This document shows positions 1 to 64,000 of a stretch of DNA of 64,000 nucleotides, piece after piece. The first letter of the stretch is position 1, and each line of letters starts with the position of its first letter. Made by a program: the position numbers and the translations under genes. The stretch is from Dehalococcoidia bacterium (GTDB lineage: Bacteria; Chloroflexota; Dehalococcoidia; UBA2979), in assembly GCA_009379925.1 (NCBI GenBank), contig WHSU01000009.1:1-64000 (forward strand). Direction: 5' to 3'. The notes below the pieces were generated by a model. That model was not told the DNA's origin. It did not search any database and saw nothing but the letters and a program-made list of their open reading frames with translations.

Positions 1-1
1 C

Positions 2-415
2 CAACTGACTGGCGAGCTCTCCAAGCTCCGGAAGGAGGTCGAACTGCCATGCGCTCCGATTCATGGGGACTACAAATTGGGCAACGCGGGAGAACTGTCA
101 GACGGCTCATGGGTCACCCTCGACCTGGATTTCGCGAGGGTCAGGGAGCGGCTGTACGACATCGCGGCCAGCCTGCACCAGGTCGCACCGAGCGGCGAAT
201 TGCTCGAGCCGCGACGACTGCTCGACGCCTACGAAAGCACGGCTCCGGAACCGTTGACTCGCGACGAGCACCGATGGCTCCCCGGGGCTCTAGCCCTTGT
301 ACCCCTGCACTGGGCTGCCACCGCAGGGCTCGTGGGCGACGGCATCCGCGAGGCCGAGAGCGCGATGACCGCCGCCGAGGCCTGGTGGTCGCGCCGGGCT
401 GAACTCTCGTCGTAG
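2..415 (+). CDS. APH-family phosphotransferase, C-terminal part (cut by window start)
   Basis: Only the last ~137 residues are present; the frame is open from base 2 to the TAG at 413-415. It contains the phosphotransferase catalytic motif HGDYKLGN followed by DLDFARVRERLYDIA, matching the HxDxxxxN loop and Mg-binding aspartate of the aminoglycoside/homoserine kinase (APH) superfamily. These enzymes transfer the ATP gamma-phosphate to small hydroxylated substrates; the substrate cannot be told. The gene converges on the lipoprotein gene whose stop lies 15 bases downstream. Confidence 0.7.
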   Translation, partial: QLTGELSKLRKEVELPCAPIHGDYKLGNAGELSDGSWVTLDLDFARVRERLYDIAASLHQVAPSGELLEPRRLLDAYESTAPEPLTRDEHRWLPGALALVPLHWAATAGLVGDGIREAESAMTAAEAWWSRRAELSS

Positions 416-430
416 TCCGGCGGCCGCGCG

Positions 431-1390
431 CTAGTGGCTCGCGGAAGCGCCCAGGGTGCGCTCCAGGGCCGCTGCGAGTTCCTCACGCGTCACGAAAGCC
501 TCGAAGCGGGCGGTCACGCGGCCCTCCGCATCGACCACGAACGTCCACTCGTCGGTGTGGATGCCCCACTCCTCCAGGACCGGCGTGCGCCGGGCGCGCG
601 AGAGGTCGCCCTGGATCTCGTGCGGGTTCTCGTACAGGTCGATGTGGACGAACCGCGCGCGGTCGCCGTACTCCTCGCGCAACTCGCTCAACACCTCCAC
701 CTGCGGGCCGCACAGCGCGTTCGTGCAGAAGGCCGGGCTGGCGAAGACGACGACGAAGGGCTTGCCCCCCTCGAGGGCCTCCGCGACCGTCGTGTCGTAC
801 AACTGCGGATCGATCTCGCTGCTCGTCGTCAACTCCTCGAGCGAACCGACGTCGGCCGCGGTGCGCTGCTCCGAGGCGGGCACAGGATCGCCGATGTCGG
901 GGGCCGAGGGCTCCTCGGGGATCGGGAACGTGAACCGCATCTCGGCGACCGAGCCGTCGCTGCGAGGCACCTGCACCTCCAGCGCCCAGTCGCCGGCATG
1001 GTCGAAGTCGGCCGTGAGGCCGTAGAGCCCGCGCGTGCCCAGCGGGAACTCGTGGAAGCGCGCGGTCGCCTCGGCGACGCTGGTCGCTCCACCGAGTGCG
1101 TCATCGACCGGCCATGTGCGCACCGGCAGCACCGGCAGCCGCACGATGCCGTCTTCGTCCTGCAGCACGAACGCCACTCGATGGCGGCCCACGCCGAGGT
1201 CGGGCGTGCCGAGGATCGCCTGTAGCCCCGTCTCCTCGTCACGGTAGGTCGGGTACTGGTCGCCCAGCAGCCCCAGGATGCGCTCGGCGCCCTCGGCCGG
1301 CGGGTCGCCGTCGCCGCACCCCATCACGAGGAGCATCCCGAACGCGAGTGCGCCCAGGAGCGTCAGCCAGGCAGCGCGCGGGTGGCTCAT
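431..1390 (-). CDS. Lipoprotein with C-terminal thioredoxin-like domain
   Basis: 319 residues. The N-terminus is a lipoprotein signal ending in LLVMGC, so the mature protein should be lipid-anchored on the outer face of the membrane. Residues ~45-165 form a beta-rich domain of unknown role. Residues ~195-315 look like a thioredoxin fold, with a CTNALCGP motif where CxxC would sit (CxxxxC here). The start overlaps the stop of the upstream DipZ-like gene by 4 bases (ATGA), so the two are translationally coupled. Together they suggest an extracytoplasmic thiol-redox pair; the widened Cys spacing makes a classical oxidoreductase role uncertain. Confidence 0.65.
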   Translation of the reverse strand: MSHPRAAWLTLLGALAFGMLLVMGCGDGDPPAEGAERILGLLGDQYPTYRDEETGLQAILGTPDLGVGRHRVAFVLQDEDGIVRLPVLPVRTWPVDDALGGATSVAEATARFHEFPLGTRGLYGLTADFDHAGDWALEVQVPRSDGSVAEMRFTFPIPEEPSAPDIGDPVPASEQRTAADVGSLEELTTSSEIDPQLYDTTVAEALEGGKPFVVVFASPAFCTNALCGPQVEVLSELREEYGDRARFVHIDLYENPHEIQGDLSRARRTPVLEEWGIHTDEWTFVVDAEGRVTARFEAFVTREELAAALERTLGASASH

Positions 1391-2592
1391 GCGCCCTCCA
1401 TGTACGCGCCGAAGGTCACCGCATACATCGAAAAGCCCTCCGCGTTCGAGCGCAGCGTGATGACGTGCTCCCCCAGCGCCGGCAGCTCCAGCACCGCGTA
1501 CATCCGAGGTTCGTCCACGGTCACCAGCGCGCGCCCCGAGCCGTCGAACGCCACGTCAGCACCTGCCTCTTCCGGTGTCGGCGCCCGTCCATCCAGCTCC
1601 ACCCTCACTTCGTACGCGCCGTCCTCGGCAGGGTGCATCACTACGTTCACACTCCGCGCGACGAAGCGGAAGCGCAGGTAGTCCTCCAGCTCCGTCGTCT
1701 CCCGAGCGTGCACGATCGCCTCGCGCTCATTGGTCCACAGGCCATGCGCGTACCACTGGTGGTTGCGGTACTCGCCAGGGTCCACGTACTCCGAGGTCTG
1801 GTCCGGCCCCTCGTAGTACGCCTCCTGCCCCGCGTACACGCCGCGGCTGTGGAAGTTGCGCTCATAGCCGCCGTACAGCTCACGCGTGATGCCCTCGACG
1901 TCCGGGTCGAGCACCGGTTCCTCGACACCCCCGACGGGGATCGCGCCCACGTCGTGACCGGCGACCGTGAGGGCCGCGCGGATCGCGTACTCGGTCTCCT
2001 CGTAGTCGCCCTCGCCGAAATGCACGTACGCGACCGTCCCGTCCGCGCCGACCAGGTACTTGGCCGGCCAGACGTTGTTCGCCCACGCACCCCACGTCTC
2101 CATGTCGCCATCGAGGGCCACCGGCCAGGTGACACCCAGCTCCTCGGCCGCCCGCGCCACGTTGTCCGGCGACCGCTCGAAGTCGAACTCCGGCGAATGC
2201 ACCCCCACGATGGTCAGGCCCGCGTCCGCGTACTTCTCGTGCCACAACTGGAGAAACGGCAGCGTGCGGATGCAGTTCACGCACGTGTACGTCCAGAAGT
2301 CGATGAGCACCACGCGGCCTTGCTCCGTCAGCTCCGCCACCGTCAGCGGCGCCGAGTTGAGCCAGCCGTCGAGCCCCGCGAACTCCGAGGCGGGGGCGCC
2401 GGGCGGCACGCCGTCGGTGCCGTACAACTCGCGGGCCTCACCCGGCGTGAGCGGCATCAGCCGCCCGCTGGCGTCCGCATCTCCGGCGCGCGGTGTCGCC
2501 TCCCCGTCCGCGCAGGCGGCGCCCGGCAACGCCAGCGCGGCGGCAAGCAACGAGGGCAAAAGCAGGCGGCGTCGCATAGTCGGCACGGTCAT
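1387..2592 (-). CDS. DipZ/TlpA-like thiol-disulfide protein with thioredoxin domain
   Basis: About 401 residues from the ATG at 2592; an ATG at 2577 (MRRRLLLP) is an equally good start. It begins with an Arg-rich signal peptide and a possible lipoprotein Cys (PGAAC). A TlpA/AhpC-type thioredoxin domain follows, with active site WTYTCVNC and the segment PAKYLV typical of the cis-Pro region. The C-terminal ~180 residues (RNFHSRGVYAGQEAYYEGP onward) resemble the C-terminal domain of DipZ proteins, here without the CcdA membrane part. It probably reduces or isomerises disulfides outside the membrane. It is first gene of a two-gene operon with the thioredoxin-fold lipoprotein. Confidence 0.75.
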   Translation of the reverse strand: MTVPTMRRRLLLPSLLAAALALPGAACADGEATPRAGDADASGRLMPLTPGEARELYGTDGVPPGAPASEFAGLDGWLNSAPLTVAELTEQGRVVLIDFWTYTCVNCIRTLPFLQLWHEKYADAGLTIVGVHSPEFDFERSPDNVARAAEELGVTWPVALDGDMETWGAWANNVWPAKYLVGADGTVAYVHFGEGDYEETEYAIRAALTVAGHDVGAIPVGGVEEPVLDPDVEGITRELYGGYERNFHSRGVYAGQEAYYEGPDQTSEYVDPGEYRNHQWYAHGLWTNEREAIVHARETTELEDYLRFRFVARSVNVVMHPAEDGAYEVRVELDGRAPTPEEAGADVAFDGSGRALVTVDEPRMYAVLELPALGEHVITLRSNAEGFSMYAVTFGAYMEGA

Positions 2593-2711
2593 CTCGAGGG
2601 GTAGGCGGCGTCCCTCGATCTTACAGGCCACACCGGCCGGAGGGTGACAGACACTCCCGGTAGCACCCTCGATAGACCCTGCGCGGGCGCGGCCCGTAGC
2701 CTGTATGGACT

Positions 2712-4289
2712 GTGATCTTTGCCGAACACGTCGCCCGCAGCTTCGGAGCCGAGGACGTCCTGAAGGACGTCACGTTCGCCATCGGTGATGGTGAGCGCGT
2801 GGGCCTCGTCGGCCCGAACGGCAGCGGCAAGTCCACGCTGCTGCGCATCGTCGCCGGTGTGGACCGCGCTGACGAGGGCTCGGCGGGCGTCCGAGGCGGT
2901 GGCGCGCTGGGCTTCCTGCGCCAGGAGGCCGGCCTCGACGATGCTCGCACCATCTCCGATGAGCTGTGGACGGCCTTCCCGGAAGCCCGCGCCGTCGAGG
3001 AGCGGCTCGCCGCCATCGCGGCGCAGATGTCCGCCGGCGAAGGCGACTTCGACGCGCTCATCGAGGAGCAGGGCCACCTCTTCGAGCGCTTCGAGCAGAT
3101 GGACGGCTACCGCATCGACAAGCGCATCGGGCGCGTGCTGGACGGCCTCGGCTTCGAGCCCGAGGACCGCGACCGCCCGTGCGGCGACTTCTCCGGTGGC
3201 TGGCAGATGCGCATCGCGCTCGCCAAGGTGCTCGTCCACCGCCCCCCGCACGTGCTGCTCGACGAGCTCACGAACCACCTCGACACCCGCACGCAGGCGT
3301 GGCTCGCCGGCGAGCTGGCCGAGTACCCCGGCGCCGTCCTCATCGTCACCCACGACGGCGAGTTCATGGACCGCGTCGTCACGCGTGTGCTCGAGTTGCG
3401 GGACGGGCGCGTCGAGTCGTACGCCGGCAACTACAGCGCCTACCAGCGGCAGAAGGCCGACAAACTACACGCGCTGGACCAGGCCGCCTCCCGACAGGAG
3501 CGCGAGCTGGCCCGCCAGCAGCGCTTCATCGAGCGCTTCCGCGCGAAGTCAAGCAAGGCCACCGCCGTCAAGAGCCGCGAGAAGGCCGTCGCCCGCGTCG
3601 AGCGCATCGAGCGGCCACGTTCCGAGCGGGAGGTGCACTTCCGCCTCGAAGCGTCCGGGCGCACCGAGCGCGACGTGTTGTTCGTGCGCAACCTGGCGCA
3701 CGAGTACGAGGATGGCGAGCCGGTACTGCTGGGCGTGGACCTCCACGTGGAGCGTGGCGACCGCGTCGTCTTCATCGGGCCCAACGGCGGCGGCAAGAGC
3801 ACCCTGCTGCGCATCCTCGCCGGGCTCATCGAGCCGCTCGAGGGCGAGGTGCAGTGGGCAGAGCGCGCCCGCCTCGGCTACTACGACCAGCACCAGGACG
3901 AAGCGCTGGACCGAGGCCGCACGGTGCTCCAGGAAGTACGCACCGTGGCCGGCGACCAGGCCGACGGCGCGCTGCGCGCCATCCTCGGGCGCTTCCTCTT
4001 CTCCGGCGACGACGTCAAGAAGCCCATCTCCGTGCTCTCCGGCGGCGAACGCAGCCGCGTCGCGCTGGCGAAGTTCCTCATCCAGCCCGCCAACGTCCTG
4101 CTGCTGGACGAGCCCACCAACCACCTGGACGTCACCACGCGCCGCAAGCTAGTCGAAGCCCTCGAGGGCTACGAAGGCACCGTCCTCTGCGCCAGCCACG
4201 ACCCCGCCATCCTCGACCGCGTAGCCACCCGCGTCTTCGAAGTAGGCGAAGGCGAAGTAGCCGAACTCGAAGAGCGCCGCAAGCTCTAG
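2712..4289 (+). CDS. ABC-F family ATPase (ribosome-associated type)
   Basis: 525 residues, GTG start. Two ABC ATPase domains are visible: Walker A GPNGSGKST (residues ~34-42) and GPNGGGKST (~residue 357), signatures FSGGW and LSGGE, and Walker B LLDELTNHLD and LLDEPTNHLD. The charged linker rich in Arg/Lys/Glu is the ABC-F tRNA-interaction motif region; there are no membrane segments. ABC-F proteins bind the ribosomal E site and act in translation or antibiotic protection; which subfamily cannot be told. The first Walker B has Leu in place of the usual Pro. No clear ribosome site precedes the GTG. Confidence 0.88.
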   Translation: MIFAEHVARSFGAEDVLKDVTFAIGDGERVGLVGPNGSGKSTLLRIVAGVDRADEGSAGVRGGGALGFLRQEAGLDDARTISDELWTAFPEARAVEERLAAIAAQMSAGEGDFDALIEEQGHLFERFEQMDGYRIDKRIGRVLDGLGFEPEDRDRPCGDFSGGWQMRIALAKVLVHRPPHVLLDELTNHLDTRTQAWLAGELAEYPGAVLIVTHDGEFMDRVVTRVLELRDGRVESYAGNYSAYQRQKADKLHALDQAASRQERELARQQRFIERFRAKSSKATAVKSREKAVARVERIERPRSEREVHFRLEASGRTERDVLFVRNLAHEYEDGEPVLLGVDLHVERGDRVVFIGPNGGGKSTLLRILAGLIEPLEGEVQWAERARLGYYDQHQDEALDRGRTVLQEVRTVAGDQADGALRAILGRFLFSGDDVKKPISVLSGGERSRVALAKFLIQPANVLLLDEPTNHLDVTTRRKLVEALEGYEGTVLCASHDPAILDRVATRVFEVGEGEVAELEERRKL

Positions 4290-4328
4290 GGCCCGCCCCT
4301 CTCCGCTCACCCTGCGCCTGCCTCATTC

Positions 4329-4355
4329 CCGCTCACCCTGAGCCAGTCGAAGGGT
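4329..4355. repeat. Dispersed intergenic repeat, TTCGAC family, copy 1
   Basis: The reverse strand reads CCTTCGAC then TGGCTCAGGGTGAGCGG. Related sequences occur at 11013-11039 and 27756-27781, each just after a gene end. This looks like a short dispersed element of the REP type; function unknown. Confidence 0.55.
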
Positions 4356-4365
4356 CTCCCCCGCC

Positions 4366-4412
4366 CCCTCCAACTCCCCTCTCCCGCAGCGCGGGAGAGG
4401 GGAGTTGGAGGG
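4366..4412. terminator. Perfect 22-bp hairpin between convergent genes
   Basis: The arms 4366-4387 and 4391-4412 are perfectly complementary over 22 bp with an AGC loop. The position between the convergent ABC-F and Lrp-like genes suits a bidirectional terminator. There is no T-run, and the CCCCTCTCCC core also occurs in the repeat gap at 7.7-8.1 kb, so it may also be a mobile repeat unit. Confidence 0.65.
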
Positions 4413-4430
4413 CTCCGAGGTGAGGGAGGA

Positions 4431-4682
4431 CTACCCGAGGTTCACCGAGAGGCAAGTCGTCGTGCGCTGGACCCCGTCGAGCGAAGCCACGTCCTGCGTG
4501 ATCGCTTTGCCCAGCCGGTCCAGGTCATCCGCCTCCAGCTGCACGATCACATCGAACGGACCGGTCACCGTGTCCACCGCCATGATGCGGGCGAACTCCG
4601 AGGTGACGTTGCGAATGGCGGTGCCGACCGCCTGCGTGCGCCCGACCTCGGTCTCGACGAGCACGTAGCCGCGAATCGCCAC
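4431..4682 (-). CDS. Stand-alone Lrp/AsnC ligand-binding (RAM) domain protein
   Basis: 83 residues, ATG start. It matches the regulation-of-amino-acid-metabolism domain of Lrp/AsnC regulators (pattern GxFDVIVQLEADDLDRLG, ending in TTTCLSVN) but lacks the N-terminal helix-turn-helix. Such short proteins form oligomers that bind amino acids and may modulate full-length Lrp partners or enzymes. The gene is alone on the minus strand, convergent with the ABC-F gene. The family call is secure; the role is not known. Confidence 0.8.
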   Translation of the reverse strand: MAIRGYVLVETEVGRTQAVGTAIRNVTSEFARIMAVDTVTGPFDVIVQLEADDLDRLGKAITQDVASLDGVQRTTTCLSVNLG

Positions 4683-4930
4683 GCAACGCCTCCTCGGACT
4701 ACTTCGAGCGCAGGCCCCCGCCGCACGCCAGAAGTTGGAGCCGCATCGTGCGCGAGCAGCATCCGAGGTGTCAACGGATCACGGACCGTCACCGATCTTC
4801 GCGAGGGTGCCCGCCCGCGCCGGCCGCCGCCAGCCCTCGCGAGTCACAGCCTGTCGGGTGGGAGGGGTCTGAGCCGGGGCCGAGGGCGGCGAGGACAGGT
4901 GGCAAACAAACCGGCGCGCACCGTGCCGAA

Positions 4931-4979
4931 GGCACGGGATCGTAGCGCCGTGAAACAGGGCACGGGATCGTAGCGCCGT
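4931..4979. repeat. Two 21-bp direct repeats, 28-bp period
   Basis: GGCACGGGATCGTAGCGCCGT occurs at 4931-4951 and again at 4959-4979, separated by GAAACAG. The pair sits just beyond a minus-strand terminator in a gene-free segment. The rest of 4683-4930 shows no recognisable gene. Confidence 0.7.
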
Positions 4980-4989
4980 AAAACACAGT

Positions 4990-5030
4990 AAAAAGCCGAG
5001 GCAGCAGTGCGGGCGAACTGCTGCCTCGGC
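4990..5030 (-). terminator. Intrinsic terminator of a minus-strand transcript
   Basis: A perfect 14-bp stem (4995-5008 with 5017-5030, 8-base loop) is followed on the minus strand by TTTTT. It has the form of a strong Rho-independent terminator reading toward lower coordinates. No protein-coding gene precedes it on that strand, which implies a non-coding or leader transcript. Confidence 0.7.
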
Positions 5031-5182
5031 GTCTCGAGAGAGGTCCCTTGCCAGGGTGGCAACCCCGCGCGCGTTGCCACCCTGGCTCGGACTCTCGGAA
5101 CCCCGCCGACCAGCGCGTCTCCGGTCAGCGGGTGGAACGGCCTCCCGTAAGCGCGGCCCCTCGCTGAATCAGCGGCGGGAGG
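4990..5182 (-). ncRNA. Candidate structured RNA ending in an intrinsic terminator
   Basis: Read on the minus strand, three consecutive stems are visible: a 7-bp stem (5141-5147 with 5176-5182) enclosing a 5-bp stem (5162-5174), then a perfect 14-bp stem (5050-5063 with 5073-5086), then the terminator stem (4995-5030) with a T-run. The second stem carries AGGGTGGCAACGCG, close to the T-box signature AGGGTGGNACCGCG. However, no aminoacyl-tRNA or amino-acid gene follows within 300 bases and the stem is self-complementary. It may be an orphan or decayed T-box, or another RNA; the 5' end is undefined. Confidence 0.35.
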
Positions 5183-5302
5183 AGCCACTGACGGCAATCT
5201 ACGGCCCCACCCATCGCGAGGGCGTACCGGGGGAGCGAGCAGGTATTGCGAAAACGTGACAGTGGAGATGGAGCGTGTGCGGTGTCCACCCAGGGTTCAC
5301 GC

Positions 5303-5331
5303 TTGAAATTAGCGAACGCGCGTTCTACACT
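5303..5331 (+). promoter_or_regulatory. Sigma-70-type promoter for the accessory pair
   Basis: TTGAAA (5303-5308), a 17-base spacer and TACACT (5326-5331). It lies about 50 bases before the ATG of the DUF5343-like gene, which has an AGGAG ribosome site. Confidence 0.6.
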
Positions 5332-5381
5332 GGCCGGGTATACGGCAGTGAAACTCCCCACTGACACAGGAGTAACCCCGA

Positions 5382-6053
5382 ATGGTGGCGGCATCCGAAT
5401 CCATAGTCCCTGTCCTGACCGAGTCCGCGTGGTGGCAATCGAGGGATCAGTTCAAACGGTCGCTACCAACGTCGGTGACGGTGATCTACGTCGCATCCGT
5501 CCTGAAGCAGAAGGAGGAGAGTGCGCGTCAGGTCGTTCGGAACCTGAAGGCGGCGGGGCTCGTCGAGGAGGATGGCACACCGACTGAGATTGCGAACGAT
5601 TGGCGGGATGACGAGCGGTATGGTGAGGCATGCGGCGCGATGCTCGCGGTCTACCCCCAGGAACTGAGGGAAATTGCTCCGGGTCCGAAGCCGGACCGTG
5701 ATGTCGTAAAGAACTGGTTCATGCGTGCCCGCAAGGTCGGTTCCGGGGCCGCGACAAACATGGCGTCCACGTATCTTCTCATCGCATCGGCGGATCTTGG
5801 CCGGCAGAAGGACGCTCCGCGTCGAGCGACCGCAAGCGGGACGAGCGCCGGCGGCGGCGATCCGAAGACGCCCGCTCGCAAGGGCGTGAAGCAAACGGGG
5901 CAGGTGGTCGAGCACCATGGGCTGTCGCTACCCCAAGCGCAGATCGCCGTGCAGATCAACATCGACCCCACGATGACGGCCGACCAAATTGACCTAGTCT
6001 TCGCGAGTATGGCCAAGCATCTCTATGGCTCGCGAGGCGCCGGGAGCGCGTGA
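5382..6053 (+). CDS. DUF5343-like protein, first gene of accessory pair
   Basis: 223 residues from an ATG preceded by AGGAGT. Residues ~30-110 (SVTVIYVASVLKQKEESARQ, then AAGLVEEDGTPT and an RYGEACGAMLAVYPQELREI stretch) resemble DUF5343 proteins, whose N-terminal part looks like a winged helix. The C-terminal half is a Ser/Gly/Lys linker plus a short helical tail. The gene overlaps the following TIGR02391-like gene and has its own promoter. Codon use is less GC-biased than in the flanking pheS and ABC-F genes, suggesting acquisition. In the family, such proteins occur in mobile or defence-type loci; function unproven. Confidence 0.6.
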   Translation: MVAASESIVPVLTESAWWQSRDQFKRSLPTSVTVIYVASVLKQKEESARQVVRNLKAAGLVEEDGTPTEIANDWRDDERYGEACGAMLAVYPQELREIAPGPKPDRDVVKNWFMRARKVGSGAATNMASTYLLIASADLGRQKDAPRRATASGTSAGGGDPKTPARKGVKQTGQVVEHHGLSLPQAQIAVQINIDPTMTADQIDLVFASMAKHLYGSRGAGSA

Positions 6054-6621
6054 AGTGGACCACGATGGGCTCGTTGAGATGGCTCGCGAACTCCAACAAG
6101 CCCTAGGTGCCCCGCGGCGCGCTGCGCAGATACCGGACGGGTTGTCCCTGCTCGACGTTCTAGTGACTCACCCGAGTCTGGTGCCCTACGTGAGGCCACT
6201 GTTCCGCGACGGTCATTATGCGAGAGCGGTTGAGGAAGGTCAGAAGGCACTAATAGCCCACGTGCAAGACCGAGCGAGCAGCCATTTGGATGGTGTTCCG
6301 TTGATGCTCACTACCTTCTCCGAGAAGAAACCCCTCCTCGCAGTCAACGATCTGGTAACGCGAGTGGAGCGTGATGAGCAACTGGGCTATATGCACATAC
6401 TCGAGGGCATGGTCCTGATGGCGAGGAACGTCCGTGCACACAACCACCGGCAACTCGATACGGCAGAGAAGGCGTTGTCGCTCCTACACCTGACGGACCA
6501 CTTGTTCCAGGTGGTGGATGCCGCTGTGGTTCCCGCAGGGCAGCCCAAACCTTCCCCCACCCAAACCACCCCCGTACACTCCCCGCATGACCACCGCCGT
6601 GGACCAGGTCGCCGAGGTTGA
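6025..6621 (+). CDS. TIGR02391/Ymh-like protein, second gene of accessory pair
   Basis: 198 residues from ATG 6025, or 180 from ATG 6079; the first overlaps the upstream gene by 29 bases. The pattern FRDGHYARAVEEGQKALIAH, VPLMLTTFS, then RNVRAHNHRQLDTAEKAL and LHLTDHLFQVVDA matches the TIGR02391 (Hypoth_Ymh) family, with its RNxxAH motif recalling HEPN-like proteins. The last ~30 residues run into the start of pheS in another frame (35-base overlap) and probably replace a shorter native end. With the upstream gene it forms an accessory module lodged between a structured RNA region and pheS. Function unknown; defence is a reasonable guess only. Confidence 0.6.
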   Translation: MAREAPGAREVDHDGLVEMARELQQALGAPRRAAQIPDGLSLLDVLVTHPSLVPYVRPLFRDGHYARAVEEGQKALIAHVQDRASSHLDGVPLMLTTFSEKKPLLAVNDLVTRVERDEQLGYMHILEGMVLMARNVRAHNHRQLDTAEKALSLLHLTDHLFQVVDAAVVPAGQPKPSPTQTTPVHSPHDHRRGPGRRG

Positions 6622-7636
6622 GCGCGAGGCCCGCGAGGCCCTCGAGGGTGCCGCCGACGAGGCGGCGCTCGAGGCGTGGCGGACGCGCGTGCTCGGGCGG
6701 TCGGGGACGCTGACCGGGATCCTGCGGGGCCTCGGCGGGTTGCCGGCCGAGGAGCGCCGCGAGGTGGGGCAGGCCGCCAACCTCGCCAAGCAGGCGCTGG
6801 AGGCCGCGCTGGAGGCGCGCCAGGACGCCCTGCGCGCCGCCGCCCGTGAGGCGGCCACCCGGGACGCCATCGACGTCACGCTGCCGGGCCGGCCCGTGCG
6901 CCGAGGGCGGCTGCACCCGGTCACGCGCACCCTCCAGGAAATCACGCGCATCTTCGAGCGCATGGGCTTCCAGGCCGTCGAGGGCCCGGAGGTCGAGCTG
7001 GACGAGTACAACTTCGAGCGCCTGCGCATCCCGGAGCACCACCCGGCGCGCGACATGTGGGACACCTTCTGGGTCGATGAGGAGGTGGACGGCCGTCAGC
7101 CGCTCCTCCTCCGTACCCACACCAGCCCCATGCAGATCCGCTTCATGGAGCAGCACGAGCCGCCCATCCGCATCGTGGTCCCGGGCCGCTGCTACCGCTA
7201 CGAGGCCACGGACGCCACCCACGAGTGGATGCTCCAGCAGGTCGAGCTGCTCGCCGTCGACGAAGGCCTCTCAATGGCCGACCTCAAGGGCACCCTCCAG
7301 GAGTTCGCCCGCCAGATGTTCGGCCCGCAGCGCCGCGTCATGATGCGCAACTCCTACTTCCCCTTCGTAGAGCCCGGCGTCGAACTCGCCGTCGACTGCT
7401 ACGCCTGCCCCGGCAACGACCCCACTTGCTCCGTCTGTCGAGGCGCCGGCTGGGTCGAGATCATGGGCGCCGGCATGGTGCACCCGGAAATCCTCGAGGC
7501 GGCGGGCTACGACAGCGACCGTTACACCGGCTTCGCCGCCGGCATGGGCGTGGAGCGCATCGCCATGCCCCGCTACGGCGTAGAGGACATCCGCCTCTTC
7601 TACCAGAACGACCTCCGGTTCCTCCGCCAGTTCTAG
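6587..7636 (+). CDS. pheS: Phenylalanine-tRNA ligase alpha subunit
   Basis: 349 residues from the ATG at 6587. It charges tRNA-Phe as an alpha2-beta2 enzyme with PheT. The N-terminal coiled coil (~1-90) is followed by the class II core: the motif 2 region GRCYRYEATDATHEWMLQQV and motif 3 GMGVERIAMPRYGVEDIR. A CYACPGNDPTCSVC segment carries two Cys pairs before GWVEIMGAGMVHP, as in many bacterial PheS proteins. Unusually, pheT is not downstream but on the opposite strand about 3.4 kb away, inside an acetyl-CoA carboxylase operon. The start overlaps the tail of the preceding accessory gene. Confidence 0.95.
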   Translation: MTTAVDQVAEVEREAREALEGAADEAALEAWRTRVLGRSGTLTGILRGLGGLPAEERREVGQAANLAKQALEAALEARQDALRAAAREAATRDAIDVTLPGRPVRRGRLHPVTRTLQEITRIFERMGFQAVEGPEVELDEYNFERLRIPEHHPARDMWDTFWVDEEVDGRQPLLLRTHTSPMQIRFMEQHEPPIRIVVPGRCYRYEATDATHEWMLQQVELLAVDEGLSMADLKGTLQEFARQMFGPQRRVMMRNSYFPFVEPGVELAVDCYACPGNDPTCSVCRGAGWVEIMGAGMVHPEILEAAGYDSDRYTGFAAGMGVERIAMPRYGVEDIRLFYQNDLRFLRQF

Positions 7637-7770
7637 GGCAGTGACTTCCGACCCTCCTCGCGACAGTTCTAGGGCAATGACTTCCGGAGCCCCCTCGCCC
7701 GGGAATCGGGAGAGGTGGTTGGGGGAGAGGGCCCAGTCGGGGAGGGCCAAGGGGGGACGCCGGTGCTCCA

Positions 7771-7868
7771 ACTCCCGCAAAGCGCAGCGCCCGGCCCCGC
7801 ACGCCGAACTCCTGCTCCCCTCTCCCCGGAGAATGGGGAGAGGGGTTGGGGGAGAGGGCGCCGGGGAG
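7771..7868. repeat. Long intergenic repeat, copy 1
   Basis: A 98-bp unit starting ACTCCCGCAAAGCGCAGCGC, repeated almost exactly at 7985-8080. It contains a hairpin CCCCTCTCCCC/GGGGAGAGGGG (7817-7827 with 7835-7845). It belongs to a ~470-bp gene-free, purine/pyrimidine-skewed stretch (7637-8110) rich in CCCCTCTCCC-type inverted repeats. No coding potential is seen there. Confidence 0.8.
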
Positions 7869-7930
7869 AGGGCCCAGGCGGGGAGGGCCAAGCGGGGCAC
7901 CGGCGTTCCAACTCCCCGCTTTCTCCAACT

Positions 7931-7959
7931 CCCCCTCTCCACGTGATGTGGAGAGGGGG
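7931..7959. repeat. 12-bp perfect inverted repeat
   Basis: CCCCCTCTCCAC (7931-7942), a GTGAT loop and GTGGAGAGGGGG (7948-7959). It is one of several CCCCTCTCC-cored hairpins between pheS and infC, possibly acting as a terminator for pheS. There is no T-run. Confidence 0.6.
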
Positions 7960-7984
7960 CGGGGGGTGAGGCGCCCGTGCCCCG

Positions 7985-8080
7985 ACTCCCGCAAAGCGCA
8001 GCGCCCGGCCCCGCCTGCCGAACTCCTGCTCCCCTCTCCCCGGAATGGGGAGAGGGGTTGGGGGAGAGGGCGCCGGGGAG
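7985..8080. repeat. Long intergenic repeat, copy 2
   Basis: A 96-bp second copy of the 7771-7868 unit, in the same orientation, differing by two substitutions near its start and a 2-bp loss at the hairpin loop. The start-to-start distance is 214 bp. The close similarity suggests recent tandem duplication. Confidence 0.8.
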
Positions 8081-8110
8081 GGGGCCGGGGGGTGAGGCGC
8101 CACACCCCGA

Positions 8111-8140
8111 TTGTTGCGCTCGATCTGTAAATGCTAAGAT
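8111..8140 (+). promoter_or_regulatory. Possible promoter of the infC operon
   Basis: TTGTTG (8111-8116), an 18-base spacer and TAAGAT (8135-8140). The ~95-base leader that follows carries two small hairpins, TGGCGC/GCGCCA and GCCCTCGG/CCGAGGGC, before the infC ribosome site. Confidence 0.4.
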
Positions 8141-8235
8141 TGCGAACCTGATTTGGCGCCCAATGCGCCAACCCGTCGCAGCCCTCGGGAAGTCCGAGGG
8201 CGCCGGCGGGCGGTCACGACGGAAAGGAACCCTCT

Positions 8236-8850
8236 ATCGCAAAGGAAATGCGGATCAACGACCGGATCTCCGCGCCGCAGGTGCGGGTGATCCGGGGCGA
8301 TGACCAGCTCGGCATTCTGCAATTGTCGGAAGCCCAGTCCATCGCCGACGAGGCCGGCCTCGACCTCGTCGAGATCGCGCCGACCGCCAACCCGCCGGTC
8401 GTGAAGGTCATGGACTACGGCAAGTTCAAGTACGAGCAGTCCAAGAAGGACCGCGAGTCGCGCAAGGGCTCGAAGCAGGTCGAGTTGCGCGAAGTGCGGA
8501 TGCGCGTCAAGATCGACACGCACGACCGCGAGTTCAAAATCCGGACGGCGCGCAAGCTCCTGGAGGCCGGCGACAAGGTCAAGGTTTCCGTGATGTTCCG
8601 CGCCCGAGAGATCACCCACCCGGAAGTCGCGCGCGAGCTCCTGGACAAGTTCTACGAGCCGCTGCAGGACATCGCCGGACTGGAGCGGTCACCGGCCATC
8701 GAGGGTCGGTTCATGTCGATGATCCTGGACCCGGCGAAGAAGAGCCGCCCGGCGGCACCGGCAGCCCCGGCGCCTCAGCCGGCGCAAGCGCGTGAGCCAG
8801 AGCCGGCACGCGAGCAGGAGCCGGCCGGGACCGCGGCGAAGGGCAACTGA
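8236..8850 (+). CDS. infC: Translation initiation factor IF-3 (probable ATC start)
   Basis: Binds the 30S subunit and monitors start-codon and initiator-tRNA selection. The conserved body begins RINDRISAPQVRVI and covers both IF3 domains; DYGKFKYEQSKK marks the N domain end. An ATG lies at 8248, but the in-frame ATC at 8236 gives the family-typical beginning (I/M)AKEMRIND and has GGAAAGGA seven bases upstream, whereas 8248 has a poorer site. Rare start codons (ATT, ATC, ATA) are a known feature of infC and underlie IF3 autoregulation. A Pro/Ala/Glu-rich tail of ~45 residues follows the fold. First gene of infC-rpmI-rplT. Confidence 0.9.
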   Translation: MAKEMRINDRISAPQVRVIRGDDQLGILQLSEAQSIADEAGLDLVEIAPTANPPVVKVMDYGKFKYEQSKKDRESRKGSKQVELREVRMRVKIDTHDREFKIRTARKLLEAGDKVKVSVMFRAREITHPEVARELLDKFYEPLQDIAGLERSPAIEGRFMSMILDPAKKSRPAAPAAPAPQPAQAREPEPAREQEPAGTAAKGN

Positions 8851-8855
8851 CGACC

Positions 8856-9056
8856 ATGCCGAAGATGAAGACGCACAAGGGCACCCAGAAGCGCGTGAAG
8901 ATCACGGGCACTGGCAAGGTCATGGTGCGTCCCATGAACCCGAAGCGCGCCAAGCGGAGCCGCTCCAAGCTGCACGTCATCCGCCGCAACGTGCTCGCCG
9001 ACGATTCCGTGACGGACGCCGTCCGCACCAACCTGCCGTACGCCCGGCGCGGATAG
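8856..9056 (+). CDS. rpmI: 50S ribosomal protein L35
   Basis: 66 residues, starting MPKMKTHKGTQKRVKITGTGK, the standard L35 opening. The highly basic sequence contacts 23S rRNA in the large subunit. It lies 5 bases after infC, in the conserved infC-rpmI-rplT order, so it is cotranscribed. Confidence 0.97.
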   Translation: MPKMKTHKGTQKRVKITGTGKVMVRPMNPKRAKRSRSKLHVIRRNVLADDSVTDAVRTNLPYARRG

Positions 9057-9086
9057 CCGCCGGGTCGCTGTTTCAGGAGCCGCATC

Positions 9087-9440
9087 ATGCCGCGCGCACG
9101 CGCCCGAGTCGCCGCCCACGCCCGGCACAAGAAGGTGCTCTCGCTGACCAAGGGCCACCGCGGCAAGCGGCGGACCAACTACAAGGTCGCCCACGAGAGC
9201 ATGATGCACGCGCTCCGCTACGCCACCGAGCACCGGCGTGACAAGAAGGGCGACTTCCGCCGCCTCTGGATCATCCGCATCAACGCCGCCGCGCGCCTGC
9301 ACGGCCTCACCTACGGCCGGCTCATCGACGGCCTCAAGAAGGCCGGCATCGAGGTCAACCGCAAAATGCTCGCCGACCTCGCCGTCCGCGAGCCAGAGTC
9401 CTTCCGCGCCCTCGCCGAGCAAGCAAAAACCGCACTCTGA
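9087..9440 (+). CDS. rplT: 50S ribosomal protein L20
   Basis: 117 residues, with the family pattern MPRARARVAAHARHKKVL, TKGHRGKR and LWIIRINAAAR. It binds 23S rRNA early in 50S assembly, and in several bacteria L20 represses its own operon by binding the leader mRNA. Last gene of the infC operon, followed by a terminator hairpin. Confidence 0.97.
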   Translation: MPRARARVAAHARHKKVLSLTKGHRGKRRTNYKVAHESMMHALRYATEHRRDKKGDFRRLWIIRINAAARLHGLTYGRLIDGLKKAGIEVNRKMLADLAVREPESFRALAEQAKTAL

Positions 9441-9465
9441 CGTCCAAACGCCCCGTCGATCTCCA

Positions 9466-9490
9466 AAGCCGCCCCCCAGGGCGGCTTCTT
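9466..9490 (+). terminator. Terminator of the infC-rpmI-rplT operon
   Basis: AAGCCGCCC (9466-9474), a CCCA loop, GGGCGGCTT (9479-9487), then TCTT. A 9-bp stem 26 bases after the rplT stop. Confidence 0.75.
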
Positions 9491-9610
9491 GGTTACGGCG
9501 AGGCGGGGTCGTCCCTCATCGCCCCAAGGCGGCCCGCGCGGCCGCAGTTTGAGGGCGCTCCCAGCGCGCGATGGCGCTACGATGCCGCCTGCACTGAAGG
9601 AGGTCCCTCG

Positions 9611-10987
9611 ATGGTCATGCTCCCCGCCTCGGTCTGGCCGCCAGTCGCCGACCCCGGCATCCGCGCGCACCTGACCGAGTCCGCGCGCTGGCAGGCGTGG
9701 CTCGATGTGGAGGTCGCGCTGGCGAAGGCGGAGGCCGAGCTGGGCATCATCCCGGCCGAGGTCGTCCCGGAGATCGAGCGCAAAGCGAAGCTGGAGTTGC
9801 TCGACCGCGACCGCATCATCGAGGGACTGGCCGTGACAGGGCATCCTCTCGTGCCGCTGATCTGGGAGTTCGACCGCATCTGCGAGGGCGATGCCGGAGG
9901 CTACATCCACTGGGGCGCCACCACGCAGAACATCACGCAGACCGGGCAACTGCTGCTGATCCGGCGCGTCCACCACGTGATCCTCGGGCAGCTGTCGGAG
10001 CTGCTGGAGGCGTACGCGGACCTGGCCGAGCGGACGAAGGACATGGCGCTGCCCGGGCGCACACACGGGCAGCACGCCGTGCCGGCGACGTTCGGGCTGA
10101 AGGTCGCGACCTGGATCGATGAGACGTGCCGGCACGTCGAGCGGCTGCGCCAGCTGGAGCCTCGGCTGTTCGTGGCGATGCTCGGTGGCGGCGCCGGCAC
10201 GATGGCGGGCTTTGGCCCGCAGGCCTTCGAGCTGGCCAAGCGCTTCGCGAAGCACCTCGACATGCAGGCGATGCCGGTGCCCGCGCGCACGATCCACGAC
10301 CACCAGACGGAGTACGCGTGGACCCTCGCGATGGTCGCGACGACGTGCAGCCGCGTGGCGCACGAGATCTTCACCCTGATGAAGGAGGAGTTCGGCGAGG
10401 TCGAAGAGCCAATCTCCGAGGGCGCCGTGGGCAGCAGCACGATGCCCCAGAAGCGCAATCCGAAGTACAGCCAGTCCGTCATGGGCCTCGCGGCCCAGGT
10501 GCGCGCCGTCGTCCCGCTGGCCCTCGAGGCGATGCGCGAGGAGCATGAGGCGGACGCGACGACCGGCGCCATGATCGGCCGCGCGACGAACGACGCCTGC
10601 ACGCTGACCGGGGACATCCTGCTGCGCATGGTCCTCGCGATCCGCGGGCTCCAGGTGTTCCCGGAGCGGATGCGCCAGAACCTCGACCTCTCGGGCGGTC
10701 TGATCATGTCGGAGGCGCTGATGCTGGAGCTGGGCGCCGCCATCGGCCGCCAGCGCGCGCACGACGCGATCTACGACGCCGCGCAAGCCTCCGCGAACAC
10801 AGACCGGCCCTTCCGCGAGCTGCTCGCCGAGTCTGACGAGGTGCGCGAGCGGCTGTCGCCGGAGCAGATCGAGGTGCTGCTCGACCCGGAGCGCTACACA
10901 GGGATGTCCAGCGCGATGGCTGAGCAGCAGGCGGGCCGCGCCCGCGAGGTGGCGTCGAGCCTCAAGGAGCTGCCAGAACCGCGCTGA
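9611..10987 (+). CDS. PurB/CMLE-like lyase (fumarase/aspartase superfamily)
   Basis: 458 residues. The superfamily signature SSTMPQKRNP is present, as are the TTQNITQTGQ and GRTHGQHAVPATFG active-site segments. Members remove a fumarate-like group by beta-elimination, or cycloisomerise 3-carboxymuconate. A canonical adenylosuccinate lyase lies at 49885-51186, so this copy probably has another substrate. Its HxGATTQNI and SSTMPQKRNP forms recall 3-carboxy-cis,cis-muconate cycloisomerase-like proteins. The gene stands alone between the infC operon and convergent pheT. The ATG at 9611 has an AAGGAGG ribosome site. Confidence 0.8.
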   Translation: MVMLPASVWPPVADPGIRAHLTESARWQAWLDVEVALAKAEAELGIIPAEVVPEIERKAKLELLDRDRIIEGLAVTGHPLVPLIWEFDRICEGDAGGYIHWGATTQNITQTGQLLLIRRVHHVILGQLSELLEAYADLAERTKDMALPGRTHGQHAVPATFGLKVATWIDETCRHVERLRQLEPRLFVAMLGGGAGTMAGFGPQAFELAKRFAKHLDMQAMPVPARTIHDHQTEYAWTLAMVATTCSRVAHEIFTLMKEEFGEVEEPISEGAVGSSTMPQKRNPKYSQSVMGLAAQVRAVVPLALEAMREEHEADATTGAMIGRATNDACTLTGDILLRMVLAIRGLQVFPERMRQNLDLSGGLIMSEALMLELGAAIGRQRAHDAIYDAAQASANTDRPFRELLAESDEVRERLSPEQIEVLLDPERYTGMSSAMAEQQAGRAREVASSLKELPEPR

Positions 10988-11012
10988 GCATCGACTGTTG
11001 GGGCGGAGAGCG

Positions 11013-11039
11013 CCCTTCGACAAGGCCTAGGGCGAACGG
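11013..11039. repeat. Dispersed intergenic repeat, TTCGAC family, copy 2
   Basis: CCCTTCGACAAGGCCTAGGG followed by CGAACGG, between the convergent lyase and pheT genes. It matches the elements at 4329-4355 and 27756-27781. Confidence 0.55.
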
Positions 11040-11046
11040 CTCAGGA

Positions 11047-13488
11047 TCAGGTGCGCTGCTGCGCGTCGAACTCGCGCTCGAGGCGACGCAGGATCTTCGT
11101 CTGCTCCCGGTTCGCGTCTTCCGTGGTGAGGGTGCGGTCGGGCGCCTGGTAGCGGATCGCGAACGCGAGCGACTTCTTCCCTTCGGGCAGGCGCCCGCCG
11201 CGGAAGACGTCGAACGACCGTGCGCTCGAGACCAGTGGCGAGCCCTCGATGACCCGCTGCAGGGCGCCCGCGGGCACCTCGTCCGCCACGACGACGGCCA
11301 GGTCCTGCTCCACCGCGGGGTAGCGAGGGGGCGACGCAGCCTTGATGCGCGCGGGGAGCCGGGGCAGCAAGCGCGCCAGGTCCAGCTCGAAGAGCAGGAC
11401 CGGCTGCTCGATCTCGAACTGTCCCAGGGTGCGCGGGTCGACCTCGCCGAGCACCCCGACGGGCTCACCGTCCACGTGGAGGCGGGCGATGCGCCCAGGC
11501 ATCAGGCCGAACTCGATGTCCGGGACATAGTCCGGGGCTACGCCCACCGCGCCGATCGCCGCCTCGATGGTCCCCTTCGCATCGAAGAAGTCGAGCGCGC
11601 GGCCGGTCGGTCGGCCCCAGCGGTCGAGTTCACCCCCGCTGATGGCGCCGACCACCACCTCGCGCTCGTCTGGGAGCGGCTGCTCCTCGCGGCGAGGGAT
11701 GAACGCGCGTCCCGACTCGAAGACGGCGATCTGAGCGATCCCGGCACGGATGTTGCGCTCGACGATCTCGAGGATGGCGTGGCGCAGCGTGGGGCGGAGC
11801 ACCTCGCGGTCCGAGGAGAGCGTGTTGCGCAAGCGCATGGGGCGGATGATGGCGAGATCCTCGGGCGCCACGACGCGCGACAGTACCTCGTCCGTGGTCA
11901 GCGAGTAAGTGACGACCTCGTCCATGCCTGCGTCCACCAGGGCGTCGCGGAGGCGGTCACGGAGGTCACGGAGCGGTTGCGGCTCCCACGCTGGCACGCG
12001 GCCACTGATGGTCGTCTCAGGCAGCCGGTCGTAGCCCGCGAGGCGGACCACCTCCTCCGCCAGGTCATCCGGGATCGCGATATCGTCCCGCCACCACGGG
12101 ACGCGCACGAGAAAGCGCGGTTCGCCACCGCCCGCGCGGGCAGCGTCCGCCTCCAACAATTCGAAGCCGAGCGTCGTGAGGATCGCCTCCACCTCTCCGG
12201 CCGGTACCGAGACACCGATGACCGTGTCCAGGCGCCGGCGCGTGATGCTGGCCTCCTGGGCCGGCCGCGGTGCGGCGTACACGTCGACGACGCCGGCGCG
12301 CGCCGTGCCGCCGCACTCCTCGACCAGCAGTCTGGTCGCCCGCCGTGCGGCGTGGATCGCAAACTCCGGAGACAGCCCGCGCTCGAAGCGTGACGAGGCC
12401 TCTGAGCGCAGCGCGAGCCGCGTCGAGGTGCGTCGGATGGTCGTCGGGTCCCAGTGGGCGGCCTCCAGCAGCACCCGAGTGGTGCGCTCGGAGACCTCGG
12501 TCGACTGGCCGCCCATCACACCGGCGAGGCCGATCGGTCCGCTGTCGTCGGTAATCAGCAGCTGCTCCGGCGTCAGCTCGCGCGGTACGCCGTCGAGCGT
12601 ACGGAGGTGCTCGCCCTCGCGCGCGAGGCGGACGACGATGCCGCCCTGTACGAGGTCGGCGTCGTAGGCGTGTAGCGGCTGGCCGACCTCGAGCATGACG
12701 TAGTTCGTCACATCGACCACGTTGTTGATCGGGCGCATGCCGGCGGCGCGCAGGCGCACCTGCATCCACTCCGGCGAAGGCCCGACCGTGATGCCCTCGA
12801 TCAGGGTGGCGCAGAAGCGCTCGCACAGTTCGTTGGCCTCGATGACGATGGAGACATCGCCGGCGACGTCCGGCCCTTCCTCGGCGTAGGCCTCGTCCGG
12901 CGGGCGCACCTGGCCGCCGAGGATCGCCGCGATCTCGCGCGCGATACCGACCATGTTCATGGTGTCGGCGCGGTTGGGCCACGTGTGTACGTCCAGGATC
13001 ACGTCACCGAGGTACTCCCGCAGTGGCGTGCCCACCGGGGCCTCCGCGGGGAGCACGAGGATGCCCTCGTGCTCGTCGGAGAGACCGAGTTCGCGCTGGG
13101 AGAGCACCATGCCGGCCGACTCGACGCCCCGGATCGTGCTGCCCTTGAGCGTCGATGGCTTGCCGGAGTGGCCATCGAAGAGCCGCGCGCCCTCGCGGGC
13201 GAACGCGATGTGCTGGCCGGCCTCGAGATTGGGGGCGCCGCAGACCACCTGCTGCGGCTCGGCGCCGCCGAAGTCCACGGTCGCCAGGCGCAGGCGGTCG
13301 GCGTTCGGGTGCGGGTCCACGGCGAGCACCCGGCCCACCGTGACCAGATCGCGGTCCCAGTCCCCGCCGAGGCGATGCACGCCCTCGACCTCCGCGGACG
13401 CCATGGTCAGCCGGTGCGCCAGGTCGTCGACATCCAGGTCGTCCGGGAGGTCGACGTAATCGCGGAGCCATTTGAGGGAGACGAGCAC
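11047..13488 (-). CDS. pheT: Phenylalanine-tRNA ligase beta subunit
   Basis: 813 residues, GTG start with GGAGGGG eight bases upstream. Domains in order: EMAP/OB tRNA-binding fold (DPHPNADRLRLATVDFG), B3/B4 editing domain, B5 domain, class II-like core, and a C-terminal ferredoxin-fold anticodon-binding domain. It forms the alpha2-beta2 enzyme with PheS and hydrolyses misacylated tRNA. It lies 24 bases after the biotin carrier gene, making it the distal gene of an accC operon. The usual pheS-pheT pair is broken: pheS is on the other strand beyond infC-rpmI-rplT. Confidence 0.95.
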   Translation of the reverse strand: MLVSLKWLRDYVDLPDDLDVDDLAHRLTMASAEVEGVHRLGGDWDRDLVTVGRVLAVDPHPNADRLRLATVDFGGAEPQQVVCGAPNLEAGQHIAFAREGARLFDGHSGKPSTLKGSTIRGVESAGMVLSQRELGLSDEHEGILVLPAEAPVGTPLREYLGDVILDVHTWPNRADTMNMVGIAREIAAILGGQVRPPDEAYAEEGPDVAGDVSIVIEANELCERFCATLIEGITVGPSPEWMQVRLRAAGMRPINNVVDVTNYVMLEVGQPLHAYDADLVQGGIVVRLAREGEHLRTLDGVPRELTPEQLLITDDSGPIGLAGVMGGQSTEVSERTTRVLLEAAHWDPTTIRRTSTRLALRSEASSRFERGLSPEFAIHAARRATRLLVEECGGTARAGVVDVYAAPRPAQEASITRRRLDTVIGVSVPAGEVEAILTTLGFELLEADAARAGGGEPRFLVRVPWWRDDIAIPDDLAEEVVRLAGYDRLPETTISGRVPAWEPQPLRDLRDRLRDALVDAGMDEVVTYSLTTDEVLSRVVAPEDLAIIRPMRLRNTLSSDREVLRPTLRHAILEIVERNIRAGIAQIAVFESGRAFIPRREEQPLPDEREVVVGAISGGELDRWGRPTGRALDFFDAKGTIEAAIGAVGVAPDYVPDIEFGLMPGRIARLHVDGEPVGVLGEVDPRTLGQFEIEQPVLLFELDLARLLPRLPARIKAASPPRYPAVEQDLAVVVADEVPAGALQRVIEGSPLVSSARSFDVFRGGRLPEGKKSLAFAIRYQAPDRTLTTEDANREQTKILRRLEREFDAQQRT

Positions 13489-13512
13489 GGGCGATCCCCT
13501 CCGGGTGAGGTC

Positions 13513-14025
13513 CTATGGGGCTGATTCGTACTCGACGATGAGGTCGCCCTTTTCGACGCGGCCACCCTCGGTGCAGTGCACGGCGGTGATGGTGCCGCCC
13601 TCGCGCGCCTGTACCTCGTTCTGCATCTTCATGGCCTCGATCACCACCACGGTGTCGCCGGTCTTCACCTGCGTGCCGGCCGCTGCGCGGACCTCGACCA
13701 CCACCCCCGCGAGGGGCGCCGAGATCTGGCCCGGCGGGTCGGTCGCGCCGCCAACGGCGCCGCGGCCACGTGCCGAGGAGGCAGGTTGCAGGACGAACGT
13801 GCGGCCCTCCACGGTCACGGCGAAGCCCTGACCGCGGCGGCTGATGTAGGCGCGCCGCGGCTCGCCGTCGACGATCATCGAGATCAGGCCGGGCACGCCG
13901 GACAACGTCGCGTCGACCAGCACCGGGTCGCCGTCATCGACAGCCACGCGCAGTGCGCCGCCGGCCTCGTCGACCACGACGTTGCGAGGTTGTCCCTCTA
14001 GCTGGAACCGATGCCGCGTCGCCAA
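13513..14025 (-). CDS. Biotin carboxyl carrier protein
   Basis: About 170 residues from a TTG at 14025 preceded by a GGAGGGGGG site; the frame continues upstream but only as antisense-like sequence inside accC. The C-terminal biotinyl domain has the motif EAMKMQNEV, with the biotin-accepting Lys at about residue 133. The Pro/Ala-containing linker before it is typical of BCCP. It carries carboxybiotin from AccC to the carboxyltransferase. The start overlaps the accC stop by 28 bases. BirA, which would attach biotin, is encoded at 36457-37284. It could equally serve propionyl- or other acyl-CoA carboxylases. Confidence 0.85.
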   Translation of the reverse strand: MATRHRFQLEGQPRNVVVDEAGGALRVAVDDGDPVLVDATLSGVPGLISMIVDGEPRRAYISRRGQGFAVTVEGRTFVLQPASSARGRGAVGGATDPPGQISAPLAGVVVEVRAAAGTQVKTGDTVVVIEAMKMQNEVQAREGGTITAVHCTEGGRVEKGDLIVEYESAP

Positions 14026-15548
14026 CCGCGGATCCCCCCTCCGTCGACTCGCATCCCGACCGAGCGGGCCCGCGCCGCGCGCTGCCAGCGCCCGGCGTCC
14101 GGCTGCGTCGCGGGTCCCTCCGAGCCGGCTGCGACCAGGCTCGCGCCGATGCCGGCGGCCACGAGCGCCCACCGCTCGCGGGGGTCGTCCTCGGGCGGTT
14201 GTGGCATCGTGAACTCGCTCTCGAGCCACGACGTGGAGACGTTGCCGGTCGCATAGTCCGGGTGGTCCATCAGCGCGAGGTGGAACGGTGCGTTCGTCTG
14301 GATCCCGGCGACGATCAGGTCGCTGAGGGCGCGCTTCATCCGCTTGACCGCCAGCTCGCGCGTCTCCGCCCAGACGATGAGCTTGCCGAGCAGGGAGTCG
14401 TAGAACACCGGTACGTCGACCCCGTCGAACAGCATGGTGTCGAAGCGCACGCCGGGCCCCATCGGTTGCTGGACGAACTCCACGAGTCCGACCGAGGGGG
14501 CGAAGTTGCTGTACGGGTCCTCACCGTTGATGCGGCACTCGATCGCCCACCCTCGTGGCTCGAGCGGGGCTTCGGCGGTTGCCAGCGGCTTGCCGGCGGC
14601 GATGGCGAGCTGCAACGCGACGAGGTCGACGCCGTAGACCAGCTCGGTGACCGGGTGCTCGACCTGGAGGCGGGCGTTCATCTCCAGGAAGTAGAAGTTG
14701 CCGTCACGGTCCATCAGGAACTCGACCGTGCCGGCGTTCTGGTAGCCACAGCTCTTCGCGGCGGCCACGGCGGCGTCGCATAGCTGCTCGCGCAGTTCGG
14801 GGGTGACCGCGACCGAGGGCGCCTCCTCCACCAGCTTCTGGTGGCGCCGCTGGATCGAGCACTCGCGCTCGCCGAACGCGCGCACGTTGCCGTGCGAGTC
14901 GGCCATCACCTGAACCTCGATGTGTCGGGCGGGCGAGACGTACTTTTCCAGGAAGATCGCGGCGTCGCCGAAGGCACTGCGGGCTTCGGAGCCCGCGGCG
15001 CGCATCGCCGCCTCAAGACCCTCGGACGACTCGACCAGGCGGATGCCACGGCCGCCACCGCCGGCCGCTGCCTTCACGAGCAGGGGGTAGCCGATGCGGT
15101 CGGCCTCGCGGCGGGCGGTGTCCAGGTCATCCGCATCGATGTCGTTGGCGCCGGGCACCAGCGGGACGCCCGCCTCCTCCATGAGGCGCCGGGCAGAGAC
15201 CTTGTCGCCCATGGCCTGCATGGCGGAAGCCGGCGGGCCGATGAAGGCGATGCCCGCGTCTACGCACGCCTGGGCGAAGCGCGCATTCTCCGAGAGGAAG
15301 CCGTAGCCGGGGTGCACCGCCTGCGCGCCGGTCCGCTTCGCGGCATCGATGATCTTCTCGATCACCAGGTAGGACTCGAGGGCTGGGCCGGGGCCGATGC
15401 AGACCGCCGCGTCCGCCTCGCGGACATGGAGGGCGTTGCGGTCCGCCTCGGAGTAGACGGCGACGGTCTCGATGCCGAGTTCACGGCACGTGCGCTGGAC
15501 GCGCAGGGCGATCTCGCCACGGTTCGCGATCAGCACGCGCTTGAACAT
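13998..15548 (-). CDS. accC: Biotin carboxylase subunit of acyl-CoA carboxylase
   Basis: 516 residues. The N-terminal domain opens MFKRVLIANRGEIALR, and the ATP-grasp loop KAAAGGGGRGIRLV and EMNARLQVEHPVTE catalytic region are intact. It carboxylates the biotin on the carrier protein using ATP and bicarbonate. The ~45-residue C-terminal extension beyond the biotin carboxylase fold is Arg/Gly-rich and overlaps the carrier gene. No carboxyltransferase gene is in this window, so it must lie elsewhere. Acetyl- versus propionyl-CoA specificity cannot be decided from this subunit. Confidence 0.9.
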   Translation of the reverse strand: MFKRVLIANRGEIALRVQRTCRELGIETVAVYSEADRNALHVREADAAVCIGPGPALESYLVIEKIIDAAKRTGAQAVHPGYGFLSENARFAQACVDAGIAFIGPPASAMQAMGDKVSARRLMEEAGVPLVPGANDIDADDLDTARREADRIGYPLLVKAAAGGGGRGIRLVESSEGLEAAMRAAGSEARSAFGDAAIFLEKYVSPARHIEVQVMADSHGNVRAFGERECSIQRRHQKLVEEAPSVAVTPELREQLCDAAVAAAKSCGYQNAGTVEFLMDRDGNFYFLEMNARLQVEHPVTELVYGVDLVALQLAIAAGKPLATAEAPLEPRGWAIECRINGEDPYSNFAPSVGLVEFVQQPMGPGVRFDTMLFDGVDVPVFYDSLLGKLIVWAETRELAVKRMKRALSDLIVAGIQTNAPFHLALMDHPDYATGNVSTSWLESEFTMPQPPEDDPRERWALVAAGIGASLVAAGSEGPATQPDAGRWQRAARARSVGMRVDGGGIRGWRRGIGSS

Positions 15549-15637
15549 GTGGCGCGGTCCCCGAGGATGGCGCGCACCGCTCGAAATGGCACGAGACGGC
15601 GGGGCGCCTGGGCTGGCTGGATAGCACGTCGGCGGAC

Positions 15638-16264
15638 TCAGGCGGGCGAGCCCGTGCGAGGGCTAGCCTGACACGGGAGGGGCGCTGCGGCAAGCGCCGG
15701 TCCGGCCCGCGTGACGGCGCTCAGGGGCGCGCGGATCGCCGCAATCCGCCAGTGGCCGTCCACCTGTTTGAGCGTGAACAGGCGTATCGGGTCGCCGGCG
15801 ACTTGCTGATGCACTTCGGCGACACGTTCGAAGGGAATGACGCCGGCCGCCGCGGCCCCGCCGGCCGCCGCCGTGGTGTAGCGCAGCCGCACCGTCACCA
15901 CCACTGCATCCCCGTCGGTGGCCGTCTCGACGACCTCATACCCGTCGTCGTGCGGGATCGCGAGGCCCATGTACTGGTCGTACAGGAGGTCCGGGCGAGT
16001 GGACATCAAGGCGACAGCGTGGCCATCGAGCACGATGTCCGTGCCCGCCGTCAGCTCGTCGGCCAGCAGGCGCCGGATGGCCGCTGCCGCAGCCTCATCG
16101 CGCTGGGGACCCGAGGCTAGCTGCCAGCCCTCGACGAACTCGCCGACCACCGCTTCCGCGTCCGCGCGGCTGGCCCCCTGCGAGCCCCCGCACGAACTGG
16201 CGAGCACGGCGCAGCAGGCCGCGACAACCGCGAACAGCAGGCGCGAATGGGTCAGAGGTGTCAA
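15638..16264 (-). CDS. Putative lipoprotein of unknown function
   Basis: 208 residues. A signal peptide ends in a lipobox-like LASSC at about residue 25. The body is an alpha/beta segment with FTLKQVDGHWRIAAIRAPLS near the end, which resembles SnoaL/NTF2-like or Mce-associated folds in which a final strand carries WRI. This resemblance is weak. The gene lies between thrS and accC on the same strand, 89 bases before accC. Role not known. Confidence 0.55.
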   Translation of the reverse strand: MTPLTHSRLLFAVVAACCAVLASSCGGSQGASRADAEAVVGEFVEGWQLASGPQRDEAAAAAIRRLLADELTAGTDIVLDGHAVALMSTRPDLLYDQYMGLAIPHDDGYEVVETATDGDAVVVTVRLRYTTAAAGGAAAAGVIPFERVAEVHQQVAGDPIRLFTLKQVDGHWRIAAIRAPLSAVTRAGPALAAAPLPCQASPRTGSPA

Positions 16265-16397
16265 CGTGGCGAGCTCCCGCGCGGCCGGAGTGCGCGCCGG
16301 CTACCGCCGGCGGCGGAAATCTACGCCACCCGCGCGCTGCCGCGCACCTTCACGCCCGCGTCAGATAGCCGTCAGCGGAGTGCCCGCACCATGAGGG

Positions 16398-16434
16398 GGC
16401 CCGCACCGTTCGCGTCCGCCGCGTAGTGCGGGCC
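16398..16434 (-). terminator. Hairpin downstream of thrS
   Basis: GGCCCGCAC (16398-16406) pairs with GTGCGGGCC (16426-16434) over 9 bp with a 19-base loop, starting 14 bases past the thrS stop. It lacks a T-run, so termination may be partial and the lipoprotein-accC genes may be partly read through. Confidence 0.5.
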
Positions 16435-16447
16435 TCCCGGACTGCGG

Positions 16448-18253
16448 TCATGCGTCGATGGGCGCCTGCGACGTGCGGCTGTCACGCTCGTCCACCATGC
16501 GGTCGCCCACCTGGAAGACGGGCACGGCCCCCAGGTCGTCGCCGCTACGGTCGCGGAGTGCGACGGCGCCCGCCTCGGCCTCGCGGTCCCCGACCACGAG
16601 CATGTAGGGCACCTTCTGCAACTGCGCCTTGCGGATCTTCGCGCCCATGCGTTCTCCCGACGCGTCGACCTCGACGCGCAGTCCGCGCTGCCGGAGTTCG
16701 CGCTGCACGCTCTGCGCGTACTCGATGTGGCGGTCCGCGATCGGGACCACCACGGCCTGGACCGGGGCGAGCCAGAGGGGGAAACGGCCCTCCGTGTGCT
16801 CGATGTAGACACCGAGGAAGCGCTCCAGCGAGCCGAGGATCGCGCGGTGGATCATCACCGGCGTGTGCTCCTCGCCATCGGAGCCGATGTAGCGCAGGCC
16901 GAAGCGCGTCGCCATCGCCATGTCGATCTGCACCGTGCCGAGCTGCCAGGAGCGGCCGATGGCGTCGCGGAAATGGAACTCGACCTTGGGCGCGTAGAAC
17001 GCACCTTCCCCCTCTGCGATTTCGTAGGACCATCCGGCCTTCGACACCAGCTCCTTGAGCAGCTCTTCAGCGTGGTCCCAGTCCTCCGGGTTTCCGACGA
17101 AGCGCTCAGGCCGCGTGGCGATCCTCACCTCCACCTCGCCGAGCGCCAGGTCGCGGTAGACCTCGCGCACCATCTCGAAGACGCGGGCCATCTCCTCGTC
17201 CAGCTGCTCCGGCGTACAGAAGATGTGCGAGTCGTCCTGCGAGAACGAGCGCACGCGCGTCAGCCCGTGGAGCACGCCCGACCGCTCGTTGCGATGGAGA
17301 CGCGTGAACTCCGCGAAGCGGATCGGCAGATCGCGGTACGAGTAGAGCGTCGAGTCGAAGAGCACGCAGTGGCCGGGGCAATTCATCGGCTTCACGCCGA
17401 CTTCGACGTCGTCGCCCGTCATCATCTTGTACATGTCCGGGAACAAGTCGTAGTGCCCGGAGGTGCGGAAGATGTCCGTGTTGAAGATCAGGGGCGTGAT
17501 CACCTCGTCGTAGCCGTACCGCGGGTAGAGCTCGCGGACGTACTCCACCAGGCCGTTGTAGAGCGTGGCGCCCTTTGGGTGGAAGAACGGCGAACCCGGC
17601 GAGATGGGGTCCAGGTGGAAGAGGTCGAGCTCGCGGCCGAGCCGTCGATGGTCACGCCGCTGCGCCTCCTCGACGGACTGCAGGTAGGCGTCCAGGTCCT
17701 CCTGCGTGGGGTACAGCGCCCCGTAGATGCGCTGGAGCATCGGTTTGTGCTCGTCGCCTCGCCAGTAGGCGCCGGCAGAGTGCGTCAGCTTGAATGCGCC
17801 GATCTGGCCGGTGCTGTCCGTGTGACCACCGCGACAGAGGTCCTGGAACTCGCCGTGGCGGAAATAGCCGACGGTGTCGTCCTCGATGTCGTCGATCAAT
17901 TCGAGCTTGTAGGGCTGATTCGCGAAGACCTCGCGCGCGCGTCCCTTCGAGATCTGCTCGCCGTGGATCGGCAGATCCGCCTTCACGGACTGCCGCATCC
18001 GCGCCTCGAGCTTCTCGAGGTCGTCCGGCACCAGCGGCTGGGGCAGGTCGAAGTCGTAGTAGAAGCCGTGCTCGATGGGAGGACCGATGGCGTACTTCGC
18101 CTCCGGGAACATCTCCAATACCGCCTCGGCCAGCACGTGGGCCGCGGAGTGTCGCATGCGGAAGAGCCGTTCCTCTGCCGGGAGCGCGGCGAACGGAGTC
18201 TCGTCGTCGTGGACCTGGTCCTCGCGCGGCGGCTGCGTCTCCTGGTCTGCCAT
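16448..18253 (-). CDS. thrS: Threonine-tRNA ligase lacking the TGS domain
   Basis: 601 residues from the ATG at 18253, which has GGAGGGA upstream. The sequence goes almost straight into the editing (SAD) domain, RMRHSAAHVLAEAV, then the class II core with the zinc-site Cys in MNCPGHC and the motif 2 region FTRLHRNERSG, and the anticodon-binding domain (PIADRHIEYAQSV). The usual N-terminal TGS/N1 domain of ~60 residues is missing. A T-box leader sits directly upstream, so expression should respond to uncharged tRNA-Thr. Longer starts up to 18289 add only residues encoded by the T-box region. Confidence 0.95.
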   Translation of the reverse strand: MADQETQPPREDQVHDDETPFAALPAEERLFRMRHSAAHVLAEAVLEMFPEAKYAIGPPIEHGFYYDFDLPQPLVPDDLEKLEARMRQSVKADLPIHGEQISKGRAREVFANQPYKLELIDDIEDDTVGYFRHGEFQDLCRGGHTDSTGQIGAFKLTHSAGAYWRGDEHKPMLQRIYGALYPTQEDLDAYLQSVEEAQRRDHRRLGRELDLFHLDPISPGSPFFHPKGATLYNGLVEYVRELYPRYGYDEVITPLIFNTDIFRTSGHYDLFPDMYKMMTGDDVEVGVKPMNCPGHCVLFDSTLYSYRDLPIRFAEFTRLHRNERSGVLHGLTRVRSFSQDDSHIFCTPEQLDEEMARVFEMVREVYRDLALGEVEVRIATRPERFVGNPEDWDHAEELLKELVSKAGWSYEIAEGEGAFYAPKVEFHFRDAIGRSWQLGTVQIDMAMATRFGLRYIGSDGEEHTPVMIHRAILGSLERFLGVYIEHTEGRFPLWLAPVQAVVVPIADRHIEYAQSVQRELRQRGLRVEVDASGERMGAKIRKAQLQKVPYMLVVGDREAEAGAVALRDRSGDDLGAVPVFQVGDRMVDERDSRTSQAPIDA

Positions 18254-18270
18254 CTCTCGTCCCTCCAGGG

Positions 18271-18500
18271 CCCGAGGGGCCCTCAACACGCAAACGCGCC
18301 TCCGTCCTTCGGGACGAGAGGCGCGCTCGTGGTTCCACCCGAGTTCCCCTGTTTCGCGTGTTTCGCGTCGCTACGATCTGCCTTCGCTTCGCTCCGGCGA
18401 GCGCGACGGAGGCCGTACGCACCTTCGCGAGCTCGGCGGGCGCAACCGCGAGCAGGGCTCATTCACCCGGTAACGGTGGGCTACCGCCGCGAGTTCGCCC
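18271..18500 (-). promoter_or_regulatory. T-box riboswitch leader of thrS
   Basis: On the minus strand the T-box signature GGGTGGAACCACGA (18327-18340) is followed by a hairpin of CGCGCCT and CGTCC pairing with GGACG and AGGCGCG (18295-18325), and then GTTTG. The CGTCC segment can alternatively pair in the antiterminator, as in known T-boxes. Upstream lie stem-rich sequences and a candidate ACC (Thr) specifier at 18469-18471. A TAGAAT -10-like box at 18692-18697 could start the transcript. 18500-18822 otherwise holds only GC-rich hairpins and no gene. The T-box core is secure; 5' limits are approximate. Confidence 0.85.
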
Positions 18501-18822
18501 GCGGGCTCCGAGGTGGTATCGCCAGCGTGTCCGGCCTCGGGGCTTGCAGCCGGTGGCCCCGACTCTCTGCACACAGGACGCCTCGACGGTCGGTGAGGGG
18601 CGGCTGTGCGGCCGGAGTGAGACGCCGGGACGTGTCCCCGTCATCGCTCCGTATGTCGCGCCGCACGGGTGCGGCGCGGCCAGCGCCACCAATTCTAGCG
18701 GGCCTCTCGCGGGGATGCACCACCGATCCGGGCAGATGACCTATTATGGGTGGTGACGGTGGCCGCGTCGGTCGCGTCCTGGAGAGGGATGAAGCTGAAG
18801 GGTTCGAGCTCGGTACCGGACG

Positions 18823-18899
18823 TGGTGGGCGGTATTGGATTCGAACCAATGACCTCAGCGATGTCAACGCTGCGCTCTAACCAACTGAGCTAACCGCCC
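18823..18899 (-). tRNA. tRNA-Val(GAC)
   Basis: Cloverleaf on the minus strand: acceptor GGGCGGT/ACCGCCC, anticodon stem CAGCG/CGCTG with loop TTGACAT (anticodon GAC), TTCGAATC T-loop and encoded CCA. 77 bases. Confidence 0.95.
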
Positions 18900-18942
18900 G
18901 CAAGTGGCTCCCGCGACCGGAACCTCCACGAGGTCGAGTGGA

Positions 18943-18971
18943 AGCGTACGACCGAGGTTCCAGAGCGTCAA
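18943..18971 (-). promoter_or_regulatory. Promoter of tRNA-Val
   Basis: On the minus strand TTGACG, a 17-base spacer and TACGCT, ending about 44 bases before the tRNA 5' end. The same TACGCT -10 box occurs before the his leader peptide. Confidence 0.6.
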
Positions 18972-19023
18972 AGCCCGCCCAGAGGCGGGGGCAGCGGGAC
19001 GCGGATGGCGGACTCCAATTGCG

Positions 19024-19053
19024 TTGACACCCTTGAGGCCAATCCGCTACCGT
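19024..19053 (+). promoter_or_regulatory. Promoter of tRNA-Lys/tRNA-Leu
   Basis: TTGACA, an 18-base spacer and TACCGT, ending seven bases before the tRNA-Lys 5' end. It may also drive tRNA-Leu and the downstream transporter ATPase genes. Confidence 0.6.
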
Positions 19054-19060
19054 CCGGCCC

Positions 19061-19135
19061 GGGCCTCTAGCTCAATGGCAGAGCAGCTGACTCTTAATCA
19101 GCCGGTTCGGGGTTCGACTCCCCGGGGGCTCACCA
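19061..19135 (+). tRNA. tRNA-Lys(CTT)
   Basis: Acceptor GGGCCTC/GGGGCTC, anticodon stem GCTGA/TCAGC with loop CTCTTAA (anticodon CTT), T-arm CGGGG-TTCGACT-CCCCG and encoded CCA. 75 bases. Confidence 0.95.
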
Positions 19136-19177
19136 GCACGATCCACCACATTCGGCGGGGGGCCAGGCCGGAGACGT

Positions 19178-19262
19178 GGGGAAGTGTCGGAACTGGCAGA
19201 CGAGCGTGATTTAGGATCACGTGCCGCAAGGCGTAGGAGTTCGAGTCTCCTCTTCCCCACCA
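19178..19262 (+). tRNA. tRNA-Leu(TAG)
   Basis: Acceptor GGGGAAG/CTTCCCC, anticodon stem CGTGA/TCACG with loop TTTAGGA (anticodon TAG), a long variable arm (class II tRNA) and encoded CCA. 85 bases. Confidence 0.95.
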
Positions 19263-19339
19263 GGACGGCGACCGGAGTCGGGACTGGGGCAAACGGCGTG
19301 AGGGGCCGGCGATGCCGTCGGCGGACGTGAGGGGTATTC

Positions 19340-20365
<1,026 letters not shown>

Positions 20366-20383
20366 CCGGAAGGCGACGCAACG

Positions 20384-21400
<1,017 letters not shown>

Positions 21401-21425
21401 CCCCCGCCAATCAGGCGTCAGAACG

Positions 21426-21451
21426 CGAGGCCCCGCGCAAGCGGGGCCTCG
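21426..21451 (+). terminator. Hairpin after the transporter ATPase operon
   Basis: CGAGGCCCCGC, a GCAA tetraloop and GCGGGGCCTCG: a perfect 11-bp stem 25 bases past the stop. No T-run. Confidence 0.65.
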
Positions 21452-21524
21452 GCCGTGCTGCGACGGCCCCAGGTGGCCGCGATGGCGTCATGCGCCTCAG
21501 TCCGCGCGCGGATAGGATGAATGC

Positions 21525-23342
21525 GTGCAGGCGTCCCATATCCGCAACTTCTCCATCATCGCCCACATCGACCACGGGAAGTCCACCCTGGCCGACCGCA
21601 TGATCGTGGCCACGGGCGCCGTCGACGCGCGCGACATGCGCGATCAGCTCCTGGACTCCATGGACCTCGAGCGCGAAAAGGGCATCACGATCAAGGCACA
21701 GGCCGTGCGCATGCCCTACACGGCATCGGACGGCCAGACGTACGAGCTGAACCTGATCGACACGCCCGGTCACGTCGACTTCGCCTACGAGGTGTCACGT
21801 GCCCTGGCAGCCTGCGAAGGCGCGGTCCTGGTGGTCGACGCCACGCAGGGCATCGAGGCGCAGACCCTCGCCAACGTCTACCTGGCCATGGAGATGAACC
21901 TCCGGCTGATCCCGGTCATCAACAAGGTGGACCTGCCCTCCGCGGAGCCGGAGCGCGTGGCGCAGGAACTGATCGACGTCATCGGCTTCGACGATGACGA
22001 GGTGCTCTTCGCCTCCGGTAAGACCGGCGAGGGCGTCCCGGACATCCTCCAGGCCATCGTGGACCGCATACCGCCGCCGAAGGGCGACCCGCAGGCGCCC
22101 CTGCGCGCCCTGGTCTTCGACGCGAAGTACGACGCGTTCAAGGGCGTGCTGGTCTACGTCCGCGTCGTGGACGGGCGCATCGATGGCCGCGAGCCGTTGC
22201 GGCTGATGCAGCAGGCGCAGCGCTTCGACCCGATCGAGCTGGGGTACTTCCGCCCGATGCTCCAGACGACCGGCCACCTGGACGCCGGCGAGGTCGGCTA
22301 CGTGGCCACGGGTCTGAAGGGCGTCTCGCAGAGCCGCGTCGGAGATACCGTGACGACCGAGCGGCATGGCGCCGCCGAAGTGCTACCCGGCTACCAGCCC
22401 GCCAAGCCGATGGTGTTCGCCGGCATCTACCCGACCGACCCGGACGCCTACGCCGAACTGCGCGATGCCCTGGAACGGCTCACGCTCAACGACGCGGCCT
22501 TGCAATGGCAGCCGGAGACCTCGGCGGCCCTTGGCTTCGGGTTCCGCTGTGGCTTCCTGGGGCTGCTGCACATGGAGATCGTGCAGGAGCGGCTGGAGCG
22601 CGAGTTCGACCTCGACCTGGTCGCCACGGCGCCCTCCGTCGAGTACGAGGTGACGAAGACCGACGGCGGGGAGATCCTCATCGACTCGCCCGCCGAGCTG
22701 CCCCTGCCGAACGAGATCCAGGAGATCCGCGAGCCGTGGGTGCGCATCTCGATCACGGTGCCCGCGCGCTACCTGGGACCGGTGATGCAGCTGGTCAGCG
22801 AGCGTCGAGGCGAATTCGACCACATGGAGTACCTGGACCACGCCGAGGAGGAGGGCGACTCCCGTGTGCTCGCCCGCTACAGGCTGCCGCTGTCCGAGAT
22901 CCTGGTGGAGTTCTACGACCAGCTAAAGTCCCGCACGCAGGGATACGCCGGCATGGACTACCAGCTCGACGGCTACCGCTCGGCACGCGTCTCCCGCCTC
23001 GACATCCTCGTCAACGGCGAGCCTGTCGACGCGCTGTCCACGATCGTGCCGACCGAGGACGCAGCGGGCCAGGGCCGGCGGCTCGCCTCGGCGCTGCGGG
23101 CGCTGATCCCGCGGCAGATGTTCGATGTGCCGATCCAGGCGGCGATCGGCGGCCGCGTCGTCGCCCGTGAGACCGTGCGCGCGATGCGCAAGAACGTCCT
23201 GGCGAAGTGCTACGGCGGCGACGTCACCCGCAAGCGGAAACTGCTGGAGAAGCAGAAGGCGGGCAAGAAGCGCATGAAGATGCTGGGCGCCGTCGAGGTG
23301 CCGCAGGAAGCGTTCATGGCCGTGCTCAAGCTCCGGGAGTAG
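21525..23342 (+). CDS. lepA: Elongation factor 4 (LepA)
   Basis: 605 residues, GTG start. The GTPase motifs [19 protein letters not shown] and NKVDLPSA are present, followed by domain II, the EF-G-like domains III and V and the LepA-specific C-terminal domain ([26 protein letters not shown]). It binds stalled or post-translocation ribosomes and is linked to initiation and 30S biogenesis. Length fits the family. It converges with the PadR gene, overlapping it by 17 bases at the 3' ends. Confidence 0.96.
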
Positions 23343-23937
23343 CCTTCCGCGGCCGCGAGGCGGCTACGTCGCTTGTGGTCAGCAGCTCCGTTGCCGCATC
23401 GCACCACTCGACATAACCAGACTCGAAGGTGATGCCACGCCGCAGCGTGAGTAGGATCCCCAGCCGAGCCGGATCCGGGAGGGGCGGGGCGGCCGAGCTG
23501 GCCGAGGCGATCTGGCCTTCGAGCGTGCTGTACTCCTCGAGGCGTCTCGCGTGACGTTCCCGCACCTCGCGGAGTTGCGACAGGGCGACCTCGGTCGGCA
23601 GCAGGCCGTAGCAGAGCGCCTTTACCGTCTGCTCGTCGCGCAATGGCGCCTCGTCGGCGGGTTCAGCCGCCCAACCGAGCAGGGCGTCGCGCCCCCCCGA
23701 AGTCAGCGAGAACACCTTGCGCTCCGGTCCACGCTCACTCGGCTCGCGTCGATGCTCGACCAGCCCGTCCGCCTCGAGCCTGGCGAGCGCGGGGTAGATC
23801 TGGCTGTGCCGAGCGCTCCAGTAGTGGCTGGCGACCTCGGTGAAGGTGCGACTGAGGTCGAAACCGGACTGCGCGCGGAGTGTCAGAAGCGCGAGCAGCA
23901 CGAAATGGAGCGTCGGGCGGTCTGTCGTCATTGACAT
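23326..23937 (-). CDS. PadR-family transcriptional regulator
   Basis: 203 residues from ATG 23937 (alternative ATG 23931). The N-terminal winged helix has the PadR pattern with [23 protein letters not shown]. The C-terminal coiled-coil dimerisation segment (Vir_C-like) holds [20 protein letters not shown]. PadR proteins usually repress a neighbouring membrane protein or efflux gene. A perfect palindrome in the divergent promoter at 23956-23971 is the likely operator, so the target is probably the membrane protein gene at 23994 and the regulator itself. Confidence 0.85.
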
Positions 23938-23959
23938 ACTCTAGCACGCGCAATAATGT
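23931..23959 (+). promoter_or_regulatory. Promoter of the PadR-adjacent membrane protein gene
   Basis: TTGACA (23931-23936), a 17-base spacer and TAATGT (23954-23959). The -35 box overlaps the padR start codon on the other strand, and the -10 overlaps the palindromic operator. Confidence 0.7.
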
Positions 23960-23971
23960 CTGGACAGACAT
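23956..23971. promoter_or_regulatory. Palindromic operator, probably for PadR
   Basis: ATGTCTG-GA-CAGACAT, a perfect inverted repeat covering the -10 region of the divergent gene. A second pair of the same half-sites, TGTCTG (23998-24003) and CAGACA (24015-24020), lies at the start of the coding sequence with a wider 11-base gap. Confidence 0.7.
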
Positions 23972-23993
23972 ACTCGCGCGCGTAGAGAGGTCA

Positions 23994-24413
23994 ATGATGT
24001 CTGAGGACTCCATCCAGACAGCGGGCATCATCATGGTGGTCTACCCGAGCGTGGTCTTCGGGGGCGTGAGCATCCTCTGGCTCTGGATCACGCGACGGGC
24101 GCCGTACCTTCGAGAGAACCCGCTGCGTCAGCGGCTGTGGGCCGCGGGCCATGCACACGCCGGCGTGCTGCTGATCCTGTCGCTCGTCGCGCTGCTGTTG
24201 GTCGATCAGGCAGAGCTAGGCGAAGGCTGGAAGTCGCTGGTCCGCTCGGCGTTCCCGCTGTCCGCAATCCTGCTGCCTGCGGCGTACTTCCTGTCGGTTC
24301 TGGGCCGCAACCGCGAGCGGCCGTCACCGATCGTGAACCTGGCCTACCTCGGGGCGATTTCACTGACGGCGGGGATGCTCACGCTGGGCGTGGGACTGCT
24401 GCGGGCGGCGTAG
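23994..24413 (+). CDS. Small membrane protein under PadR control
   Basis: 139 residues from ATG 23994 (or 138 from 23997). Four hydrophobic segments are evident: IIMVVYPSVVFGGVSILWLW, AGVLLILSLVALLLV, a third around SAILLPAAYFLSVLG and a fourth around LGAISLTAGMLTLGV. A GHAHAG motif opens the second helix. It is divergent from padR and carries an operator-like palindrome in its promoter. No transport family is recognised. Confidence 0.65.
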   Translation: MMSEDSIQTAGIIMVVYPSVVFGGVSILWLWITRRAPYLRENPLRQRLWAAGHAHAGVLLILSLVALLLVDQAELGEGWKSLVRSAFPLSAILLPAAYFLSVLGRNRERPSPIVNLAYLGAISLTAGMLTLGVGLLRAA

Positions 24414-24419
24414 GCGTCC

Positions 24420-25232
24420 TCAGCTCGTGGCCACGGTGGCGGGCACGGTAGCCTGCACGAACCTCGTGAGGACGCCCGCGAGGCGCTCCGCGATGACGGC
24501 GTTCGGCGAGTGGTCCACGCCATGGAAGACATGGAGGTGCCGCACCTCCCTCGGTAGGTCGAGGTAGCAGCGCACCGAGCCGTCTGGTGGCACCGTGTGG
24601 TCCTGGTCGCCGAAGACCACCAGTGTGGGCACAGACATCGAGCGGATGACGGACTGCAGGTCTTGCGGCATGGCGCGCATGCCTCGGAGGCGGGGCTTCG
24701 GCACGCGCTGCCAGTCCTCCCAGAGCGCCGCACGCACCTCCTCCGACAGCCCCGAGTGCTCCCGCTCCCAGTAGTCCCGGTGGATGTTGCCCGGGTAGCC
24801 CTCGATGCGCGCGTTCCAGGCGGCCTCCTGCTCGGGCGTCATGTCCGCGCGAGGCGCGAGCGCGCCACCGGCGAGCAGGACCAGCGCCTGCACGCGGTCA
24901 GCGTGGTCACGCACGTAGTTCGTCACGGTGCTCGCGCCCATCGAGTGCCCCACGAGCACGAACCGCTCGAGGCCGAGCGCGTCGACCGCGGCATGCAGGT
25001 CACGGGCGAAGTTGAAAGCGGAATAGTCCTCGTCCGCCTGGGTGACATCAGAGCCGGCGGCACCCCGCATGCTGATGGCAACCGAGCGGAATCCGTGCCC
25101 GGCGAGCGCCGCCTGCGTCGCGTCCCAGATCCGATGCGACGAGCGGTAGCCATGCACCAGCAGGAACGCCGGAGCGCCCTCGCCGCGCTCGTCGTACTCC
25201 AGGCGGACATCCCCGGCCTGCACCAGTGGCAT
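24420..25232 (-). CDS. Alpha/beta hydrolase
   Basis: 270 residues from ATG 25232, the start that puts the first strand (MPLVQAGDVRLEYDERGEG) in place; the frame upstream looks non-coding. Oxyanion HGYRS, nucleophile elbow GHSMGAS (Ser), acid in GDQDHTVP and His in HGVDHSPN complete the catalytic set. The substrate is unknown; the fold includes esterases, lactonases and epoxide hydrolases. It converges tightly with the membrane protein gene, 6 bases apart. Confidence 0.85.
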   Translation of the reverse strand: MPLVQAGDVRLEYDERGEGAPAFLLVHGYRSSHRIWDATQAALAGHGFRSVAISMRGAAGSDVTQADEDYSAFNFARDLHAAVDALGLERFVLVGHSMGASTVTNYVRDHADRVQALVLLAGGALAPRADMTPEQEAAWNARIEGYPGNIHRDYWEREHSGLSEEVRAALWEDWQRVPKPRLRGMRAMPQDLQSVIRSMSVPTLVVFGDQDHTVPPDGSVRCYLDLPREVRHLHVFHGVDHSPNAVIAERLAGVLTRFVQATVPATVATS

Positions 25233-25349
25233 CGTGTGGCTCCTTCGCTCCTCGGGGGGTGGCGCGTGGATTGTAGCGCCGGGCCGCTGCGAGTGAGTCG
25301 GGGCTCCGGTAGAGTGCCCTGAGCGGCGGTGGCTGAAGGGGCTTTCTGG

Positions 25350-26540
25350 ATGGCAGAGCAGGTCGTGCAGCCGCGGATGCGCGGGTTTATCTCGCTGACG
25401 GCGCATCCTGAGGGGTGCGCCGTGAACGTGCGCAGGCAGGTCGCCGCGGTCCAGGCGGCCGCGTTGCGGGGCGAGCTGGGGAACGTGCTAGTGCTCGGTT
25501 CCAGCTCTGGCTACGGCCTCGCGAGCGCCCTCACGGCCTGCTTCGGCTACGAGGCGGACGTGCTGGGCGTCTGCTTCGAGCGCGAGCCCACCGAGGACAA
25601 GACCGCGACCGCCGGCTGGTACAACCTGGTGGAGGCGCACCGGCTGGCGCGCGAAAGCGGCCGCCTGCTGGAGACGGTCAACGGCGACGCGTTCAGCGAC
25701 GACGTGAAGGCGGCGGTCATCGAGGCGCTAAGCGAGCGCTTCGGGCCGCTCGACCTGGTCATCTACAGCCTTGCGGCGCCTCGACGGCGGGGCCCGAATG
25801 GCGAGACCTGGAACAGCGCGCTCAAGCCAGTCGGCGAGTCGTACACCGGCCCCACCTTCGACCTGCGCACGGGCGCGGTCGTCGCGGCGCACCTCGAACC
25901 CGCGACCGACGAGGAACTCGCGGCCACCATCAAGGTGATGGGCGGCGAGGACTGGCAGGACTGGATTGTGCGGCTGCGCGACGCCGGGCTGCTCGCGCCG
26001 AGCTGCCGCACGGTGGCCTACTCGTACATCGGTCCGGAGGTGTCGGCGCCGATCTACCGCCGTGGCACCATCGGACGGGCGAAGGAGCACCTCGAGGCGA
26101 GCGCCGCGGGCATCGATGCGACGATGCGTGAGACTGTCGACGGGCGCGCGTGGGTGAGCGTGAACGCGGCGGTCGTAACGCAGGCCTCGAGCGCGATCCC
26201 CGCGGTGCCCCTCTACATGAGTGCGCTCTTCCGCGTCTTGAAGGAGCGAGGCGAGTACGAGGGCCCGCAGGAGCAAATCCTCCGCCTCTTCCGTGACCAC
26301 GTCGGTCCCGGGCGCGAGCCCTCGGTGGACTCGGAGGGCAGGATCCGCGTCGACGACCTGGAGATGCAGGACGAGGTGCAGCAGCATGTCGCCGAGCTGT
26401 GGCGGCAAGTGACGAGCGAGAACGTCGACCAGATCACGGACTACACCGGCTACCGTCGCGACTTCGAGCAGCTCTTCGGCTTCGGCGTGGAGGGCGTGGA
26501 CTACGACGCGCCCACCGAGGTGGACCGACCACTGGTGTAG
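25350..26540 (+). CDS. fabV: Trans-2-enoyl-CoA/ACP reductase FabV
   Basis: About 396 residues from ATG 25350; a GTG at 25329 would add seven residues. FabV/TER features are the N-terminal RGFISLTAHPEGC, the NADH-binding GSSSGYGLAS and the catalytic Tyr-x8-Lys in YRRGTIGRAK. It reduces the enoyl double bond in the last step of fatty-acid elongation and is insensitive to triclosan in studied cases. Length matches the ~400-residue family. Monocistronic by context. Confidence 0.93.
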   Translation: MAEQVVQPRMRGFISLTAHPEGCAVNVRRQVAAVQAAALRGELGNVLVLGSSSGYGLASALTACFGYEADVLGVCFEREPTEDKTATAGWYNLVEAHRLARESGRLLETVNGDAFSDDVKAAVIEALSERFGPLDLVIYSLAAPRRRGPNGETWNSALKPVGESYTGPTFDLRTGAVVAAHLEPATDEELAATIKVMGGEDWQDWIVRLRDAGLLAPSCRTVAYSYIGPEVSAPIYRRGTIGRAKEHLEASAAGIDATMRETVDGRAWVSVNAAVVTQASSAIPAVPLYMSALFRVLKERGEYEGPQEQILRLFRDHVGPGREPSVDSEGRIRVDDLEMQDEVQQHVAELWRQVTSENVDQITDYTGYRRDFEQLFGFGVEGVDYDAPTEVDRPLV

Positions 26541-26670
26541 GAGCCGCCGCCCGGCCGCGAGAAGTGGGCAGGGCGCCCGGTGATATAGGCACCGCTCGCC
26601 GATTCGGCGGGGCGACCACCCCTCGTACTGTTCTCATCGCCCCCAGAAAGCAGGGCAGAGGAGGACAGCG

Positions 26671-26835
26671 ATGAGTTCTGGTGTTGGGATTGCAGAAGAC
26701 CGTCGGGTCGCCAGCTCGGCGACGGGCACCGAGCGGAGCAAGAAGGCCGCCTGGCCGGACGCGCACCGCATGCCGCGGCCCGAGCCGTCGAGCAGCCACT
26801 GGTACGACCTCGCGCTCTACATGGCGCCGAGGTGA
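26671..26835 (+). CDS. Small protein, 54 residues, unknown
   Basis: ATG 26671 is preceded by a strong GGAGGACA ribosome site seven bases upstream, which is the main reason to call it. The product starts MSSGVGIAEDRRVASSATG, is hydrophilic with no membrane segment or Cys, and ends HWYDLALYMAPR. It is not recognised. It lies alone between fabV and the next hydrolase; the rest of 26541-26968 shows no gene. Confidence 0.5.
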   Translation: MSSGVGIAEDRRVASSATGTERSKKAAWPDAHRMPRPEPSSSHWYDLALYMAPR

Positions 26836-26968
26836 CCGTTGTGACGCGAAGCGTGGTGTGCGGTCCGAGGCCGCTGGGGCGACGGACCTTGCACCGGGGC
26901 CGCGTGGGTGACGGACGCGCTGATACCCTGTCGGGAGACCTCGAGGCGGGCGACCGAAGGGGACAGAC

Positions 26969-27739
26969 GTGACCGTTGGGCTGCTGTTGTTGCACGCCTT
27001 TCCGCTCGACGACGACATGTGGGCGCCTCAGCAGGCGGAGCTGAGCGCCGAGGTGGCCATTGTGACGCCGGGGCTCCCCGGCCACGGGCCCGCGATGGCC
27101 GGCGATGCCATCACCACCATGGCCGACGCGGCCGACCAGGCCGAATTCGCCCTCCGCGGCACCGGCATCGACCGGGTCGTCGTCTGCGGGCTTTCGATGG
27201 GCGGCTACGTCGCCCTTGAGTTCTGGAAGCGGCATCGGGACCTGGTGGCGGGACTCATCCTGGCGAACACGCGCGCCGGCGCGGACAACGAGGAGGCGCG
27301 GAAACGTCGCAACGACCTCGCGGACCGGCTCAACCGCGAGGGCATCGGCTTCCTCGCCGACGCACCACCGCCGCTGCTCTCCGACCGGGCGCCTGAGGAA
27401 TTGACCGAGCGCGTACGCGCCCTGATCCGCCGCCAGAACCCTCAGGCCGTCGCGGCGGCCTCGCGCGGGATGGGCCAGCGAAGCGACTTCACCGCCGATC
27501 TGGGCCAGATCGACGTGCCGACGCTCGTCATCACCTCCACTGGTGACACGCTGATCCCGGCGGACGCGACGAAGGAGATGGGGGCGCACATCCCGAACGC
27601 ACGCATCGAGGTGATCGAGGGGGCCGGGCACCTCTCCAACCTGGAGGCGCCGGACCGCTTCAACGCGCTGGTGCGGGAGCACCTCGAGCGCTGTGGCGCG
27701 CTCGGTCAGCCGCAGTCGAGCGAGGACGTGCACCCCTAG
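26969..27739 (+). CDS. Alpha/beta hydrolase, enol-lactonase-like
   Basis: 256 residues, GTG start. HAFPLDDDMW marks the oxyanion region, GLSMGGYVAL the nucleophile Ser, SGD-type acid in TSTGDTLIP and GAGHLSNLE the catalytic His. It is closest in pattern to 3-oxoadipate enol-lactonase/BioH-like hydrolases. No aromatic-degradation genes are adjacent, so the substrate is open. It converges on the large minus-strand gene at 27805. Confidence 0.82.
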   Translation: MTVGLLLLHAFPLDDDMWAPQQAELSAEVAIVTPGLPGHGPAMAGDAITTMADAADQAEFALRGTGIDRVVVCGLSMGGYVALEFWKRHRDLVAGLILANTRAGADNEEARKRRNDLADRLNREGIGFLADAPPPLLSDRAPEELTERVRALIRRQNPQAVAAASRGMGQRSDFTADLGQIDVPTLVITSTGDTLIPADATKEMGAHIPNARIEVIEGAGHLSNLEAPDRFNALVREHLERCGALGQPQSSEDVHP

Positions 27740-27755
27740 CGCTCGGCGCCGCTCG

Positions 27756-27781
27756 CACTTCGACAGGCTCCACGTGAGCGG
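27756..27781. repeat. Dispersed intergenic repeat, TTCGAC family, copy 3
   Basis: CACTTCGACAGGCTCCACGT followed by GAGCGG, between two convergent genes; it matches copies at 4329-4355 and 11013-11039. Confidence 0.5.
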
Positions 27782-27804
27782 CACTCGGGCGCCGGGCGTG
27801 CTGA

Positions 27805-29247
27805 CTAGTTCGTGGGGCGTGACTCGGCAGTCACTTCGGTTTCGGTGGGCTCGCCAGCCTCGGCGACGTCCTCCGCCGGCTCGTCCGAAGCGTCGGTCGC
27901 TGTACCCGCGTCCTCAGTCTCCGCGAAGCCCAGCAGGTCCTCGAACTCGACGACGCCGTCGGTCTCGAGGAGCCGGCGCCGGATGGCGGCCTTCGTGTCA
28001 TCCGCGAGGTCCTCGAGCGCCATGACGGCGGCGTCGAACAGCCACGACGAGGGCAGCACCGCATAGCCGACGGACTCGGCCGCCACACGTAGCGAGTCCG
28101 TGTATTCGCGCTTGCGCGCATCCGGGCGCTGCAGCCGTTGGCCGTTCACGACGACGAGGCCGCGGCCGGCGTGGGCGCGGGAATCGAGCAGGTGGTCGAG
28201 CCGCTGGCGAAGGCGATAGTGCGGCGCCATGTCGACGGCCTCGGTGGCGCCGGCGACGACGAGTTGCAGCTCGCCCTCGTCCGAGACGAGCACCGGGTCA
28301 CCCTCGGGCGTCTGTCCGCGCTTGAAGCCGAGTAGCTCGGCGCAGCGGACGACCGCCGGGAGCAGGCCCGCGTCGCCCTCCCGCCAGAGGACATCGCGGA
28401 TCGAGTCGAGTTCAGCGACCGAGCCCTCCGCCACGTCCAGCTCGGCCTGCGCGCGCGCCGCCGATGCGCGCACCCGGTCCGCCTCGCGCTGCCGCTCGGG
28501 CAGACCGGGGATCGGCGTCTCGGCGGCCCAGCGCGGACGGTCGTCGTCCGCCTGCCCCATCGAGGCGCGCATCGCGTCGATGATGGCGTGCGACTCGGGC
28601 GTGACGAGCCACTTCGCCCCGACCTGGCGTGGGGTTGGCAGCACTACCAGCCGCCCGTTCAGCACCGGGACCTCGAGGCCAATCGCGGCACCGCCCGCGG
28701 AACGCGCGAAGACGCGCGCGTGGCCCGCGATGCCCGGCGCGCGCTCGTCAATGTAGGCGCGGTAGAGCAGGTCCTGGCGCAGCACATCGAAGACGGGCGC
28801 GAACGGGTGCTCGTGGTCGACCGTCGCGCCGGCCGTGCCCTCGCTGCCCCTGATGGTGCTCGCGTCCCAGGCGACGCCGGGCGGCGCCGGGAGGTAGTAG
28901 TAGCGGTCGAGGCCAGGCAGGCCGACGACGTCCGTGACCTGTGCCTGGGGGTGGAGGAACAGCGCCACGGTTGCGCCGCGTTCGAAGGCGCGTACGAACT
29001 CCTCGCGGCGGCGGCGGAGCACCTCTGCGATGCCAGTCGAGCCATCGATGGGCTCACCGTTCGCCACAGGGATGTCGGCGAAGGTCTTGAACGCCTCGCC
29101 GGCGGAAGCGGCGACGCGGATGGTCTCGAACACGCCGCCGGCGTCGACCACGATCGCGTCGTAGTCGAAGATGTTCGGCGCGTTGAAGATCGAGTGGTTG
29201 TCCACCATCCGATGTTGCAGGCGATGGCTCAGGGAGAGGACGCGCAC
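27805..29247 (-). CDS. Unrecognised conserved-looking protein beside rnpB
   Basis: About 480 residues from a GTG at 29247 with a GGAGG site; longer starts would run into rnpB. The N-terminal ~230 residues are alpha/beta (VDNHSIFNAPNIFDYDAIVV, then ATVALFLHPQAQVTDVVGL), and residues ~290-340 form a charged coiled coil (RQREADRVRASAARAQAELD). A second alpha/beta region follows with KREYTDSLRVAAESVGYAVL. The C-terminus is an acidic Glu/Thr/Ala tail. No signal peptide or membrane segment is seen. I do not recognise the family; the shape suggests a cytosolic or DNA/nucleotide-related protein but no motif proves it. Confidence 0.6.
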   Translation of the reverse strand: MRVLSLSHRLQHRMVDNHSIFNAPNIFDYDAIVVDAGGVFETIRVAASAGEAFKTFADIPVANGEPIDGSTGIAEVLRRRREEFVRAFERGATVALFLHPQAQVTDVVGLPGLDRYYYLPAPPGVAWDASTIRGSEGTAGATVDHEHPFAPVFDVLRQDLLYRAYIDERAPGIAGHARVFARSAGGAAIGLEVPVLNGRLVVLPTPRQVGAKWLVTPESHAIIDAMRASMGQADDDRPRWAAETPIPGLPERQREADRVRASAARAQAELDVAEGSVAELDSIRDVLWREGDAGLLPAVVRCAELLGFKRGQTPEGDPVLVSDEGELQLVVAGATEAVDMAPHYRLRQRLDHLLDSRAHAGRGLVVVNGQRLQRPDARKREYTDSLRVAAESVGYAVLPSSWLFDAAVMALEDLADDTKAAIRRRLLETDGVVEFEDLLGFAETEDAGTATDASDEPAEDVAEAGEPTETEVTAESRPTN

Positions 29248-29355
29248 GCTCGCCTCCGTTGGCTCTATGACGTGTGCAGAGGCTACCGCCTCCGCCCGCC
29301 AGACGCGATGCTGACCAGCACCTCGGAGCTCGGGCGGTAGCCCGAAGGTTCGCGG

Positions 29356-29361
29356 TACAAT
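29356..29361 (+). promoter_or_regulatory. -10 box of rnpB
   Basis: TACAAT about ten bases before the RNase P RNA 5' end. No good -35 hexamer is seen at the usual distance. Confidence 0.5.
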
Positions 29362-29370
29362 ATGCGGCAC

Positions 29371-29756
29371 AGACGGCCAGGGGGCCGGGTGACCGCCGGT
29401 GGGCCCTTTCGAGGGCTCGCGGGAGGAAAGTCCGAACTCCTCCGGACAGGGTGCCGGCTAACTGCCGGGCGGCGTGAGCCGACGGAAAGTGCCACAGAAA
29501 CATACCGCCGACGCCTCGTGCGCCGGTAAGGGCGAAATGGTGCGGTAAGAGCGCACCGGCGTCTCGGAGACGAGGCGGCCGGGCAAACCCCACTCGGAGC
29601 AAGGCCAAATAGGGGAGCACCAACGGGACGTCCGGCCCGGCTCCCGGGTAGGCTGCTGGAGGCGGCGGGCAACCGCCGTCCTAGATGGATGGTCGCCACC
29701 GTCCACCCTCGGGCAGGGTGAGTGGTACAGAATTCGGCTTACAGGCCCCCTGGTCT
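29371..29756 (+). ncRNA. rnpB: RNase P RNA (type A)
   Basis: The catalytic RNA that matures tRNA 5' ends. Conserved blocks are unmistakable: GAGGAAAGTCCGAACTCC near the 5' side, ACAGAAACATACCGCC, GGTGCGGTAAGAGCGCACCG and the 3' AGAATTCGGCTTACAGG. The ends pair as helix P1 (AGAC and CAGGGGGCC with GGCCCCCTG and GTCT), setting the limits at about 29371-29756. It is transcribed divergently from the 27805 gene. Confidence 0.95.
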
Positions 29757-29811
29757 GCCCAACTTCAAGCGTTCCATCAGCACCTGACCGCACGGACGCG
29801 TAGCGCAGTGT

Positions 29812-30519
29812 TCAGGCGAGCATCCGGACCCCATCGGGCCCTCCGATCTCGGCGGAGAGGGCCAGAGGCCCATCGGAGACCTCCAACATCAGGCCGTGCC
29901 TAACGAGTGCAGCACGAGCAACGTCCGGTTCGGGATGTCGCAGCTTCAAGGCCATCATCTGTCGCGACATGTCGCGTGCGGGAGTTTCGGCACCGCGAAT
30001 GTCCCCGTCCTCGATCAGAACGGGCAGCACTCCACCCGTCTGCTCTGCGCGCGCGACGTTGCTCGCGACGAGGCACGTGGACTCGAGCGAGGTACGGTCA
30101 TCGCTACTCCAATGAATCCAGCCGCCTGCGGTGTCGCGCGTGAGGTGCCCTGATGCCGTTTCGCGTATCCCCCATGCGATTAGGCGGGGGGAGGTCAGGA
30201 GGCCGATGCCTAGCGGCAGTGTCCACGAAGGGAGCGGAGAGGTAGCATCGGGTGCTATAGCGATCAGTCGTGTCCCATCCCGCAGTTCATGGATCGCGGT
30301 TATGCACTCCCACCAGCGACAGGATGTGAGCCGCAGGTTCGCGCCGACCTGGTGCTCGATCGAGTGCCGAACGGCATCGATGGTCGGACCAGCAAACAGC
30401 AAGAAGTCCACCAACTGCAAGCCCCTGCCAAGCACACCCACGGTACACCAGTAGCGCCATCGCCTTCCTAAAACAGTGCGTTGCAGCGTCGATGGCCGGA
30501 GGCCCGTGATATTGGACAT
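29812..30519 (-). CDS. VOC/glyoxalase-like domain protein
   Basis: 235 residues from ATG 30519; GTG starts at 30441 or 30435 would remove an atypical N-terminus. LQLVDFLLFAGPTIDAVRHS, then RLIAWGIRE and KLRHPEPDVARAALVRHGL match the pattern of the VOC protein at 54733-55330 (IDQLVFGAPTRDAAVTAIEE, RLLTWGVRA, RAEHPEPDIRRELDALGA), so the two are paralogues. The family binds metal and small substrates, but conserved metal ligands are not evident here. Codon use is less GC-biased than in the flanks. The gene ends 55 bases beyond rnpB. Confidence 0.6.
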   Translation of the reverse strand: MSNITGLRPSTLQRTVLGRRWRYWCTVGVLGRGLQLVDFLLFAGPTIDAVRHSIEHQVGANLRLTSCRWWECITAIHELRDGTRLIAIAPDATSPLPSWTLPLGIGLLTSPRLIAWGIRETASGHLTRDTAGGWIHWSSDDRTSLESTCLVASNVARAEQTGGVLPVLIEDGDIRGAETPARDMSRQMMALKLRHPEPDVARAALVRHGLMLEVSDGPLALSAEIGGPDGVRMLA

Positions 30520-30589
30520 TGCCCCCCCGGGCGTATCTTGCGCGCGGCATGGCCAACGGGGTCACGCCGGCCCAACCTCGGAGGTACCA

Positions 30590-31261
30590 ATGATGGCTAA
30601 ACGCCTGCCCCTTCTGTTGTTCGCAAGTGCGAGCGCTCTCTTTGTGATCGTGCTGGCACTCGTGTCCGTTCTGCCCTCTCACGCTCTTGCAGACTCCGAG
30701 GCCACCACGCATCGCGACCTCCCCGAAGGAGCGCTCAGCTATCGGCATGCTTCGACCGCTACGAACGGTGACGTACTGACGACAAGCGTGATTCTCTTCG
30801 ACGCGGACGACCCGGCCCTGGCCGAAAAACTTCGCGAGCTGGCTCCCACGGTCGGCGCATCGCCGGACGAGATTGTCGACGCGATGTACCGCTGCAATCC
30901 CGAAGCCGATCCGCAGAAGGCCGCCAGCGAATTCCCATGGTGGGATGCGGTGGTTTCGAGCGTGCCGGCTGGCCCTGTGACCAGGACCGCTCCGTCTGCT
31001 CTCCAGACGTTCAACTGTGCCTTTGGTGCTGGGGGCCAAAGCGTCACGTGGGTCGGGTTTGGTGCGGTTCCGTGGTCTTCACGCTATCGGCACACCAGCG
31101 GGCTCGAGTGGACCGACTACAGTGACGATCCCTGTGGCAATCCGGAAGGTTGCGTTGGCGTCTTCACCTCCAACGGAGGGTTCAACCCGAACTGGAAGGT
31201 TCTGTGGCAGCGCTGGAGTCTGCTGGCATTCCCGGGTGGCCACTGGTGCACGTCCCCGTGA
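30590..31261 (+). CDS. Secreted protein of unknown function
   Basis: 223 residues from ATG 30590 with a GGAGG ribosome site. A classical signal peptide (LPLLLFASASALFVIVLALV followed by SHALA) predicts export. The mature part has four Cys in its second half (CAFGAG, DDPCGNPEGC, HWCTSP), which could form disulfides, and is Trp/Gly-rich near the C-terminus. There is no recognised domain. Lower GC bias suggests recent acquisition together with the adjacent VOC gene. 31262-31426 shows no feature. Confidence 0.6.
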   Translation: MMAKRLPLLLFASASALFVIVLALVSVLPSHALADSEATTHRDLPEGALSYRHASTATNGDVLTTSVILFDADDPALAEKLRELAPTVGASPDEIVDAMYRCNPEADPQKAASEFPWWDAVVSSVPAGPVTRTAPSALQTFNCAFGAGGQSVTWVGFGAVPWSSRYRHTSGLEWTDYSDDPCGNPEGCVGVFTSNGGFNPNWKVLWQRWSLLAFPGGHWCTSP

Positions 31262-31426
31262 GCCGGGACGCAAAGATTTGCACCCATGGACAACCCAGCG
31301 TTGCGCTGCGGGGTGCCAGCCGGGGGCGGAACGCCGCCGCCAAAGCACGCACATGGCAGTCCGCATGAGCGTGGGGTGGCGGCATAACTACACCAGTTCC
31401 GGCTGCAGCCGCCCAATCTCCCGAGC

Positions 31427-31843
31427 CTACCGCTCCATCAGCACCTGTCCGCGCGAAATGACGCGGTCGATGTCGATGATGATCGCGGCGCCCTTGCGCT
31501 CGGGATCGGCGTTGCGCTCGACCTCCGGGGAGTTGTCGTAGATCGCCGTGCGCTGCGCCTCGTCCGAGGTGATCTGGCCGCGCCCGAAGAACTGCCACGA
31601 CAGCCGCGTCGTTGGGTTGCGGTAAAGCATCGTGATGCGGGGGTTGTTCGCCATCGCCGAGGGCAGGCCGCCGGCGGGGTCGCGCGCCCAGATCGCCATC
31701 TGCTCCGTGTTCAGCACCTGGGTCGTTCCGCGGAACGAGATGTGCGGCTGCCCCTCGGCGTCCGCGTACGACACGATGACCGGCGCCTTGTCGGCGATGG
31801 CGTTGCCGATGGCCTCCTTCATCTCGTCCGTCAGTTCGATCAA
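31427..31843 (-). CDS. Pyridoxamine 5'-phosphate oxidase-like flavin/F420-binding protein
   Basis: 138 residues from a TTG at 31843 with an AAGGGA site. The split-barrel pattern PVIVSYADAEGQPHISFRGT, MAIWARDP and NNPRITMLYRN fits the PNPOx-like family. Such proteins bind FMN, F420 or heme; the exact reaction cannot be read. It is divergent from the Mur ligase gene. Confidence 0.75.
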   Translation of the reverse strand: MIELTDEMKEAIGNAIADKAPVIVSYADAEGQPHISFRGTTQVLNTEQMAIWARDPAGGLPSAMANNPRITMLYRNPTTRLSWQFFGRGQITSDEAQRTAIYDNSPEVERNADPERKGAAIIIDIDRVISRGQVLMER

Positions 31844-31979
31844 CGATGCGTCCCTTCACCCCATGTGCCGGCATACCTGCACTGTACTTTCTACTGCGCT
31901 TGGAGGCGCGCCCGCAACCGAGGGGCACCGGCCGGCCGCGGTGAGGCGCGCACCGACGCCTCGACGTACGATCGCGGCC

Positions 31980-33539
31980 ATGACGGCGCCCCCATCACCT
32001 CGAGGCGACTGGCGCGGCGGGCTCCCGGCCGGTGTCGCGCGCGACGGCCTGCCCGAGGTGCGCGCGGTGCAGCACGACCACCGGCGCGTCGAGGCAGGCG
32101 ACCTCTTCGTCTGCGTTATCGGTGAGCGGTTCGATGGCCACGATTTTGCCTCGGCGGCCGTCGAGGCGGGCGCCGTCGCTGTGCTGACGAACGAGGGGCG
32201 CTCGGCGGCGCTCGGCGACCTCGGCGTCCCGGTCGTCGAGGTGCCGGACACGCGCGTGGCGCTGGCCGGCATCGCCGCGGCGCACGAAGGCTATCCCGGC
32301 CGCCAGTTGCAGGTCGTGGGCATCACCGGCACCGACGGTAAGTCGACGACCGCCTTCATGGTCGCCGCGGCTCTCGAGGCGTGCGGCGCAACGGTCGGGC
32401 TGCTGACGACGGTCGAGTCGCGCGTGGCGGGGCGCCCGGTCGAGGGACTGGTGCGGCTCACGACGCAGGAGGCGCCGGTCATCCAGCGCCTGCTCGCGGA
32501 GATGGTGGAGGCGGGCTGCACGCACGCGGTCGTCGAGGCGACGTCGCACGGCCTGGAGTTGCACCGGCTCGACCACTGCGACTTCAATGTCGCCGTCCTG
32601 ACGAACCTGTCGGGCGACCACCTCGACTTCCACGGCACCCTGGAGGCCTACCGCAAGGCGAAGGGGCGGCTGTTCGAGATGCTCAACGAACAGCGCCACG
32701 ACGAGGGGCAACGCTACGCCGTCCTCAACGCGGACGACCCCTCCTGGCGGTACTTCGCGGCCCGCACCCGGGCGCGCGCCGTCACCTACGCGCTCGACGA
32801 CGAGGATGCCGACGTGCGCGCCTCGGATGTCGCGCTGTGGCCGGACGGCGCCACCTTCCTGGTGGCGACCGAGGAGGAGGAGGTCGAGGCGAGCGTGCGC
32901 CTGCCGGGCCGCTTCAACGTGGCAAACGCCCTCGCCGCCATCACGGCCGCCGCGGCGCTCGGCTTCGACGCGAACCTGGCCGCTGCCGGCGTGGCGGGCC
33001 TGCGAGGCGTCCCGGGACGCATGGAGCGCGTCCCCGGGGCACCCTTCGAGGTGGTCGTGGACTATGCCCACACGGCGGACGCCCTGCGCAAGGTGCTGGA
33101 CACGCTGCGCCCGGTCGTCGAAGGCCGCCTGATCGTCGTCTTCGGCTGTGCCGGCGAACGCTCCCGTGACCGTCGCTCGGGCCTCGGGCGAGTCGCCGCC
33201 GAGGCCGCCGACCTCGCCGTGCTGACCGAGGAGGACCCGCGCTCCGAGCCCTCGGAGGCGATTATCGACGAGATCGCGCAGGCCATGCTCGCCGCCGGCG
33301 CCATCGAGGGCTTCGACGCCTCGGACGACGAGCCCTTCGCCGCGGCCCGCTTCGAGCGCGTCCCCGACCGCCGCGAAGCGATCGGCCGCGCGCTCGACCT
33401 CGCGCGCCCCGGCGACCTCGTGCTGCTCGCCGGCAAAGGCCACGAACAGACCATCGAGCGCGCCGACGGCCCCCACCCCTGGGATGACCGCCGCGCCGCC
33501 CGCGAGGCAATCGCGGAGCGGTTCGGGGCCGCCGGGTAG
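31980..33539 (+). CDS. MurE-type Mur ligase
   Basis: 519 residues from ATG 31980; upstream sequence in frame is not gene-like. The Mur N-terminal domain is followed by the ATP loop GITGTDGKSTT (GTNGKTT in typical MurE), DHLDFHGTLEAYRKAKGRLF with the carbamylated-Lys region, and a C-terminal domain with HPWDDR and GKGHEQT. MurE adds the third residue to the UDP-MurNAc peptide. The amino-acid motif DNPR is replaced by EDPR at residues 418-421, so the added residue may not be meso-diaminopimelate. No other mur gene is nearby. Confidence 0.8.
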   Translation: MTAPPSPRGDWRGGLPAGVARDGLPEVRAVQHDHRRVEAGDLFVCVIGERFDGHDFASAAVEAGAVAVLTNEGRSAALGDLGVPVVEVPDTRVALAGIAAAHEGYPGRQLQVVGITGTDGKSTTAFMVAAALEACGATVGLLTTVESRVAGRPVEGLVRLTTQEAPVIQRLLAEMVEAGCTHAVVEATSHGLELHRLDHCDFNVAVLTNLSGDHLDFHGTLEAYRKAKGRLFEMLNEQRHDEGQRYAVLNADDPSWRYFAARTRARAVTYALDDEDADVRASDVALWPDGATFLVATEEEEVEASVRLPGRFNVANALAAITAAAALGFDANLAAAGVAGLRGVPGRMERVPGAPFEVVVDYAHTADALRKVLDTLRPVVEGRLIVVFGCAGERSRDRRSGLGRVAAEAADLAVLTEEDPRSEPSEAIIDEIAQAMLAAGAIEGFDASDDEPFAAARFERVPDRREAIGRALDLARPGDLVLLAGKGHEQTIERADGPHPWDDRRAAREAIAERFGAAG

Positions 33540-33568
33540 AGGGTCGTCGGGCGTCCACGACCGCCCGG

Positions 33569-33886
33569 CTACTCCCCCAGCGTCACCGCCGACTCGAACA
33601 CCACCCCGCCGAGGGCAGGCACCGCCTCCACCGCCCCGATTGCGCTCGCACCTTCCGAGGGCGACGGCAGCACGATGCGCGGCATCCCCTCCGGCGGCAG
33701 GTCCGCCGCCTCGGCGTGCGTCATCACCTCGGGCCCCCGAATCGCCTCGCCGGCGTCGTCGCACGCGACGAGCACGAGCGCGGCAAGGGCAAGCGCAGCG
33801 AGGGACGCGCCCCTCCGGCTCCTCGCGCACACCCTAGACCGATGCCGTCCCCGCGCGTCCTCGCCCGTCGTCACGGCTTGGTGCAC
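33569..33886 (-). CDS. Small putative lipoprotein
   Basis: 105 residues by the longest frame; internal GTG starts would shorten the long basic leader. ALALAALVLVAC is a convincing lipobox, so the mature ~65-residue protein should be membrane-anchored outside. The mature part is low-complexity, rich in Ala/Gly/Val/Pro, with no recognised domain. It lies between the Mur ligase and the aminotransferase on the opposite strand. Confidence 0.5.
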   Translation of the reverse strand: MHQAVTTGEDARGRHRSRVCARSRRGASLAALALAALVLVACDDAGEAIRGPEVMTHAEAADLPPEGMPRIVLPSPSEGASAIGAVEAVPALGGVVFESAVTLGE

Positions 33887-33973
33887 GGAGGATCTCGCGC
33901 TGCACGCGACCTGACTGCACCGCTATCCTCCCCCTGACGACCTCAAGCCCCTGACGAGCGGAAGGCGGGTGCG

Positions 33974-35332
33974 ATGACCACTCTCGATGAGGCGACGATT
34001 GCCGAGCTGGAGCGCGAGGACCTGGCGCACCTGCTCCACCCGCAGTACTACGCGCCGGAGCACCAGCACCCCGTGATCTTCGAGAGCGGGGAGGGCGTCT
34101 GGCTGACGGACGTCCGAGGCCGGCGCTACCTCGATGGGCTGGCGTCGCTGTGGAACGTGGCCGTGGGGCACGGGCGGGCGGAGCTGGCGGACGCGGCGGC
34201 CGAGCAGATGCGCAAGCTCGCCTTCACCACCGCCTACACTGGGTTCTCGAACGAGCCGGCCATCCGCCTCGCCTCGAAGGTGCTCAGCCTGACCTACGGC
34301 AACATGGGCGGCATCTTCTTCACGAACTCAGGGTCCGAGTCCAACGAGGGGGCGCTGAAGACGGCGCGCTTTTACTGGAACCTGAAGGGCCGCACCGGGA
34401 AGGTGAAGTTGGTCGCCCGCGAGCGGTCGTATCACGGCGGCACCATCGCCGCGTCGGCCATGACCGGGCTGCCTCCGTTCTGGAAGTACTTCGGCCCGCT
34501 GCCGCCCGAGGTGGTGCGCGCGACGCGCCCGGAGAACCTCGAATGCGACTGCACGCCGAACACGGACGGCGAGTGCGCCTGCTGGATCGAGGCCGCCATC
34601 GAGCGCGAGGGCGCGGACACGGTAGCGGCGGTGATCTGCGAGCCGGTGAAGGGCGCCGGTGGCGTCTTCCCGCCCTCGGACGACTACTTCCGGAAGCTCC
34701 GCGCGATCTGCGACCGCCACGAGGTGCTGCTGATCGCGGACGAGGTGATCACGGGCTTCGGCCGCACCGGTCACTGGTTCGCGATGCAACGCTGGGGCGT
34801 GGAACCGGACATCGTCACGGTGGCGAAGGCGATCACCTCGGCGTACGTGCCCATGGGCGGGTTCATCGTAAGCCGCGAGATCATGGACGCGCTGCAGGAC
34901 CTGCCGCCGGACGCTCGCTTCATGCACGCCTACACGAACAGCGCGCACCCGGCCGGGTCGGCGGTCGGCCTGCGCAACCTGCGGATCTTCGAGGACGAGG
35001 GGCTAGTCGAGCGTGCCCAGCGCATGGGCGACCGCCTGGGCGAGGGCCTGCGCGCCGCCTTCGGCGAGCACGCGCACGTGACGAACGTGCGCCACCTGGG
35101 CCTGATGGCCGGCATGACCCTCGTACGCGACGCCGCCAGCGGCGAGGCCTACGACGCCTCGGAGGGCATCGGTGGCCGCGTCGCGCGGCACATGCGCGAG
35201 GAGGGCGGCGTCATCACGCGCTTCGTGGGCGACCACATCGTCTTCGCGCCGCCGCTGGTGGTGAACGAAGACGAGGTCGACACGATCCTCGATGCCACGC
35301 GGGCGGCAGTGCGGGCGGCGACGGAGGGGTAG
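33974..35332 (+). CDS. Class-III pyridoxal-phosphate aminotransferase
   Basis: 452 residues. Motifs are SGSESNEGALKTARFYW, SYHGGT, DEVITGFGRTG and the PLP lysine at residue 285 in VAKAITSAY. This is the omega-amino-acid:pyruvate or taurine/putrescine type, moving an amino group from a terminal amine to a keto acid. A CDCTPNTDGECAC insertion (residues ~192-204) is unusual. The neighbours do not reveal the pathway. Ribosome site is GCGGAAGG upstream of the ATG. Confidence 0.88.
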   Translation: MTTLDEATIAELEREDLAHLLHPQYYAPEHQHPVIFESGEGVWLTDVRGRRYLDGLASLWNVAVGHGRAELADAAAEQMRKLAFTTAYTGFSNEPAIRLASKVLSLTYGNMGGIFFTNSGSESNEGALKTARFYWNLKGRTGKVKLVARERSYHGGTIAASAMTGLPPFWKYFGPLPPEVVRATRPENLECDCTPNTDGECACWIEAAIEREGADTVAAVICEPVKGAGGVFPPSDDYFRKLRAICDRHEVLLIADEVITGFGRTGHWFAMQRWGVEPDIVTVAKAITSAYVPMGGFIVSREIMDALQDLPPDARFMHAYTNSAHPAGSAVGLRNLRIFEDEGLVERAQRMGDRLGEGLRAAFGEHAHVTNVRHLGLMAGMTLVRDAASGEAYDASEGIGGRVARHMREEGGVITRFVGDHIVFAPPLVVNEDEVDTILDATRAAVRAATEG

Positions 35333-35346
35333 GCACCCTGGGCCCG

Positions 35347-35703
35347 TCAGCGGAGCCAGTGTTCCTTATCCGTTAGATCGACGGCGCTGTCTAGCAGCAT
35401 TTCAAGCGCGAGCAGCATGTGGCCGAAGGTGCGAGGGTCCCCGCGCGGGAATGCTTGGTCGGTAGTGAAGACAACCCCGCAGTGGGTTCCGCCATTGCGG
35501 AGGACGTTGCTAGCAATTGGTCGAAGATCAACTACATTCTCCGTTACCAGGGCGCGGCGCTCCTTTTGAGCGGCTGCGAAGACGACTTCGTCGCTCTGGC
35601 CGCGAAGGTCCTCGCGCTCGGCGACGGCCGATACGTCGAATCCCAGTGCGCCAAGCTGTGCAGCCAGGGCCGGCGGCCACATCTGGTCGAGCAGCAGGTT
35701 CAC
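35347..35703 (-). CDS. DUF5615 PIN-like toxin
   Basis: 118 residues from a GTG at 35703 that overlaps the antitoxin stop (GTGA). The N-terminal NLLLDQMWPPALAAQLGALG carries the first acidic residue, and EREDLRGQSDEVVFAAAQKE and ALVTENVVDL carry others, the pattern of DUF5615 PIN-like ribonucleases. Such proteins are toxins that cleave RNA. The tight overlap with an RHH-type partner supports a type II toxin-antitoxin pair. Confidence 0.75.
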   Translation of the reverse strand: MNLLLDQMWPPALAAQLGALGFDVSAVAEREDLRGQSDEVVFAAAQKERRALVTENVVDLRPIASNVLRNGGTHCGVVFTTDQAFPRGDPRTFGHMLLALEMLLDSAVDLTDKEHWLR

Positions 35704-36125
35704 TCGCCCAGGATGTCTTGGCGTCGGCGCCACGCCGCCTCGGCGGCGCCCGCCTCAGCGTCAACTCGGGTGATCCAGCGGTCGACCTCGTCGCGAAACT
35801 CGGCGTAGTAGCCTGCCGCGACTGTAACCTGAGGGGCCGAGATTCCCGTAAGCGCCGCCGTTTGTTCGATCAGGTCTTCGTTCTGCTCGCGGACGCGGCG
35901 AAGCACCCGAACCACCTCCCAGACGTCGGGACCGCCCGCCACTCCGGCGCGGCGGCCGGCAGGGCCGCCCCGGAAGACGATGCCCGGGTGTGCCTCCATG
36001 CGCAGGCCCTCGTCGAGCAGCATCTTGGCGAGTTGTGAGCGGGTCTGGCCGCTCCGGCGACTCTCGGCATCGAGTCGGTCGAAGGACTCCGATTCGAGCC
36101 GGACGGACAAGTGGCGACTGGCCAT
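35700..36125 (-). CDS. Ribbon-helix-helix antitoxin
   Basis: 141 residues from ATG 36125. ASRHLSVRLESESFDRLDAE is a CopG/RHH-like strand and helix; the following helix (SQLAKMLLDEGLRM) completes the DNA-binding fold. The C-terminal ~90 residues would bind and neutralise the toxin. It precedes and overlaps the DUF5615 gene. A palindrome at 36139-36154 just upstream is the probable autoregulatory operator. Confidence 0.7.
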   Translation of the reverse strand: MASRHLSVRLESESFDRLDAESRRSGQTRSQLAKMLLDEGLRMEAHPGIVFRGGPAGRRAGVAGGPDVWEVVRVLRRVREQNEDLIEQTAALTGISAPQVTVAAGYYAEFRDEVDRWITRVDAEAGAAEAAWRRRQDILGE

Positions 36126-36138
36126 GATGATTCCCCTG

Positions 36139-36154
36139 GTGTGAGTTGTCACAC
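36139..36154. promoter_or_regulatory. Operator-like palindrome before the toxin-antitoxin pair
   Basis: GTGTGA-GTTG-TCACAC, 14 bases upstream of the antitoxin ATG. Typical place for RHH autorepression. Confidence 0.6.
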
Positions 36155-36202
36155 AGCGTAACACGGCGGGAGAGACTTGATCTGTTGATATTGCCTAGCG
36201 GA

Positions 36203-36232
36203 TTGACGGGTCGTCCTCGAACTTGCTAACGT
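36203..36232 (+). promoter_or_regulatory. Promoter of a tiny transcription unit
   Basis: TTGACG, an 18-base spacer and TAACGT. It lies about 20 bases before a 25-codon ORF. Confidence 0.5.
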
Positions 36233-36252
36233 CGGGGGCAGGAAAGGGGGTG

Positions 36253-36330
36253 ATGCCAGTGACCGACGACAGTAGTCACAGACCTATGGGAGTGGACCGA
36301 GGCATCTCGAGGGGGGTGCCGTCCAGCTAG
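36253..36330 (+). CDS. 25-residue peptide gene
   Basis: ATG 36253 follows GGAAAGGGGG; the product begins MPVTDDSSHRPMGVDRG and ends RGVPSS. It is enclosed by its own promoter and a strong hairpin terminator 23 bases after the stop, forming a unit of about 150 bases between the toxin-antitoxin pair and birA. It is hydrophilic, with no codon runs that would suggest attenuation. Function unknown; it may be a leader or regulatory peptide, or the transcript may act as RNA. Confidence 0.4.
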   Translation: MPVTDDSSHRPMGVDRGISRGVPSS

Positions 36331-36352
36331 CCCCCTGAGTTCAAGTGACAAC

Positions 36353-36378
36353 AGGGCCCCCGGGTAACCGGGGGCCCT
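36353..36378 (+). terminator. Terminator of the tiny transcription unit
   Basis: AGGGCCCCCGG, a GTAA loop and CCGGGGGCCCT: a perfect 11-bp stem followed by CTCTCA. Confidence 0.7.
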
Positions 36379-36456
36379 CTCACGTGCCCGTCCCGCGCCT
36401 CCTCGCAGCCCGCCCGGCCGCTTTCAGAGTCACGGCTTCTCCCGTACCGTGGTCGC

Positions 36457-37284
36457 GTGCCGTTCGACCTCGACCGCTACCAGCAGCTACGCACCTCTAC
36501 GCGCGCGGGCGCCGAGGTGCACTACGTGGAGCACACCGGCTCGACGATGGACGACGCGCGGGCGGGCGCCTCGAGCGACGGCGTCGCCTCGTGCGGGCGG
36601 GCGTACGTGGCCGGCGAGCAGTCCGCCGGGCGTGGGCGGCAGGGACGCACCTGGGTCTCGGCGGCCGCGGCGGGCCTCTACGCCACCTACCATCTCTGCC
36701 CGCCGAGCATCGAGCGCGCCCCGCTGCTCTCGATTGCGGGTGCCGTCGCCGCCCTCGAGGCGATCGAGGCGACATCGGGGCTTCGCCTGGAGCTGAAGTG
36801 GCCGAACGACGTGCTGCACGAGGGACGGAAGCTGTGCGGCGTGCTCGCCGAATCGCGCATCGATGGTGGCCGCGTCGACGCGTTCCTCGGCGTCGGCATC
36901 AACCTGCGTTCGCAGCCGGACCTGCCGCCTGAGGTCCACGCGATCGCGACGAGCATCGAGGCGGCCGGAAGTGCCGTGCTCGCACGCGAGGATCTGCTCG
37001 CCGCGCTTTCGACCGCCCTTGAGCCACGCGTGGAGCAGGCCGCCGGTGCATCGGAGATGCTGCTGGCGGACTGGCGCGCGCGACTCGGCACCCTCGGGCG
37101 CCGTGTGGCGCTGGCGACGCCCTCGGGAGCGGTCGATGGGGAAGCGGTGGACATAACGGCGAGCGGCGAACTGGTGTTGCGCCTCGACGACGGCTCTACG
37201 CGGGCGTTTGCGGCGGGTGACGTGACGACGGCCCGGCCTCATGCGGGCGAGGGACCGTCAGAGAGTGCGGGGAATCCCGGTTGA
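36457..37284 (+). CDS. birA: Biotin-[acetyl-CoA carboxylase] ligase
   Basis: 275 residues, GTG start. It has no N-terminal DNA-binding domain, so it is the mono-functional type. Ligase motifs include EHTGSTMDDA, the biotinyl-AMP loop GEQSAGRGRQGRTW, LKWPNDVL and GVGINL, plus the SH3-like C-terminal domain. It activates biotin with ATP and attaches it to the carrier protein encoded at 13513-14025. It stands directly before the his leader, whose -35 box overlaps its stop codon. Confidence 0.92.
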   Translation: MPFDLDRYQQLRTSTRAGAEVHYVEHTGSTMDDARAGASSDGVASCGRAYVAGEQSAGRGRQGRTWVSAAAAGLYATYHLCPPSIERAPLLSIAGAVAALEAIEATSGLRLELKWPNDVLHEGRKLCGVLAESRIDGGRVDAFLGVGINLRSQPDLPPEVHAIATSIEAAGSAVLAREDLLAALSTALEPRVEQAAGASEMLLADWRARLGTLGRRVALATPSGAVDGEAVDITASGELVLRLDDGSTRAFAAGDVTTARPHAGEGPSESAGNPG

Positions 37285-37308
37285 CCGCAGCAGGGCCGCT
37301 GCTACGCT
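37281..37308 (+). promoter_or_regulatory. Promoter of the his operon
   Basis: TTGACC (37281-37286, overlapping the birA stop), a 16-base spacer and TACGCT (37303-37308). Transcription would start about 4 bases before the leader ATG, making the leader peptide nearly leaderless. Confidence 0.55.
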
Positions 37309-37318
37309 CGGAAGCACG

Positions 37319-37420
37319 ATGAGCCAGTGGATCGCACCTCAGTGGACCGCCCACACGCACGCGCATCACGCCCATGTGCATCCGCACATGTCGCCGTCGC
37401 GTGCCCGCTCGTTCCGGTAG
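37319..37420 (+). CDS. hisL: Histidine operon leader peptide
   Basis: A 33-residue ORF, MSQWIAPQWTA followed by HTHAHHAHVHPH and MSPSRARSFR: seven His in twelve residues. It sits between the his promoter and hisZ, followed by a hairpin with a T-rich tail, the classical arrangement for attenuation by ribosome stalling at His codons. When charged tRNA-His is scarce, a ribosome stalled on this run would favour an antiterminator. It is analogous to, but not obviously homologous with, enterobacterial hisL. The call rests on composition and position. Confidence 0.8.
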   Translation: MSQWIAPQWTAHTHAHHAHVHPHMSPSRARSFR

Positions 37421-37445
37421 ACCGCACTCCAGCAACCGCAACGCG

Positions 37446-37484
37446 CGCCGCGACGGCTCGGGCCTCGCGGCGTCCTTGTGTCTG
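37446..37484 (+). terminator. Attenuator hairpin of the his operon
   Basis: CGCCGCGA (37446-37453) pairs with TCGCGGCG (37465-37472), followed by TCCTTGTGTCTG. It lies 26 bases after the leader-peptide stop. Competing pairings with the GC-rich leader, or with the CCGCCGCGATCG segment just downstream, are plausible antiterminator arms. Confidence 0.6.
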
Positions 37485-37550
37485 CCTCCGCCGCGATCGC
37501 CCGCCACGCCGAGGATGCGCGAGGCAACGCAGCGAAGGGACCGTCGTACA

Positions 37551-38609
37551 GTGACCACCGGTAGAATGCCCGTCGAGACAGCCGAGAGCGAGGCGGACCC
37601 CGCCTCTACGCCCGAAGGGGATCCGGTGCCGGACAACGGGCTACGTACGAGCGGGATGCGGGACCTGGGCCCCGACGAGATGCGCCGGTTCCGCCGCGTC
37701 GAACGCGCCTTCCTCGAGACTGCCGAGGCGCGGGGCTACCTCGAGGTGCGGACCCCGACGATCGAACCGTTGCATCTCTACACCGCGGCCGGGACCCTCT
37801 CGCCCCAGCTGCTGGACCGCGTGTACTCCTTCCTCGACTGGGACGGCTGGAGCGGGGAGCGCGTGGTGCTGCGTCCCGATGCGACCGTCGCGGTCGCGCG
37901 CTGGCTGACCGAGCACGGGCTGGAGGGGCCACAGCGCCTCGCTTACGTGCAGCCGGTGTACCGCTTCGTGCCCGGGGACGGGGACCGCGAGCAATGGCAG
38001 TGCGGCGTCGAACTCTTCGGCGTCCCGGCGCCCGAGGGCGACTCGGAGCTACTGCTGCTGGCGCGCGACCTGCTCGCCGCGCTCGGCCTCGAAGGGCTGC
38101 GCTGCGAGCTCGCGCACGCCGGGCTTGCCCGGGTGATCTTCGCCGCCGCCGGCCTCGACGCCGTCGAGCAACTGGAAGCGTACGACCGCATGCTCGAGGG
38201 CGACGCGGGCATCGTTGACCGGTTGGTCGAGGCTCGCCCGGAATCAGCCTCTGCGCTCCGGCTGCTCTCGGACGTCGACGGCAACGCCGCCGGCTACCTG
38301 GCGAACCTGCGCGCGGCGCTGTTGCCCGACCTGCCGGCAGCCGAGGCCCCGCTTGCCGACCTGGAGGCTGTCGCACGCACGCTCGATGCCGCAGGGCTGC
38401 CGTACCGCGTGCTCCCGGGGACGGCCCGCAACTTCGAGTACTACAGCGGCGTGACCTTCCGCATGTTCGCCGGCGCCGAGGAGTGCCTGGCGGGCGGCCG
38501 CTACGACGGTCTGACGGAGACGATCGGCGGGACGAGCGCGCCCGCGTCGGGCTTCGGTGCCGACCTGCTCCGACTCGCGCGCCTGGTCCCGGCGGGCGGC
38601 GCCCGATGA
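37551..38609 (+). CDS. hisZ: ATP phosphoribosyltransferase regulatory subunit HisZ
   Basis: 352 residues from GTG 37551 (AAGGGA upstream); ATG 37566 is an alternative. It is a class II HisRS-like core: motif 1 region RRVERAFLETAEARGYLEVR, VLRPDATVAVARWL and YRFVPGDGDREQWQCGVELFG. It lacks the anticodon-binding domain of a true HisRS. HisZ partners the short form of HisG and provides allosteric control of the first step of histidine synthesis. It overlaps hisG by 4 bases (ATGA), so the two are coupled. Confidence 0.9.
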   Translation: MTTGRMPVETAESEADPASTPEGDPVPDNGLRTSGMRDLGPDEMRRFRRVERAFLETAEARGYLEVRTPTIEPLHLYTAAGTLSPQLLDRVYSFLDWDGWSGERVVLRPDATVAVARWLTEHGLEGPQRLAYVQPVYRFVPGDGDREQWQCGVELFGVPAPEGDSELLLLARDLLAALGLEGLRCELAHAGLARVIFAAAGLDAVEQLEAYDRMLEGDAGIVDRLVEARPESASALRLLSDVDGNAAGYLANLRAALLPDLPAAEAPLADLEAVARTLDAAGLPYRVLPGTARNFEYYSGVTFRMFAGAEECLAGGRYDGLTETIGGTSAPASGFGADLLRLARLVPAGGAR

Positions 38610-40015
38610 CCCGCCCGATCCGTGTCGCGCTGCCTCGTGGCGACCTGCGCGAACCGTTGGCCGAGCAGTTGCGCGCCGCCGGCTTCGTCGCCGAGGGCTA
38701 CGGCGAGGGCTCGCGTTCCTACCGCTTCGACGTGGAGGACCGGCCGACCGTGCAGGTCCGCGTCTTCTCGGACGCCGACATCCCGATCCAGGTTGCCCTC
38801 GGGCAGTACGACCTCGGCATCGCGAGCCGCACATGGACCGACGAGTTGCTGGTGCGCTACCGGCACGAGTCCATCGTCCCATTGCGCTCGCTGGACCTAG
38901 GGAGCGAGCGGCTCGTGGTCGCCGGTGCGCCGGGGACGAGCATCGAGCGCCTCGCGGCGGGCGGCGCCGTGCAGGTGTCCACCGAGTACCCGAACCTTGC
39001 GCACCACTACCTGAACCGTCTGCGCGTGCCGGACTACCGCCTCTACGACGTGTGGGCGCAGGCCGAGGCGTGGCCACCGGACGACGCCGAACTCGCCATC
39101 GCCGCCGCCAGTGCCGTCGAGCGCGAAGGCCTCGAGGTGCTCGGAGACGTGCACCGAGGCGGCGTGTGGCTCATCGGCAACCGGGACGCGCTCGCCGAGC
39201 GCGACCTGCGGGAAGCGCTGGAGCCGCTGCTGATGCTGCCCAGGGGTGACGGCGAATCCGGGCTCGTCGTGCCGCCGGCCATTGGGGGCCTCCGACGGGC
39301 GCCCTCGCGCGCTACGTCGGAGCGCGAGTGCTTCCGCATCGCCGTGCCGGACGGGCACGCGCAGCGGCACACGGTCGCCGCGCTGGCGTCCGCCGGCATC
39401 GCCTTCGACGGCTACGAGGAGGGACGCACGATGCGGCGGCCGCTCTCCGACCTCGATGGCGTCGAGGTGAAGGTGATGCGGCCGCAGGACATGCCCCGTG
39501 CGGTCGCGCTCGGCCGCTTCGACCTGGCGGTCACCGGGCGGGACTGGCTGGAGGTACACCGGACGGCCTTTCCGGCTGCGCCGGTCGTCGAGCTGTGCGA
39601 CCTCGCGCGCTCGAAGTACCGGCTCGGCGCCGTCGTGTCGGAGGACCTGCCGGTCGAGAGCATCCGGGAGGCGGTCGCGTACTGGCGCCGGGACGACCCA
39701 TCGCGGCCCATCCGGCTGGCCTCCGAGTACGCGTCGCTGGCGGACGATTACGCACGCGGGCGGCACCTGGGGCGCTACCGCGTGATCCCGATTTCTGGGG
39801 CTTCCGAGGGCTTCGTCCCCGAGGACGCCGAGATCCTGATCGAAGGGGCGGAGACCGGTACGACGCTTCGGGCCAACAGACTGCGTATGATTGATGTGAT
39901 CATGGAGTCCACGAACTGCGCGATTGGCGCCGCGGAGCGCCCCGTGGGGCGACGAGGCGAGTTGCGCGACGAGTTCGTGGAGCGGCTCCGCGCTGCCGCC
40001 CTGGCGGCGGGGTAG
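38606..40015 (+). CDS. hisG: Tandem-duplicated ATP phosphoribosyltransferase (HisG-HisG fusion)
   Basis: 469 residues, about twice the ~210 of HisG-short. Residues 1-~212 form one HisG unit (VALPRGDL at 7-14, DIPIQVALGQYDLGIASR at 58-75, STEYPNLAHHYL at 125-136). Residues ~242-469 form a second (FRIAVPDG, DMPRAVALGRFDLAVTGRDW at 295-314, ASEYASLADDYA). The PRPP-loop motif ETGTTLRAN is present only in the second unit (416-424); the first has AIAAASAVE there. HisG joins ATP and PRPP to make phosphoribosyl-ATP. The halves are diverged, implying one long-established fusion with divided roles. Confidence 0.85.
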   Translation: MTRPIRVALPRGDLREPLAEQLRAAGFVAEGYGEGSRSYRFDVEDRPTVQVRVFSDADIPIQVALGQYDLGIASRTWTDELLVRYRHESIVPLRSLDLGSERLVVAGAPGTSIERLAAGGAVQVSTEYPNLAHHYLNRLRVPDYRLYDVWAQAEAWPPDDAELAIAAASAVEREGLEVLGDVHRGGVWLIGNRDALAERDLREALEPLLMLPRGDGESGLVVPPAIGGLRRAPSRATSERECFRIAVPDGHAQRHTVAALASAGIAFDGYEEGRTMRRPLSDLDGVEVKVMRPQDMPRAVALGRFDLAVTGRDWLEVHRTAFPAAPVVELCDLARSKYRLGAVVSEDLPVESIREAVAYWRRDDPSRPIRLASEYASLADDYARGRHLGRYRVIPISGASEGFVPEDAEILIEGAETGTTLRANRLRMIDVIMESTNCAIGAAERPVGRRGELRDEFVERLRAAALAAG

Positions 40016-40036
40016 CTCGGAGAGACGGGGCCGGAG

Positions 40037-40786
40037 ATGCCGTCGCTGGGCTCGCATATGACGAGGGCGCGGCTGATAGCCGAGCGCCTGCGTCTGCCCG
40101 AAATCGACGCCGACCGTGGGTCGTTCTACTTCGGTGCGTCCGCACCCGACGTGCGCGTCATCACCCGGTTGGACCGGCGGGTGACGCACTTCTACGAGCT
40201 TGACGAGTACGAGCGTCAGGACTCGGTGGAGCGCATGTTCCGGGAGAACCCGGCGCTGGCCCTTCCCGCCGGGCTGGACACCGCGGCCGCGGCGTTCATG
40301 GCCGGCTACCTGACCCACCTCGTCCTCGACGAGGCCTACATCGAGGAGATATACCGGCCGCGTTTCGGCGTGCACTCGGACATCGCCGAGGAGCCGCGCC
40401 GCAACGTGCTCGACCGCGCGCTTCAGTACGAGATCGACCTGCGTGACCGGGAGGACCGCGAGGCGATGGCGGACATTGGGCGCTCGCTGGCGGCGTGCTC
40501 ACCGGTGGCGGGCATCCCGTTCATCCAGGACGAGCATCTCCAGGAGTGGAGCGCCGTGGTCCTCGATGTGGCTTCGCACGCACCCGACTACGCGCGCTTC
40601 AAGCGCATGATGTCGCGCCACCTCGCTGCCGCCGGCCTGAGCGGCGACGAAATCGACCGGTCCTGCGAGGACCCTGAGGCGCTCGTGCGCGAGGCGTTCG
40701 AGCGCGTCACGCCCGAGCGCATCGAGGAGTTCTGGGAGGACTCGGCACAACGCATGTACGACCGTGTCTGGAGGTACTTGAGGTGA
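40037..40786 (+). CDS. Zinc-dependent phospholipase C-like protein in the his operon
   Basis: 249 residues from ATG 40037. MPSLGSHMTRARLIAE, FYFGASAPDVRVIT, THFYELDEYE and AGYLTHLVLDEAYIEEI resemble the bacterial Zn_dep_PLPC (phospholipase C/S1-P1 nuclease-like) family, with His and Asp residues placed as metal ligands. There is no signal peptide, so it is probably cytosolic. It lies 21 bases after hisG, and hisD overlaps its end (GTGA), so it is translated within the operon. No histidine-pathway step is known for this family; the reaction is unknown. Confidence 0.7.
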   Translation: MPSLGSHMTRARLIAERLRLPEIDADRGSFYFGASAPDVRVITRLDRRVTHFYELDEYERQDSVERMFRENPALALPAGLDTAAAAFMAGYLTHLVLDEAYIEEIYRPRFGVHSDIAEEPRRNVLDRALQYEIDLRDREDREAMADIGRSLAACSPVAGIPFIQDEHLQEWSAVVLDVASHAPDYARFKRMMSRHLAAAGLSGDEIDRSCEDPEALVREAFERVTPERIEEFWEDSAQRMYDRVWRYLR

Positions 40787-42141
40787 CCCCGCCGACATCC
40801 ACCGACGCTGCGCTCGCGCTTCGGATCGTGGAGGGCGCGGACGAGGCTCGCCGCACCATCCTCCTGCGCAGGCCGTTTACGGAGCCGGAGTTGCCGGCCG
40901 CGCTTCAGACGAGCATCGAGGAGCTGTGGGGCGAGCCGGTCACGGCCGCCGAGCACGTCAGGCACATCGTTGCGGATGTGGCGGACGAGGGTGACGCGGC
41001 GCTCGCACGCTATACGCAGCGCTTCGACGGCTCGCAGTACGAGACCGTGGAGGTCACGCCGGAGGAGACCCAGGCAGCGTTCGACCAGGTGCCATACGCC
41101 CAGGTCGATGCGATCGAGTTCGCCGTGCAGCGCGTCCGGCACTACCACAAGCTGCAGTTGGAGCACGGGCCGCAGTCCTTCCACGCGCGAGGCACCGGCA
41201 TGACCGTGCGCCCGATCCAGCGCGCCGGCATCTACATGACGGGCAACGAGGCGCCGCTGCCTTCCTCGATCGTGCACACTGCCGTCCCCGCCGTGGTCGC
41301 CGGCGTCGAGGAGGTGATCGGGGTGACCGCGGCCCGCGCCGACGGCACCGTGCATCCGCTCAAACTGGTGGCGGCACGTCTCTCCGGCGTGCAGCGGGTG
41401 TTCCGAGGCTCCGGCGCTGCCGCCATCGCGGCGCTTGCCTTCGGTACGGACACCGTCCCGCGCGTCGACAAGATCTTCGGGCCGGGCGGCATCTTCGTGA
41501 CGCTGGCGAAGCAGCAGCTCTTCGGTCGCGTCGGCATCGACGCGATCTACGGCCCGACGGAAACCCTGGTGCTGGCGGACGACTCGGCGGCGGCCGACCT
41601 GTGCGCGGCCGACCTGCTCGCGCAGGCGGAGCACGATGTGCTGGCGACGCCGGTGCTGATCACGACCAGCCGCGGGCACGCCGAAGCCGTGGCCGCGGAG
41701 GTGGAGAGGCAGCTCGAAGACCTCGAGCGCCGCGACATCGCGCGGGCCGCCATCGAGCGGGGTGGGGCGGTCGTGGCAGCCGACCTCGATAAGGCGGTCG
41801 CGCTGGCGAACGAGTTCGCGCCCGAGCACCTCTGCCTCCTCACGCGGGACCCGGAGGCGCTCGTGCCAAAGATACGGAACGCCGGGGGCATCTTCATCGG
41901 CGAGTCGTCGCCCGAAGTGCTGGGCGACTACACCGCCGGTCCCAGCCACGTCATGCCCACGGGTGGGTCGGCGCGCTTCGCGTCCCCGCTCTCCGTGCTC
42001 GACTTCCTCAAGGTCTCCTCGGTAGTCTCCTTCTCGGACGAAGATCTGCGCCGGCTGGGACCGTTCGCGGCCGAGCTGGCACGCGCCGAGGGCCTGACGG
42101 GCCACGCGAGGAGCATCGAGCGCCGGCTGGAGGGCCGCTGA
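40783..42141 (+). CDS. hisD: Histidinol dehydrogenase
   Basis: 452 residues, GTG start overlapping the previous stop. It oxidises histidinol to histidine in two NAD steps with zinc. Motifs: GPGGIFVTLAKQQLFGRVGI, DLLAQAEHDVLATPVLIT with the catalytic His region, and DYTAGPSHVMPTGGSARF. Length fits the family. It overlaps hisC by one base (TGATG). Confidence 0.95.
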   Translation: MTPPTSTDAALALRIVEGADEARRTILLRRPFTEPELPAALQTSIEELWGEPVTAAEHVRHIVADVADEGDAALARYTQRFDGSQYETVEVTPEETQAAFDQVPYAQVDAIEFAVQRVRHYHKLQLEHGPQSFHARGTGMTVRPIQRAGIYMTGNEAPLPSSIVHTAVPAVVAGVEEVIGVTAARADGTVHPLKLVAARLSGVQRVFRGSGAAAIAALAFGTDTVPRVDKIFGPGGIFVTLAKQQLFGRVGIDAIYGPTETLVLADDSAAADLCAADLLAQAEHDVLATPVLITTSRGHAEAVAAEVERQLEDLERRDIARAAIERGGAVVAADLDKAVALANEFAPEHLCLLTRDPEALVPKIRNAGGIFIGESSPEVLGDYTAGPSHVMPTGGSARFASPLSVLDFLKVSSVVSFSDEDLRRLGPFAAELARAEGLTGHARSIERRLEGR

Positions 42142-43292
42142 TGCCTCGTTTCGACGCGCGTGAGGCGTTGCGTCTCTCGATGCGCGAGTTGCCAGTCTAT
42201 GAGGCGCTGGAAGACCCGGTCGCGATCGCCGCCCAGTACGGCGTGCCCGCCGAGCGCGTCGTGAAGCTCGACGGCAACGAGAACCCGTACGGTCCATCCC
42301 CGAGGGCCATCGAGGCCCTGCGCGGCGACTACGCCCCCCACCGCTACGTCGACCCGACGCAGGCGCGTCTCCGCGAGGCGATCGCGGGACGTCTCGGCGT
42401 GGGGGCGGAGAGCGTGGTGGCCGGGGCGGGGTCGGACGAGATCATCGACCTGCTCTCTCGTCTCTTTGTCAGCGAGGGCGACCGCGTGGTGGTGGCGACG
42501 CCGACGTTCGGCATGTACGCCTTCGACGCGAGCCTGAGCGGCGCGGACCTCGTCGACGTGCCGCGCGCCGCCGACTGGAGCCTCGACGCCGAGTCGCTCA
42601 TCGAGGCGGCCCATGGCGCGAAGGCGGTGTTCCTCCCCTCGCCTAATAACCCGACGGGCAACGCCGTCCCCGCTGGCCTCGTGGACCGTCTGCTCGCCTC
42701 CGGCGCCCTCGTCGTCATCGACGAGGCGTACATCGAGTTTTCGCACGCTGAGTCGCTGGCCGGCCGGGCCGCTTCGGATGCCTCGCTCGTTGTGTTGCGG
42801 ACGTTCAGCAAGTGGGGCGGGCTGGCCGGATTGCGGCTCGGGTACGGCGTGATGGCGCCGGGCACCGCCGACCTCCTGTTGCGCGCCAAGCAGCCCTACA
42901 ACGTGAGCGCTGCAGCAGAGGCAGCCGCCCTCGCGACGCTCCAGGACACCGAGGCGCTCGACGAGCGCGCGTGCCGCATCGCCGGCGACCGTGACCGGCT
43001 GGCGGAGCGGCTCGAGGCCCTCGGCTGGGTCTACCCGTGGCCCTCGGAGGCGAACTTCCTGCTCTGCGGGCTCGCGCTCGGGACCGGCCTCGAGGTGCGG
43101 GACGAACTCCGGCGGCGCGGCATCTTCGTGCGCTACTTCACGGCGCCAAGGCTGGCGGACCACGTCCGCATCTCCATCGGTACTCCGGAGCAGAACGACC
43201 GCGTGGTCGAGGCGATGCGTGGGATCGGCGAGGCGCTGGCTTCGGCCGTCGCGGGCTCGGGTAGTGGTTCAGGGAAAGAGGCCGCGAAGTGA
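42141..43292 (+). CDS. hisC: Histidinol-phosphate aminotransferase
   Basis: 383 residues. It is a class I/II PLP aminotransferase converting imidazole-acetol phosphate to histidinol phosphate with glutamate. KLDGNENPYGPSP near the N-terminus, LPSPNNPTGN and the PLP lysine in TFSKWGGLAGLRLGYG are diagnostic. The C-terminus extends through a Gly/Ser-rich tail. It overlaps hisB by 4 bases (GTGA). Confidence 0.93.
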   Translation: MPRFDAREALRLSMRELPVYEALEDPVAIAAQYGVPAERVVKLDGNENPYGPSPRAIEALRGDYAPHRYVDPTQARLREAIAGRLGVGAESVVAGAGSDEIIDLLSRLFVSEGDRVVVATPTFGMYAFDASLSGADLVDVPRAADWSLDAESLIEAAHGAKAVFLPSPNNPTGNAVPAGLVDRLLASGALVVIDEAYIEFSHAESLAGRAASDASLVVLRTFSKWGGLAGLRLGYGVMAPGTADLLLRAKQPYNVSAAAEAAALATLQDTEALDERACRIAGDRDRLAERLEALGWVYPWPSEANFLLCGLALGTGLEVRDELRRRGIFVRYFTAPRLADHVRISIGTPEQNDRVVEAMRGIGEALASAVAGSGSGSGKEAAK

Positions 43293-43897
43293 GGATGCCG
43301 AACGAGCGCCGGGCGACCGTTGAGCGCGACACCGCCGAGACGCGCGTCCACGTCGACCTGAACGTGGACGGCACCGGGCGCGCCGAGGTGGCCACGGGCA
43401 TCGGCTTCTACGACCACATGCTGACCGCCTTCGCCCGCCACGGCCGCTTCGACCTGACCGTCCGCGCCTCTGGCGACCTGGAGATCGACGCCCACCACAC
43501 GATGGAGGACATCGCGCTGGTCCTTGGCCAGGCGTTCGACGAGGCTCTCGGCGACCGGGCCGGCATCGTGCGGATGGGGGACGCGCTGGTGCCGCTCGAC
43601 GAGGCGCTGGTGCAGGTCGCCATCGATATCTCGGGCCGCCCATACGCCGCGACCAACCTCCAGTTCACCGGCGACCGCATCGGTGAGGCGCCGGCGGAGA
43701 TGGTGTCGCACGTCCTGCGCTCGTTCGCCTCGACAGCGAAGGTGGCTCTGCACGCCCGCCAGCTCGCCGGCGCCAACGACCACCACATCGCCGAAGCGAC
43801 GATGAAGGCGCTTGGCCGCGCCCTCGACGCCGCCAGCACCTACGACTCCCGAATCGCCGGCGAGGTCCCGTCGACGAAGGAGACACTGACGGCGTAG
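43289..43897 (+). CDS. hisB: Imidazoleglycerol-phosphate dehydratase
   Basis: 202 residues, GTG start. It dehydrates imidazoleglycerol phosphate using two Mn ions. The two metal motifs are intact: DAHHTMEDIALVLG and NDHHIAEATMKALG, as is GIGFYDHMLTAFARHG. It is the single-domain type, without the N-terminal phosphatase of enterobacterial HisB, so histidinol phosphatase must come from elsewhere, probably the HisN-like gene at 45660. Last gene of the his operon. Confidence 0.95.
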   Translation: MRMPNERRATVERDTAETRVHVDLNVDGTGRAEVATGIGFYDHMLTAFARHGRFDLTVRASGDLEIDAHHTMEDIALVLGQAFDEALGDRAGIVRMGDALVPLDEALVQVAIDISGRPYAATNLQFTGDRIGEAPAEMVSHVLRSFASTAKVALHARQLAGANDHHIAEATMKALGRALDAASTYDSRIAGEVPSTKETLTA

Positions 43898-43946
43898 GGT
43901 TCGGAGTGCGACGAGCGCCGCCAGCCACCACGAAGGGCGGCAGTGC

Positions 43947-44597
43947 ATGATGCGACTCCTACTCACCGGCTTCGAGCCCTTCGGCGGCGAGACCGTGAAC
44001 CCCTCGGCCGAGGTGGTGGCGCGTGTTGCCGCGCAGCCGCCGGCGGGCGTCGAGGTGACGCCGCTGCTCCTGCCGGTGCGCGGGCGCATCTCCTTCGAGC
44101 GGCTCGTCCCTGCGTTCGAGGCGGGTGGCTTCGATGCGTGGCTTGGCGTGGGACAGGCCGGCGGGCGCGCCGCGCTCTCCGTGGAACGCGTCGGCATCAA
44201 CCTGCTGATCGACCGCGGGCAGCGGCTTCCAGACGAGACCGCGGGCTCGGAGGAGCAGACCCTCGTCGAAGGCGGGCCGGCCGCGTACTTCTCCCGCTTG
44301 CCGGTCGTCGCGCTCGCGCGCCGGATGACCGAGGCGGGCGCGCCCTCGGCCGTCTCGAATACGGCCGGCGCCTACATCTGCAATGAGGCGCTCTACGCCA
44401 TGCGGCACCACCTGACGAGCACCGGCCGCGACGTACCGAGTGGCTTCATCCACCTCCCGTACCTGCCAGAGCAGGTGGCCGACAAGCCGTCCGCTACCCC
44501 CTCGATGGCGCTCGAGACGCAGGTCCTCGGCGTGCGCGTAGCCATCGAGGTGATGCGGGAGTTGGTGGCCGCGCGGGTGGCGACGGCGGCGCTGTAG
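43947..44597 (+). CDS. pcp: Pyrrolidone-carboxylate peptidase
   Basis: 216 residues. This C15 cysteine peptidase removes N-terminal pyroglutamate. The triad is visible: Glu in GSEEQTLVEG, Cys in NTAGAYICNEALY and His in SGFIHLPYLPEQ. LLTGFEPFGGETVNPS is the family opening. It lies 49 bases after hisB and may be read through from the his operon. Confidence 0.92.
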   Translation: MMRLLLTGFEPFGGETVNPSAEVVARVAAQPPAGVEVTPLLLPVRGRISFERLVPAFEAGGFDAWLGVGQAGGRAALSVERVGINLLIDRGQRLPDETAGSEEQTLVEGGPAAYFSRLPVVALARRMTEAGAPSAVSNTAGAYICNEALYAMRHHLTSTGRDVPSGFIHLPYLPEQVADKPSATPSMALETQVLGVRVAIEVMRELVAARVATAAL

Positions 44598-44602
44598 CCG
44601 TC

Positions 44603-45650
44603 GTGGCGCTGTCCATCCCGCAGTCCGATGCCGACTTCACCGCCGACTGGCTGAGCGCCGCGCTGGCCGACGCCGGCATCGATGCTTCGGTGAGCAGGGT
44701 ATCCGTCGATGCTGTCTCGTTGCCGAGCGTTGCCTCGGAGGTCAGACGGGTCCGGGTCCGCTACGCCCGGCTCACGCAGGCGGCGCCTGCCTCGCTGATC
44801 TGGAAGCGCTCGGCGGCCGAGCCTGAGCGTCGGACGGCGTTCGCGAGGGATACGAGCGCGAGGTCACCTTCTACCGGGACATCGCCCCGCCGACGCCATG
44901 CACGTCCCCCACTGCTATCGGGCCGACCTCGACGCCACGACGCACGCCCATGTCCTGCTGCTGGAGGACCTTCCGGAGTTCGCGCCGGGCGACCTTCGCC
45001 GTGGCCTGACCGTCGACGAGGCGCAGCGGTTCGTGCGGCAGATCGCCGGGCTGCACGCGTCGCGCTGGGGCCTGGAGGCGCCGCCGTCGTCCGCCGAGAC
45101 CGAGCGCTACCGGGACTTCTACCGATCGCAGGTGGAGTCGAGCATGGGCTTCCTCGGGCAGTTCCTCGAGGTGGACGACCATGCACTGGTCGACCGCTTT
45201 GGCCGACAGGTGCTTGAGTGGCTCCGTCGGCTCGCCGCCGCGCCGCAAACGCTGAATCACGGCGACGCACACGGAGCGAACGTGCTCTTCGAGCCCGTCG
45301 AGGGGGGCGACCTCGCCATCATCGATTGGCAGGGATGGCGGACGGGCGCCGGCATCCTGGACGTCGCGCGGTTCCTCACGCTGAGCCTGCCATCGGACGT
45401 GCGGCGTGAAGCCGAAGCCGGCCTCGTGGCTTCGTACGTCGCGGCGCTGGCGGAGGGCGGCGTAGAGTACCCGTCCGAGCAAGCCTGGGCTGACTATCGC
45501 GCCGGATCCGGCTGGCAGTGGGGCTGGGCCGTGAATTTCTCCCGCCACGCATCGACCTGGAGCGACGACACGCGAGACCTCATGCACACTCTCGTGCCGC
45601 GCGCCGTCGAGGCGCTCCGCGACGCCGCCCGTAGCGGGCTGCTCGACTAG
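44603..45650 (+). pseudogene. Phosphotransferase (EcKL/APH-like kinase) broken by two frameshifts
   Basis: Three frames are needed. 44603 to about 44845 encodes the N-terminal part up to the nucleotide-binding strand SLIWKRS. A middle piece in the next frame gives GYEREVTFYRDIAP (44848-44889). From 44898 the third frame gives MHVPHCYRADLD through HGDAHGANVLF and IIDWQGW to a TAG at 45648. Joined, it is a normal ~350-residue kinase-like protein with HGDxHxxNVL and DWQ catalytic motifs. Both shifts fit single missing bases within ~50 bp, so either decay or sequence error is possible. Substrate unknown. Confidence 0.75.
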
Positions 45651-45659
45651 ACTCGGCGC

Positions 45660-46472
45660 ATGGCTACCGAAGCCGCGCCCACGACCGCCGAGATGCTGGC
45701 GTTCGCACTCGATCTGGCGGACGAGGCGGACCGGCTCACCATGCAGTACTACCGAGGTGACGCCGCCATCCAGGAGAAGGCGGACGGCTCGCTGGTCACG
45801 CGCGCGGACCAGGAGACCGAGGCGTACCTGCGCCGCCGCATCCTCGGCCGCTTCCCGGATCACGCCATCCTCGGTGAGGAGGAGGGCTTCGCGCAGGGCG
45901 CTGACGCCTCCGCGCGCTGGGTGATCGACCCGGTCGACGGGACGCACGGCTTCGCACGCGGCGTCCCGGTGTGGGCGACCCTGATCGCCTTCGAGCGCGA
46001 CCGGGTGTTCGAGGTGGGCGTGGCCTCCGCGCCCGCGCTTGGCACTCGATGGTGGGCGGGGCGGGGCCTCGGCGCGTACCGTGGCGCGCTGCCGGCGCGC
46101 GGGCACACCGGTGAGCGGATCGCGGTGTCGGATGTCGTGTCGCTCGGCGCGGCGCAGGTGCTCTACGGCTCGTACCGGCTGACGCTCGATGCGTGGGAGG
46201 GGCGCACCGAACGGCTCCTGCGGGGGGCGTGGCGGACCCGTGGGTTCGGCGACTTCTGGAGTCATTGCCTCGTTGCGGAAGGGGCTGCCGAGGTGATGCT
46301 GGAGGGCGAAATCTCGCCGTGGGACATCGCCGCGCTGCTTGTGATCGTGGAGGAAGCGGGCGGGCGGCTGACCGACATCGATGGCAACGCCACCATCGAG
46401 GCGGGCCACTGCATCACGACGAACGGCGCGCTCCACGAGCAGGTCCTGCGGACGCTCCGAGGCGAGGAGTAG
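45660..46472 (+). CDS. hisN: HisN-type histidinol phosphatase (inositol monophosphatase fold)
   Basis: 270 residues. Metal-site motifs are GEEEG, WVIDPVDGTHGFARGVPVW and SPWDIAALLVIVEEAGG. This superfamily includes inositol monophosphatase and the HisN histidinol-phosphatase. Assignment to HisN rests on nearness to hisB and on the absence of a phosphatase domain in that HisB. A general sugar- or nucleotide-phosphatase remains possible. It lies 9 bases after the broken kinase. Confidence 0.7.
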   Translation: MATEAAPTTAEMLAFALDLADEADRLTMQYYRGDAAIQEKADGSLVTRADQETEAYLRRRILGRFPDHAILGEEEGFAQGADASARWVIDPVDGTHGFARGVPVWATLIAFERDRVFEVGVASAPALGTRWWAGRGLGAYRGALPARGHTGERIAVSDVVSLGAAQVLYGSYRLTLDAWEGRTERLLRGAWRTRGFGDFWSHCLVAEGAAEVMLEGEISPWDIAALLVIVEEAGGRLTDIDGNATIEAGHCITTNGALHEQVLRTLRGEE

Positions 46473-46493
46473 CCCACCGACCGCCAGGATCCG

Positions 46494-47213
46494 TCACAGT
46501 CGGCGCAGGACGTACTTCGCGAAAATGCCGTCCGCCGAGTACTCGGCGTCCTCGATCGAGAACCCGCTGCGCTGGATGATCGGCTCGAGCAGCCAGGTGA
46601 AGGTCGAGTGCTCGTCGCGGACGTGCTCTTCGATGTCGCCGCGGCTCCAGCCGTCGACTACCGTCGCCTCGAGGGTGGAACACCAGCTTTCGATGCGCTC
46701 CTCAATCTCGGCCGGGTCGAAGCTGTAGGTGATGTCCCAGAGCCGGAACACACCACCCGGGCGGAGCATCTGGTGGATGCGAGCGAGCGCTATGGCTTTC
46801 CAGAAGTCGGGCAGGTGGTGCAGGGCGTACCGGGAGTAGACGAAGTCCGCGGGACGTCCTTCATGCTCGTAGGTCAGGAATCCCGCCTGCACGAGGTCGA
46901 CGCGGCCCTGCGCCCGGTCGACCTTCGCACGCAGCACGTCGAGCATCACAGGCGACACGTCCGCGGCCACGACTCGGGCGCAAAGCGGCGCGACGGCGAG
47001 CGTGAACTGCCCCGTCCCGGGGCCGATCTCGACGACCGTCGAGTCGCTGGTCAGGCCAAGACCCACGCACAGGGCGACCTCGTCGCCGGCGGCCGCGTCT
47101 TCGATGGCGTCGTAGCGAGCCGCGTGACCGGCATCGAGGTTTTCGCGGCCGGCGCTCGCGACCTCGTCGAGCAACCAGCCGGGGCGCGCTTCGGGCGGCT
47201 GCATTCGTGCCAT
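46494..47213 (-). CDS. SAM-dependent methyltransferase (class I)
   Basis: 239 residues from ATG 47213; sequence upstream in frame is Arg-rich and not gene-like. Motif I EIGPGTGQFTLAVAPLCARV, the motif II aspartate in VVAADVSPVML, and the post-motif region PADFVYSRYALHHLPDFWKA fit a UbiE-like small-molecule methyltransferase. Substrate unknown. It converges with the HisN-like gene. Confidence 0.85.
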   Translation of the reverse strand: MARMQPPEARPGWLLDEVASAGRENLDAGHAARYDAIEDAAAGDEVALCVGLGLTSDSTVVEIGPGTGQFTLAVAPLCARVVAADVSPVMLDVLRAKVDRAQGRVDLVQAGFLTYEHEGRPADFVYSRYALHHLPDFWKAIALARIHQMLRPGGVFRLWDITYSFDPAEIEERIESWCSTLEATVVDGWSRGDIEEHVRDEHSTFTWLLEPIIQRSGFSIEDAEYSADGIFAKYVLRRL

Positions 47214-47284
47214 CCTGTCAGACGACGCGCACAATCGCCAGAACGTCCGTCGGTGTAGACCGGTCAAGGGGGCAACCCGCCCCG

Positions 47285-47518
47285 TCAGTCCGCGCTGACC
47301 TCGATGTAGTCTTCGCCGGGCACGGTGGTCACCCTCATCCAGCGCTCGGTGCCGTCGTCGAAGCGGAAGAGGTGGCGGCCCTCGAGGTCCCAATGCGGGC
47401 CGGGGTCATCGGGCCGCAGCAGGTAAGTGCGCGGCTTCTCCGGATGGGGTTCGGCGCGGGCCACGCCCGCGGTCGCGCTCCCTCAGCAGTGAATCAACTC
47501 GATGATCTGTTCGGCCAT
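47285..47518 (-). CDS. Small gene with an in-frame TGA codon
   Basis: From ATG 47518 the frame reads MAEQIIELIHC, then TGA at 47485-47483, then stays open for 65 more codons to a TGA at 47285. The downstream part (KPRTYLLRPDDPGPHWDLEG, later DDGTERWMRVTTVPGEDY) has protein-like composition and codon use. Eleven bases past the TGA lies a perfect 7-bp stem CGCGGGC-GTG-GCCCGCG. Options: a nonsense mutation, a GTG restart at codon ~19 giving 59 residues, or selenocysteine insertion. It follows the higA-like gene by 12 bases and may be cotranscribed with it. Family not recognised. Confidence 0.45.
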
Positions 47519-47530
47519 GGGGCGACGGTA

Positions 47531-47830
47531 TCACGCCTCCGCGGGAGTGCGCCCATGTAGTCGCTTGACGCGCCGGCTTGGTCGGTGCCGCGCGAGGTCG
47601 TGGTTCGTTTGAAGGTTCATCCAGAACTCGGGGGTCGTATCGAGCGCCTCAGCGAACAGCCACGCTGTCTCGGGCGTCACCCCTCGCTTCGCCCGCACGA
47701 CCTCGTTAACGCGCTGGACCGGAACGCCGATGTGCTCGGCGAACGCGACCTGGGTCACGCCGAGCAGCTCGAGGAACTCCTCAAGCAGGATCTCGCCGGG
47801 ATGGGTCGGGATGCGGTTAGTCGGTCTCAT
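47531..47830 (-). CDS. HigA/VapI-type antitoxin (orphan)
   Basis: 99 residues. IPTHPGEILLEEFLELLGVT, an XRE helix-turn-helix, then TPETAWLFAEALDTTPEFWM is the HigA signature. HigA binds its promoter and neutralises the HigB RNase, whose gene normally lies just upstream. Here the upstream gene is purS and no HigB-like gene is adjacent, so this is a solitary antitoxin or a repurposed regulator. The in-frame-TGA small gene follows. Confidence 0.8.
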   Translation of the reverse strand: MRPTNRIPTHPGEILLEEFLELLGVTQVAFAEHIGVPVQRVNEVVRAKRGVTPETAWLFAEALDTTPEFWMNLQTNHDLARHRPSRRVKRLHGRTPAEA

Positions 47831-47851
47831 TGGATGCTCGCCGTCGCGCTT

Positions 47852-48124
47852 TCACGCGCCCGTGGCGGCGACTTCGCTGACTTCGAACTCGAATTGCTCG
47901 ATGACGCCGTTCGCCAGCAGGCGGTCGCACATCTGGTGTACCGACTCCTCGGCGGCGGAACCGCTCTCCGCTTCGAGAGTCACTTCGAGGCGTTTCCCGA
48001 CACGCACGGTCTGCACGCCGGCGAAGCCGAGCGTGTGCAGCCCATCGCGGACCGCGAGGCCCTGCGGGTCGTTCACCAGCGGCTTGAGCATGACGTTGAT
48101 GCGCGCGAGGTAGGTCGAGGCCAT
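47852..48124 (-). CDS. purS: Phosphoribosylformylglycinamidine synthase subunit PurS
   Basis: 90 residues. ARINVMLKPLVNDPQGLAVR, then LHTLGFAGVQTVRVGK and LLANGVIEQFEFEV match the small PurS subunit, which forms FGAM synthase with PurL and PurQ in the fourth step of purine synthesis. It lies 34 bases after purC. The purL and purQ genes are not in the window. Confidence 0.9.
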   Translation of the reverse strand: MASTYLARINVMLKPLVNDPQGLAVRDGLHTLGFAGVQTVRVGKRLEVTLEAESGSAAEESVHQMCDRLLANGVIEQFEFEVSEVAATGA

Positions 48125-48158
48125 GGGGTCAGCGGCTCCTGCTCTGTTGCGCTGTGGG

Positions 48159-49073
48159 CTATGCGGCGGGCTCTGGCAGCGGCTCGCCGGTGATGCGGCG
48201 GTACGCCTCCTGGTAGCGCTCGCTCATCGCCGTCACCACGTCGTCCGGCAACTCCGGGCCGGGCGGCTGCTTGTCCCAATCGAGGGCGTCGAGCCAGTCG
48301 CGTAGCGGCTGCTTGTCGAAGGACGGCTGCTCCTCGCCCGGCCGGTACTGGTCGGCGGGCCAGAAGCGCGAGGAGTCCGGGGTCATCACCTCGTCGATCA
48401 GGGTGACCTCGCCGTCCAGCCAGCCGAATTCGAACTTCGTGTCGGCCATCAGGATGCCATGCTCCCGCGCCAGGTTCGCGCCGTAGCGGTAGAGCGCCAG
48501 CGAGCGCAGCTTGAGGACGTTGGCCGTCTCCGCACCGAGCGCCGCCTCCACCTCCTCGTAGGTCATCGGCGCGTCGTGCGCCGGCGGCTCGGCCTTCGAG
48601 GTGGGCGTGAAGATCGGCTCCAGCAGTTGCATGCTCTTCACGAGCCCCTCGGGCAGGGGGATGCCGCAGATGCTGCCGGTCTTCTGGTACTCGGTCCACC
48701 CGGAGCCGGTGATGTAGCCGCGCACCACGGCCTCCACCTTCAGCACCTCGGCGCGACGCATCACCATGGAGCGTCCGAAGAACGCGGGGTCCTCAACGCC
48801 GAACTCCGAGGCGTTCGAAGCATCGAGGACGGCGACGAAGGCGCTGGGGACGACCTCCTTCGTGCGCTCGTACCAGAACGCCGAGAGCCGCGTGAGCACC
48901 TCGCCCTTGCGCGGGACGCCGGTCGGCAGTACCACGTCGAAGGCCGATACGCGGTCGGTGGCGACGAGCAGCAGGCGGTCGCCGGGCAGCGCGTAGATGT
49001 CGCGCACCTTCGCCGAATGCACCTTCTCCAAACCGGGTAGTTCGGAGGACATGAGGACGGCTTCGTAGGGCAT
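48159..49073 (-). CDS. purC: Phosphoribosylaminoimidazole-succinocarboxamide synthase
   Basis: 304 residues from ATG 49073, which has a GGAGGT site five bases upstream. Motifs KVHSAKVRDIYALPGDRLLL, TDRVSAFDVVL, RGYITGSGWTEY and DTKFEFGW are family standards. It joins CAIR and aspartate with ATP to make SAICAR, the substrate of PurB encoded nearby. First gene of purC-purS. Confidence 0.95.
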   Translation of the reverse strand: MPYEAVLMSSELPGLEKVHSAKVRDIYALPGDRLLLVATDRVSAFDVVLPTGVPRKGEVLTRLSAFWYERTKEVVPSAFVAVLDASNASEFGVEDPAFFGRSMVMRRAEVLKVEAVVRGYITGSGWTEYQKTGSICGIPLPEGLVKSMQLLEPIFTPTSKAEPPAHDAPMTYEEVEAALGAETANVLKLRSLALYRYGANLAREHGILMADTKFEFGWLDGEVTLIDEVMTPDSSRFWPADQYRPGEEQPSFDKQPLRDWLDALDWDKQPPGPELPDDVVTAMSERYQEAYRRITGEPLPEPAA

Positions 49074-49241
49074 TCGGGACCTCCCGTGGTCAAGGGGGGT
49101 GACGGCGATGGGGGACACCGCCAGCCTAGCAGCGAGGTGCGACAGGGCATAGGTGCTCGGTTGCGCACCCGCCGCCGTGACGCCGCGTCCCCGCTGCTGT
49201 ACGTTCCCGTCGACTCGTCGTCGAGCCAGCCGAGGTGGCTG

Positions 49242-49877
49242 ATGCCGGTTCCCCGCGTGCACCTGTTGCGGCATGGCCATTCCATGTGGCAAACGGACTA
49301 CGACATCACGGGGATCGATCCGGTGGTTCCCGACGCACGACTGTCCGAGCGTGGTCGGGACCAGGCGGCCGCGGTGGCAGGTGAGGTCCAGCGGCTGGGT
49401 GTCAAGCTCATTGTCACCTCACCCCTGACCCGCGCGATCGAGACGGCCCTCGGCGTGGTCGATCCCACCTCACGTGCCTCCGTCGTTGTCGATTCCTTGG
49501 TCCGCGAGCGACTAGGCGACAGCTGCGACATCGGACGTTCCCCCGCCGAGTTGGCGTGCGAGTTCCCGGCGCTCGATTTTGGCCGCCTCGCCGATACCTG
49601 GTGGTACACAGGCCCGCCGGACGGGCGCGGGATCCCAATCGAGTCACGGGATCGTCTGGCAGAGCGGGCTTCGAGGTTTCGGTCGTGGCTACTCACGCGC
49701 GCGGAGCGCTCGGTCCTGGTTGTCAGCCACTCGGACTTCATCCGACAGTTCGCCGGGGTCAGGTTGGACAACTGCGTGCTCTTCGAGTGGACCATCGACC
49801 GCCCGTACCTGCTCGCCTCGCCAGGTGGGAGCGGGACCGGGCACCTGCCAGCAGTCCCCGCGAACGACTCGAGGTGA
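49242..49877 (+). CDS. Histidine phosphatase family protein
   Basis: 211 residues from ATG 49242. HLLRHGHSMW carries the phospho-accepting His, TSPLTRAIETA the second Arg, and VVSHSDFIRQF the second catalytic His. Members include phosphoglycerate mutases, cobalamin-pathway and nucleotide phosphatases. No context fixes the substrate. It ends 7 bases before the convergent purB. Confidence 0.85.
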   Translation: MPVPRVHLLRHGHSMWQTDYDITGIDPVVPDARLSERGRDQAAAVAGEVQRLGVKLIVTSPLTRAIETALGVVDPTSRASVVVDSLVRERLGDSCDIGRSPAELACEFPALDFGRLADTWWYTGPPDGRGIPIESRDRLAERASRFRSWLLTRAERSVLVVSHSDFIRQFAGVRLDNCVLFEWTIDRPYLLASPGGSGTGHLPAVPANDSR

Positions 49878-49884
49878 GCACCGG

Positions 49885-51186
49885 CTAAGCGAGCAGCCCG
49901 ATCCGACGGAAGCTCTCGTCCGTGTGCTGGAGGAACGCCTGAGGGTCGAAGATGGCGTCGAGGTCAGCCGCGTCCAGGCGCTCGCGGACCTCGGGGTCGG
50001 CGTCCAAGAGGTCGCGCAGGGGGACCTCGTCGTGCCAGGCGCGCATCGAGTTGCGCTTCACGATCTCGTAGGCCGCCTCGCGCTTCAGCCCCGCCTCGAT
50101 CAGCGCGTTCAGCACCTTCGAGGAGTAGACGAGGCCCTGCGTCGCCTCTAGGTTGCGGCGCATACGGTCCGGGTAGACGCGGAGCCCGGCCATGACCCCG
50201 GTGAAGATGTGCAGCATGTAGTCGAGGAGGCCTGTGGCGTCCGGCAGGATGACGCGCTCGGCGCTGGAGTGCGAGATGTCGCGCTCGTGCCAGAGCGCCA
50301 CGTTCTCGAAGCCTGTCGTCGAGTAGCCGCGCAGCGTCCGGGCCAGTCCACAGACGCGCTCGCACAGCTCCGGGTTGCGTTTGTGCGGCATCGAGGACGA
50401 GCCGGTCTGCCCGCCCTCTTCGAAGGGCTCTTCCGCTTCGCGGATATCGGTGCGCTGCAGGCCTCGGATCTCGGTGGCGAACTTCTCCAGCGAGGCCGCG
50501 AGGCCCGCGAGTACGCCGAGGTAGAAGGCGTGGCGGTCGCGCTGGATCACCTGCGTCGTCACCGGCGCCACGCGCAGCCCCAGCCGGCGGCAGGCGTCCT
50601 CCTCGACGGACGGGGGCACCGAGGCGTGCGTGCCCACGGGCCCGGACATCTGGCCGACGGCGACCTGGTCGCGCGCCAGGGCGATGCGTTCCTCGTGGCG
50701 GCGCAGTTCGTCCACCCAGACCGCTAGCTTCAGCCCGAAGGTCGTCGGCTCCGCGTGCATGCCGTGGGTGCGGCCGATCATGACTGTGTCTTTGTGTTCG
50801 ACGGCACGCCGCGCGATCACTTCTCGCAACTGCTTTGTACCGCGGTCGATGAGGTCCAGCGCGTCCACCAGTTGTAAGCATGTGGCGGTGTCCCACACGT
50901 CGTTACTGGTCAGCCCGTAGTGCACCCACCGAGACTCGTCACCCAGCGAGTCGGCGACCGACCGTAAGAAGGCGGTCACATCGTGGTGGGTCTCATCGAT
51001 GTAACGCATCACATCGGGCACGTCGACGCGGGCGTTGGCCCGCACCCGCTCGGCGTCCGCGCGCGGCACCACGCCGGCGTCCGCCCACGCCTCGACGACG
51101 GCGACCTCGACGCGCAGCCAGGTCTGGAACTTGTGCTCGTCCGACCAGATCGCGGTCATCTCCGGCCGCGCGTAGCGGGGGATCAT
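49885..51186 (-). CDS. purB: Adenylosuccinate lyase
   Basis: 433 residues. It releases fumarate from SAICAR and from adenylosuccinate. [20 protein letters not shown] and the flexible signature loop [11 protein letters not shown] are canonical, as is [13 protein letters not shown]. The length is that of the short bacterial PurB type. It supplies the step after PurC, encoded 800 bases away on the same strand. A diverged paralogue lies at 9611. Confidence 0.95.
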
Positions 51187-51368
51187 CGGGGCGCCTCGTG
51201 CGCGTCTTCGGGCCTCGGGTGGTGCTTCACACGAGGAGTCTAGGGACGCCGGCGGCGGGCGGCAACGTGGGGCGAAACCGGGAGATTACGCGACTTCCAA
51301 CGCACAACGATTGACATATTGGGTTATCCTGCGGACGCTCCGGTCCAGGGGCGCGGTCCACCTCGGTG

Positions 51369-51378
51369 CCCCCCCCCC
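51369..51378. repeat. C10 homopolymer tract
   Basis: Ten consecutive C on the + strand, between an upstream ATG frame (from 51319) and the LuxR-type domain in the same frame. It could allow slip-strand switching, but may also be a sequencing weak spot. The rest of 51187-51411 has no gene. Confidence 0.7.
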
Positions 51379-51411
51379 ACTCTCCCGGCCGGAGCGGGAG
51401 AGGATGCTGCC

Positions 51412-51582
51412 GTGTCTCAACACCCGCGCTTGACGCCTCGGGAAGTCGAGGTGCTCCGCCTCATCGGTCGAGCGATGCCCGACGGCGAGATGGCGCTCTG
51501 CCTGCGCATCAGCAGGGCGACGGTTGCCACTCACGTCCAGCACCTCCACCAGAAGATCGGCACGAACACACGGCAGGGCTGA
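51412..51582 (+). CDS. LuxR-type helix-turn-helix domain fragment
   Basis: 56 residues from a GTG at 51412 (an upstream in-frame ATG at 51319 would add a Pro-rich leader across the C10 tract). RLTPREVEVLRLIGRAMPDG, then ISRATVATHVQHLHQKIGTN is a complete GerE/LuxR DNA-binding domain. It ends early (NTRQG); an adjacent frame continues LTLAAKEHE, the expected last helix, suggesting a one-base shift near 51580. It could be a decayed or minimal regulator of the genes downstream. 51583-51830 holds no other gene. Confidence 0.5.
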   Translation: MSQHPRLTPREVEVLRLIGRAMPDGEMALCLRISRATVATHVQHLHQKIGTNTRQG

Positions 51583-51830
51583 CGCTGGCGGCCAAGGAGC
51601 ATGAGGACTGCTGCTGGCCAGAAGGCGAGTCATCCGGCCGCCGATCTCCCTACTTTGAATGATCATTGATCCAGGGGACGCCACTGGCCTCAGCGACGAC
51701 TAGCCTCGATTTGCCGCTCCCGACGAACCCAGTTCTGGAGGGGCCACGCTTCCACGGGAATCAAGTGACCGTATGAGGGGGGAATCGACTAATCAGATCG
51801 GGCTTGCCCACAATGAACATAGGAGTCGCC

Positions 51831-52346
51831 GTGAGTTACACACTGCCAGTCTGGATCCGATCGAACACGCGGTTCATCGGACTCTTCGTTGCCATCGTCG
51901 TGCTTGGCAGCGTGCTAGGCCTCGGTGCGCGCGCGATCGCGGACAACAATGAGCGAGCGCAACCCACGCGGGGCGAAACACTGTCCACCGGCCGCACGTT
52001 GCCTGCTCTGACGCGTGAGCAGGAGGACCTTGCGATTTCGCTCGCTACGACCCACCCGAGCGTCACCGCACTTATCGGCGATCGTACCGCACGGGTCGTC
52101 GAGGCACCGTTGGTATGGCATGCGCCGAATGGAGAGCTGTACGGCGCTGCGGTTGTCGTAGAAGTCAGCGAGCCGATGGATGGCACACACGAATGGCTTG
52201 TTCCTCGGTACACGCCCGACGGCAACAGCTATTCGACGGTTTCCCAGGTTGAGGCTGTCGAACGCGTAACCAAATTACAACTCTTCATTGACCTTGAGGA
52301 TCGAGAGATCGCCGGTGTCAAACCAGCGCTCATCCTCCCATACTGA
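51831..52346 (+). CDS. Exported or membrane-anchored protein, unknown
   Basis: 171 residues from GTG 51831, chosen because AGGAG lies five bases upstream; ATG 51813 is an alternative. An N-terminal hydrophobic segment (FIGLFVAIVVLGSVLGLGAR) anchors or exports it. The body is a hydrophilic alpha/beta domain (TREQEDLAISLATTHPSVTA, APNGELYGAAVVVEV). No family is recognised. Codon use is less GC-biased than in purB. It pairs with the following gene. Confidence 0.55.
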   Translation: MSYTLPVWIRSNTRFIGLFVAIVVLGSVLGLGARAIADNNERAQPTRGETLSTGRTLPALTREQEDLAISLATTHPSVTALIGDRTARVVEAPLVWHAPNGELYGAAVVVEVSEPMDGTHEWLVPRYTPDGNSYSTVSQVEAVERVTKLQLFIDLEDREIAGVKPALILPY

Positions 52347-52360
52347 AAACGGGCTAGTAT

Positions 52361-52510
52361 ATGAAAATGATCAGTACTCTAACTTCTGTAATCAAGGCCC
52401 TCGCGACTGTCGCTCTCGCATTCGCGGCTCTCACAGCCGCGCTCATTTCTTCATGTGGCAGCGATCGTCGTGTTGGGATGCGGTATCTGGTCTCAGGTCG
52501 CATCGGCTGA
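52361..52510 (+). CDS. Short lipoprotein-signal ORF, possible lost N-terminus of the next gene
   Basis: 49 residues: MKMISTLTSVIKALATVALA then AALTAALISSCGSD, a good lipoprotein signal ending in LISSC, followed by a stop. It overlaps the next gene in another frame. It may be a signal peptide separated from the 52455 gene by a one-base shift near 52450-52500, or a tiny lipoprotein. Confidence 0.4.
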   Translation: MKMISTLTSVIKALATVALAFAALTAALISSCGSDRRVGMRYLVSGRIG

Positions 52511-53432
52511 GTCTATTCCTATGTTGGACCGCGATGCCCAAGTTCAGCTTCTAGATATCGGTATCAAAGACGTCTCGCTCGAGGAAGCAGCGCGCATCGA
52601 TCTGTTTAGTTTTGCGGAGGGTCAATCACAAGGGCCGGACGATTGGTACGGGGGTCGGCTGCACGTTCGGCTCGATCTCGATCAGATACTGGAAGCAGTC
52701 AGTGAGCCTGCCTACCTGACTGGCGAGGTCAACGATGCATCTTTTGGGCTGATCAAGCTGTTGCCGACATCCCAGGGAGACCTACCCGGCGTCGTGTGGT
52801 CGACTGCCGATCTGTTCTTAGGAGGTCGGAGCGGCGTGACATTGGGGCCGTCGTTGGATCTGTCTTTCGAGAACTATTTGCAGAGGAGCGCAGTTCGCAG
52901 CGGACCTGCTTCCTTGGGAGTGAGGCTCGAGACGTTGTCTGGCGGACCGCCATCCTGGATCACGGGGACGCTCCTTCCGGATTCGTCAGTTTACCGAACG
53001 ACCGTCGGCCCGCCTGACTCATCCATCTCCGTGGATTCAATCGACTTCCCGGACAAGGTCGGAGAGGAGACCTCGCTCACTGTTTCCGTCGAGTCCGTCG
53101 GGACACGCCTCCGCGACGTGCGCGTTACTTTCGAGTCCCCTGACGGCGCATATGGCATCGAGCCCGCGCAACTTCTCATTCCGGAAGTTGCCGAGGAGGT
53201 TGATGTAGAGGTGCGGATCCGCCGGATCGCAGCCGAGGGAAGCACCCTCCGTGTCGAGGCTTCGCCTGAGAACGGAGGGGATGAGACTGTGGTGCTTCGG
53301 GATAAGGGAAGGCGGCTCCCTCTAGGAGTTGCCGATAGTGTTCTGCTCATCGCTGGGTTTGTTGGCGTTTGTTTCCTGTTGTTAATTCGCCTGATCGTGC
53401 AGCGACGGGATCTCCATAGGATTGCGTGGTAG
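52455..53432 (+). CDS. Exported protein with C-terminal membrane anchor, unknown
   Basis: 325 residues from GTG 52455; no ribosome site is evident, and the true N-terminus may be the signal at 52361. A short hydrophobic start (VVLGCGIWSQVASA) suggests export. Residues ~40-190 are a beta-rich domain, and ~190-290 resembles an Ig/NEAT-like beta sandwich (ETSLTVSVESVGTRLRDVRV). The C-terminal VLLIAGFVGVCFLLLIRLIV is one membrane helix followed by a basic tail, so the protein would face outward. No family recognised. Lower GC bias. Confidence 0.55.
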   Translation: MAAIVVLGCGIWSQVASAESIPMLDRDAQVQLLDIGIKDVSLEEAARIDLFSFAEGQSQGPDDWYGGRLHVRLDLDQILEAVSEPAYLTGEVNDASFGLIKLLPTSQGDLPGVVWSTADLFLGGRSGVTLGPSLDLSFENYLQRSAVRSGPASLGVRLETLSGGPPSWITGTLLPDSSVYRTTVGPPDSSISVDSIDFPDKVGEETSLTVSVESVGTRLRDVRVTFESPDGAYGIEPAQLLIPEVAEEVDVEVRIRRIAAEGSTLRVEASPENGGDETVVLRDKGRRLPLGVADSVLLIAGFVGVCFLLLIRLIVQRRDLHRIAW

Positions 53433-53690
53433 GTCACGGTAGCGGCGAACGATACCAGGGAAGCCGGCCAGGAGCCGTACTCGACCACAAGGGCGACCCG
53501 AGAGCTACCCGGAGAACGGACCGACCGCACCCCTGGTGCACGCCAAAGTTGACCTCCGCCTAGACGCGTGCTCCGCACGAGCGCAGCGCGCGCAAGGGCG
53601 CACAGGTGCTGTCGCTCGACCACTACCGGGAAGTCCGGCGACTGCTGAGCGGCACCGCCTCCACCACCCATCGCGTATCCTCACGCCGAG
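53433..53690. other. Gene-free segment, possible coding remnant
   Basis: No credible start or full domain is seen. One frame (about 53589-53654) reads KGAQVLSLDHYREVRRLLSG, which looks protein-like and faintly recalls insertion-element transposase C-termini. Too little remains to name it. Confidence 0.3.
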
Positions 53691-54707
53691 GTGTACGGGA
53701 TGCCCCAGCGGGCGACGAAACGGCTTGTAGTCTTCGGCGACGGGCGGATCCCGGTCAGCCGCATGCTCGTCCTGGCCGCGTGCGATGCGGCGCGCGTGGT
53801 CCCGGGTGTCGAGGTGGTGGCGGTCTGCGAGGTGGCGACGGCGTCCGCCCCCGCACCGTCCCTGGAGCGGCGCCTGGCCATCGGGGCGCGCCGGCGTCTC
53901 GCGCGCTGGCCGTCGCAGCCGGCGCCACGGGGGACGCCGCCGCCCGTGCCCCCGATGCAGCGCATCGCGGAGGTCCAGGACGTGCCGCTGCTGGTGCCGC
54001 CTCGGCTACAGGTGAACCACCCGGCGTTCCGCGAGGAGCTGCGGGCACTCGGGGTGGACCTCGGGCTGTCGCTGTACTGCGGGCAGGTCTTTCGGCCGCC
54101 GCTGCTCGCGCTCTTCGAGGGCGGCGTGGCGAACTTCCACAACGGGCTGCTGCCGGAATACCGAGGGCTGGGCGCCACCGCATGGTCGATCTACAACGGC
54201 GAGGAGCGCACCGGCTTCACCTTCCACTGGATGTCGCCCGGCATCGACGAGGGCGCGGTGCTCCTTCGGGACTCGGTAGCGGTCACGCCTGAGCGCTCCG
54301 CTCCGTCGCTCGAGGTTGCGAAGACACGGGCGGCCATCCCCCACCTTCGCGAAGTGCTTCGGTGCATGGTTGCCGGCGAGCCCGGCGTCCCGCAGGGCGA
54401 CGGCGGCCGCTACTTCAGCGCGCAGGACCACGCCGTGATGCGCGAGGTCGATGATCCGGCGGCGCGCACCTCGGACGAACTGCTCCGGCGGCTGCGGGCC
54501 TTCGGGAGTCTCACCATCACCCTCGACCGTCCCTACAGCGTGACGGAGCTGGCGCGCGTGGCGCCGGGCGGACGGCGGCCTCGGCTGGCCTTCATCGCGG
54601 CCGACGGCGTGCTCCTCGCCCCGACCCGCATCGATGGCCTGCTGGCGCCGGCGTTCCGCGCCTACCGGGCAGCCGCGGACCTGTACCGGCGCGCACGGCC
54701 CCGGTAG
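53691..54707 (+). CDS. Formyltransferase-fold protein (MetFmt-like)
   Basis: 338 residues from ATG 53691 (ATG 53700 also possible). VVFGDGRIPVS opens the Rossmann half; FHNGLLPEYRGLGATAWSIY then EERTGFTFHWMSPGIDEGAV is the formyl_trans_N pattern with Asn and the HxxxLPxYRG-type catalytic region. Related enzymes use 10-formyl-tetrahydrofolate on methionyl-tRNA, UDP-sugars or glycinamide ribotide. The spacing and low C-terminal similarity suggest a specialised transferase, not the housekeeping Fmt. It converges with the VOC gene. Confidence 0.75.
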   Translation: MYGMPQRATKRLVVFGDGRIPVSRMLVLAACDAARVVPGVEVVAVCEVATASAPAPSLERRLAIGARRRLARWPSQPAPRGTPPPVPPMQRIAEVQDVPLLVPPRLQVNHPAFREELRALGVDLGLSLYCGQVFRPPLLALFEGGVANFHNGLLPEYRGLGATAWSIYNGEERTGFTFHWMSPGIDEGAVLLRDSVAVTPERSAPSLEVAKTRAAIPHLREVLRCMVAGEPGVPQGDGGRYFSAQDHAVMREVDDPAARTSDELLRRLRAFGSLTITLDRPYSVTELARVAPGGRRPRLAFIAADGVLLAPTRIDGLLAPAFRAYRAAADLYRRARPR

Positions 54708-54732
54708 GGGCGAGACCCGCTCTGCCCGGCTC

Positions 54733-55330
54733 TCACCGCAGCTCGACGACGCCTCTCGCGCATTCGATGGTCGCGATCAACGCGAAGTCCTGCCCGCGAC
54801 ACCTCGATGTTCGCGCCAAGCGCGTCGAGTTCCCGGCGGATGTCGGGCTCAGGATGCTCGGCGCGCAGGGACAGCAGGCGGCAGCCACTCGGGTGCTTGC
54901 CGGCACGGTCGGGCCGCCCGCGCCGATAGGAGATGAGAAACGGCACGACACCGCCGTGGGACTGGGTCATCGAGTACTCGTTTGGCCCGCCGGGGTCGTG
55001 GTCGAAGCGAATCGTCATCCCAAAGGGCTGCTCAACGCCAGACGCACGGACGCGCAGTACGGCCGCCTCGACGTCATGGGCGCGGACTCCCCAGGTGAGG
55101 AGGCGAGGTTCGTTTGCAAAGCCGGCGCCGAACGTCAGCACCATCCCCGCGTCGCGATTCGGGGCGACCACTTCGATGTGAGTCGCATCACCGAGGGAGA
55201 GCGAGCGGCTGAAGAGGTCCGGGGTGCGGTGCATCCCGGGACCGTCCGGCGTCACGCCGAGACGTTCCTCGATGGCCGTGACCGCGGCATCGCGGGTCGG
55301 TGCGCCGAAGACGAGTTGGTCGATCTCCAT
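54733..55330 (-). pseudogene. VOC/glyoxalase-like protein with a C-terminal frameshift
   Basis: From ATG 55330, MEIDQLVFGAPTRDAAVTAI through ELDALGANIEVSRA reads well. Then, near 54800, the natural continuation QDFALIATIECARGVVELR (to TGA at 54733) lies in the next frame; the unshifted frame runs on to 54662 as Arg-rich sequence. The paralogue at 29812 has the intact ending PLALSAEIGGPDG, which supports a one-base loss here. About 200 residues when repaired. The substrate is unknown. Either a real frameshift or a sequence error. Confidence 0.7.
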
Positions 55331-55370
55331 GGACGGCCGCCTTCCGAGGGCATGCCTCCCGTACCGGCTG

Positions 55371-56519
55371 TCAGGCGCCGGTCCGCAGGCAGGCGAGTGC
55401 CGCCGCGACTTGCGCCTCGCGACCCAGCGCGTGTCCGGTCCGCTGTAGCGCGGCCGCCAGTTCTGCCGCGCTATCGGCGCGCAGTGTAGCGTGGCCGACC
55501 TTGCGCCCGGGGCGAGGCTGCTTTCCGTAGTCGTGCCAGTGTCCGGCCGGGTCGCGCAACACTGCGGTGGCATCGGGCATGTCGCCGACCCAGTTCAACA
55601 TGCAGGCGTGGCCGAGCATCCGAGTGTCGCCCAGCGGCAGGCCCAGTACCGCGCGCAGATGGTTCTGGAACTGGCTGGTCTCGCTGCCCTCGATGGTCCA
55701 GTGACCGGAGTTGTGCACGCGCGGCGCCATCTCGTTCGCCAGCAGTTCGCCGCCACGGCAGAACAGCTCCAGCGCGAACACACCGACGTAGTCCAGCCGT
55801 TCGGCGAGCCGGCGCGCGTAGCCCTCGGCGGCCTCGCGCAGCCCCGCGTCCACACTGGCCGGGGCGAGGCTGACCGACAGGATCCCGTCTACATGCCAGT
55901 TCTGCGTCAGCGGCCAGCTGCGGAACTCGCTGTCGCGTCCGCGCACGGCGACCACGCTCAGCTCGCGCTGGAACGGCACGAACGCCTCGACGATCAGCCC
56001 CACCTCGTCCGCCTGCGACCCGAGCGCCTCCCACGCCTCGCCGGCATCGGCGGGCGACTGGATGCGGAACTGGCCCTTGCCGTCATAGCCCAGCCGCCGG
56101 GTCTTGAGGATGCACGGGGCGCCGACCTGTGCGACCGCGGTATCGAGGGACGCCCGGTCGGTCACGTCGATGAAGTCCGGTACGGGGATGCCCAGTTCGC
56201 GGAACAGGCTCTTCTCGTCCAGCCGGTCCTGCGCGACCGCCAGGGCGCCCGGGTTCGGGAACACAGGCAGCCGCGTGGAAAGCCACTGCGCGCTTTCGGC
56301 GGGCACGTTCTCAAAGTCGAAGGTGGCCACATCGACGCTCGAGGCGAACTCGGCCAGCGCCTCGCGGTCGCGGTAGTCGCCCACCAGCAGCGGCGCAACC
56401 TGTCCGGCGCAGGCGTCGGCCACCGTGTCCATCACCTGGAAGCGCAAGCCGAGCGGTATGCCGGCGATCGCCAGCATCCGAGCGAGCTGCCCGCCTCCCA
56501 GGATGCCTACGGTGGTCAT
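55371..56519 (-). CDS. purK: N5-carboxyaminoimidazole ribonucleotide synthase
   Basis: 382 residues. [18 protein letters not shown], the ATP-grasp segments [17 protein letters not shown] and [20 protein letters not shown], and the C-terminal domain are standard. It carboxylates AIR with ATP and bicarbonate to N5-CAIR, which PurE then rearranges. It overlaps purE by 4 bases (ATGA), as in many bacteria. Confidence 0.96.
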
Positions 56520-57016
56520 TCGCGCGGGTCGTCGTGGGCCAGCACGTCCTCGGTTTGGCGCTGGCGCAGGGCCTCGAGGGCCGCGCCAACGTCCGGATGC
56601 TCCGAAGCCAGCATCGCCGCGGCGAACAGCCCGGCGTTCGTCGCGCCCGCGGCGCCGATGGCGAACGTGGCCACCGGGATGCCCGCGGGCATCTGCACGA
56701 TCGACAGCAGCGAGTCCATGCCGCTCAACGCCTTCGACTGCACCGGCACGCCCAGCACCGGCACCGGGGTCTTCGAGGCGAGCATGCCCGGCAAGGCCGC
56801 GGCGCCGCCAGCGCCAGCGATGATGGCGCGCAGGCCGCGCGGGCCGGCGCTCTCCGCGTAGGAGAACATCAGGTCCGGTGTACGGTGCGCCGACACGACC
56901 TTCACTTCGTAGGGCACGCCGAGGTCGTCGAGCCTCTGCGCGGCATGCTGCATGGTCTCCCAGTCCGAGCGGGAGCCCATCACGATGCCGACGAGTGGTG
57001 CGCGGTCCGTGGTCAA
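56516..57016 (-). CDS. purE: N5-carboxyaminoimidazole ribonucleotide mutase
   Basis: About 166 residues from a TTG at 57016 with GGAGG upstream; the frame runs further but upstream is Arg/Pro-rich noise. [60 protein letters not shown] and [20 protein letters not shown] cover the family. It converts N5-CAIR to CAIR. Confidence 0.94.
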
Positions 57017-57033
57017 CCTCGGTGCCTCCGTAA

Positions 57034-57435
57034 CTACGCGCTCGGGCCGGCTGTGGGGTCGGGGCCGAGGATGATCGAGGCGAACTGGCGAGCCACCTGG
57101 TTGCGCTGGTGCTGGTCGCCGAAGAGTGCCGCGGAGGCGTGCTCCTCGCCGGTCGCTTCGCGGGCGAACCGTCGCGCGGCGGCCTCGAGGTCGGCGCGCG
57201 ATTCGTCGATGTAGTCCTGATGCACCTCGGCCGGGCGGATGTTGCGGAGGAGCAACTCGCGGTTGCCCTCCAGCGCGAAGAGCACGGCCTCCGCCATCTC
57301 GGCGCGGTCGGGGCCCCAAGCGGCGATGAAGTGGAGGCACGGAAGCGGGTCGGGGGTGCGAGGAAACGGCGGCAGCATCTCCAGGTCGATGCGCCGGCGG
57401 CACTCGATCATCGGACAGCGGACTTCCGTCGGCAT
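57034..57435 (-). CDS. Small protein of unknown function between purD and purE
   Basis: 133 residues from ATG 57435. The N-terminal [20 protein letters not shown] has a CxxxxxC arrangement; the rest is helical and charged ([19 protein letters not shown], then [20 protein letters not shown]). It is close to its neighbours (4 bases after purD, 17 before purE), so it is cotranscribed with the purine genes. No family recognised. Confidence 0.6.
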
Positions 57436-57439
57436 GCGG

Positions 57440-58741
57440 TCATGATGACACAGGGGGCACGGGCAGGGCGTGCTCGGCCGCTGCGCCGATGTCCGTGCGG
57501 TAGTAGGCCCCTTCGAAGCGGATCCGGCGCACGTTGTCGTACGCCTGCTCGCGTGCATCGGCGATGGTGTCGCCTCGCGCGACCACGCAGAGCACCCGCC
57601 CGCCGGCCGTGACGAGACGGCCCGAAGGGCCGCGCTTCACGCCGGCGAAGAAGACCCGCACGTCGTCGTCGACGGCGTCGAGGCCCTCGATGGGCTTGCC
57701 GGTCTCGTACGGACCTGGGTAGCCGCCCGAGGCCATCATCACCCCGACCGTGGCGGTGTCGTCCCACTCGACTGGGGCCTCGGCGAGCCGACCGTGGGCG
57801 ACGGCGTCGCAGATCGCGAGGAGATCCGAGCGCAGCTTCGGCATCAGCGCCTCGGTCTCCGGGTCCCCGAAGCGAGCGTTGAACTCGACGACCTTCGGGC
57901 CGCCCTCGGTGAGCATCATGCCGGGAAAGAGCACGCCGCGGTACGGGCGGCCGGCGTCAGCCAGCGCACGAATCGCGCGTTCGGTCACCTCGCTGCGGAT
58001 GCCCTCGGCGGTGGCATCGTCGAGCCAGCCGGGCGGTGAGTACACGCCCATGCCGCCGGTGTTCGGCCCCAGGTTGCCGTCGAAGATCGGTTTGTGGTCG
58101 CACGAGAACGGCATGTGTCGCACCGTCACGCCGTCCGTGAACGCGTGCGCCGACGTCTCCGGCCCGTACATACGCTCCTCGATGACCACGCGCCGCCCGG
58201 CGGCGCCAAAGGCGCCTCCGAGCATCGCGGCATCGATGGCCGTCTCGGCCTGTTCGAGGGTGTCGCAGACGGTGACGCCTTTGCCGGCAGCCAGCCCGTC
58301 TGCCTTCACCACGACGCCATGCCCGGACTCGCGGATATCGCGCTTCGCCTCGTCGGGGTCGTCGAAGGCGTGTGCGCGGGCGGTGGCGATGCCGACGTCC
58401 GCCATCAGTTGCTTGGCGAACGACTTCGACGACTCGATCTCGGCCGCGGCCGCGGTCGGCCCGAACGTGGGGATGCCCTCGGCGGTCAGGCGGTCGACGA
58501 CTCCCGCCGCCAGCGGGTCCTCGGGCCCCACGATCACGAGGTCGGCGCGGATGCGCTGCGCCAGCCGGACGACGGCATCGAGGTCGTTGGCGGCGACGTG
58601 GGTGACGGTCTCGCCGTACTCGGCGATACCGGGGTTGCCGGGCGCCGCCCAGAGCTTCGCGAGGTCGGGCGACTGCGCCAGCTTCCAGGCAAGAGCGTGC
58701 TCGCGTGCCCCGCTGCCGAGGAGGAGGACGTTCAGCGCCAT
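57440..58741 (-). CDS. purD: Phosphoribosylamine-glycine ligase
   Basis: 433 residues from ATG 58741. NVLLLGSGAREHALAWKLAQ opens the N domain; ATP-grasp elements include VVKADGLAAGKGVTVCDTLE, MPFSCDHKPIFDGNLGPNTG, GVLFPGMML and EFNARFGDPETEALMPKL. It makes glycinamide ribonucleotide, the second step of purine synthesis. It lies 25 bases after guaA. Confidence 0.96.
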   Translation of the reverse strand: MALNVLLLGSGAREHALAWKLAQSPDLAKLWAAPGNPGIAEYGETVTHVAANDLDAVVRLAQRIRADLVIVGPEDPLAAGVVDRLTAEGIPTFGPTAAAAEIESSKSFAKQLMADVGIATARAHAFDDPDEAKRDIRESGHGVVVKADGLAAGKGVTVCDTLEQAETAIDAAMLGGAFGAAGRRVVIEERMYGPETSAHAFTDGVTVRHMPFSCDHKPIFDGNLGPNTGGMGVYSPPGWLDDATAEGIRSEVTERAIRALADAGRPYRGVLFPGMMLTEGGPKVVEFNARFGDPETEALMPKLRSDLLAICDAVAHGRLAEAPVEWDDTATVGVMMASGGYPGPYETGKPIEGLDAVDDDVRVFFAGVKRGPSGRLVTAGGRVLCVVARGDTIADAREQAYDNVRRIRFEGAYYRTDIGAAAEHALPVPPVSS

Positions 58742-58766
58742 CGCGGGCTCCTCATCAACCGGGTGA

Positions 58767-60473
58767 CTACTCCCACTCAATCGTGCCGGGGGGCTTCGAG
58801 GTGATGTCGTAGACGACGCGGTTCACCTCGGGCACCTCGTTGACGATGCGGCTGGAGATGGTGGCGAGGAGGTCGTAAGGGAGGCGCGCCCAGTCCGCGG
58901 TCATGGCGTCCTCGGCGGTGACGAAGCGCAGCGCGACGCAGTAGCCGTAGGTGCGGTAGTCGCCCTGCACGCCCACGGTCTTGGTGTCGGTGAGGACGGC
59001 GAAGGACTGCCAGAGGTCGTAGTAGACGCGCGCCTTCTTGATCTCGTCCATCACGATCCAGTCGGCGCGGCGCAGTACATCGAGGCGGTCGCGGGTTACC
59101 TCGCCGATCACGCGGATGGCGAGGCCGGGGCCGGGGAACGGCTGCCGGTACACCATCTCGTCGGGCAGCCCGAGTTCCTTGCCGACGCGGCGGACCTCGT
59201 CCTTGAACAGGTTGCGCAGCGGCTCGATGAGCGTCAGCCGCATGTCCTTTGGCAGCCCGCCGACGTTGTGGTGCGTCTTGATCTTCACTGCCGCGTTGCT
59301 GCCCGTGGAGGCGGACTCGATGACGTCGGGGTAGGTTGTGCCCTGCGCGATGAAGTCCACCTGTCCTAGCGACTTCGCCTCGTCCTCGAAGAGCCGGATG
59401 AAGGTCTCGCCGATACGCTTGCGTTTCGTCTCGGGGTTCGTGACCTCCGAGAGGTCGCGCAGGAAGCGCTCCTCCGCCTCGACGTGGCGGAGGTTGATCG
59501 CCATGTGCTCGCGGAAGGTGGTCACCACGCGGTCCGCCTCGCCGAGGCGGAGCAGTCCATTGTCGACAAAGATGCAGGTGAGCTGGTCGCCGACCGCTCG
59601 ATGCACGAGTGCGGCGGCTACGGCGGAGTCGACGCCGCCCGAGAGCGCGCAGATCACCTGACCGCCGCCCACGCTCTTGCGGATGCCCTCGACGGACTCT
59701 TCGACGAAGTTGCTCGCGGTCCAGTCGCCGGCGCAACCCGCCACCTCGAAGAGGAAGTTGCGGATCAGCTGGTCGCCCTGCGGCGTATGTACCACCTCGG
59801 GGTGGAACTGGATGCCGATGTGCCCCTCACCGTCCGCCATCGCCGCGATGGGGGCGTTCTCGGACTGGGCGATCGAGCGGAAGCCCGGCGGCATCTGCTC
59901 GATGCGGTCGCCGTGGGACATCCACACGGGCATCGAGCCGGGGAGGTCGCGGAAGATCGGGTTCGCCGCCTCCGACACACCGAGCACGGCGTGGCCGAAC
60001 TCGCGGCTGGTCGCCGGCTCTACGCGGCCGCCCAGGGTGTGCGCCAGCAGCTGCATGCCGTAGCACACGCCGAGCACCGGGACGCGCGAGTTGATGACGT
60101 AAGGGGGTAGGGAGGGTGCGCCGGGCTCGTACACGGAGGCGGGGCCGCCGGAGAGGATAAACGCCTTCACCTTCAGGTGGTTCAGTTTCTCGGCCGGGGC
60201 GTCCCACGGGATCAGCTCGGAGTAGACGTTGGCCTCACGGATGCGCCGCGCGATCAGCATCGAGTACTGCGAGCCGTAGTCGAGCACCACAACCGCCTCG
60301 GGAGCGTTGGGCGCGGGGTGTAGGACCTGACCGGGCTCGCGGGCCTCCGCGATTTCGAGGTAGGTGGCGACTTCGCTATCGCCGGAGCCTCGGACGCGGT
60401 CTTGCGCGCGCTGCTCCTCGCTGGGAACGGTGATGCGCTCCGCGGGTGCGGATGGCTCGGCCGAGTCGACCAT
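58767..60473 (-). CDS. guaA: GMP synthase (glutamine-hydrolysing)
   Basis: 568 residues. The class I amidotransferase domain has the nucleophile in [13 protein letters not shown] and [12 protein letters not shown]; the PP-loop ATP domain has [20 protein letters not shown]; the dimerisation domain ends KPPGTIEWE. It aminates XMP to GMP. The N-terminus carries about 55 residues before the usual [11 protein letters not shown], rich in Glu/Ala/Pro; a later start near that point is possible. It is divergent from the Sua5 gene. Confidence 0.95.
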
Positions 60474-60529
60474 GGCGCTGCCTGTTCGGGGAGGAAAGAC
60501 GGTGAGCAGGGATCGTATCTGCGGCTAGA

Positions 60530-61192
60530 ATGCTGGTCAACGCGGATCTCCCACACACGCTCCGCGACGCCTCCAGGAGCGACACCCTGCCCATCGTCGA
60601 CCCCGACCAGATCGACCTCGTCGTGCGAAAGCTGCATTCCGGCGGCATCGTGGCGATCCCGACCGACACGGTGTACGGCGTCGCTGCGCTGGCCACGAGC
60701 GCCGAGGCGGTGCGCGCACTGCAGCATCTGAAGGGGCGGGACGTCGACCAACCGATCGCCGTGCTGATCGACAGTGTGGTCGCGCTCGCGGCGCACCTCG
60801 AGGACCCGACAGCGCTCGATGGCGTCGTGGGGTTCTGGCCGGGCGCACTGACCGCCATCGTGCGTGCTCGCGCCGATGGCTCGCTGCCGGCGCCGGTGGT
60901 GAGCGCGAGCGGCACGATCGGCGTCCGCAAACCGGACGACGTGCACGCGCGCGCGGTCATCCGCGAGTGCGGCGGCCTGCTGGCCGTCACGAGCGCGAAC
61001 CGCCACGGCGACGCGCCGGCGACATCGGCCCAGGAGGTGGCGGCGACGTTCGGGATGGGCCTCATGATCCTCGATGGTGGCCCCCGCCCGGGTGGCCTCG
61101 CCTCCACGGTCGTCGACCTCAGCGGCGAGCGCCCGCGGGTCCTACGCGAGGGGCAGGTCACGGCAGCCGACCTCGGGATCGAGGAACCGTAG
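60530..61192 (+). CDS. L-threonylcarbamoyladenylate synthase (Sua5/YrdC/TsaC)
   Basis: 220 residues from ATG 60530. It makes threonylcarbamoyl-AMP from Thr, bicarbonate and ATP for the t6A modification of tRNAs reading ANN codons. YrdC-fold motifs: GGIVAIPTDTVYGVAALATS, KGRDVDQPIAVLI, FWPGALTAIV and LLAVTSANRHGDAPATS. It is the short YrdC type, without the extra Sua5 domain. Confidence 0.9.
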   Translation: MLVNADLPHTLRDASRSDTLPIVDPDQIDLVVRKLHSGGIVAIPTDTVYGVAALATSAEAVRALQHLKGRDVDQPIAVLIDSVVALAAHLEDPTALDGVVGFWPGALTAIVRARADGSLPAPVVSASGTIGVRKPDDVHARAVIRECGGLLAVTSANRHGDAPATSAQEVAATFGMGLMILDGGPRPGGLASTVVDLSGERPRVLREGQVTAADLGIEEP

Positions 61193-61280
61193 ACACGGGG
61201 GCGCCGCCCGGCATCTGACGCAACGCTCATGTACGATCGCCGCGAGGGCAGCGGGCGCCCTCGGACACGAGGGGGACGTG

Positions 61281-61757
61281 ATGCGAGTTGCCATCGGCTC
61301 TGACCACGCCGGCTACGAGCTGAAGGAGATCCTGGCCGAGCAACTTCGGGAGGTCGGCGACGACGTCACCGACTTCGGGACCGATTCGCTCGAGTCGTGC
61401 GACTACCCGGATGTCGCCATCCCGCTTGGGCGTGCGGTCGCCGGCGGCGATCACGACTTCGGCATCCTGCTCTGCTCCAACGGCGTCGGCCCGTCAATCG
61501 TCGCGAATAAGCTGCACGGGGTGCGGGCGGCGCTGTGCCACGACACGTTCTCCGCGCGCCGCGCGCGGGAGCACATTGACGCGAACGTGCTGAGCATGGG
61601 CGCGTGGGCGATCGGCCGCGGGCTCGCCTGGGACGTCGTGCAGGCGTTCCGCGGCGCGACCTTCGAGGGCGGCGAGCGCCACGAGCGCCGGTTGGGCAAG
61701 CTGAACGCGCTGGACGACGAGCTGCGGGCGCGGACGCCGGCTTCGTCTGGCAGCTGA
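61281..61757 (+). CDS. rpiB: Ribose-5-phosphate isomerase B
   Basis: 158 residues from ATG 61281 (GTG 61278 adjacent). It interconverts ribose 5-phosphate and ribulose 5-phosphate, feeding PRPP for purine and histidine synthesis. RVAIGSDHAGYELKEIL, the catalytic Cys in LLCSNGVGPSIVANKLHGVR and HDTFSARRAREHIDANVLSM are typical of the RpiB/LacAB family. Two bases before the acylase start. Confidence 0.92.
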   Translation: MRVAIGSDHAGYELKEILAEQLREVGDDVTDFGTDSLESCDYPDVAIPLGRAVAGGDHDFGILLCSNGVGPSIVANKLHGVRAALCHDTFSARRAREHIDANVLSMGAWAIGRGLAWDVVQAFRGATFEGGERHERRLGKLNALDDELRARTPASSGS

Positions 61758-61759
61758 CG

Positions 61760-64000
61760 TTGACGGGTCAGCGTGGCTTCAGCGGGCGGCTGGGCCGGAC
61801 GAAGGGCGCGCTCGCGCGCCTGCGGGCGGGCGCCGGGACCGCGGCGGCGCTGGCTAACGGGGCAGGGCACGCGGCCCTGCACACCGCGCGACACCGTGGC
61901 TTCCCACGCGAAGACGGGGCCGTCCGCGTGCAGGGGCTTACCGCGCCAGTCGAGGTGACGCGCGACCGCCTCGGCGTCCCGCACATCTTCGCCGACACCG
62001 CCGAAGACGCGCTCTTTGGGCAGGGCTTCGTCCACGCGCAGGACCGGCTATTCCAGATGGACGGGATGCGCCGGCTTGCCTCGGGCCGCCTCGCGGAGGT
62101 AGCCGGGCCGTCCGCGGTCAACAGCGACCGCTTCATGCGTCGGTTGGGGCTGCTGCAGTGCGCGCAGCGCGACGATGCGGAACTCGACCCGGAGGCACGG
62201 TCACTGCTTGCGGCGTACGCGGCAGGGGTGAACGCCGGCGTCGAGTCGCTCCCAGCGCTGCCCCCGGAGTTCGGCATCCTGGGTGACACGCCCGCGCCCT
62301 GGCGGCCCGCGGACTCGATGCTTCTGGGGCGCCTGTTGCTCTTCTCCTTCTCCGGCAACTGGGACACCGAGTTGCTCCGCGAGCAACTGCTGGAGGCCCT
62401 CGGCCCGGACCGCGCGTCGGCGCTCGATGCCGTGTACCCCGCGGAGGGCCCGACCCCGACCGGGGAACCGCCCGGTCCGGCTGCCGACCGGCTGCTCACG
62501 GCGTACGAGGACGCTCTCGAGCGCGGCATGCGTGGTGGCGGCTCGAACGCGTGGGTGGTGAGCGGCGAGCGCAGCGCGAGCGGGGCGCCGCTCTTGGCGT
62601 CCGACCCGCACCTCGAGGTCCGCCTGCCCGGCCTCTTCCATGTGAGCCACGTAGCGGGTGGCGACGTCGATGCCATCGGGGCCGACGTGGCCGGTATCCC
62701 CGGCGTCGTTATTGGACATAATGCGACGCTGGCCTGGGGCTTGACCGCGGGGATGGGCGACGTCGCCGACTGCTACGTGGAGCACGTCGACCGGCAGCAG
62801 CCCGAGCGTTACCGCCAGGGTGACGGGTGGGTCGACGCCACGGTGCGCGTCGAGCAGATCGAGGTGCGCGGCGGCGATCCGGTGGTGGAGCGCGTGCTGG
62901 AGACGCGCCACGGGCCGGTGGTCGGGCCGGCCGTCCCGGGCGAGGACCGCGCGGTCGCGCTGCGATGCACCGCACTCGAACGCGGCGACATCGTGGGGGC
63001 GTTCCTGCGCATGTGGCGCGCCGGCACACCCGCGGCGTTCGAGGCCGCGATGGACGCGTGGCCGGGCGCGACGTTCAACTTCGTCTACGCGCACGTCGAA
63101 GGCGAGATCGGTTACCGCTTCGTCGGTCGCGTGCCGCAACGCGAGCCGGGCGTGGGCCTGCTGCCCCAGGACGGCGCTCGTCCCGAGCCGCTGCCCGAGC
63201 CGTGGCCGGGAGCGCGTCTCCCGAGGCACGCCAGCCCTGCCTCCGGGGTGATCGTCTCGGCCAACAACGCGCCGGGCGGCGCGCTCCACCTGGGCGCCGA
63301 ATGGTGCGAGCCGTGGCGCGCCAGACGCATCGAGGAGTTGGTCGCGGCGCGCGAGCACCACGACGTGCGGTCCTTCGAGGCGATCCAGGCGGACCTCTAC
63401 TCGGAGCCGCTGGTGCGGATGCGGGACCTGTTGCTGGACCGCGGACTTGTCGCGGACGAGGCCGTCCGCTCGCTGCTCGGACGCTGGAGCGGGCAGGCCG
63501 CGCCAGAGAGTGCCGGCGCAGCGGCGATGGAGTTGACGTACCAGGAGGTAGCTCGCGAGGCGGCCGGTCGCTTGGCGGGGCCTTCCGCCCCCATTGTGCT
63601 GGGGAGCGGGTTGGACGGCATCGCCGCCAACTCGTCCTTTCACTACCGGTTGCAGGGGCTGGTGCTCGAACACCTCGAACAGCCTCGCCTCCCGTGGTAC
63701 GACGGTGAAGCCGCGCGTGACCGCGCGCTCACGGCCGCGCTGGGACGGGCGCTCGAGACACTACGGGAGCGCCAGGGCGAGGCGCAGCATCGATGGTGGT
63801 GGGGCGGTCTGCACCGCATCTACTTCAAGCACCCGCTGCGGGCGATCCCGGCACTGGGGCCGTGGTGGTCGCGAGGCCCATACCCCTTTGGTGGTGACGT
63901 GAACACGGTGTGCCAGGCGGGCTTCAGCCCGCACAAGGGGCCGGACCACCTCGGCTTCGCGCCCGCCTACCGCCAGGTGATCGACCTGGCCGACTTCGAC
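61760..64000 (+). CDS. Penicillin acylase family amidase (cut by window end)
   Basis: The frame is open from a TTG at 61760 to the window end (747 codons); a later start is possible. PVEVTRDRLGVPHIFADTAE, FGQGFVHAQDRLFQMD and the autocatalytic Ntn serine in GGGSNAWVVSG (about residue 262) mark the S45 penicillin/AHL acylase family. GIPGVVIGHNATLAWGLTAG and SANNAPGG follow as expected. The precursor cleaves itself into alpha and beta chains and hydrolyses amide-linked acyl groups, including lactone signals in some members. No clear signal peptide is visible. The C-terminus is missing. Confidence 0.88.
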   Translation, partial: MTGQRGFSGRLGRTKGALARLRAGAGTAAALANGAGHAALHTARHRGFPREDGAVRVQGLTAPVEVTRDRLGVPHIFADTAEDALFGQGFVHAQDRLFQMDGMRRLASGRLAEVAGPSAVNSDRFMRRLGLLQCAQRDDAELDPEARSLLAAYAAGVNAGVESLPALPPEFGILGDTPAPWRPADSMLLGRLLLFSFSGNWDTELLREQLLEALGPDRASALDAVYPAEGPTPTGEPPGPAADRLLTAYEDALERGMRGGGSNAWVVSGERSASGAPLLASDPHLEVRLPGLFHVSHVAGGDVDAIGADVAGIPGVVIGHNATLAWGLTAGMGDVADCYVEHVDRQQPERYRQGDGWVDATVRVEQIEVRGGDPVVERVLETRHGPVVGPAVPGEDRAVALRCTALERGDIVGAFLRMWRAGTPAAFEAAMDAWPGATFNFVYAHVEGEIGYRFVGRVPQREPGVGLLPQDGARPEPLPEPWPGARLPRHASPASGVIVSANNAPGGALHLGAEWCEPWRARRIEELVAAREHHDVRSFEAIQADLYSEPLVRMRDLLLDRGLVADEAVRSLLGRWSGQAAPESAGAAAMELTYQEVAREAAGRLAGPSAPIVLGSGLDGIAANSSFHYRLQGLVLEHLEQPRLPWYDGEAARDRALTAALGRALETLRERQGEAQHRWWWGGLHRIYFKHPLRAIPALGPWWSRGPYPFGGDVNTVCQAGFSPHKGPDHLGFAPAYRQVIDLADFD

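Follow-up and report, generated by a model that had tools for sequence, protein, structure and literature searches.

A predicted ribosome-mediated histidine attenuator with a leaderless leader peptide upstream of hisZ in the Dehalococcoidia

Introduction

Among the closest described counterparts of the locus considered here is the enterobacterial hisL leader (RF00514, His_leader), in which a leader peptide containing a run of seven His residues is combined with mutually exclusive antiterminator and terminator helices ahead of the histidine biosynthesis genes. Among Firmicutes, His leader peptides have been predicted in the B. cereus group, the Peptostreptococcaceae and the Erysipelotrichales (PMC9413887, PMC2965389). 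These are described with 3-5 consecutive His codons together with a terminator and an antiterminator, and some of them lie ahead of hisZ. In both Firmicutes and Actinobacteria, his genes can also be preceded by T-boxes, which likewise sense tRNA charging. For Actinobacteria, a survey of 2005 described leader peptides for trp, ilvB and leuS; it reported no conserved terminator at the mycobacterial cysteine leaders, and histidine operons showed no conserved upstream RNA structure (PMC1262725). His-containing leader peptides of this phylum are the subject of a later conference paper, known to us through its citation in PMC4833913. The cysteine leaders of mycobacteria are of particular relevance, being leaderless polycysteine sORF attenuators (Canestrari et al. 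2020, as cited in PMC9031893). Among open-access PMC papers, we found no earlier report of leader-peptide attenuation in Chloroflexi.

Here we describe a short His-rich open reading frame (ORF) upstream of a hisZ-hisG-hisD-hisC-hisB cluster of the Chloroflexota, which we consider very probably to be the leader of a ribosome-mediated transcription attenuator whose peptide is translated from a leaderless transcript. With hisL it shares the His-codon leader peptide, the predicted exclusion between antiterminator and terminator, and the biosynthetic genes downstream. It differs in being apparently leaderless, in carrying the antiterminator strand (arm 2) within the ORF, in preceding an operon that begins with hisZ and in having His codons that alternate with other residues. 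The RF00514 covariance model gave no match at the window leader even at E<=10, and we therefore do not assign the leader to that family; nor does any other Rfam family explain the region. The Firmicutes attenuators, compared without regard to initiation sites, offer a similar architecture in a different phylum, and the Actinobacterial trp, ilvB and leuS leaders are a further instance of leader-peptide attenuation outside the Proteobacteria. The mycobacterial system also employs a leaderless short ORF with regulatory codons that sense one amino acid, but there the amino acid is cysteine and the phylum Actinobacteria, whereas the leader described here would sense histidine and has a predicted terminator and antiterminator.

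If correct, this reading adds Chloroflexota to the phyla with predicted His leader-peptide attenuation (Proteobacteria and Firmicutes, with Actinobacteria by citation), and combines His attenuation with leaderless translation, a link that we otherwise found only for the mycobacterial cysteine genes.

The his gene cluster

The window, by which we mean the whole 64 kb stretch of DNA analysed, belongs to contig C39 of a 3.5 Mb metagenome-assembled genome whose HisZ relatives are Chloroflexota of the class Dehalococcoidia, so that the first-pass annotation was right to regard the his operon as non-proteobacterial. An actinobacterial origin, which GC content and promoter spacing might suggest, is rejected on the evidence of these relatives. 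The genes surrounding the leader are as follows.

36457..37284, + strand: birA (biotin--protein ligase), the upstream neighbour (TIGR00121, above cut-off)
37566..38609, + strand: hisZ, first gene of the putatively regulated cluster, start uncertain (PF13393, above cut-off)
38600..40015, + strand: hisG, double length, 471 aa (TIGR00070, above cut-off, in two stretches; PF01634, in two stretches)
40037..40786, + strand: protein with weak similarity to zinc-dependent phospholipase C (PF00882, hit below cut-off)
40783..42141, + strand: hisD (TIGR00069, above cut-off)
42141..43292, + strand: hisC (TIGR01141, above cut-off)
43289..43897, + strand: hisB (NF002116, above cut-off)

The genes that the candidate attenuator would control, namely hisZ, hisG, hisD, hisC and hisB, are thus those of histidine synthesis. 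TIGR00443 is the best match of the hisZ product, yet it falls below the cut-off of that model, and the candidate starts of the gene are GTG at 37551, ATG at 37566 and GTG at 37627. The presence of two HisG-model stretches in the 471-residue HisG suggests an internal duplication or fusion. The PF00882-like protein sits inside the cluster, between hisG and hisD.

The first-pass annotation had supposed that his operons of this lineage are more often thought to be T-box controlled or unregulated. The searches gave no support for T-box control: no T-box (RF00230) reached the Rfam gathering score at hisZ, either in the window or at 36 other loci of the class. Control of hisZ by a T-box or by RF00514 is rejected on the covariance-model searches.

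The leader peptide and its conservation

Within the gap between birA and hisZ lies an ORF that runs from an ATG at 37319 to a stop at 37418-37420.

37319..37420, + strand: leader peptide ORF (hisL-like), 33 codons, MSQWIAPQWTAHTHAHHAHVHPHMSPSRARSFR followed by the stop (translation, conservation)
37352..37387, + strand: regulatory codons, 7 His in 12 (codons 12-23) (translation, His-density count)

The seven His codons in twelve positions, like the 33-codon ORF itself, can be read directly from the DNA, as had been noted previously. This is the sole stretch with 7 His per 12 codons in the six frames of the 64 kb window; stretches with 6 His occur only where they overlap it, and the maximum in 40 dinucleotide shuffles of the window was 4-6. 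The His run is not due to chance.

The GTDB family to which the genome belongs comprises 44 genomes in 17 genera, 38 of which encode HisZ at E<=1e-35. Two of these were left out because the contig ends before the gap, leaving 36 genomes readable upstream of hisZ. A short ORF is present at the equivalent site in 28 of the 36, representing 14 of the 17 genera, and encodes peptides such as MNRDAITSIRSAHAHHGAHGHAHVHAMPSRARLSR, MRQTHFVHAHAGHAHSAHAAHAHGTPSCARLHR and MNWSVIHATHAHAHAHLYDLPSRARTSR. The number of His codons ranges from 2 to 9, with 3-9 in 25 of the 28 ORFs and only 2 in the remaining three (L008, L042 and L050). The eight genomes that lack the ORF all belong to three small-genome genera (g5, g8 and g10). 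The gene upstream is usually, yet not always, birA, from which it follows that the leader travels with hisZ.

The pattern of substitution between close relatives indicates that histidine itself is retained: His codons exhibited 15 synonymous and 8 nonsynonymous changes, as against 25 synonymous and 70 nonsynonymous changes at the other codons before arm 2 in the same comparisons. Conservation of the His codons in relatives with the same gap had been set beforehand as a refutation test of the attenuator reading, and they are kept, with mainly synonymous change. A uniform count across the family also found ORFs much denser in His upstream of hisZ than upstream of trpE or ilvB (Mann-Whitney p=7e-11), a value that is only indicative because the loci are related.

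In one relative (L052, G034:C23), a TGA ends the leader ORF directly after the third His codon, and the frame beyond it resembles the arm 2 codons of the relatives; this TGA may be a real early stop, a site of read-through or an assembly error.

A covariance-model search of 294 genomes of the class detected the family-type attenuator only within the family, with a sensitivity that is limited because some known members were missed. A candidate second attenuator in the window genome (G000:C39:88767-88870, E=1.7e-5) was rejected, being an ordinary GC hairpin at a gene end that lacks a His ORF.

Promoter and leaderless start

A promoter-like pair of hexamers precedes the leader, with a spacer of 16 nt (TTGACC-16-TACGCT).

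37281..37286, + strand: -35 hexamer TTGACC (sequence; TTGAYC/TTGCC at the equivalent site in relatives)
37303..37308, + strand: -10 hexamer TACGCT, with the leader ATG 10 nt downstream (sequence; relatives)

A comparable pair, TTGACG-17-TACGCT, precedes a tRNA-Val gene in the same window. A strict scan based on E. coli sigma-70 and terminator consensus sequences reported neither a promoter nor a terminator at the leader locus, because the -10 hexamer and the T tail match the E. coli consensus weakly. The argument that both elements are real in the window copy is therefore one of conservation, the evidence from that single copy being weak.

Conservation of the promoter-like pair is extensive. 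TTGAYC/TTGCC together with a TAnnnT-like hexamer is found ahead of the leader in 27 of the 28 family loci, also where birA is not upstream, and in these 27 the -10 hexamer lies 6-10 nt before the start codon. Bacterial transcripts usually start ~6-8 nt past the -10 hexamer; the 5' untranslated region would then measure 0 to ~4 nt, into which a ribosome site cannot fit. The exception is L008, in which the leader starts 18 nt past the -10 hexamer and is accompanied by GAGGAG; no Shine-Dalgarno site was seen before the leader ORF at any other of the 28 loci. This spacing suggests that the leader transcript is leaderless, with its first base at the AUG or only a few bases away, and lends weight to the earlier suggestion that the peptide may be translated without a ribosome site.

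An alternative is that the short ORF is translated by ordinary initiation from a longer transcript, arising by read-through of birA or at a more distant upstream promoter, in which case the leaderless start would be illusory while the attenuator would stand. Read-through is made possible by the position of the birA end, at 37284, and the negative outcome of the strict scan would fit such a transcript. We nevertheless judge it rather unlikely, since the promoter-like pair and its spacing recur at loci that have no birA upstream and a Shine-Dalgarno site is confined to L008.

Mutually exclusive helices

The region downstream of the His run contains three strands with the potential to form two helices.

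37393..37401, + strand: arm 2, antiterminator 5' strand GCCGUCGCG, PSR codons inside the ORF past the His run (pairing, covariation)
37449..37457, + strand: arm 3 as it would pair in the antiterminator, CGCGACGGC (pairing, covariation)
37445..37453, + strand: arm 3 as it would pair in the terminator, GCGCCGCGA (pairing, covariation)
37465..37473, + strand: arm 4, terminator 3' strand UCGCGGCGU (pairing, covariation)
37474..37483, + strand: weak T tail CCTTGTGTCT (sequence; more T in most relatives)

Arm 2, the codons of which usually read Pro-Ser-Arg-Ala in the family, is complementary to arm 3, the 5' part of which also pairs with arm 4. Helices 2:3 and 3:4 thus have arm 3 in common and are mutually exclusive. 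The first-pass annotation had recognized the switch, which our analysis supports, without describing one of its parts: arm 2, which lies within the ORF and would supply the antiterminator strand. It had also described a GC stem with a T-containing tail. The hairpin is present, as GCGCCGCGA[11 nt]UCGCGGCGU at 37445-37473, with 9 bp including one terminal G-U, even if the strict scan gives it no score.

Base pairs were counted in two alignments, one of the arms of 19 sequences, built by hand (A1), and one of the region as a whole, made with MAFFT (A2). In helix 2:3, 96-97.5% of cells are paired and three of the nine pairs show two-sided changes, figures to be read in the knowledge that the sequences were chosen around the arms. 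The changes include those from U-A to C-G at the fifth pair (L049, L050 and L008), from C-G to U-A at the eighth (L036) and from G-C to C-G at the first (L048). Depending on the measure, the score of this helix was equalled in 0-8 of 500 shuffles (0-2 of 500 in one count). Helix 3:4 exhibits compensatory changes from A-U to G-C at its inner end (L040, L046, L008 and L050), and two of its five measures do not exceed the shuffles. The pairing of arm 2 with the arm 3 of its own species is better on average than that between species, with only 2 of 20000 permutations as good. Both helices therefore covary across relatives, as the check proposed in the first-pass annotation had asked, and this, together with conservation of the His codons, supports its proposal of control by hisL-like ribosome stalling.

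A peptide that senses histidine might also act through an output other than intrinsic termination, and this deserves consideration; Rho could terminate transcription in the untranslated stretch, or translation of hisZ could be the step controlled. The T tail of the window copy is poor (4 T in 8, compared with 4-7 in most relatives), and in genus g9 arm 4 is degenerate, no T run lies behind it and there is no recognizable U-rich terminator. Furthermore, the mycobacterial leaderless cysteine attenuators are described as acting on downstream translation (PMC9031893). Most relatives, however, have a hairpin of 9-13 bp with a T-rich tail directly after it, and the mutual exclusion of 2:3 and 3:4 is of the kind associated with intrinsic terminators. 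In the window, ~80-150 nt also separate the end of the hairpin from the candidate starts of hisZ, a distance too great for direct occlusion of the ribosome site. We regard such an alternative output as unlikely.

Proposed mechanism and ribosome-masked folding

The reading that we favor, attenuation by intrinsic termination, would operate as follows. Transcription would begin at or near the leader AUG, and a ribosome would load on the 5' end of the transcript with no need of a Shine-Dalgarno site. Under a shortage of His-tRNA, the ribosome would stall on the His run and leave arm 2 free to pair with arm 3, so blocking the 3:4 terminator and allowing RNA polymerase to proceed into hisZ. With His-tRNA in ample supply, the ribosome would reach the stop codon, where it would sit over arm 2 or have just unwound it; arm 3 would then pair with arm 4 and transcription would end before hisZ. 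Arm 2 begins 16-37 nt before the leader stop, and a terminating ribosome would consequently cover only the distal part of arm 2 in some species.

This switch was modeled by equilibrium folding with a 33-nt ribosome mask. For the window copy, a ribosome placed at any one of His codons 1 to 5 gives the terminator helix a probability of 0.00-0.02; at the sixth and seventh the value rises to 0.48 and 0.96, and at the stop it is 0.97. The switch amounts to 0.95 for the window copy and to a mean of 0.55 over 21 sequences, compared with 0.006 for leaders shuffled before a fixed terminator; the highest of 60 shuffled family means was 0.16. The switch is weak or absent in seven of the 21 sequences (L040, L043, L047, L049, L050, L042 and L090). 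In silico, at least, the outcome depends on the position of the ribosome at the His codons. What the sequences show is the conserved His ORF with its coding signal, the covarying helices that compete for arm 3 and, in the model, this position-dependent folding; the transcript start, the ribosome stalling and the termination in vivo are inferred.

GC-rich sequence folds strongly regardless of function, and the whole leader is no more stable than its shuffles (z = -0.22); its overall stability is uninformative, and could be taken to favor a chance GC-rich repeat (CAC GCG CAY ...) devoid of function. This notion is scarcely credible, being contradicted by the occurrence of the leader in 14 genera, the synonymous bias of its His codons, the covariation, the species-specific matching of arms and the dependence of folding on ribosome position.

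A second, Shine-Dalgarno-led type

A predicted His attenuator led by a Shine-Dalgarno (SD) site precedes hisZ in 4 of 14 genomes of a Dehalococcoidales-type family (L090/L162, L170, L171 and L173). It comprises a TTGACA promoter, an SD-led His ORF (e.g. MFNQAIIHHHAHHTLTNHRAWSLCR) and a hairpin, AAGCCCGAG..CGGGCTT, with T after it; the CGGGCTTGG codons past the His run show complementarity to the 5' arm of this hairpin. The same scan found no comparable leader upstream of hisZ at roughly 50 other loci of the class. The L173 leader lies downstream of the end of a BirA-like frame.

The two types have the same anatomy and differ in sequence and in initiation, and the SD-led one (L090, L170, L171 and L173) looks closer to the His attenuators of Firmicutes. 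They may be related by common descent or may have arisen by convergence. A broader and more tentative idea, to which we give somewhat less than even weight, is that the amino-acid attenuators of the family are generally leaderless, a 70S ribosome engaging the emerging 5' AUG directly so that sensing begins at the first codon of each transcript, and that the His attenuator of hisZ is ancient in the class, having been remodeled between the leaderless form of this family and the SD-led form of Dehalococcoidales-type genomes. Leaderless, SD-led and, in small genomes, lost, these leaders constitute a natural series for testing how the first ribosome is coupled to RNA polymerase.

Neighboring signals

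A conserved TAGAAT/TACAAT motif occurs between the attenuator and hisZ (37562-37567 in the window) at 16 of the 28 family loci, compared with ~0.7 expected, or at 17 of 29 with L090 included. In nearly all cases it overlaps an ATG in the hisZ frame, often after a purine-rich stretch resembling a ribosome site, and TAGAAT precedes hisZ also in members of the class that have no leader. The motif may simply belong to the hisZ start; alternatively, it may be a second promoter, transcription from which would bypass the attenuator.

Upstream of ilvB in the window genome (L148, G000:C53, ilvB at 97132) is a short ORF that ends in a Leu/Val run, MHGATTSAAAPLPSATLGGLVLVLVLT and then the stop. TTGACG and a -10-like GATACT lie shortly before its ATG, so that it appears to be leaderless, and GC hairpins come next. 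Most of the ilvB loci L142-L161 have an upstream short ORF with a terminal Leu/Val run, such as RLLVLLLVLR or GLLVLVLT directly before the stop, and the ilvB leader is likely to be a branched-chain amino-acid attenuator.

At trpE loci of the family (L139, L137, L124, L127 and others), a T-box and a terminator are followed by a second element, a short ORF with Trp-Trp-Trp; the T-box (RF00230) of L139 scores 51 bits, under the gathering score of 93. These loci would appear to carry two Trp sensors in series, an arrangement reminiscent of the B. subtilis at operon.
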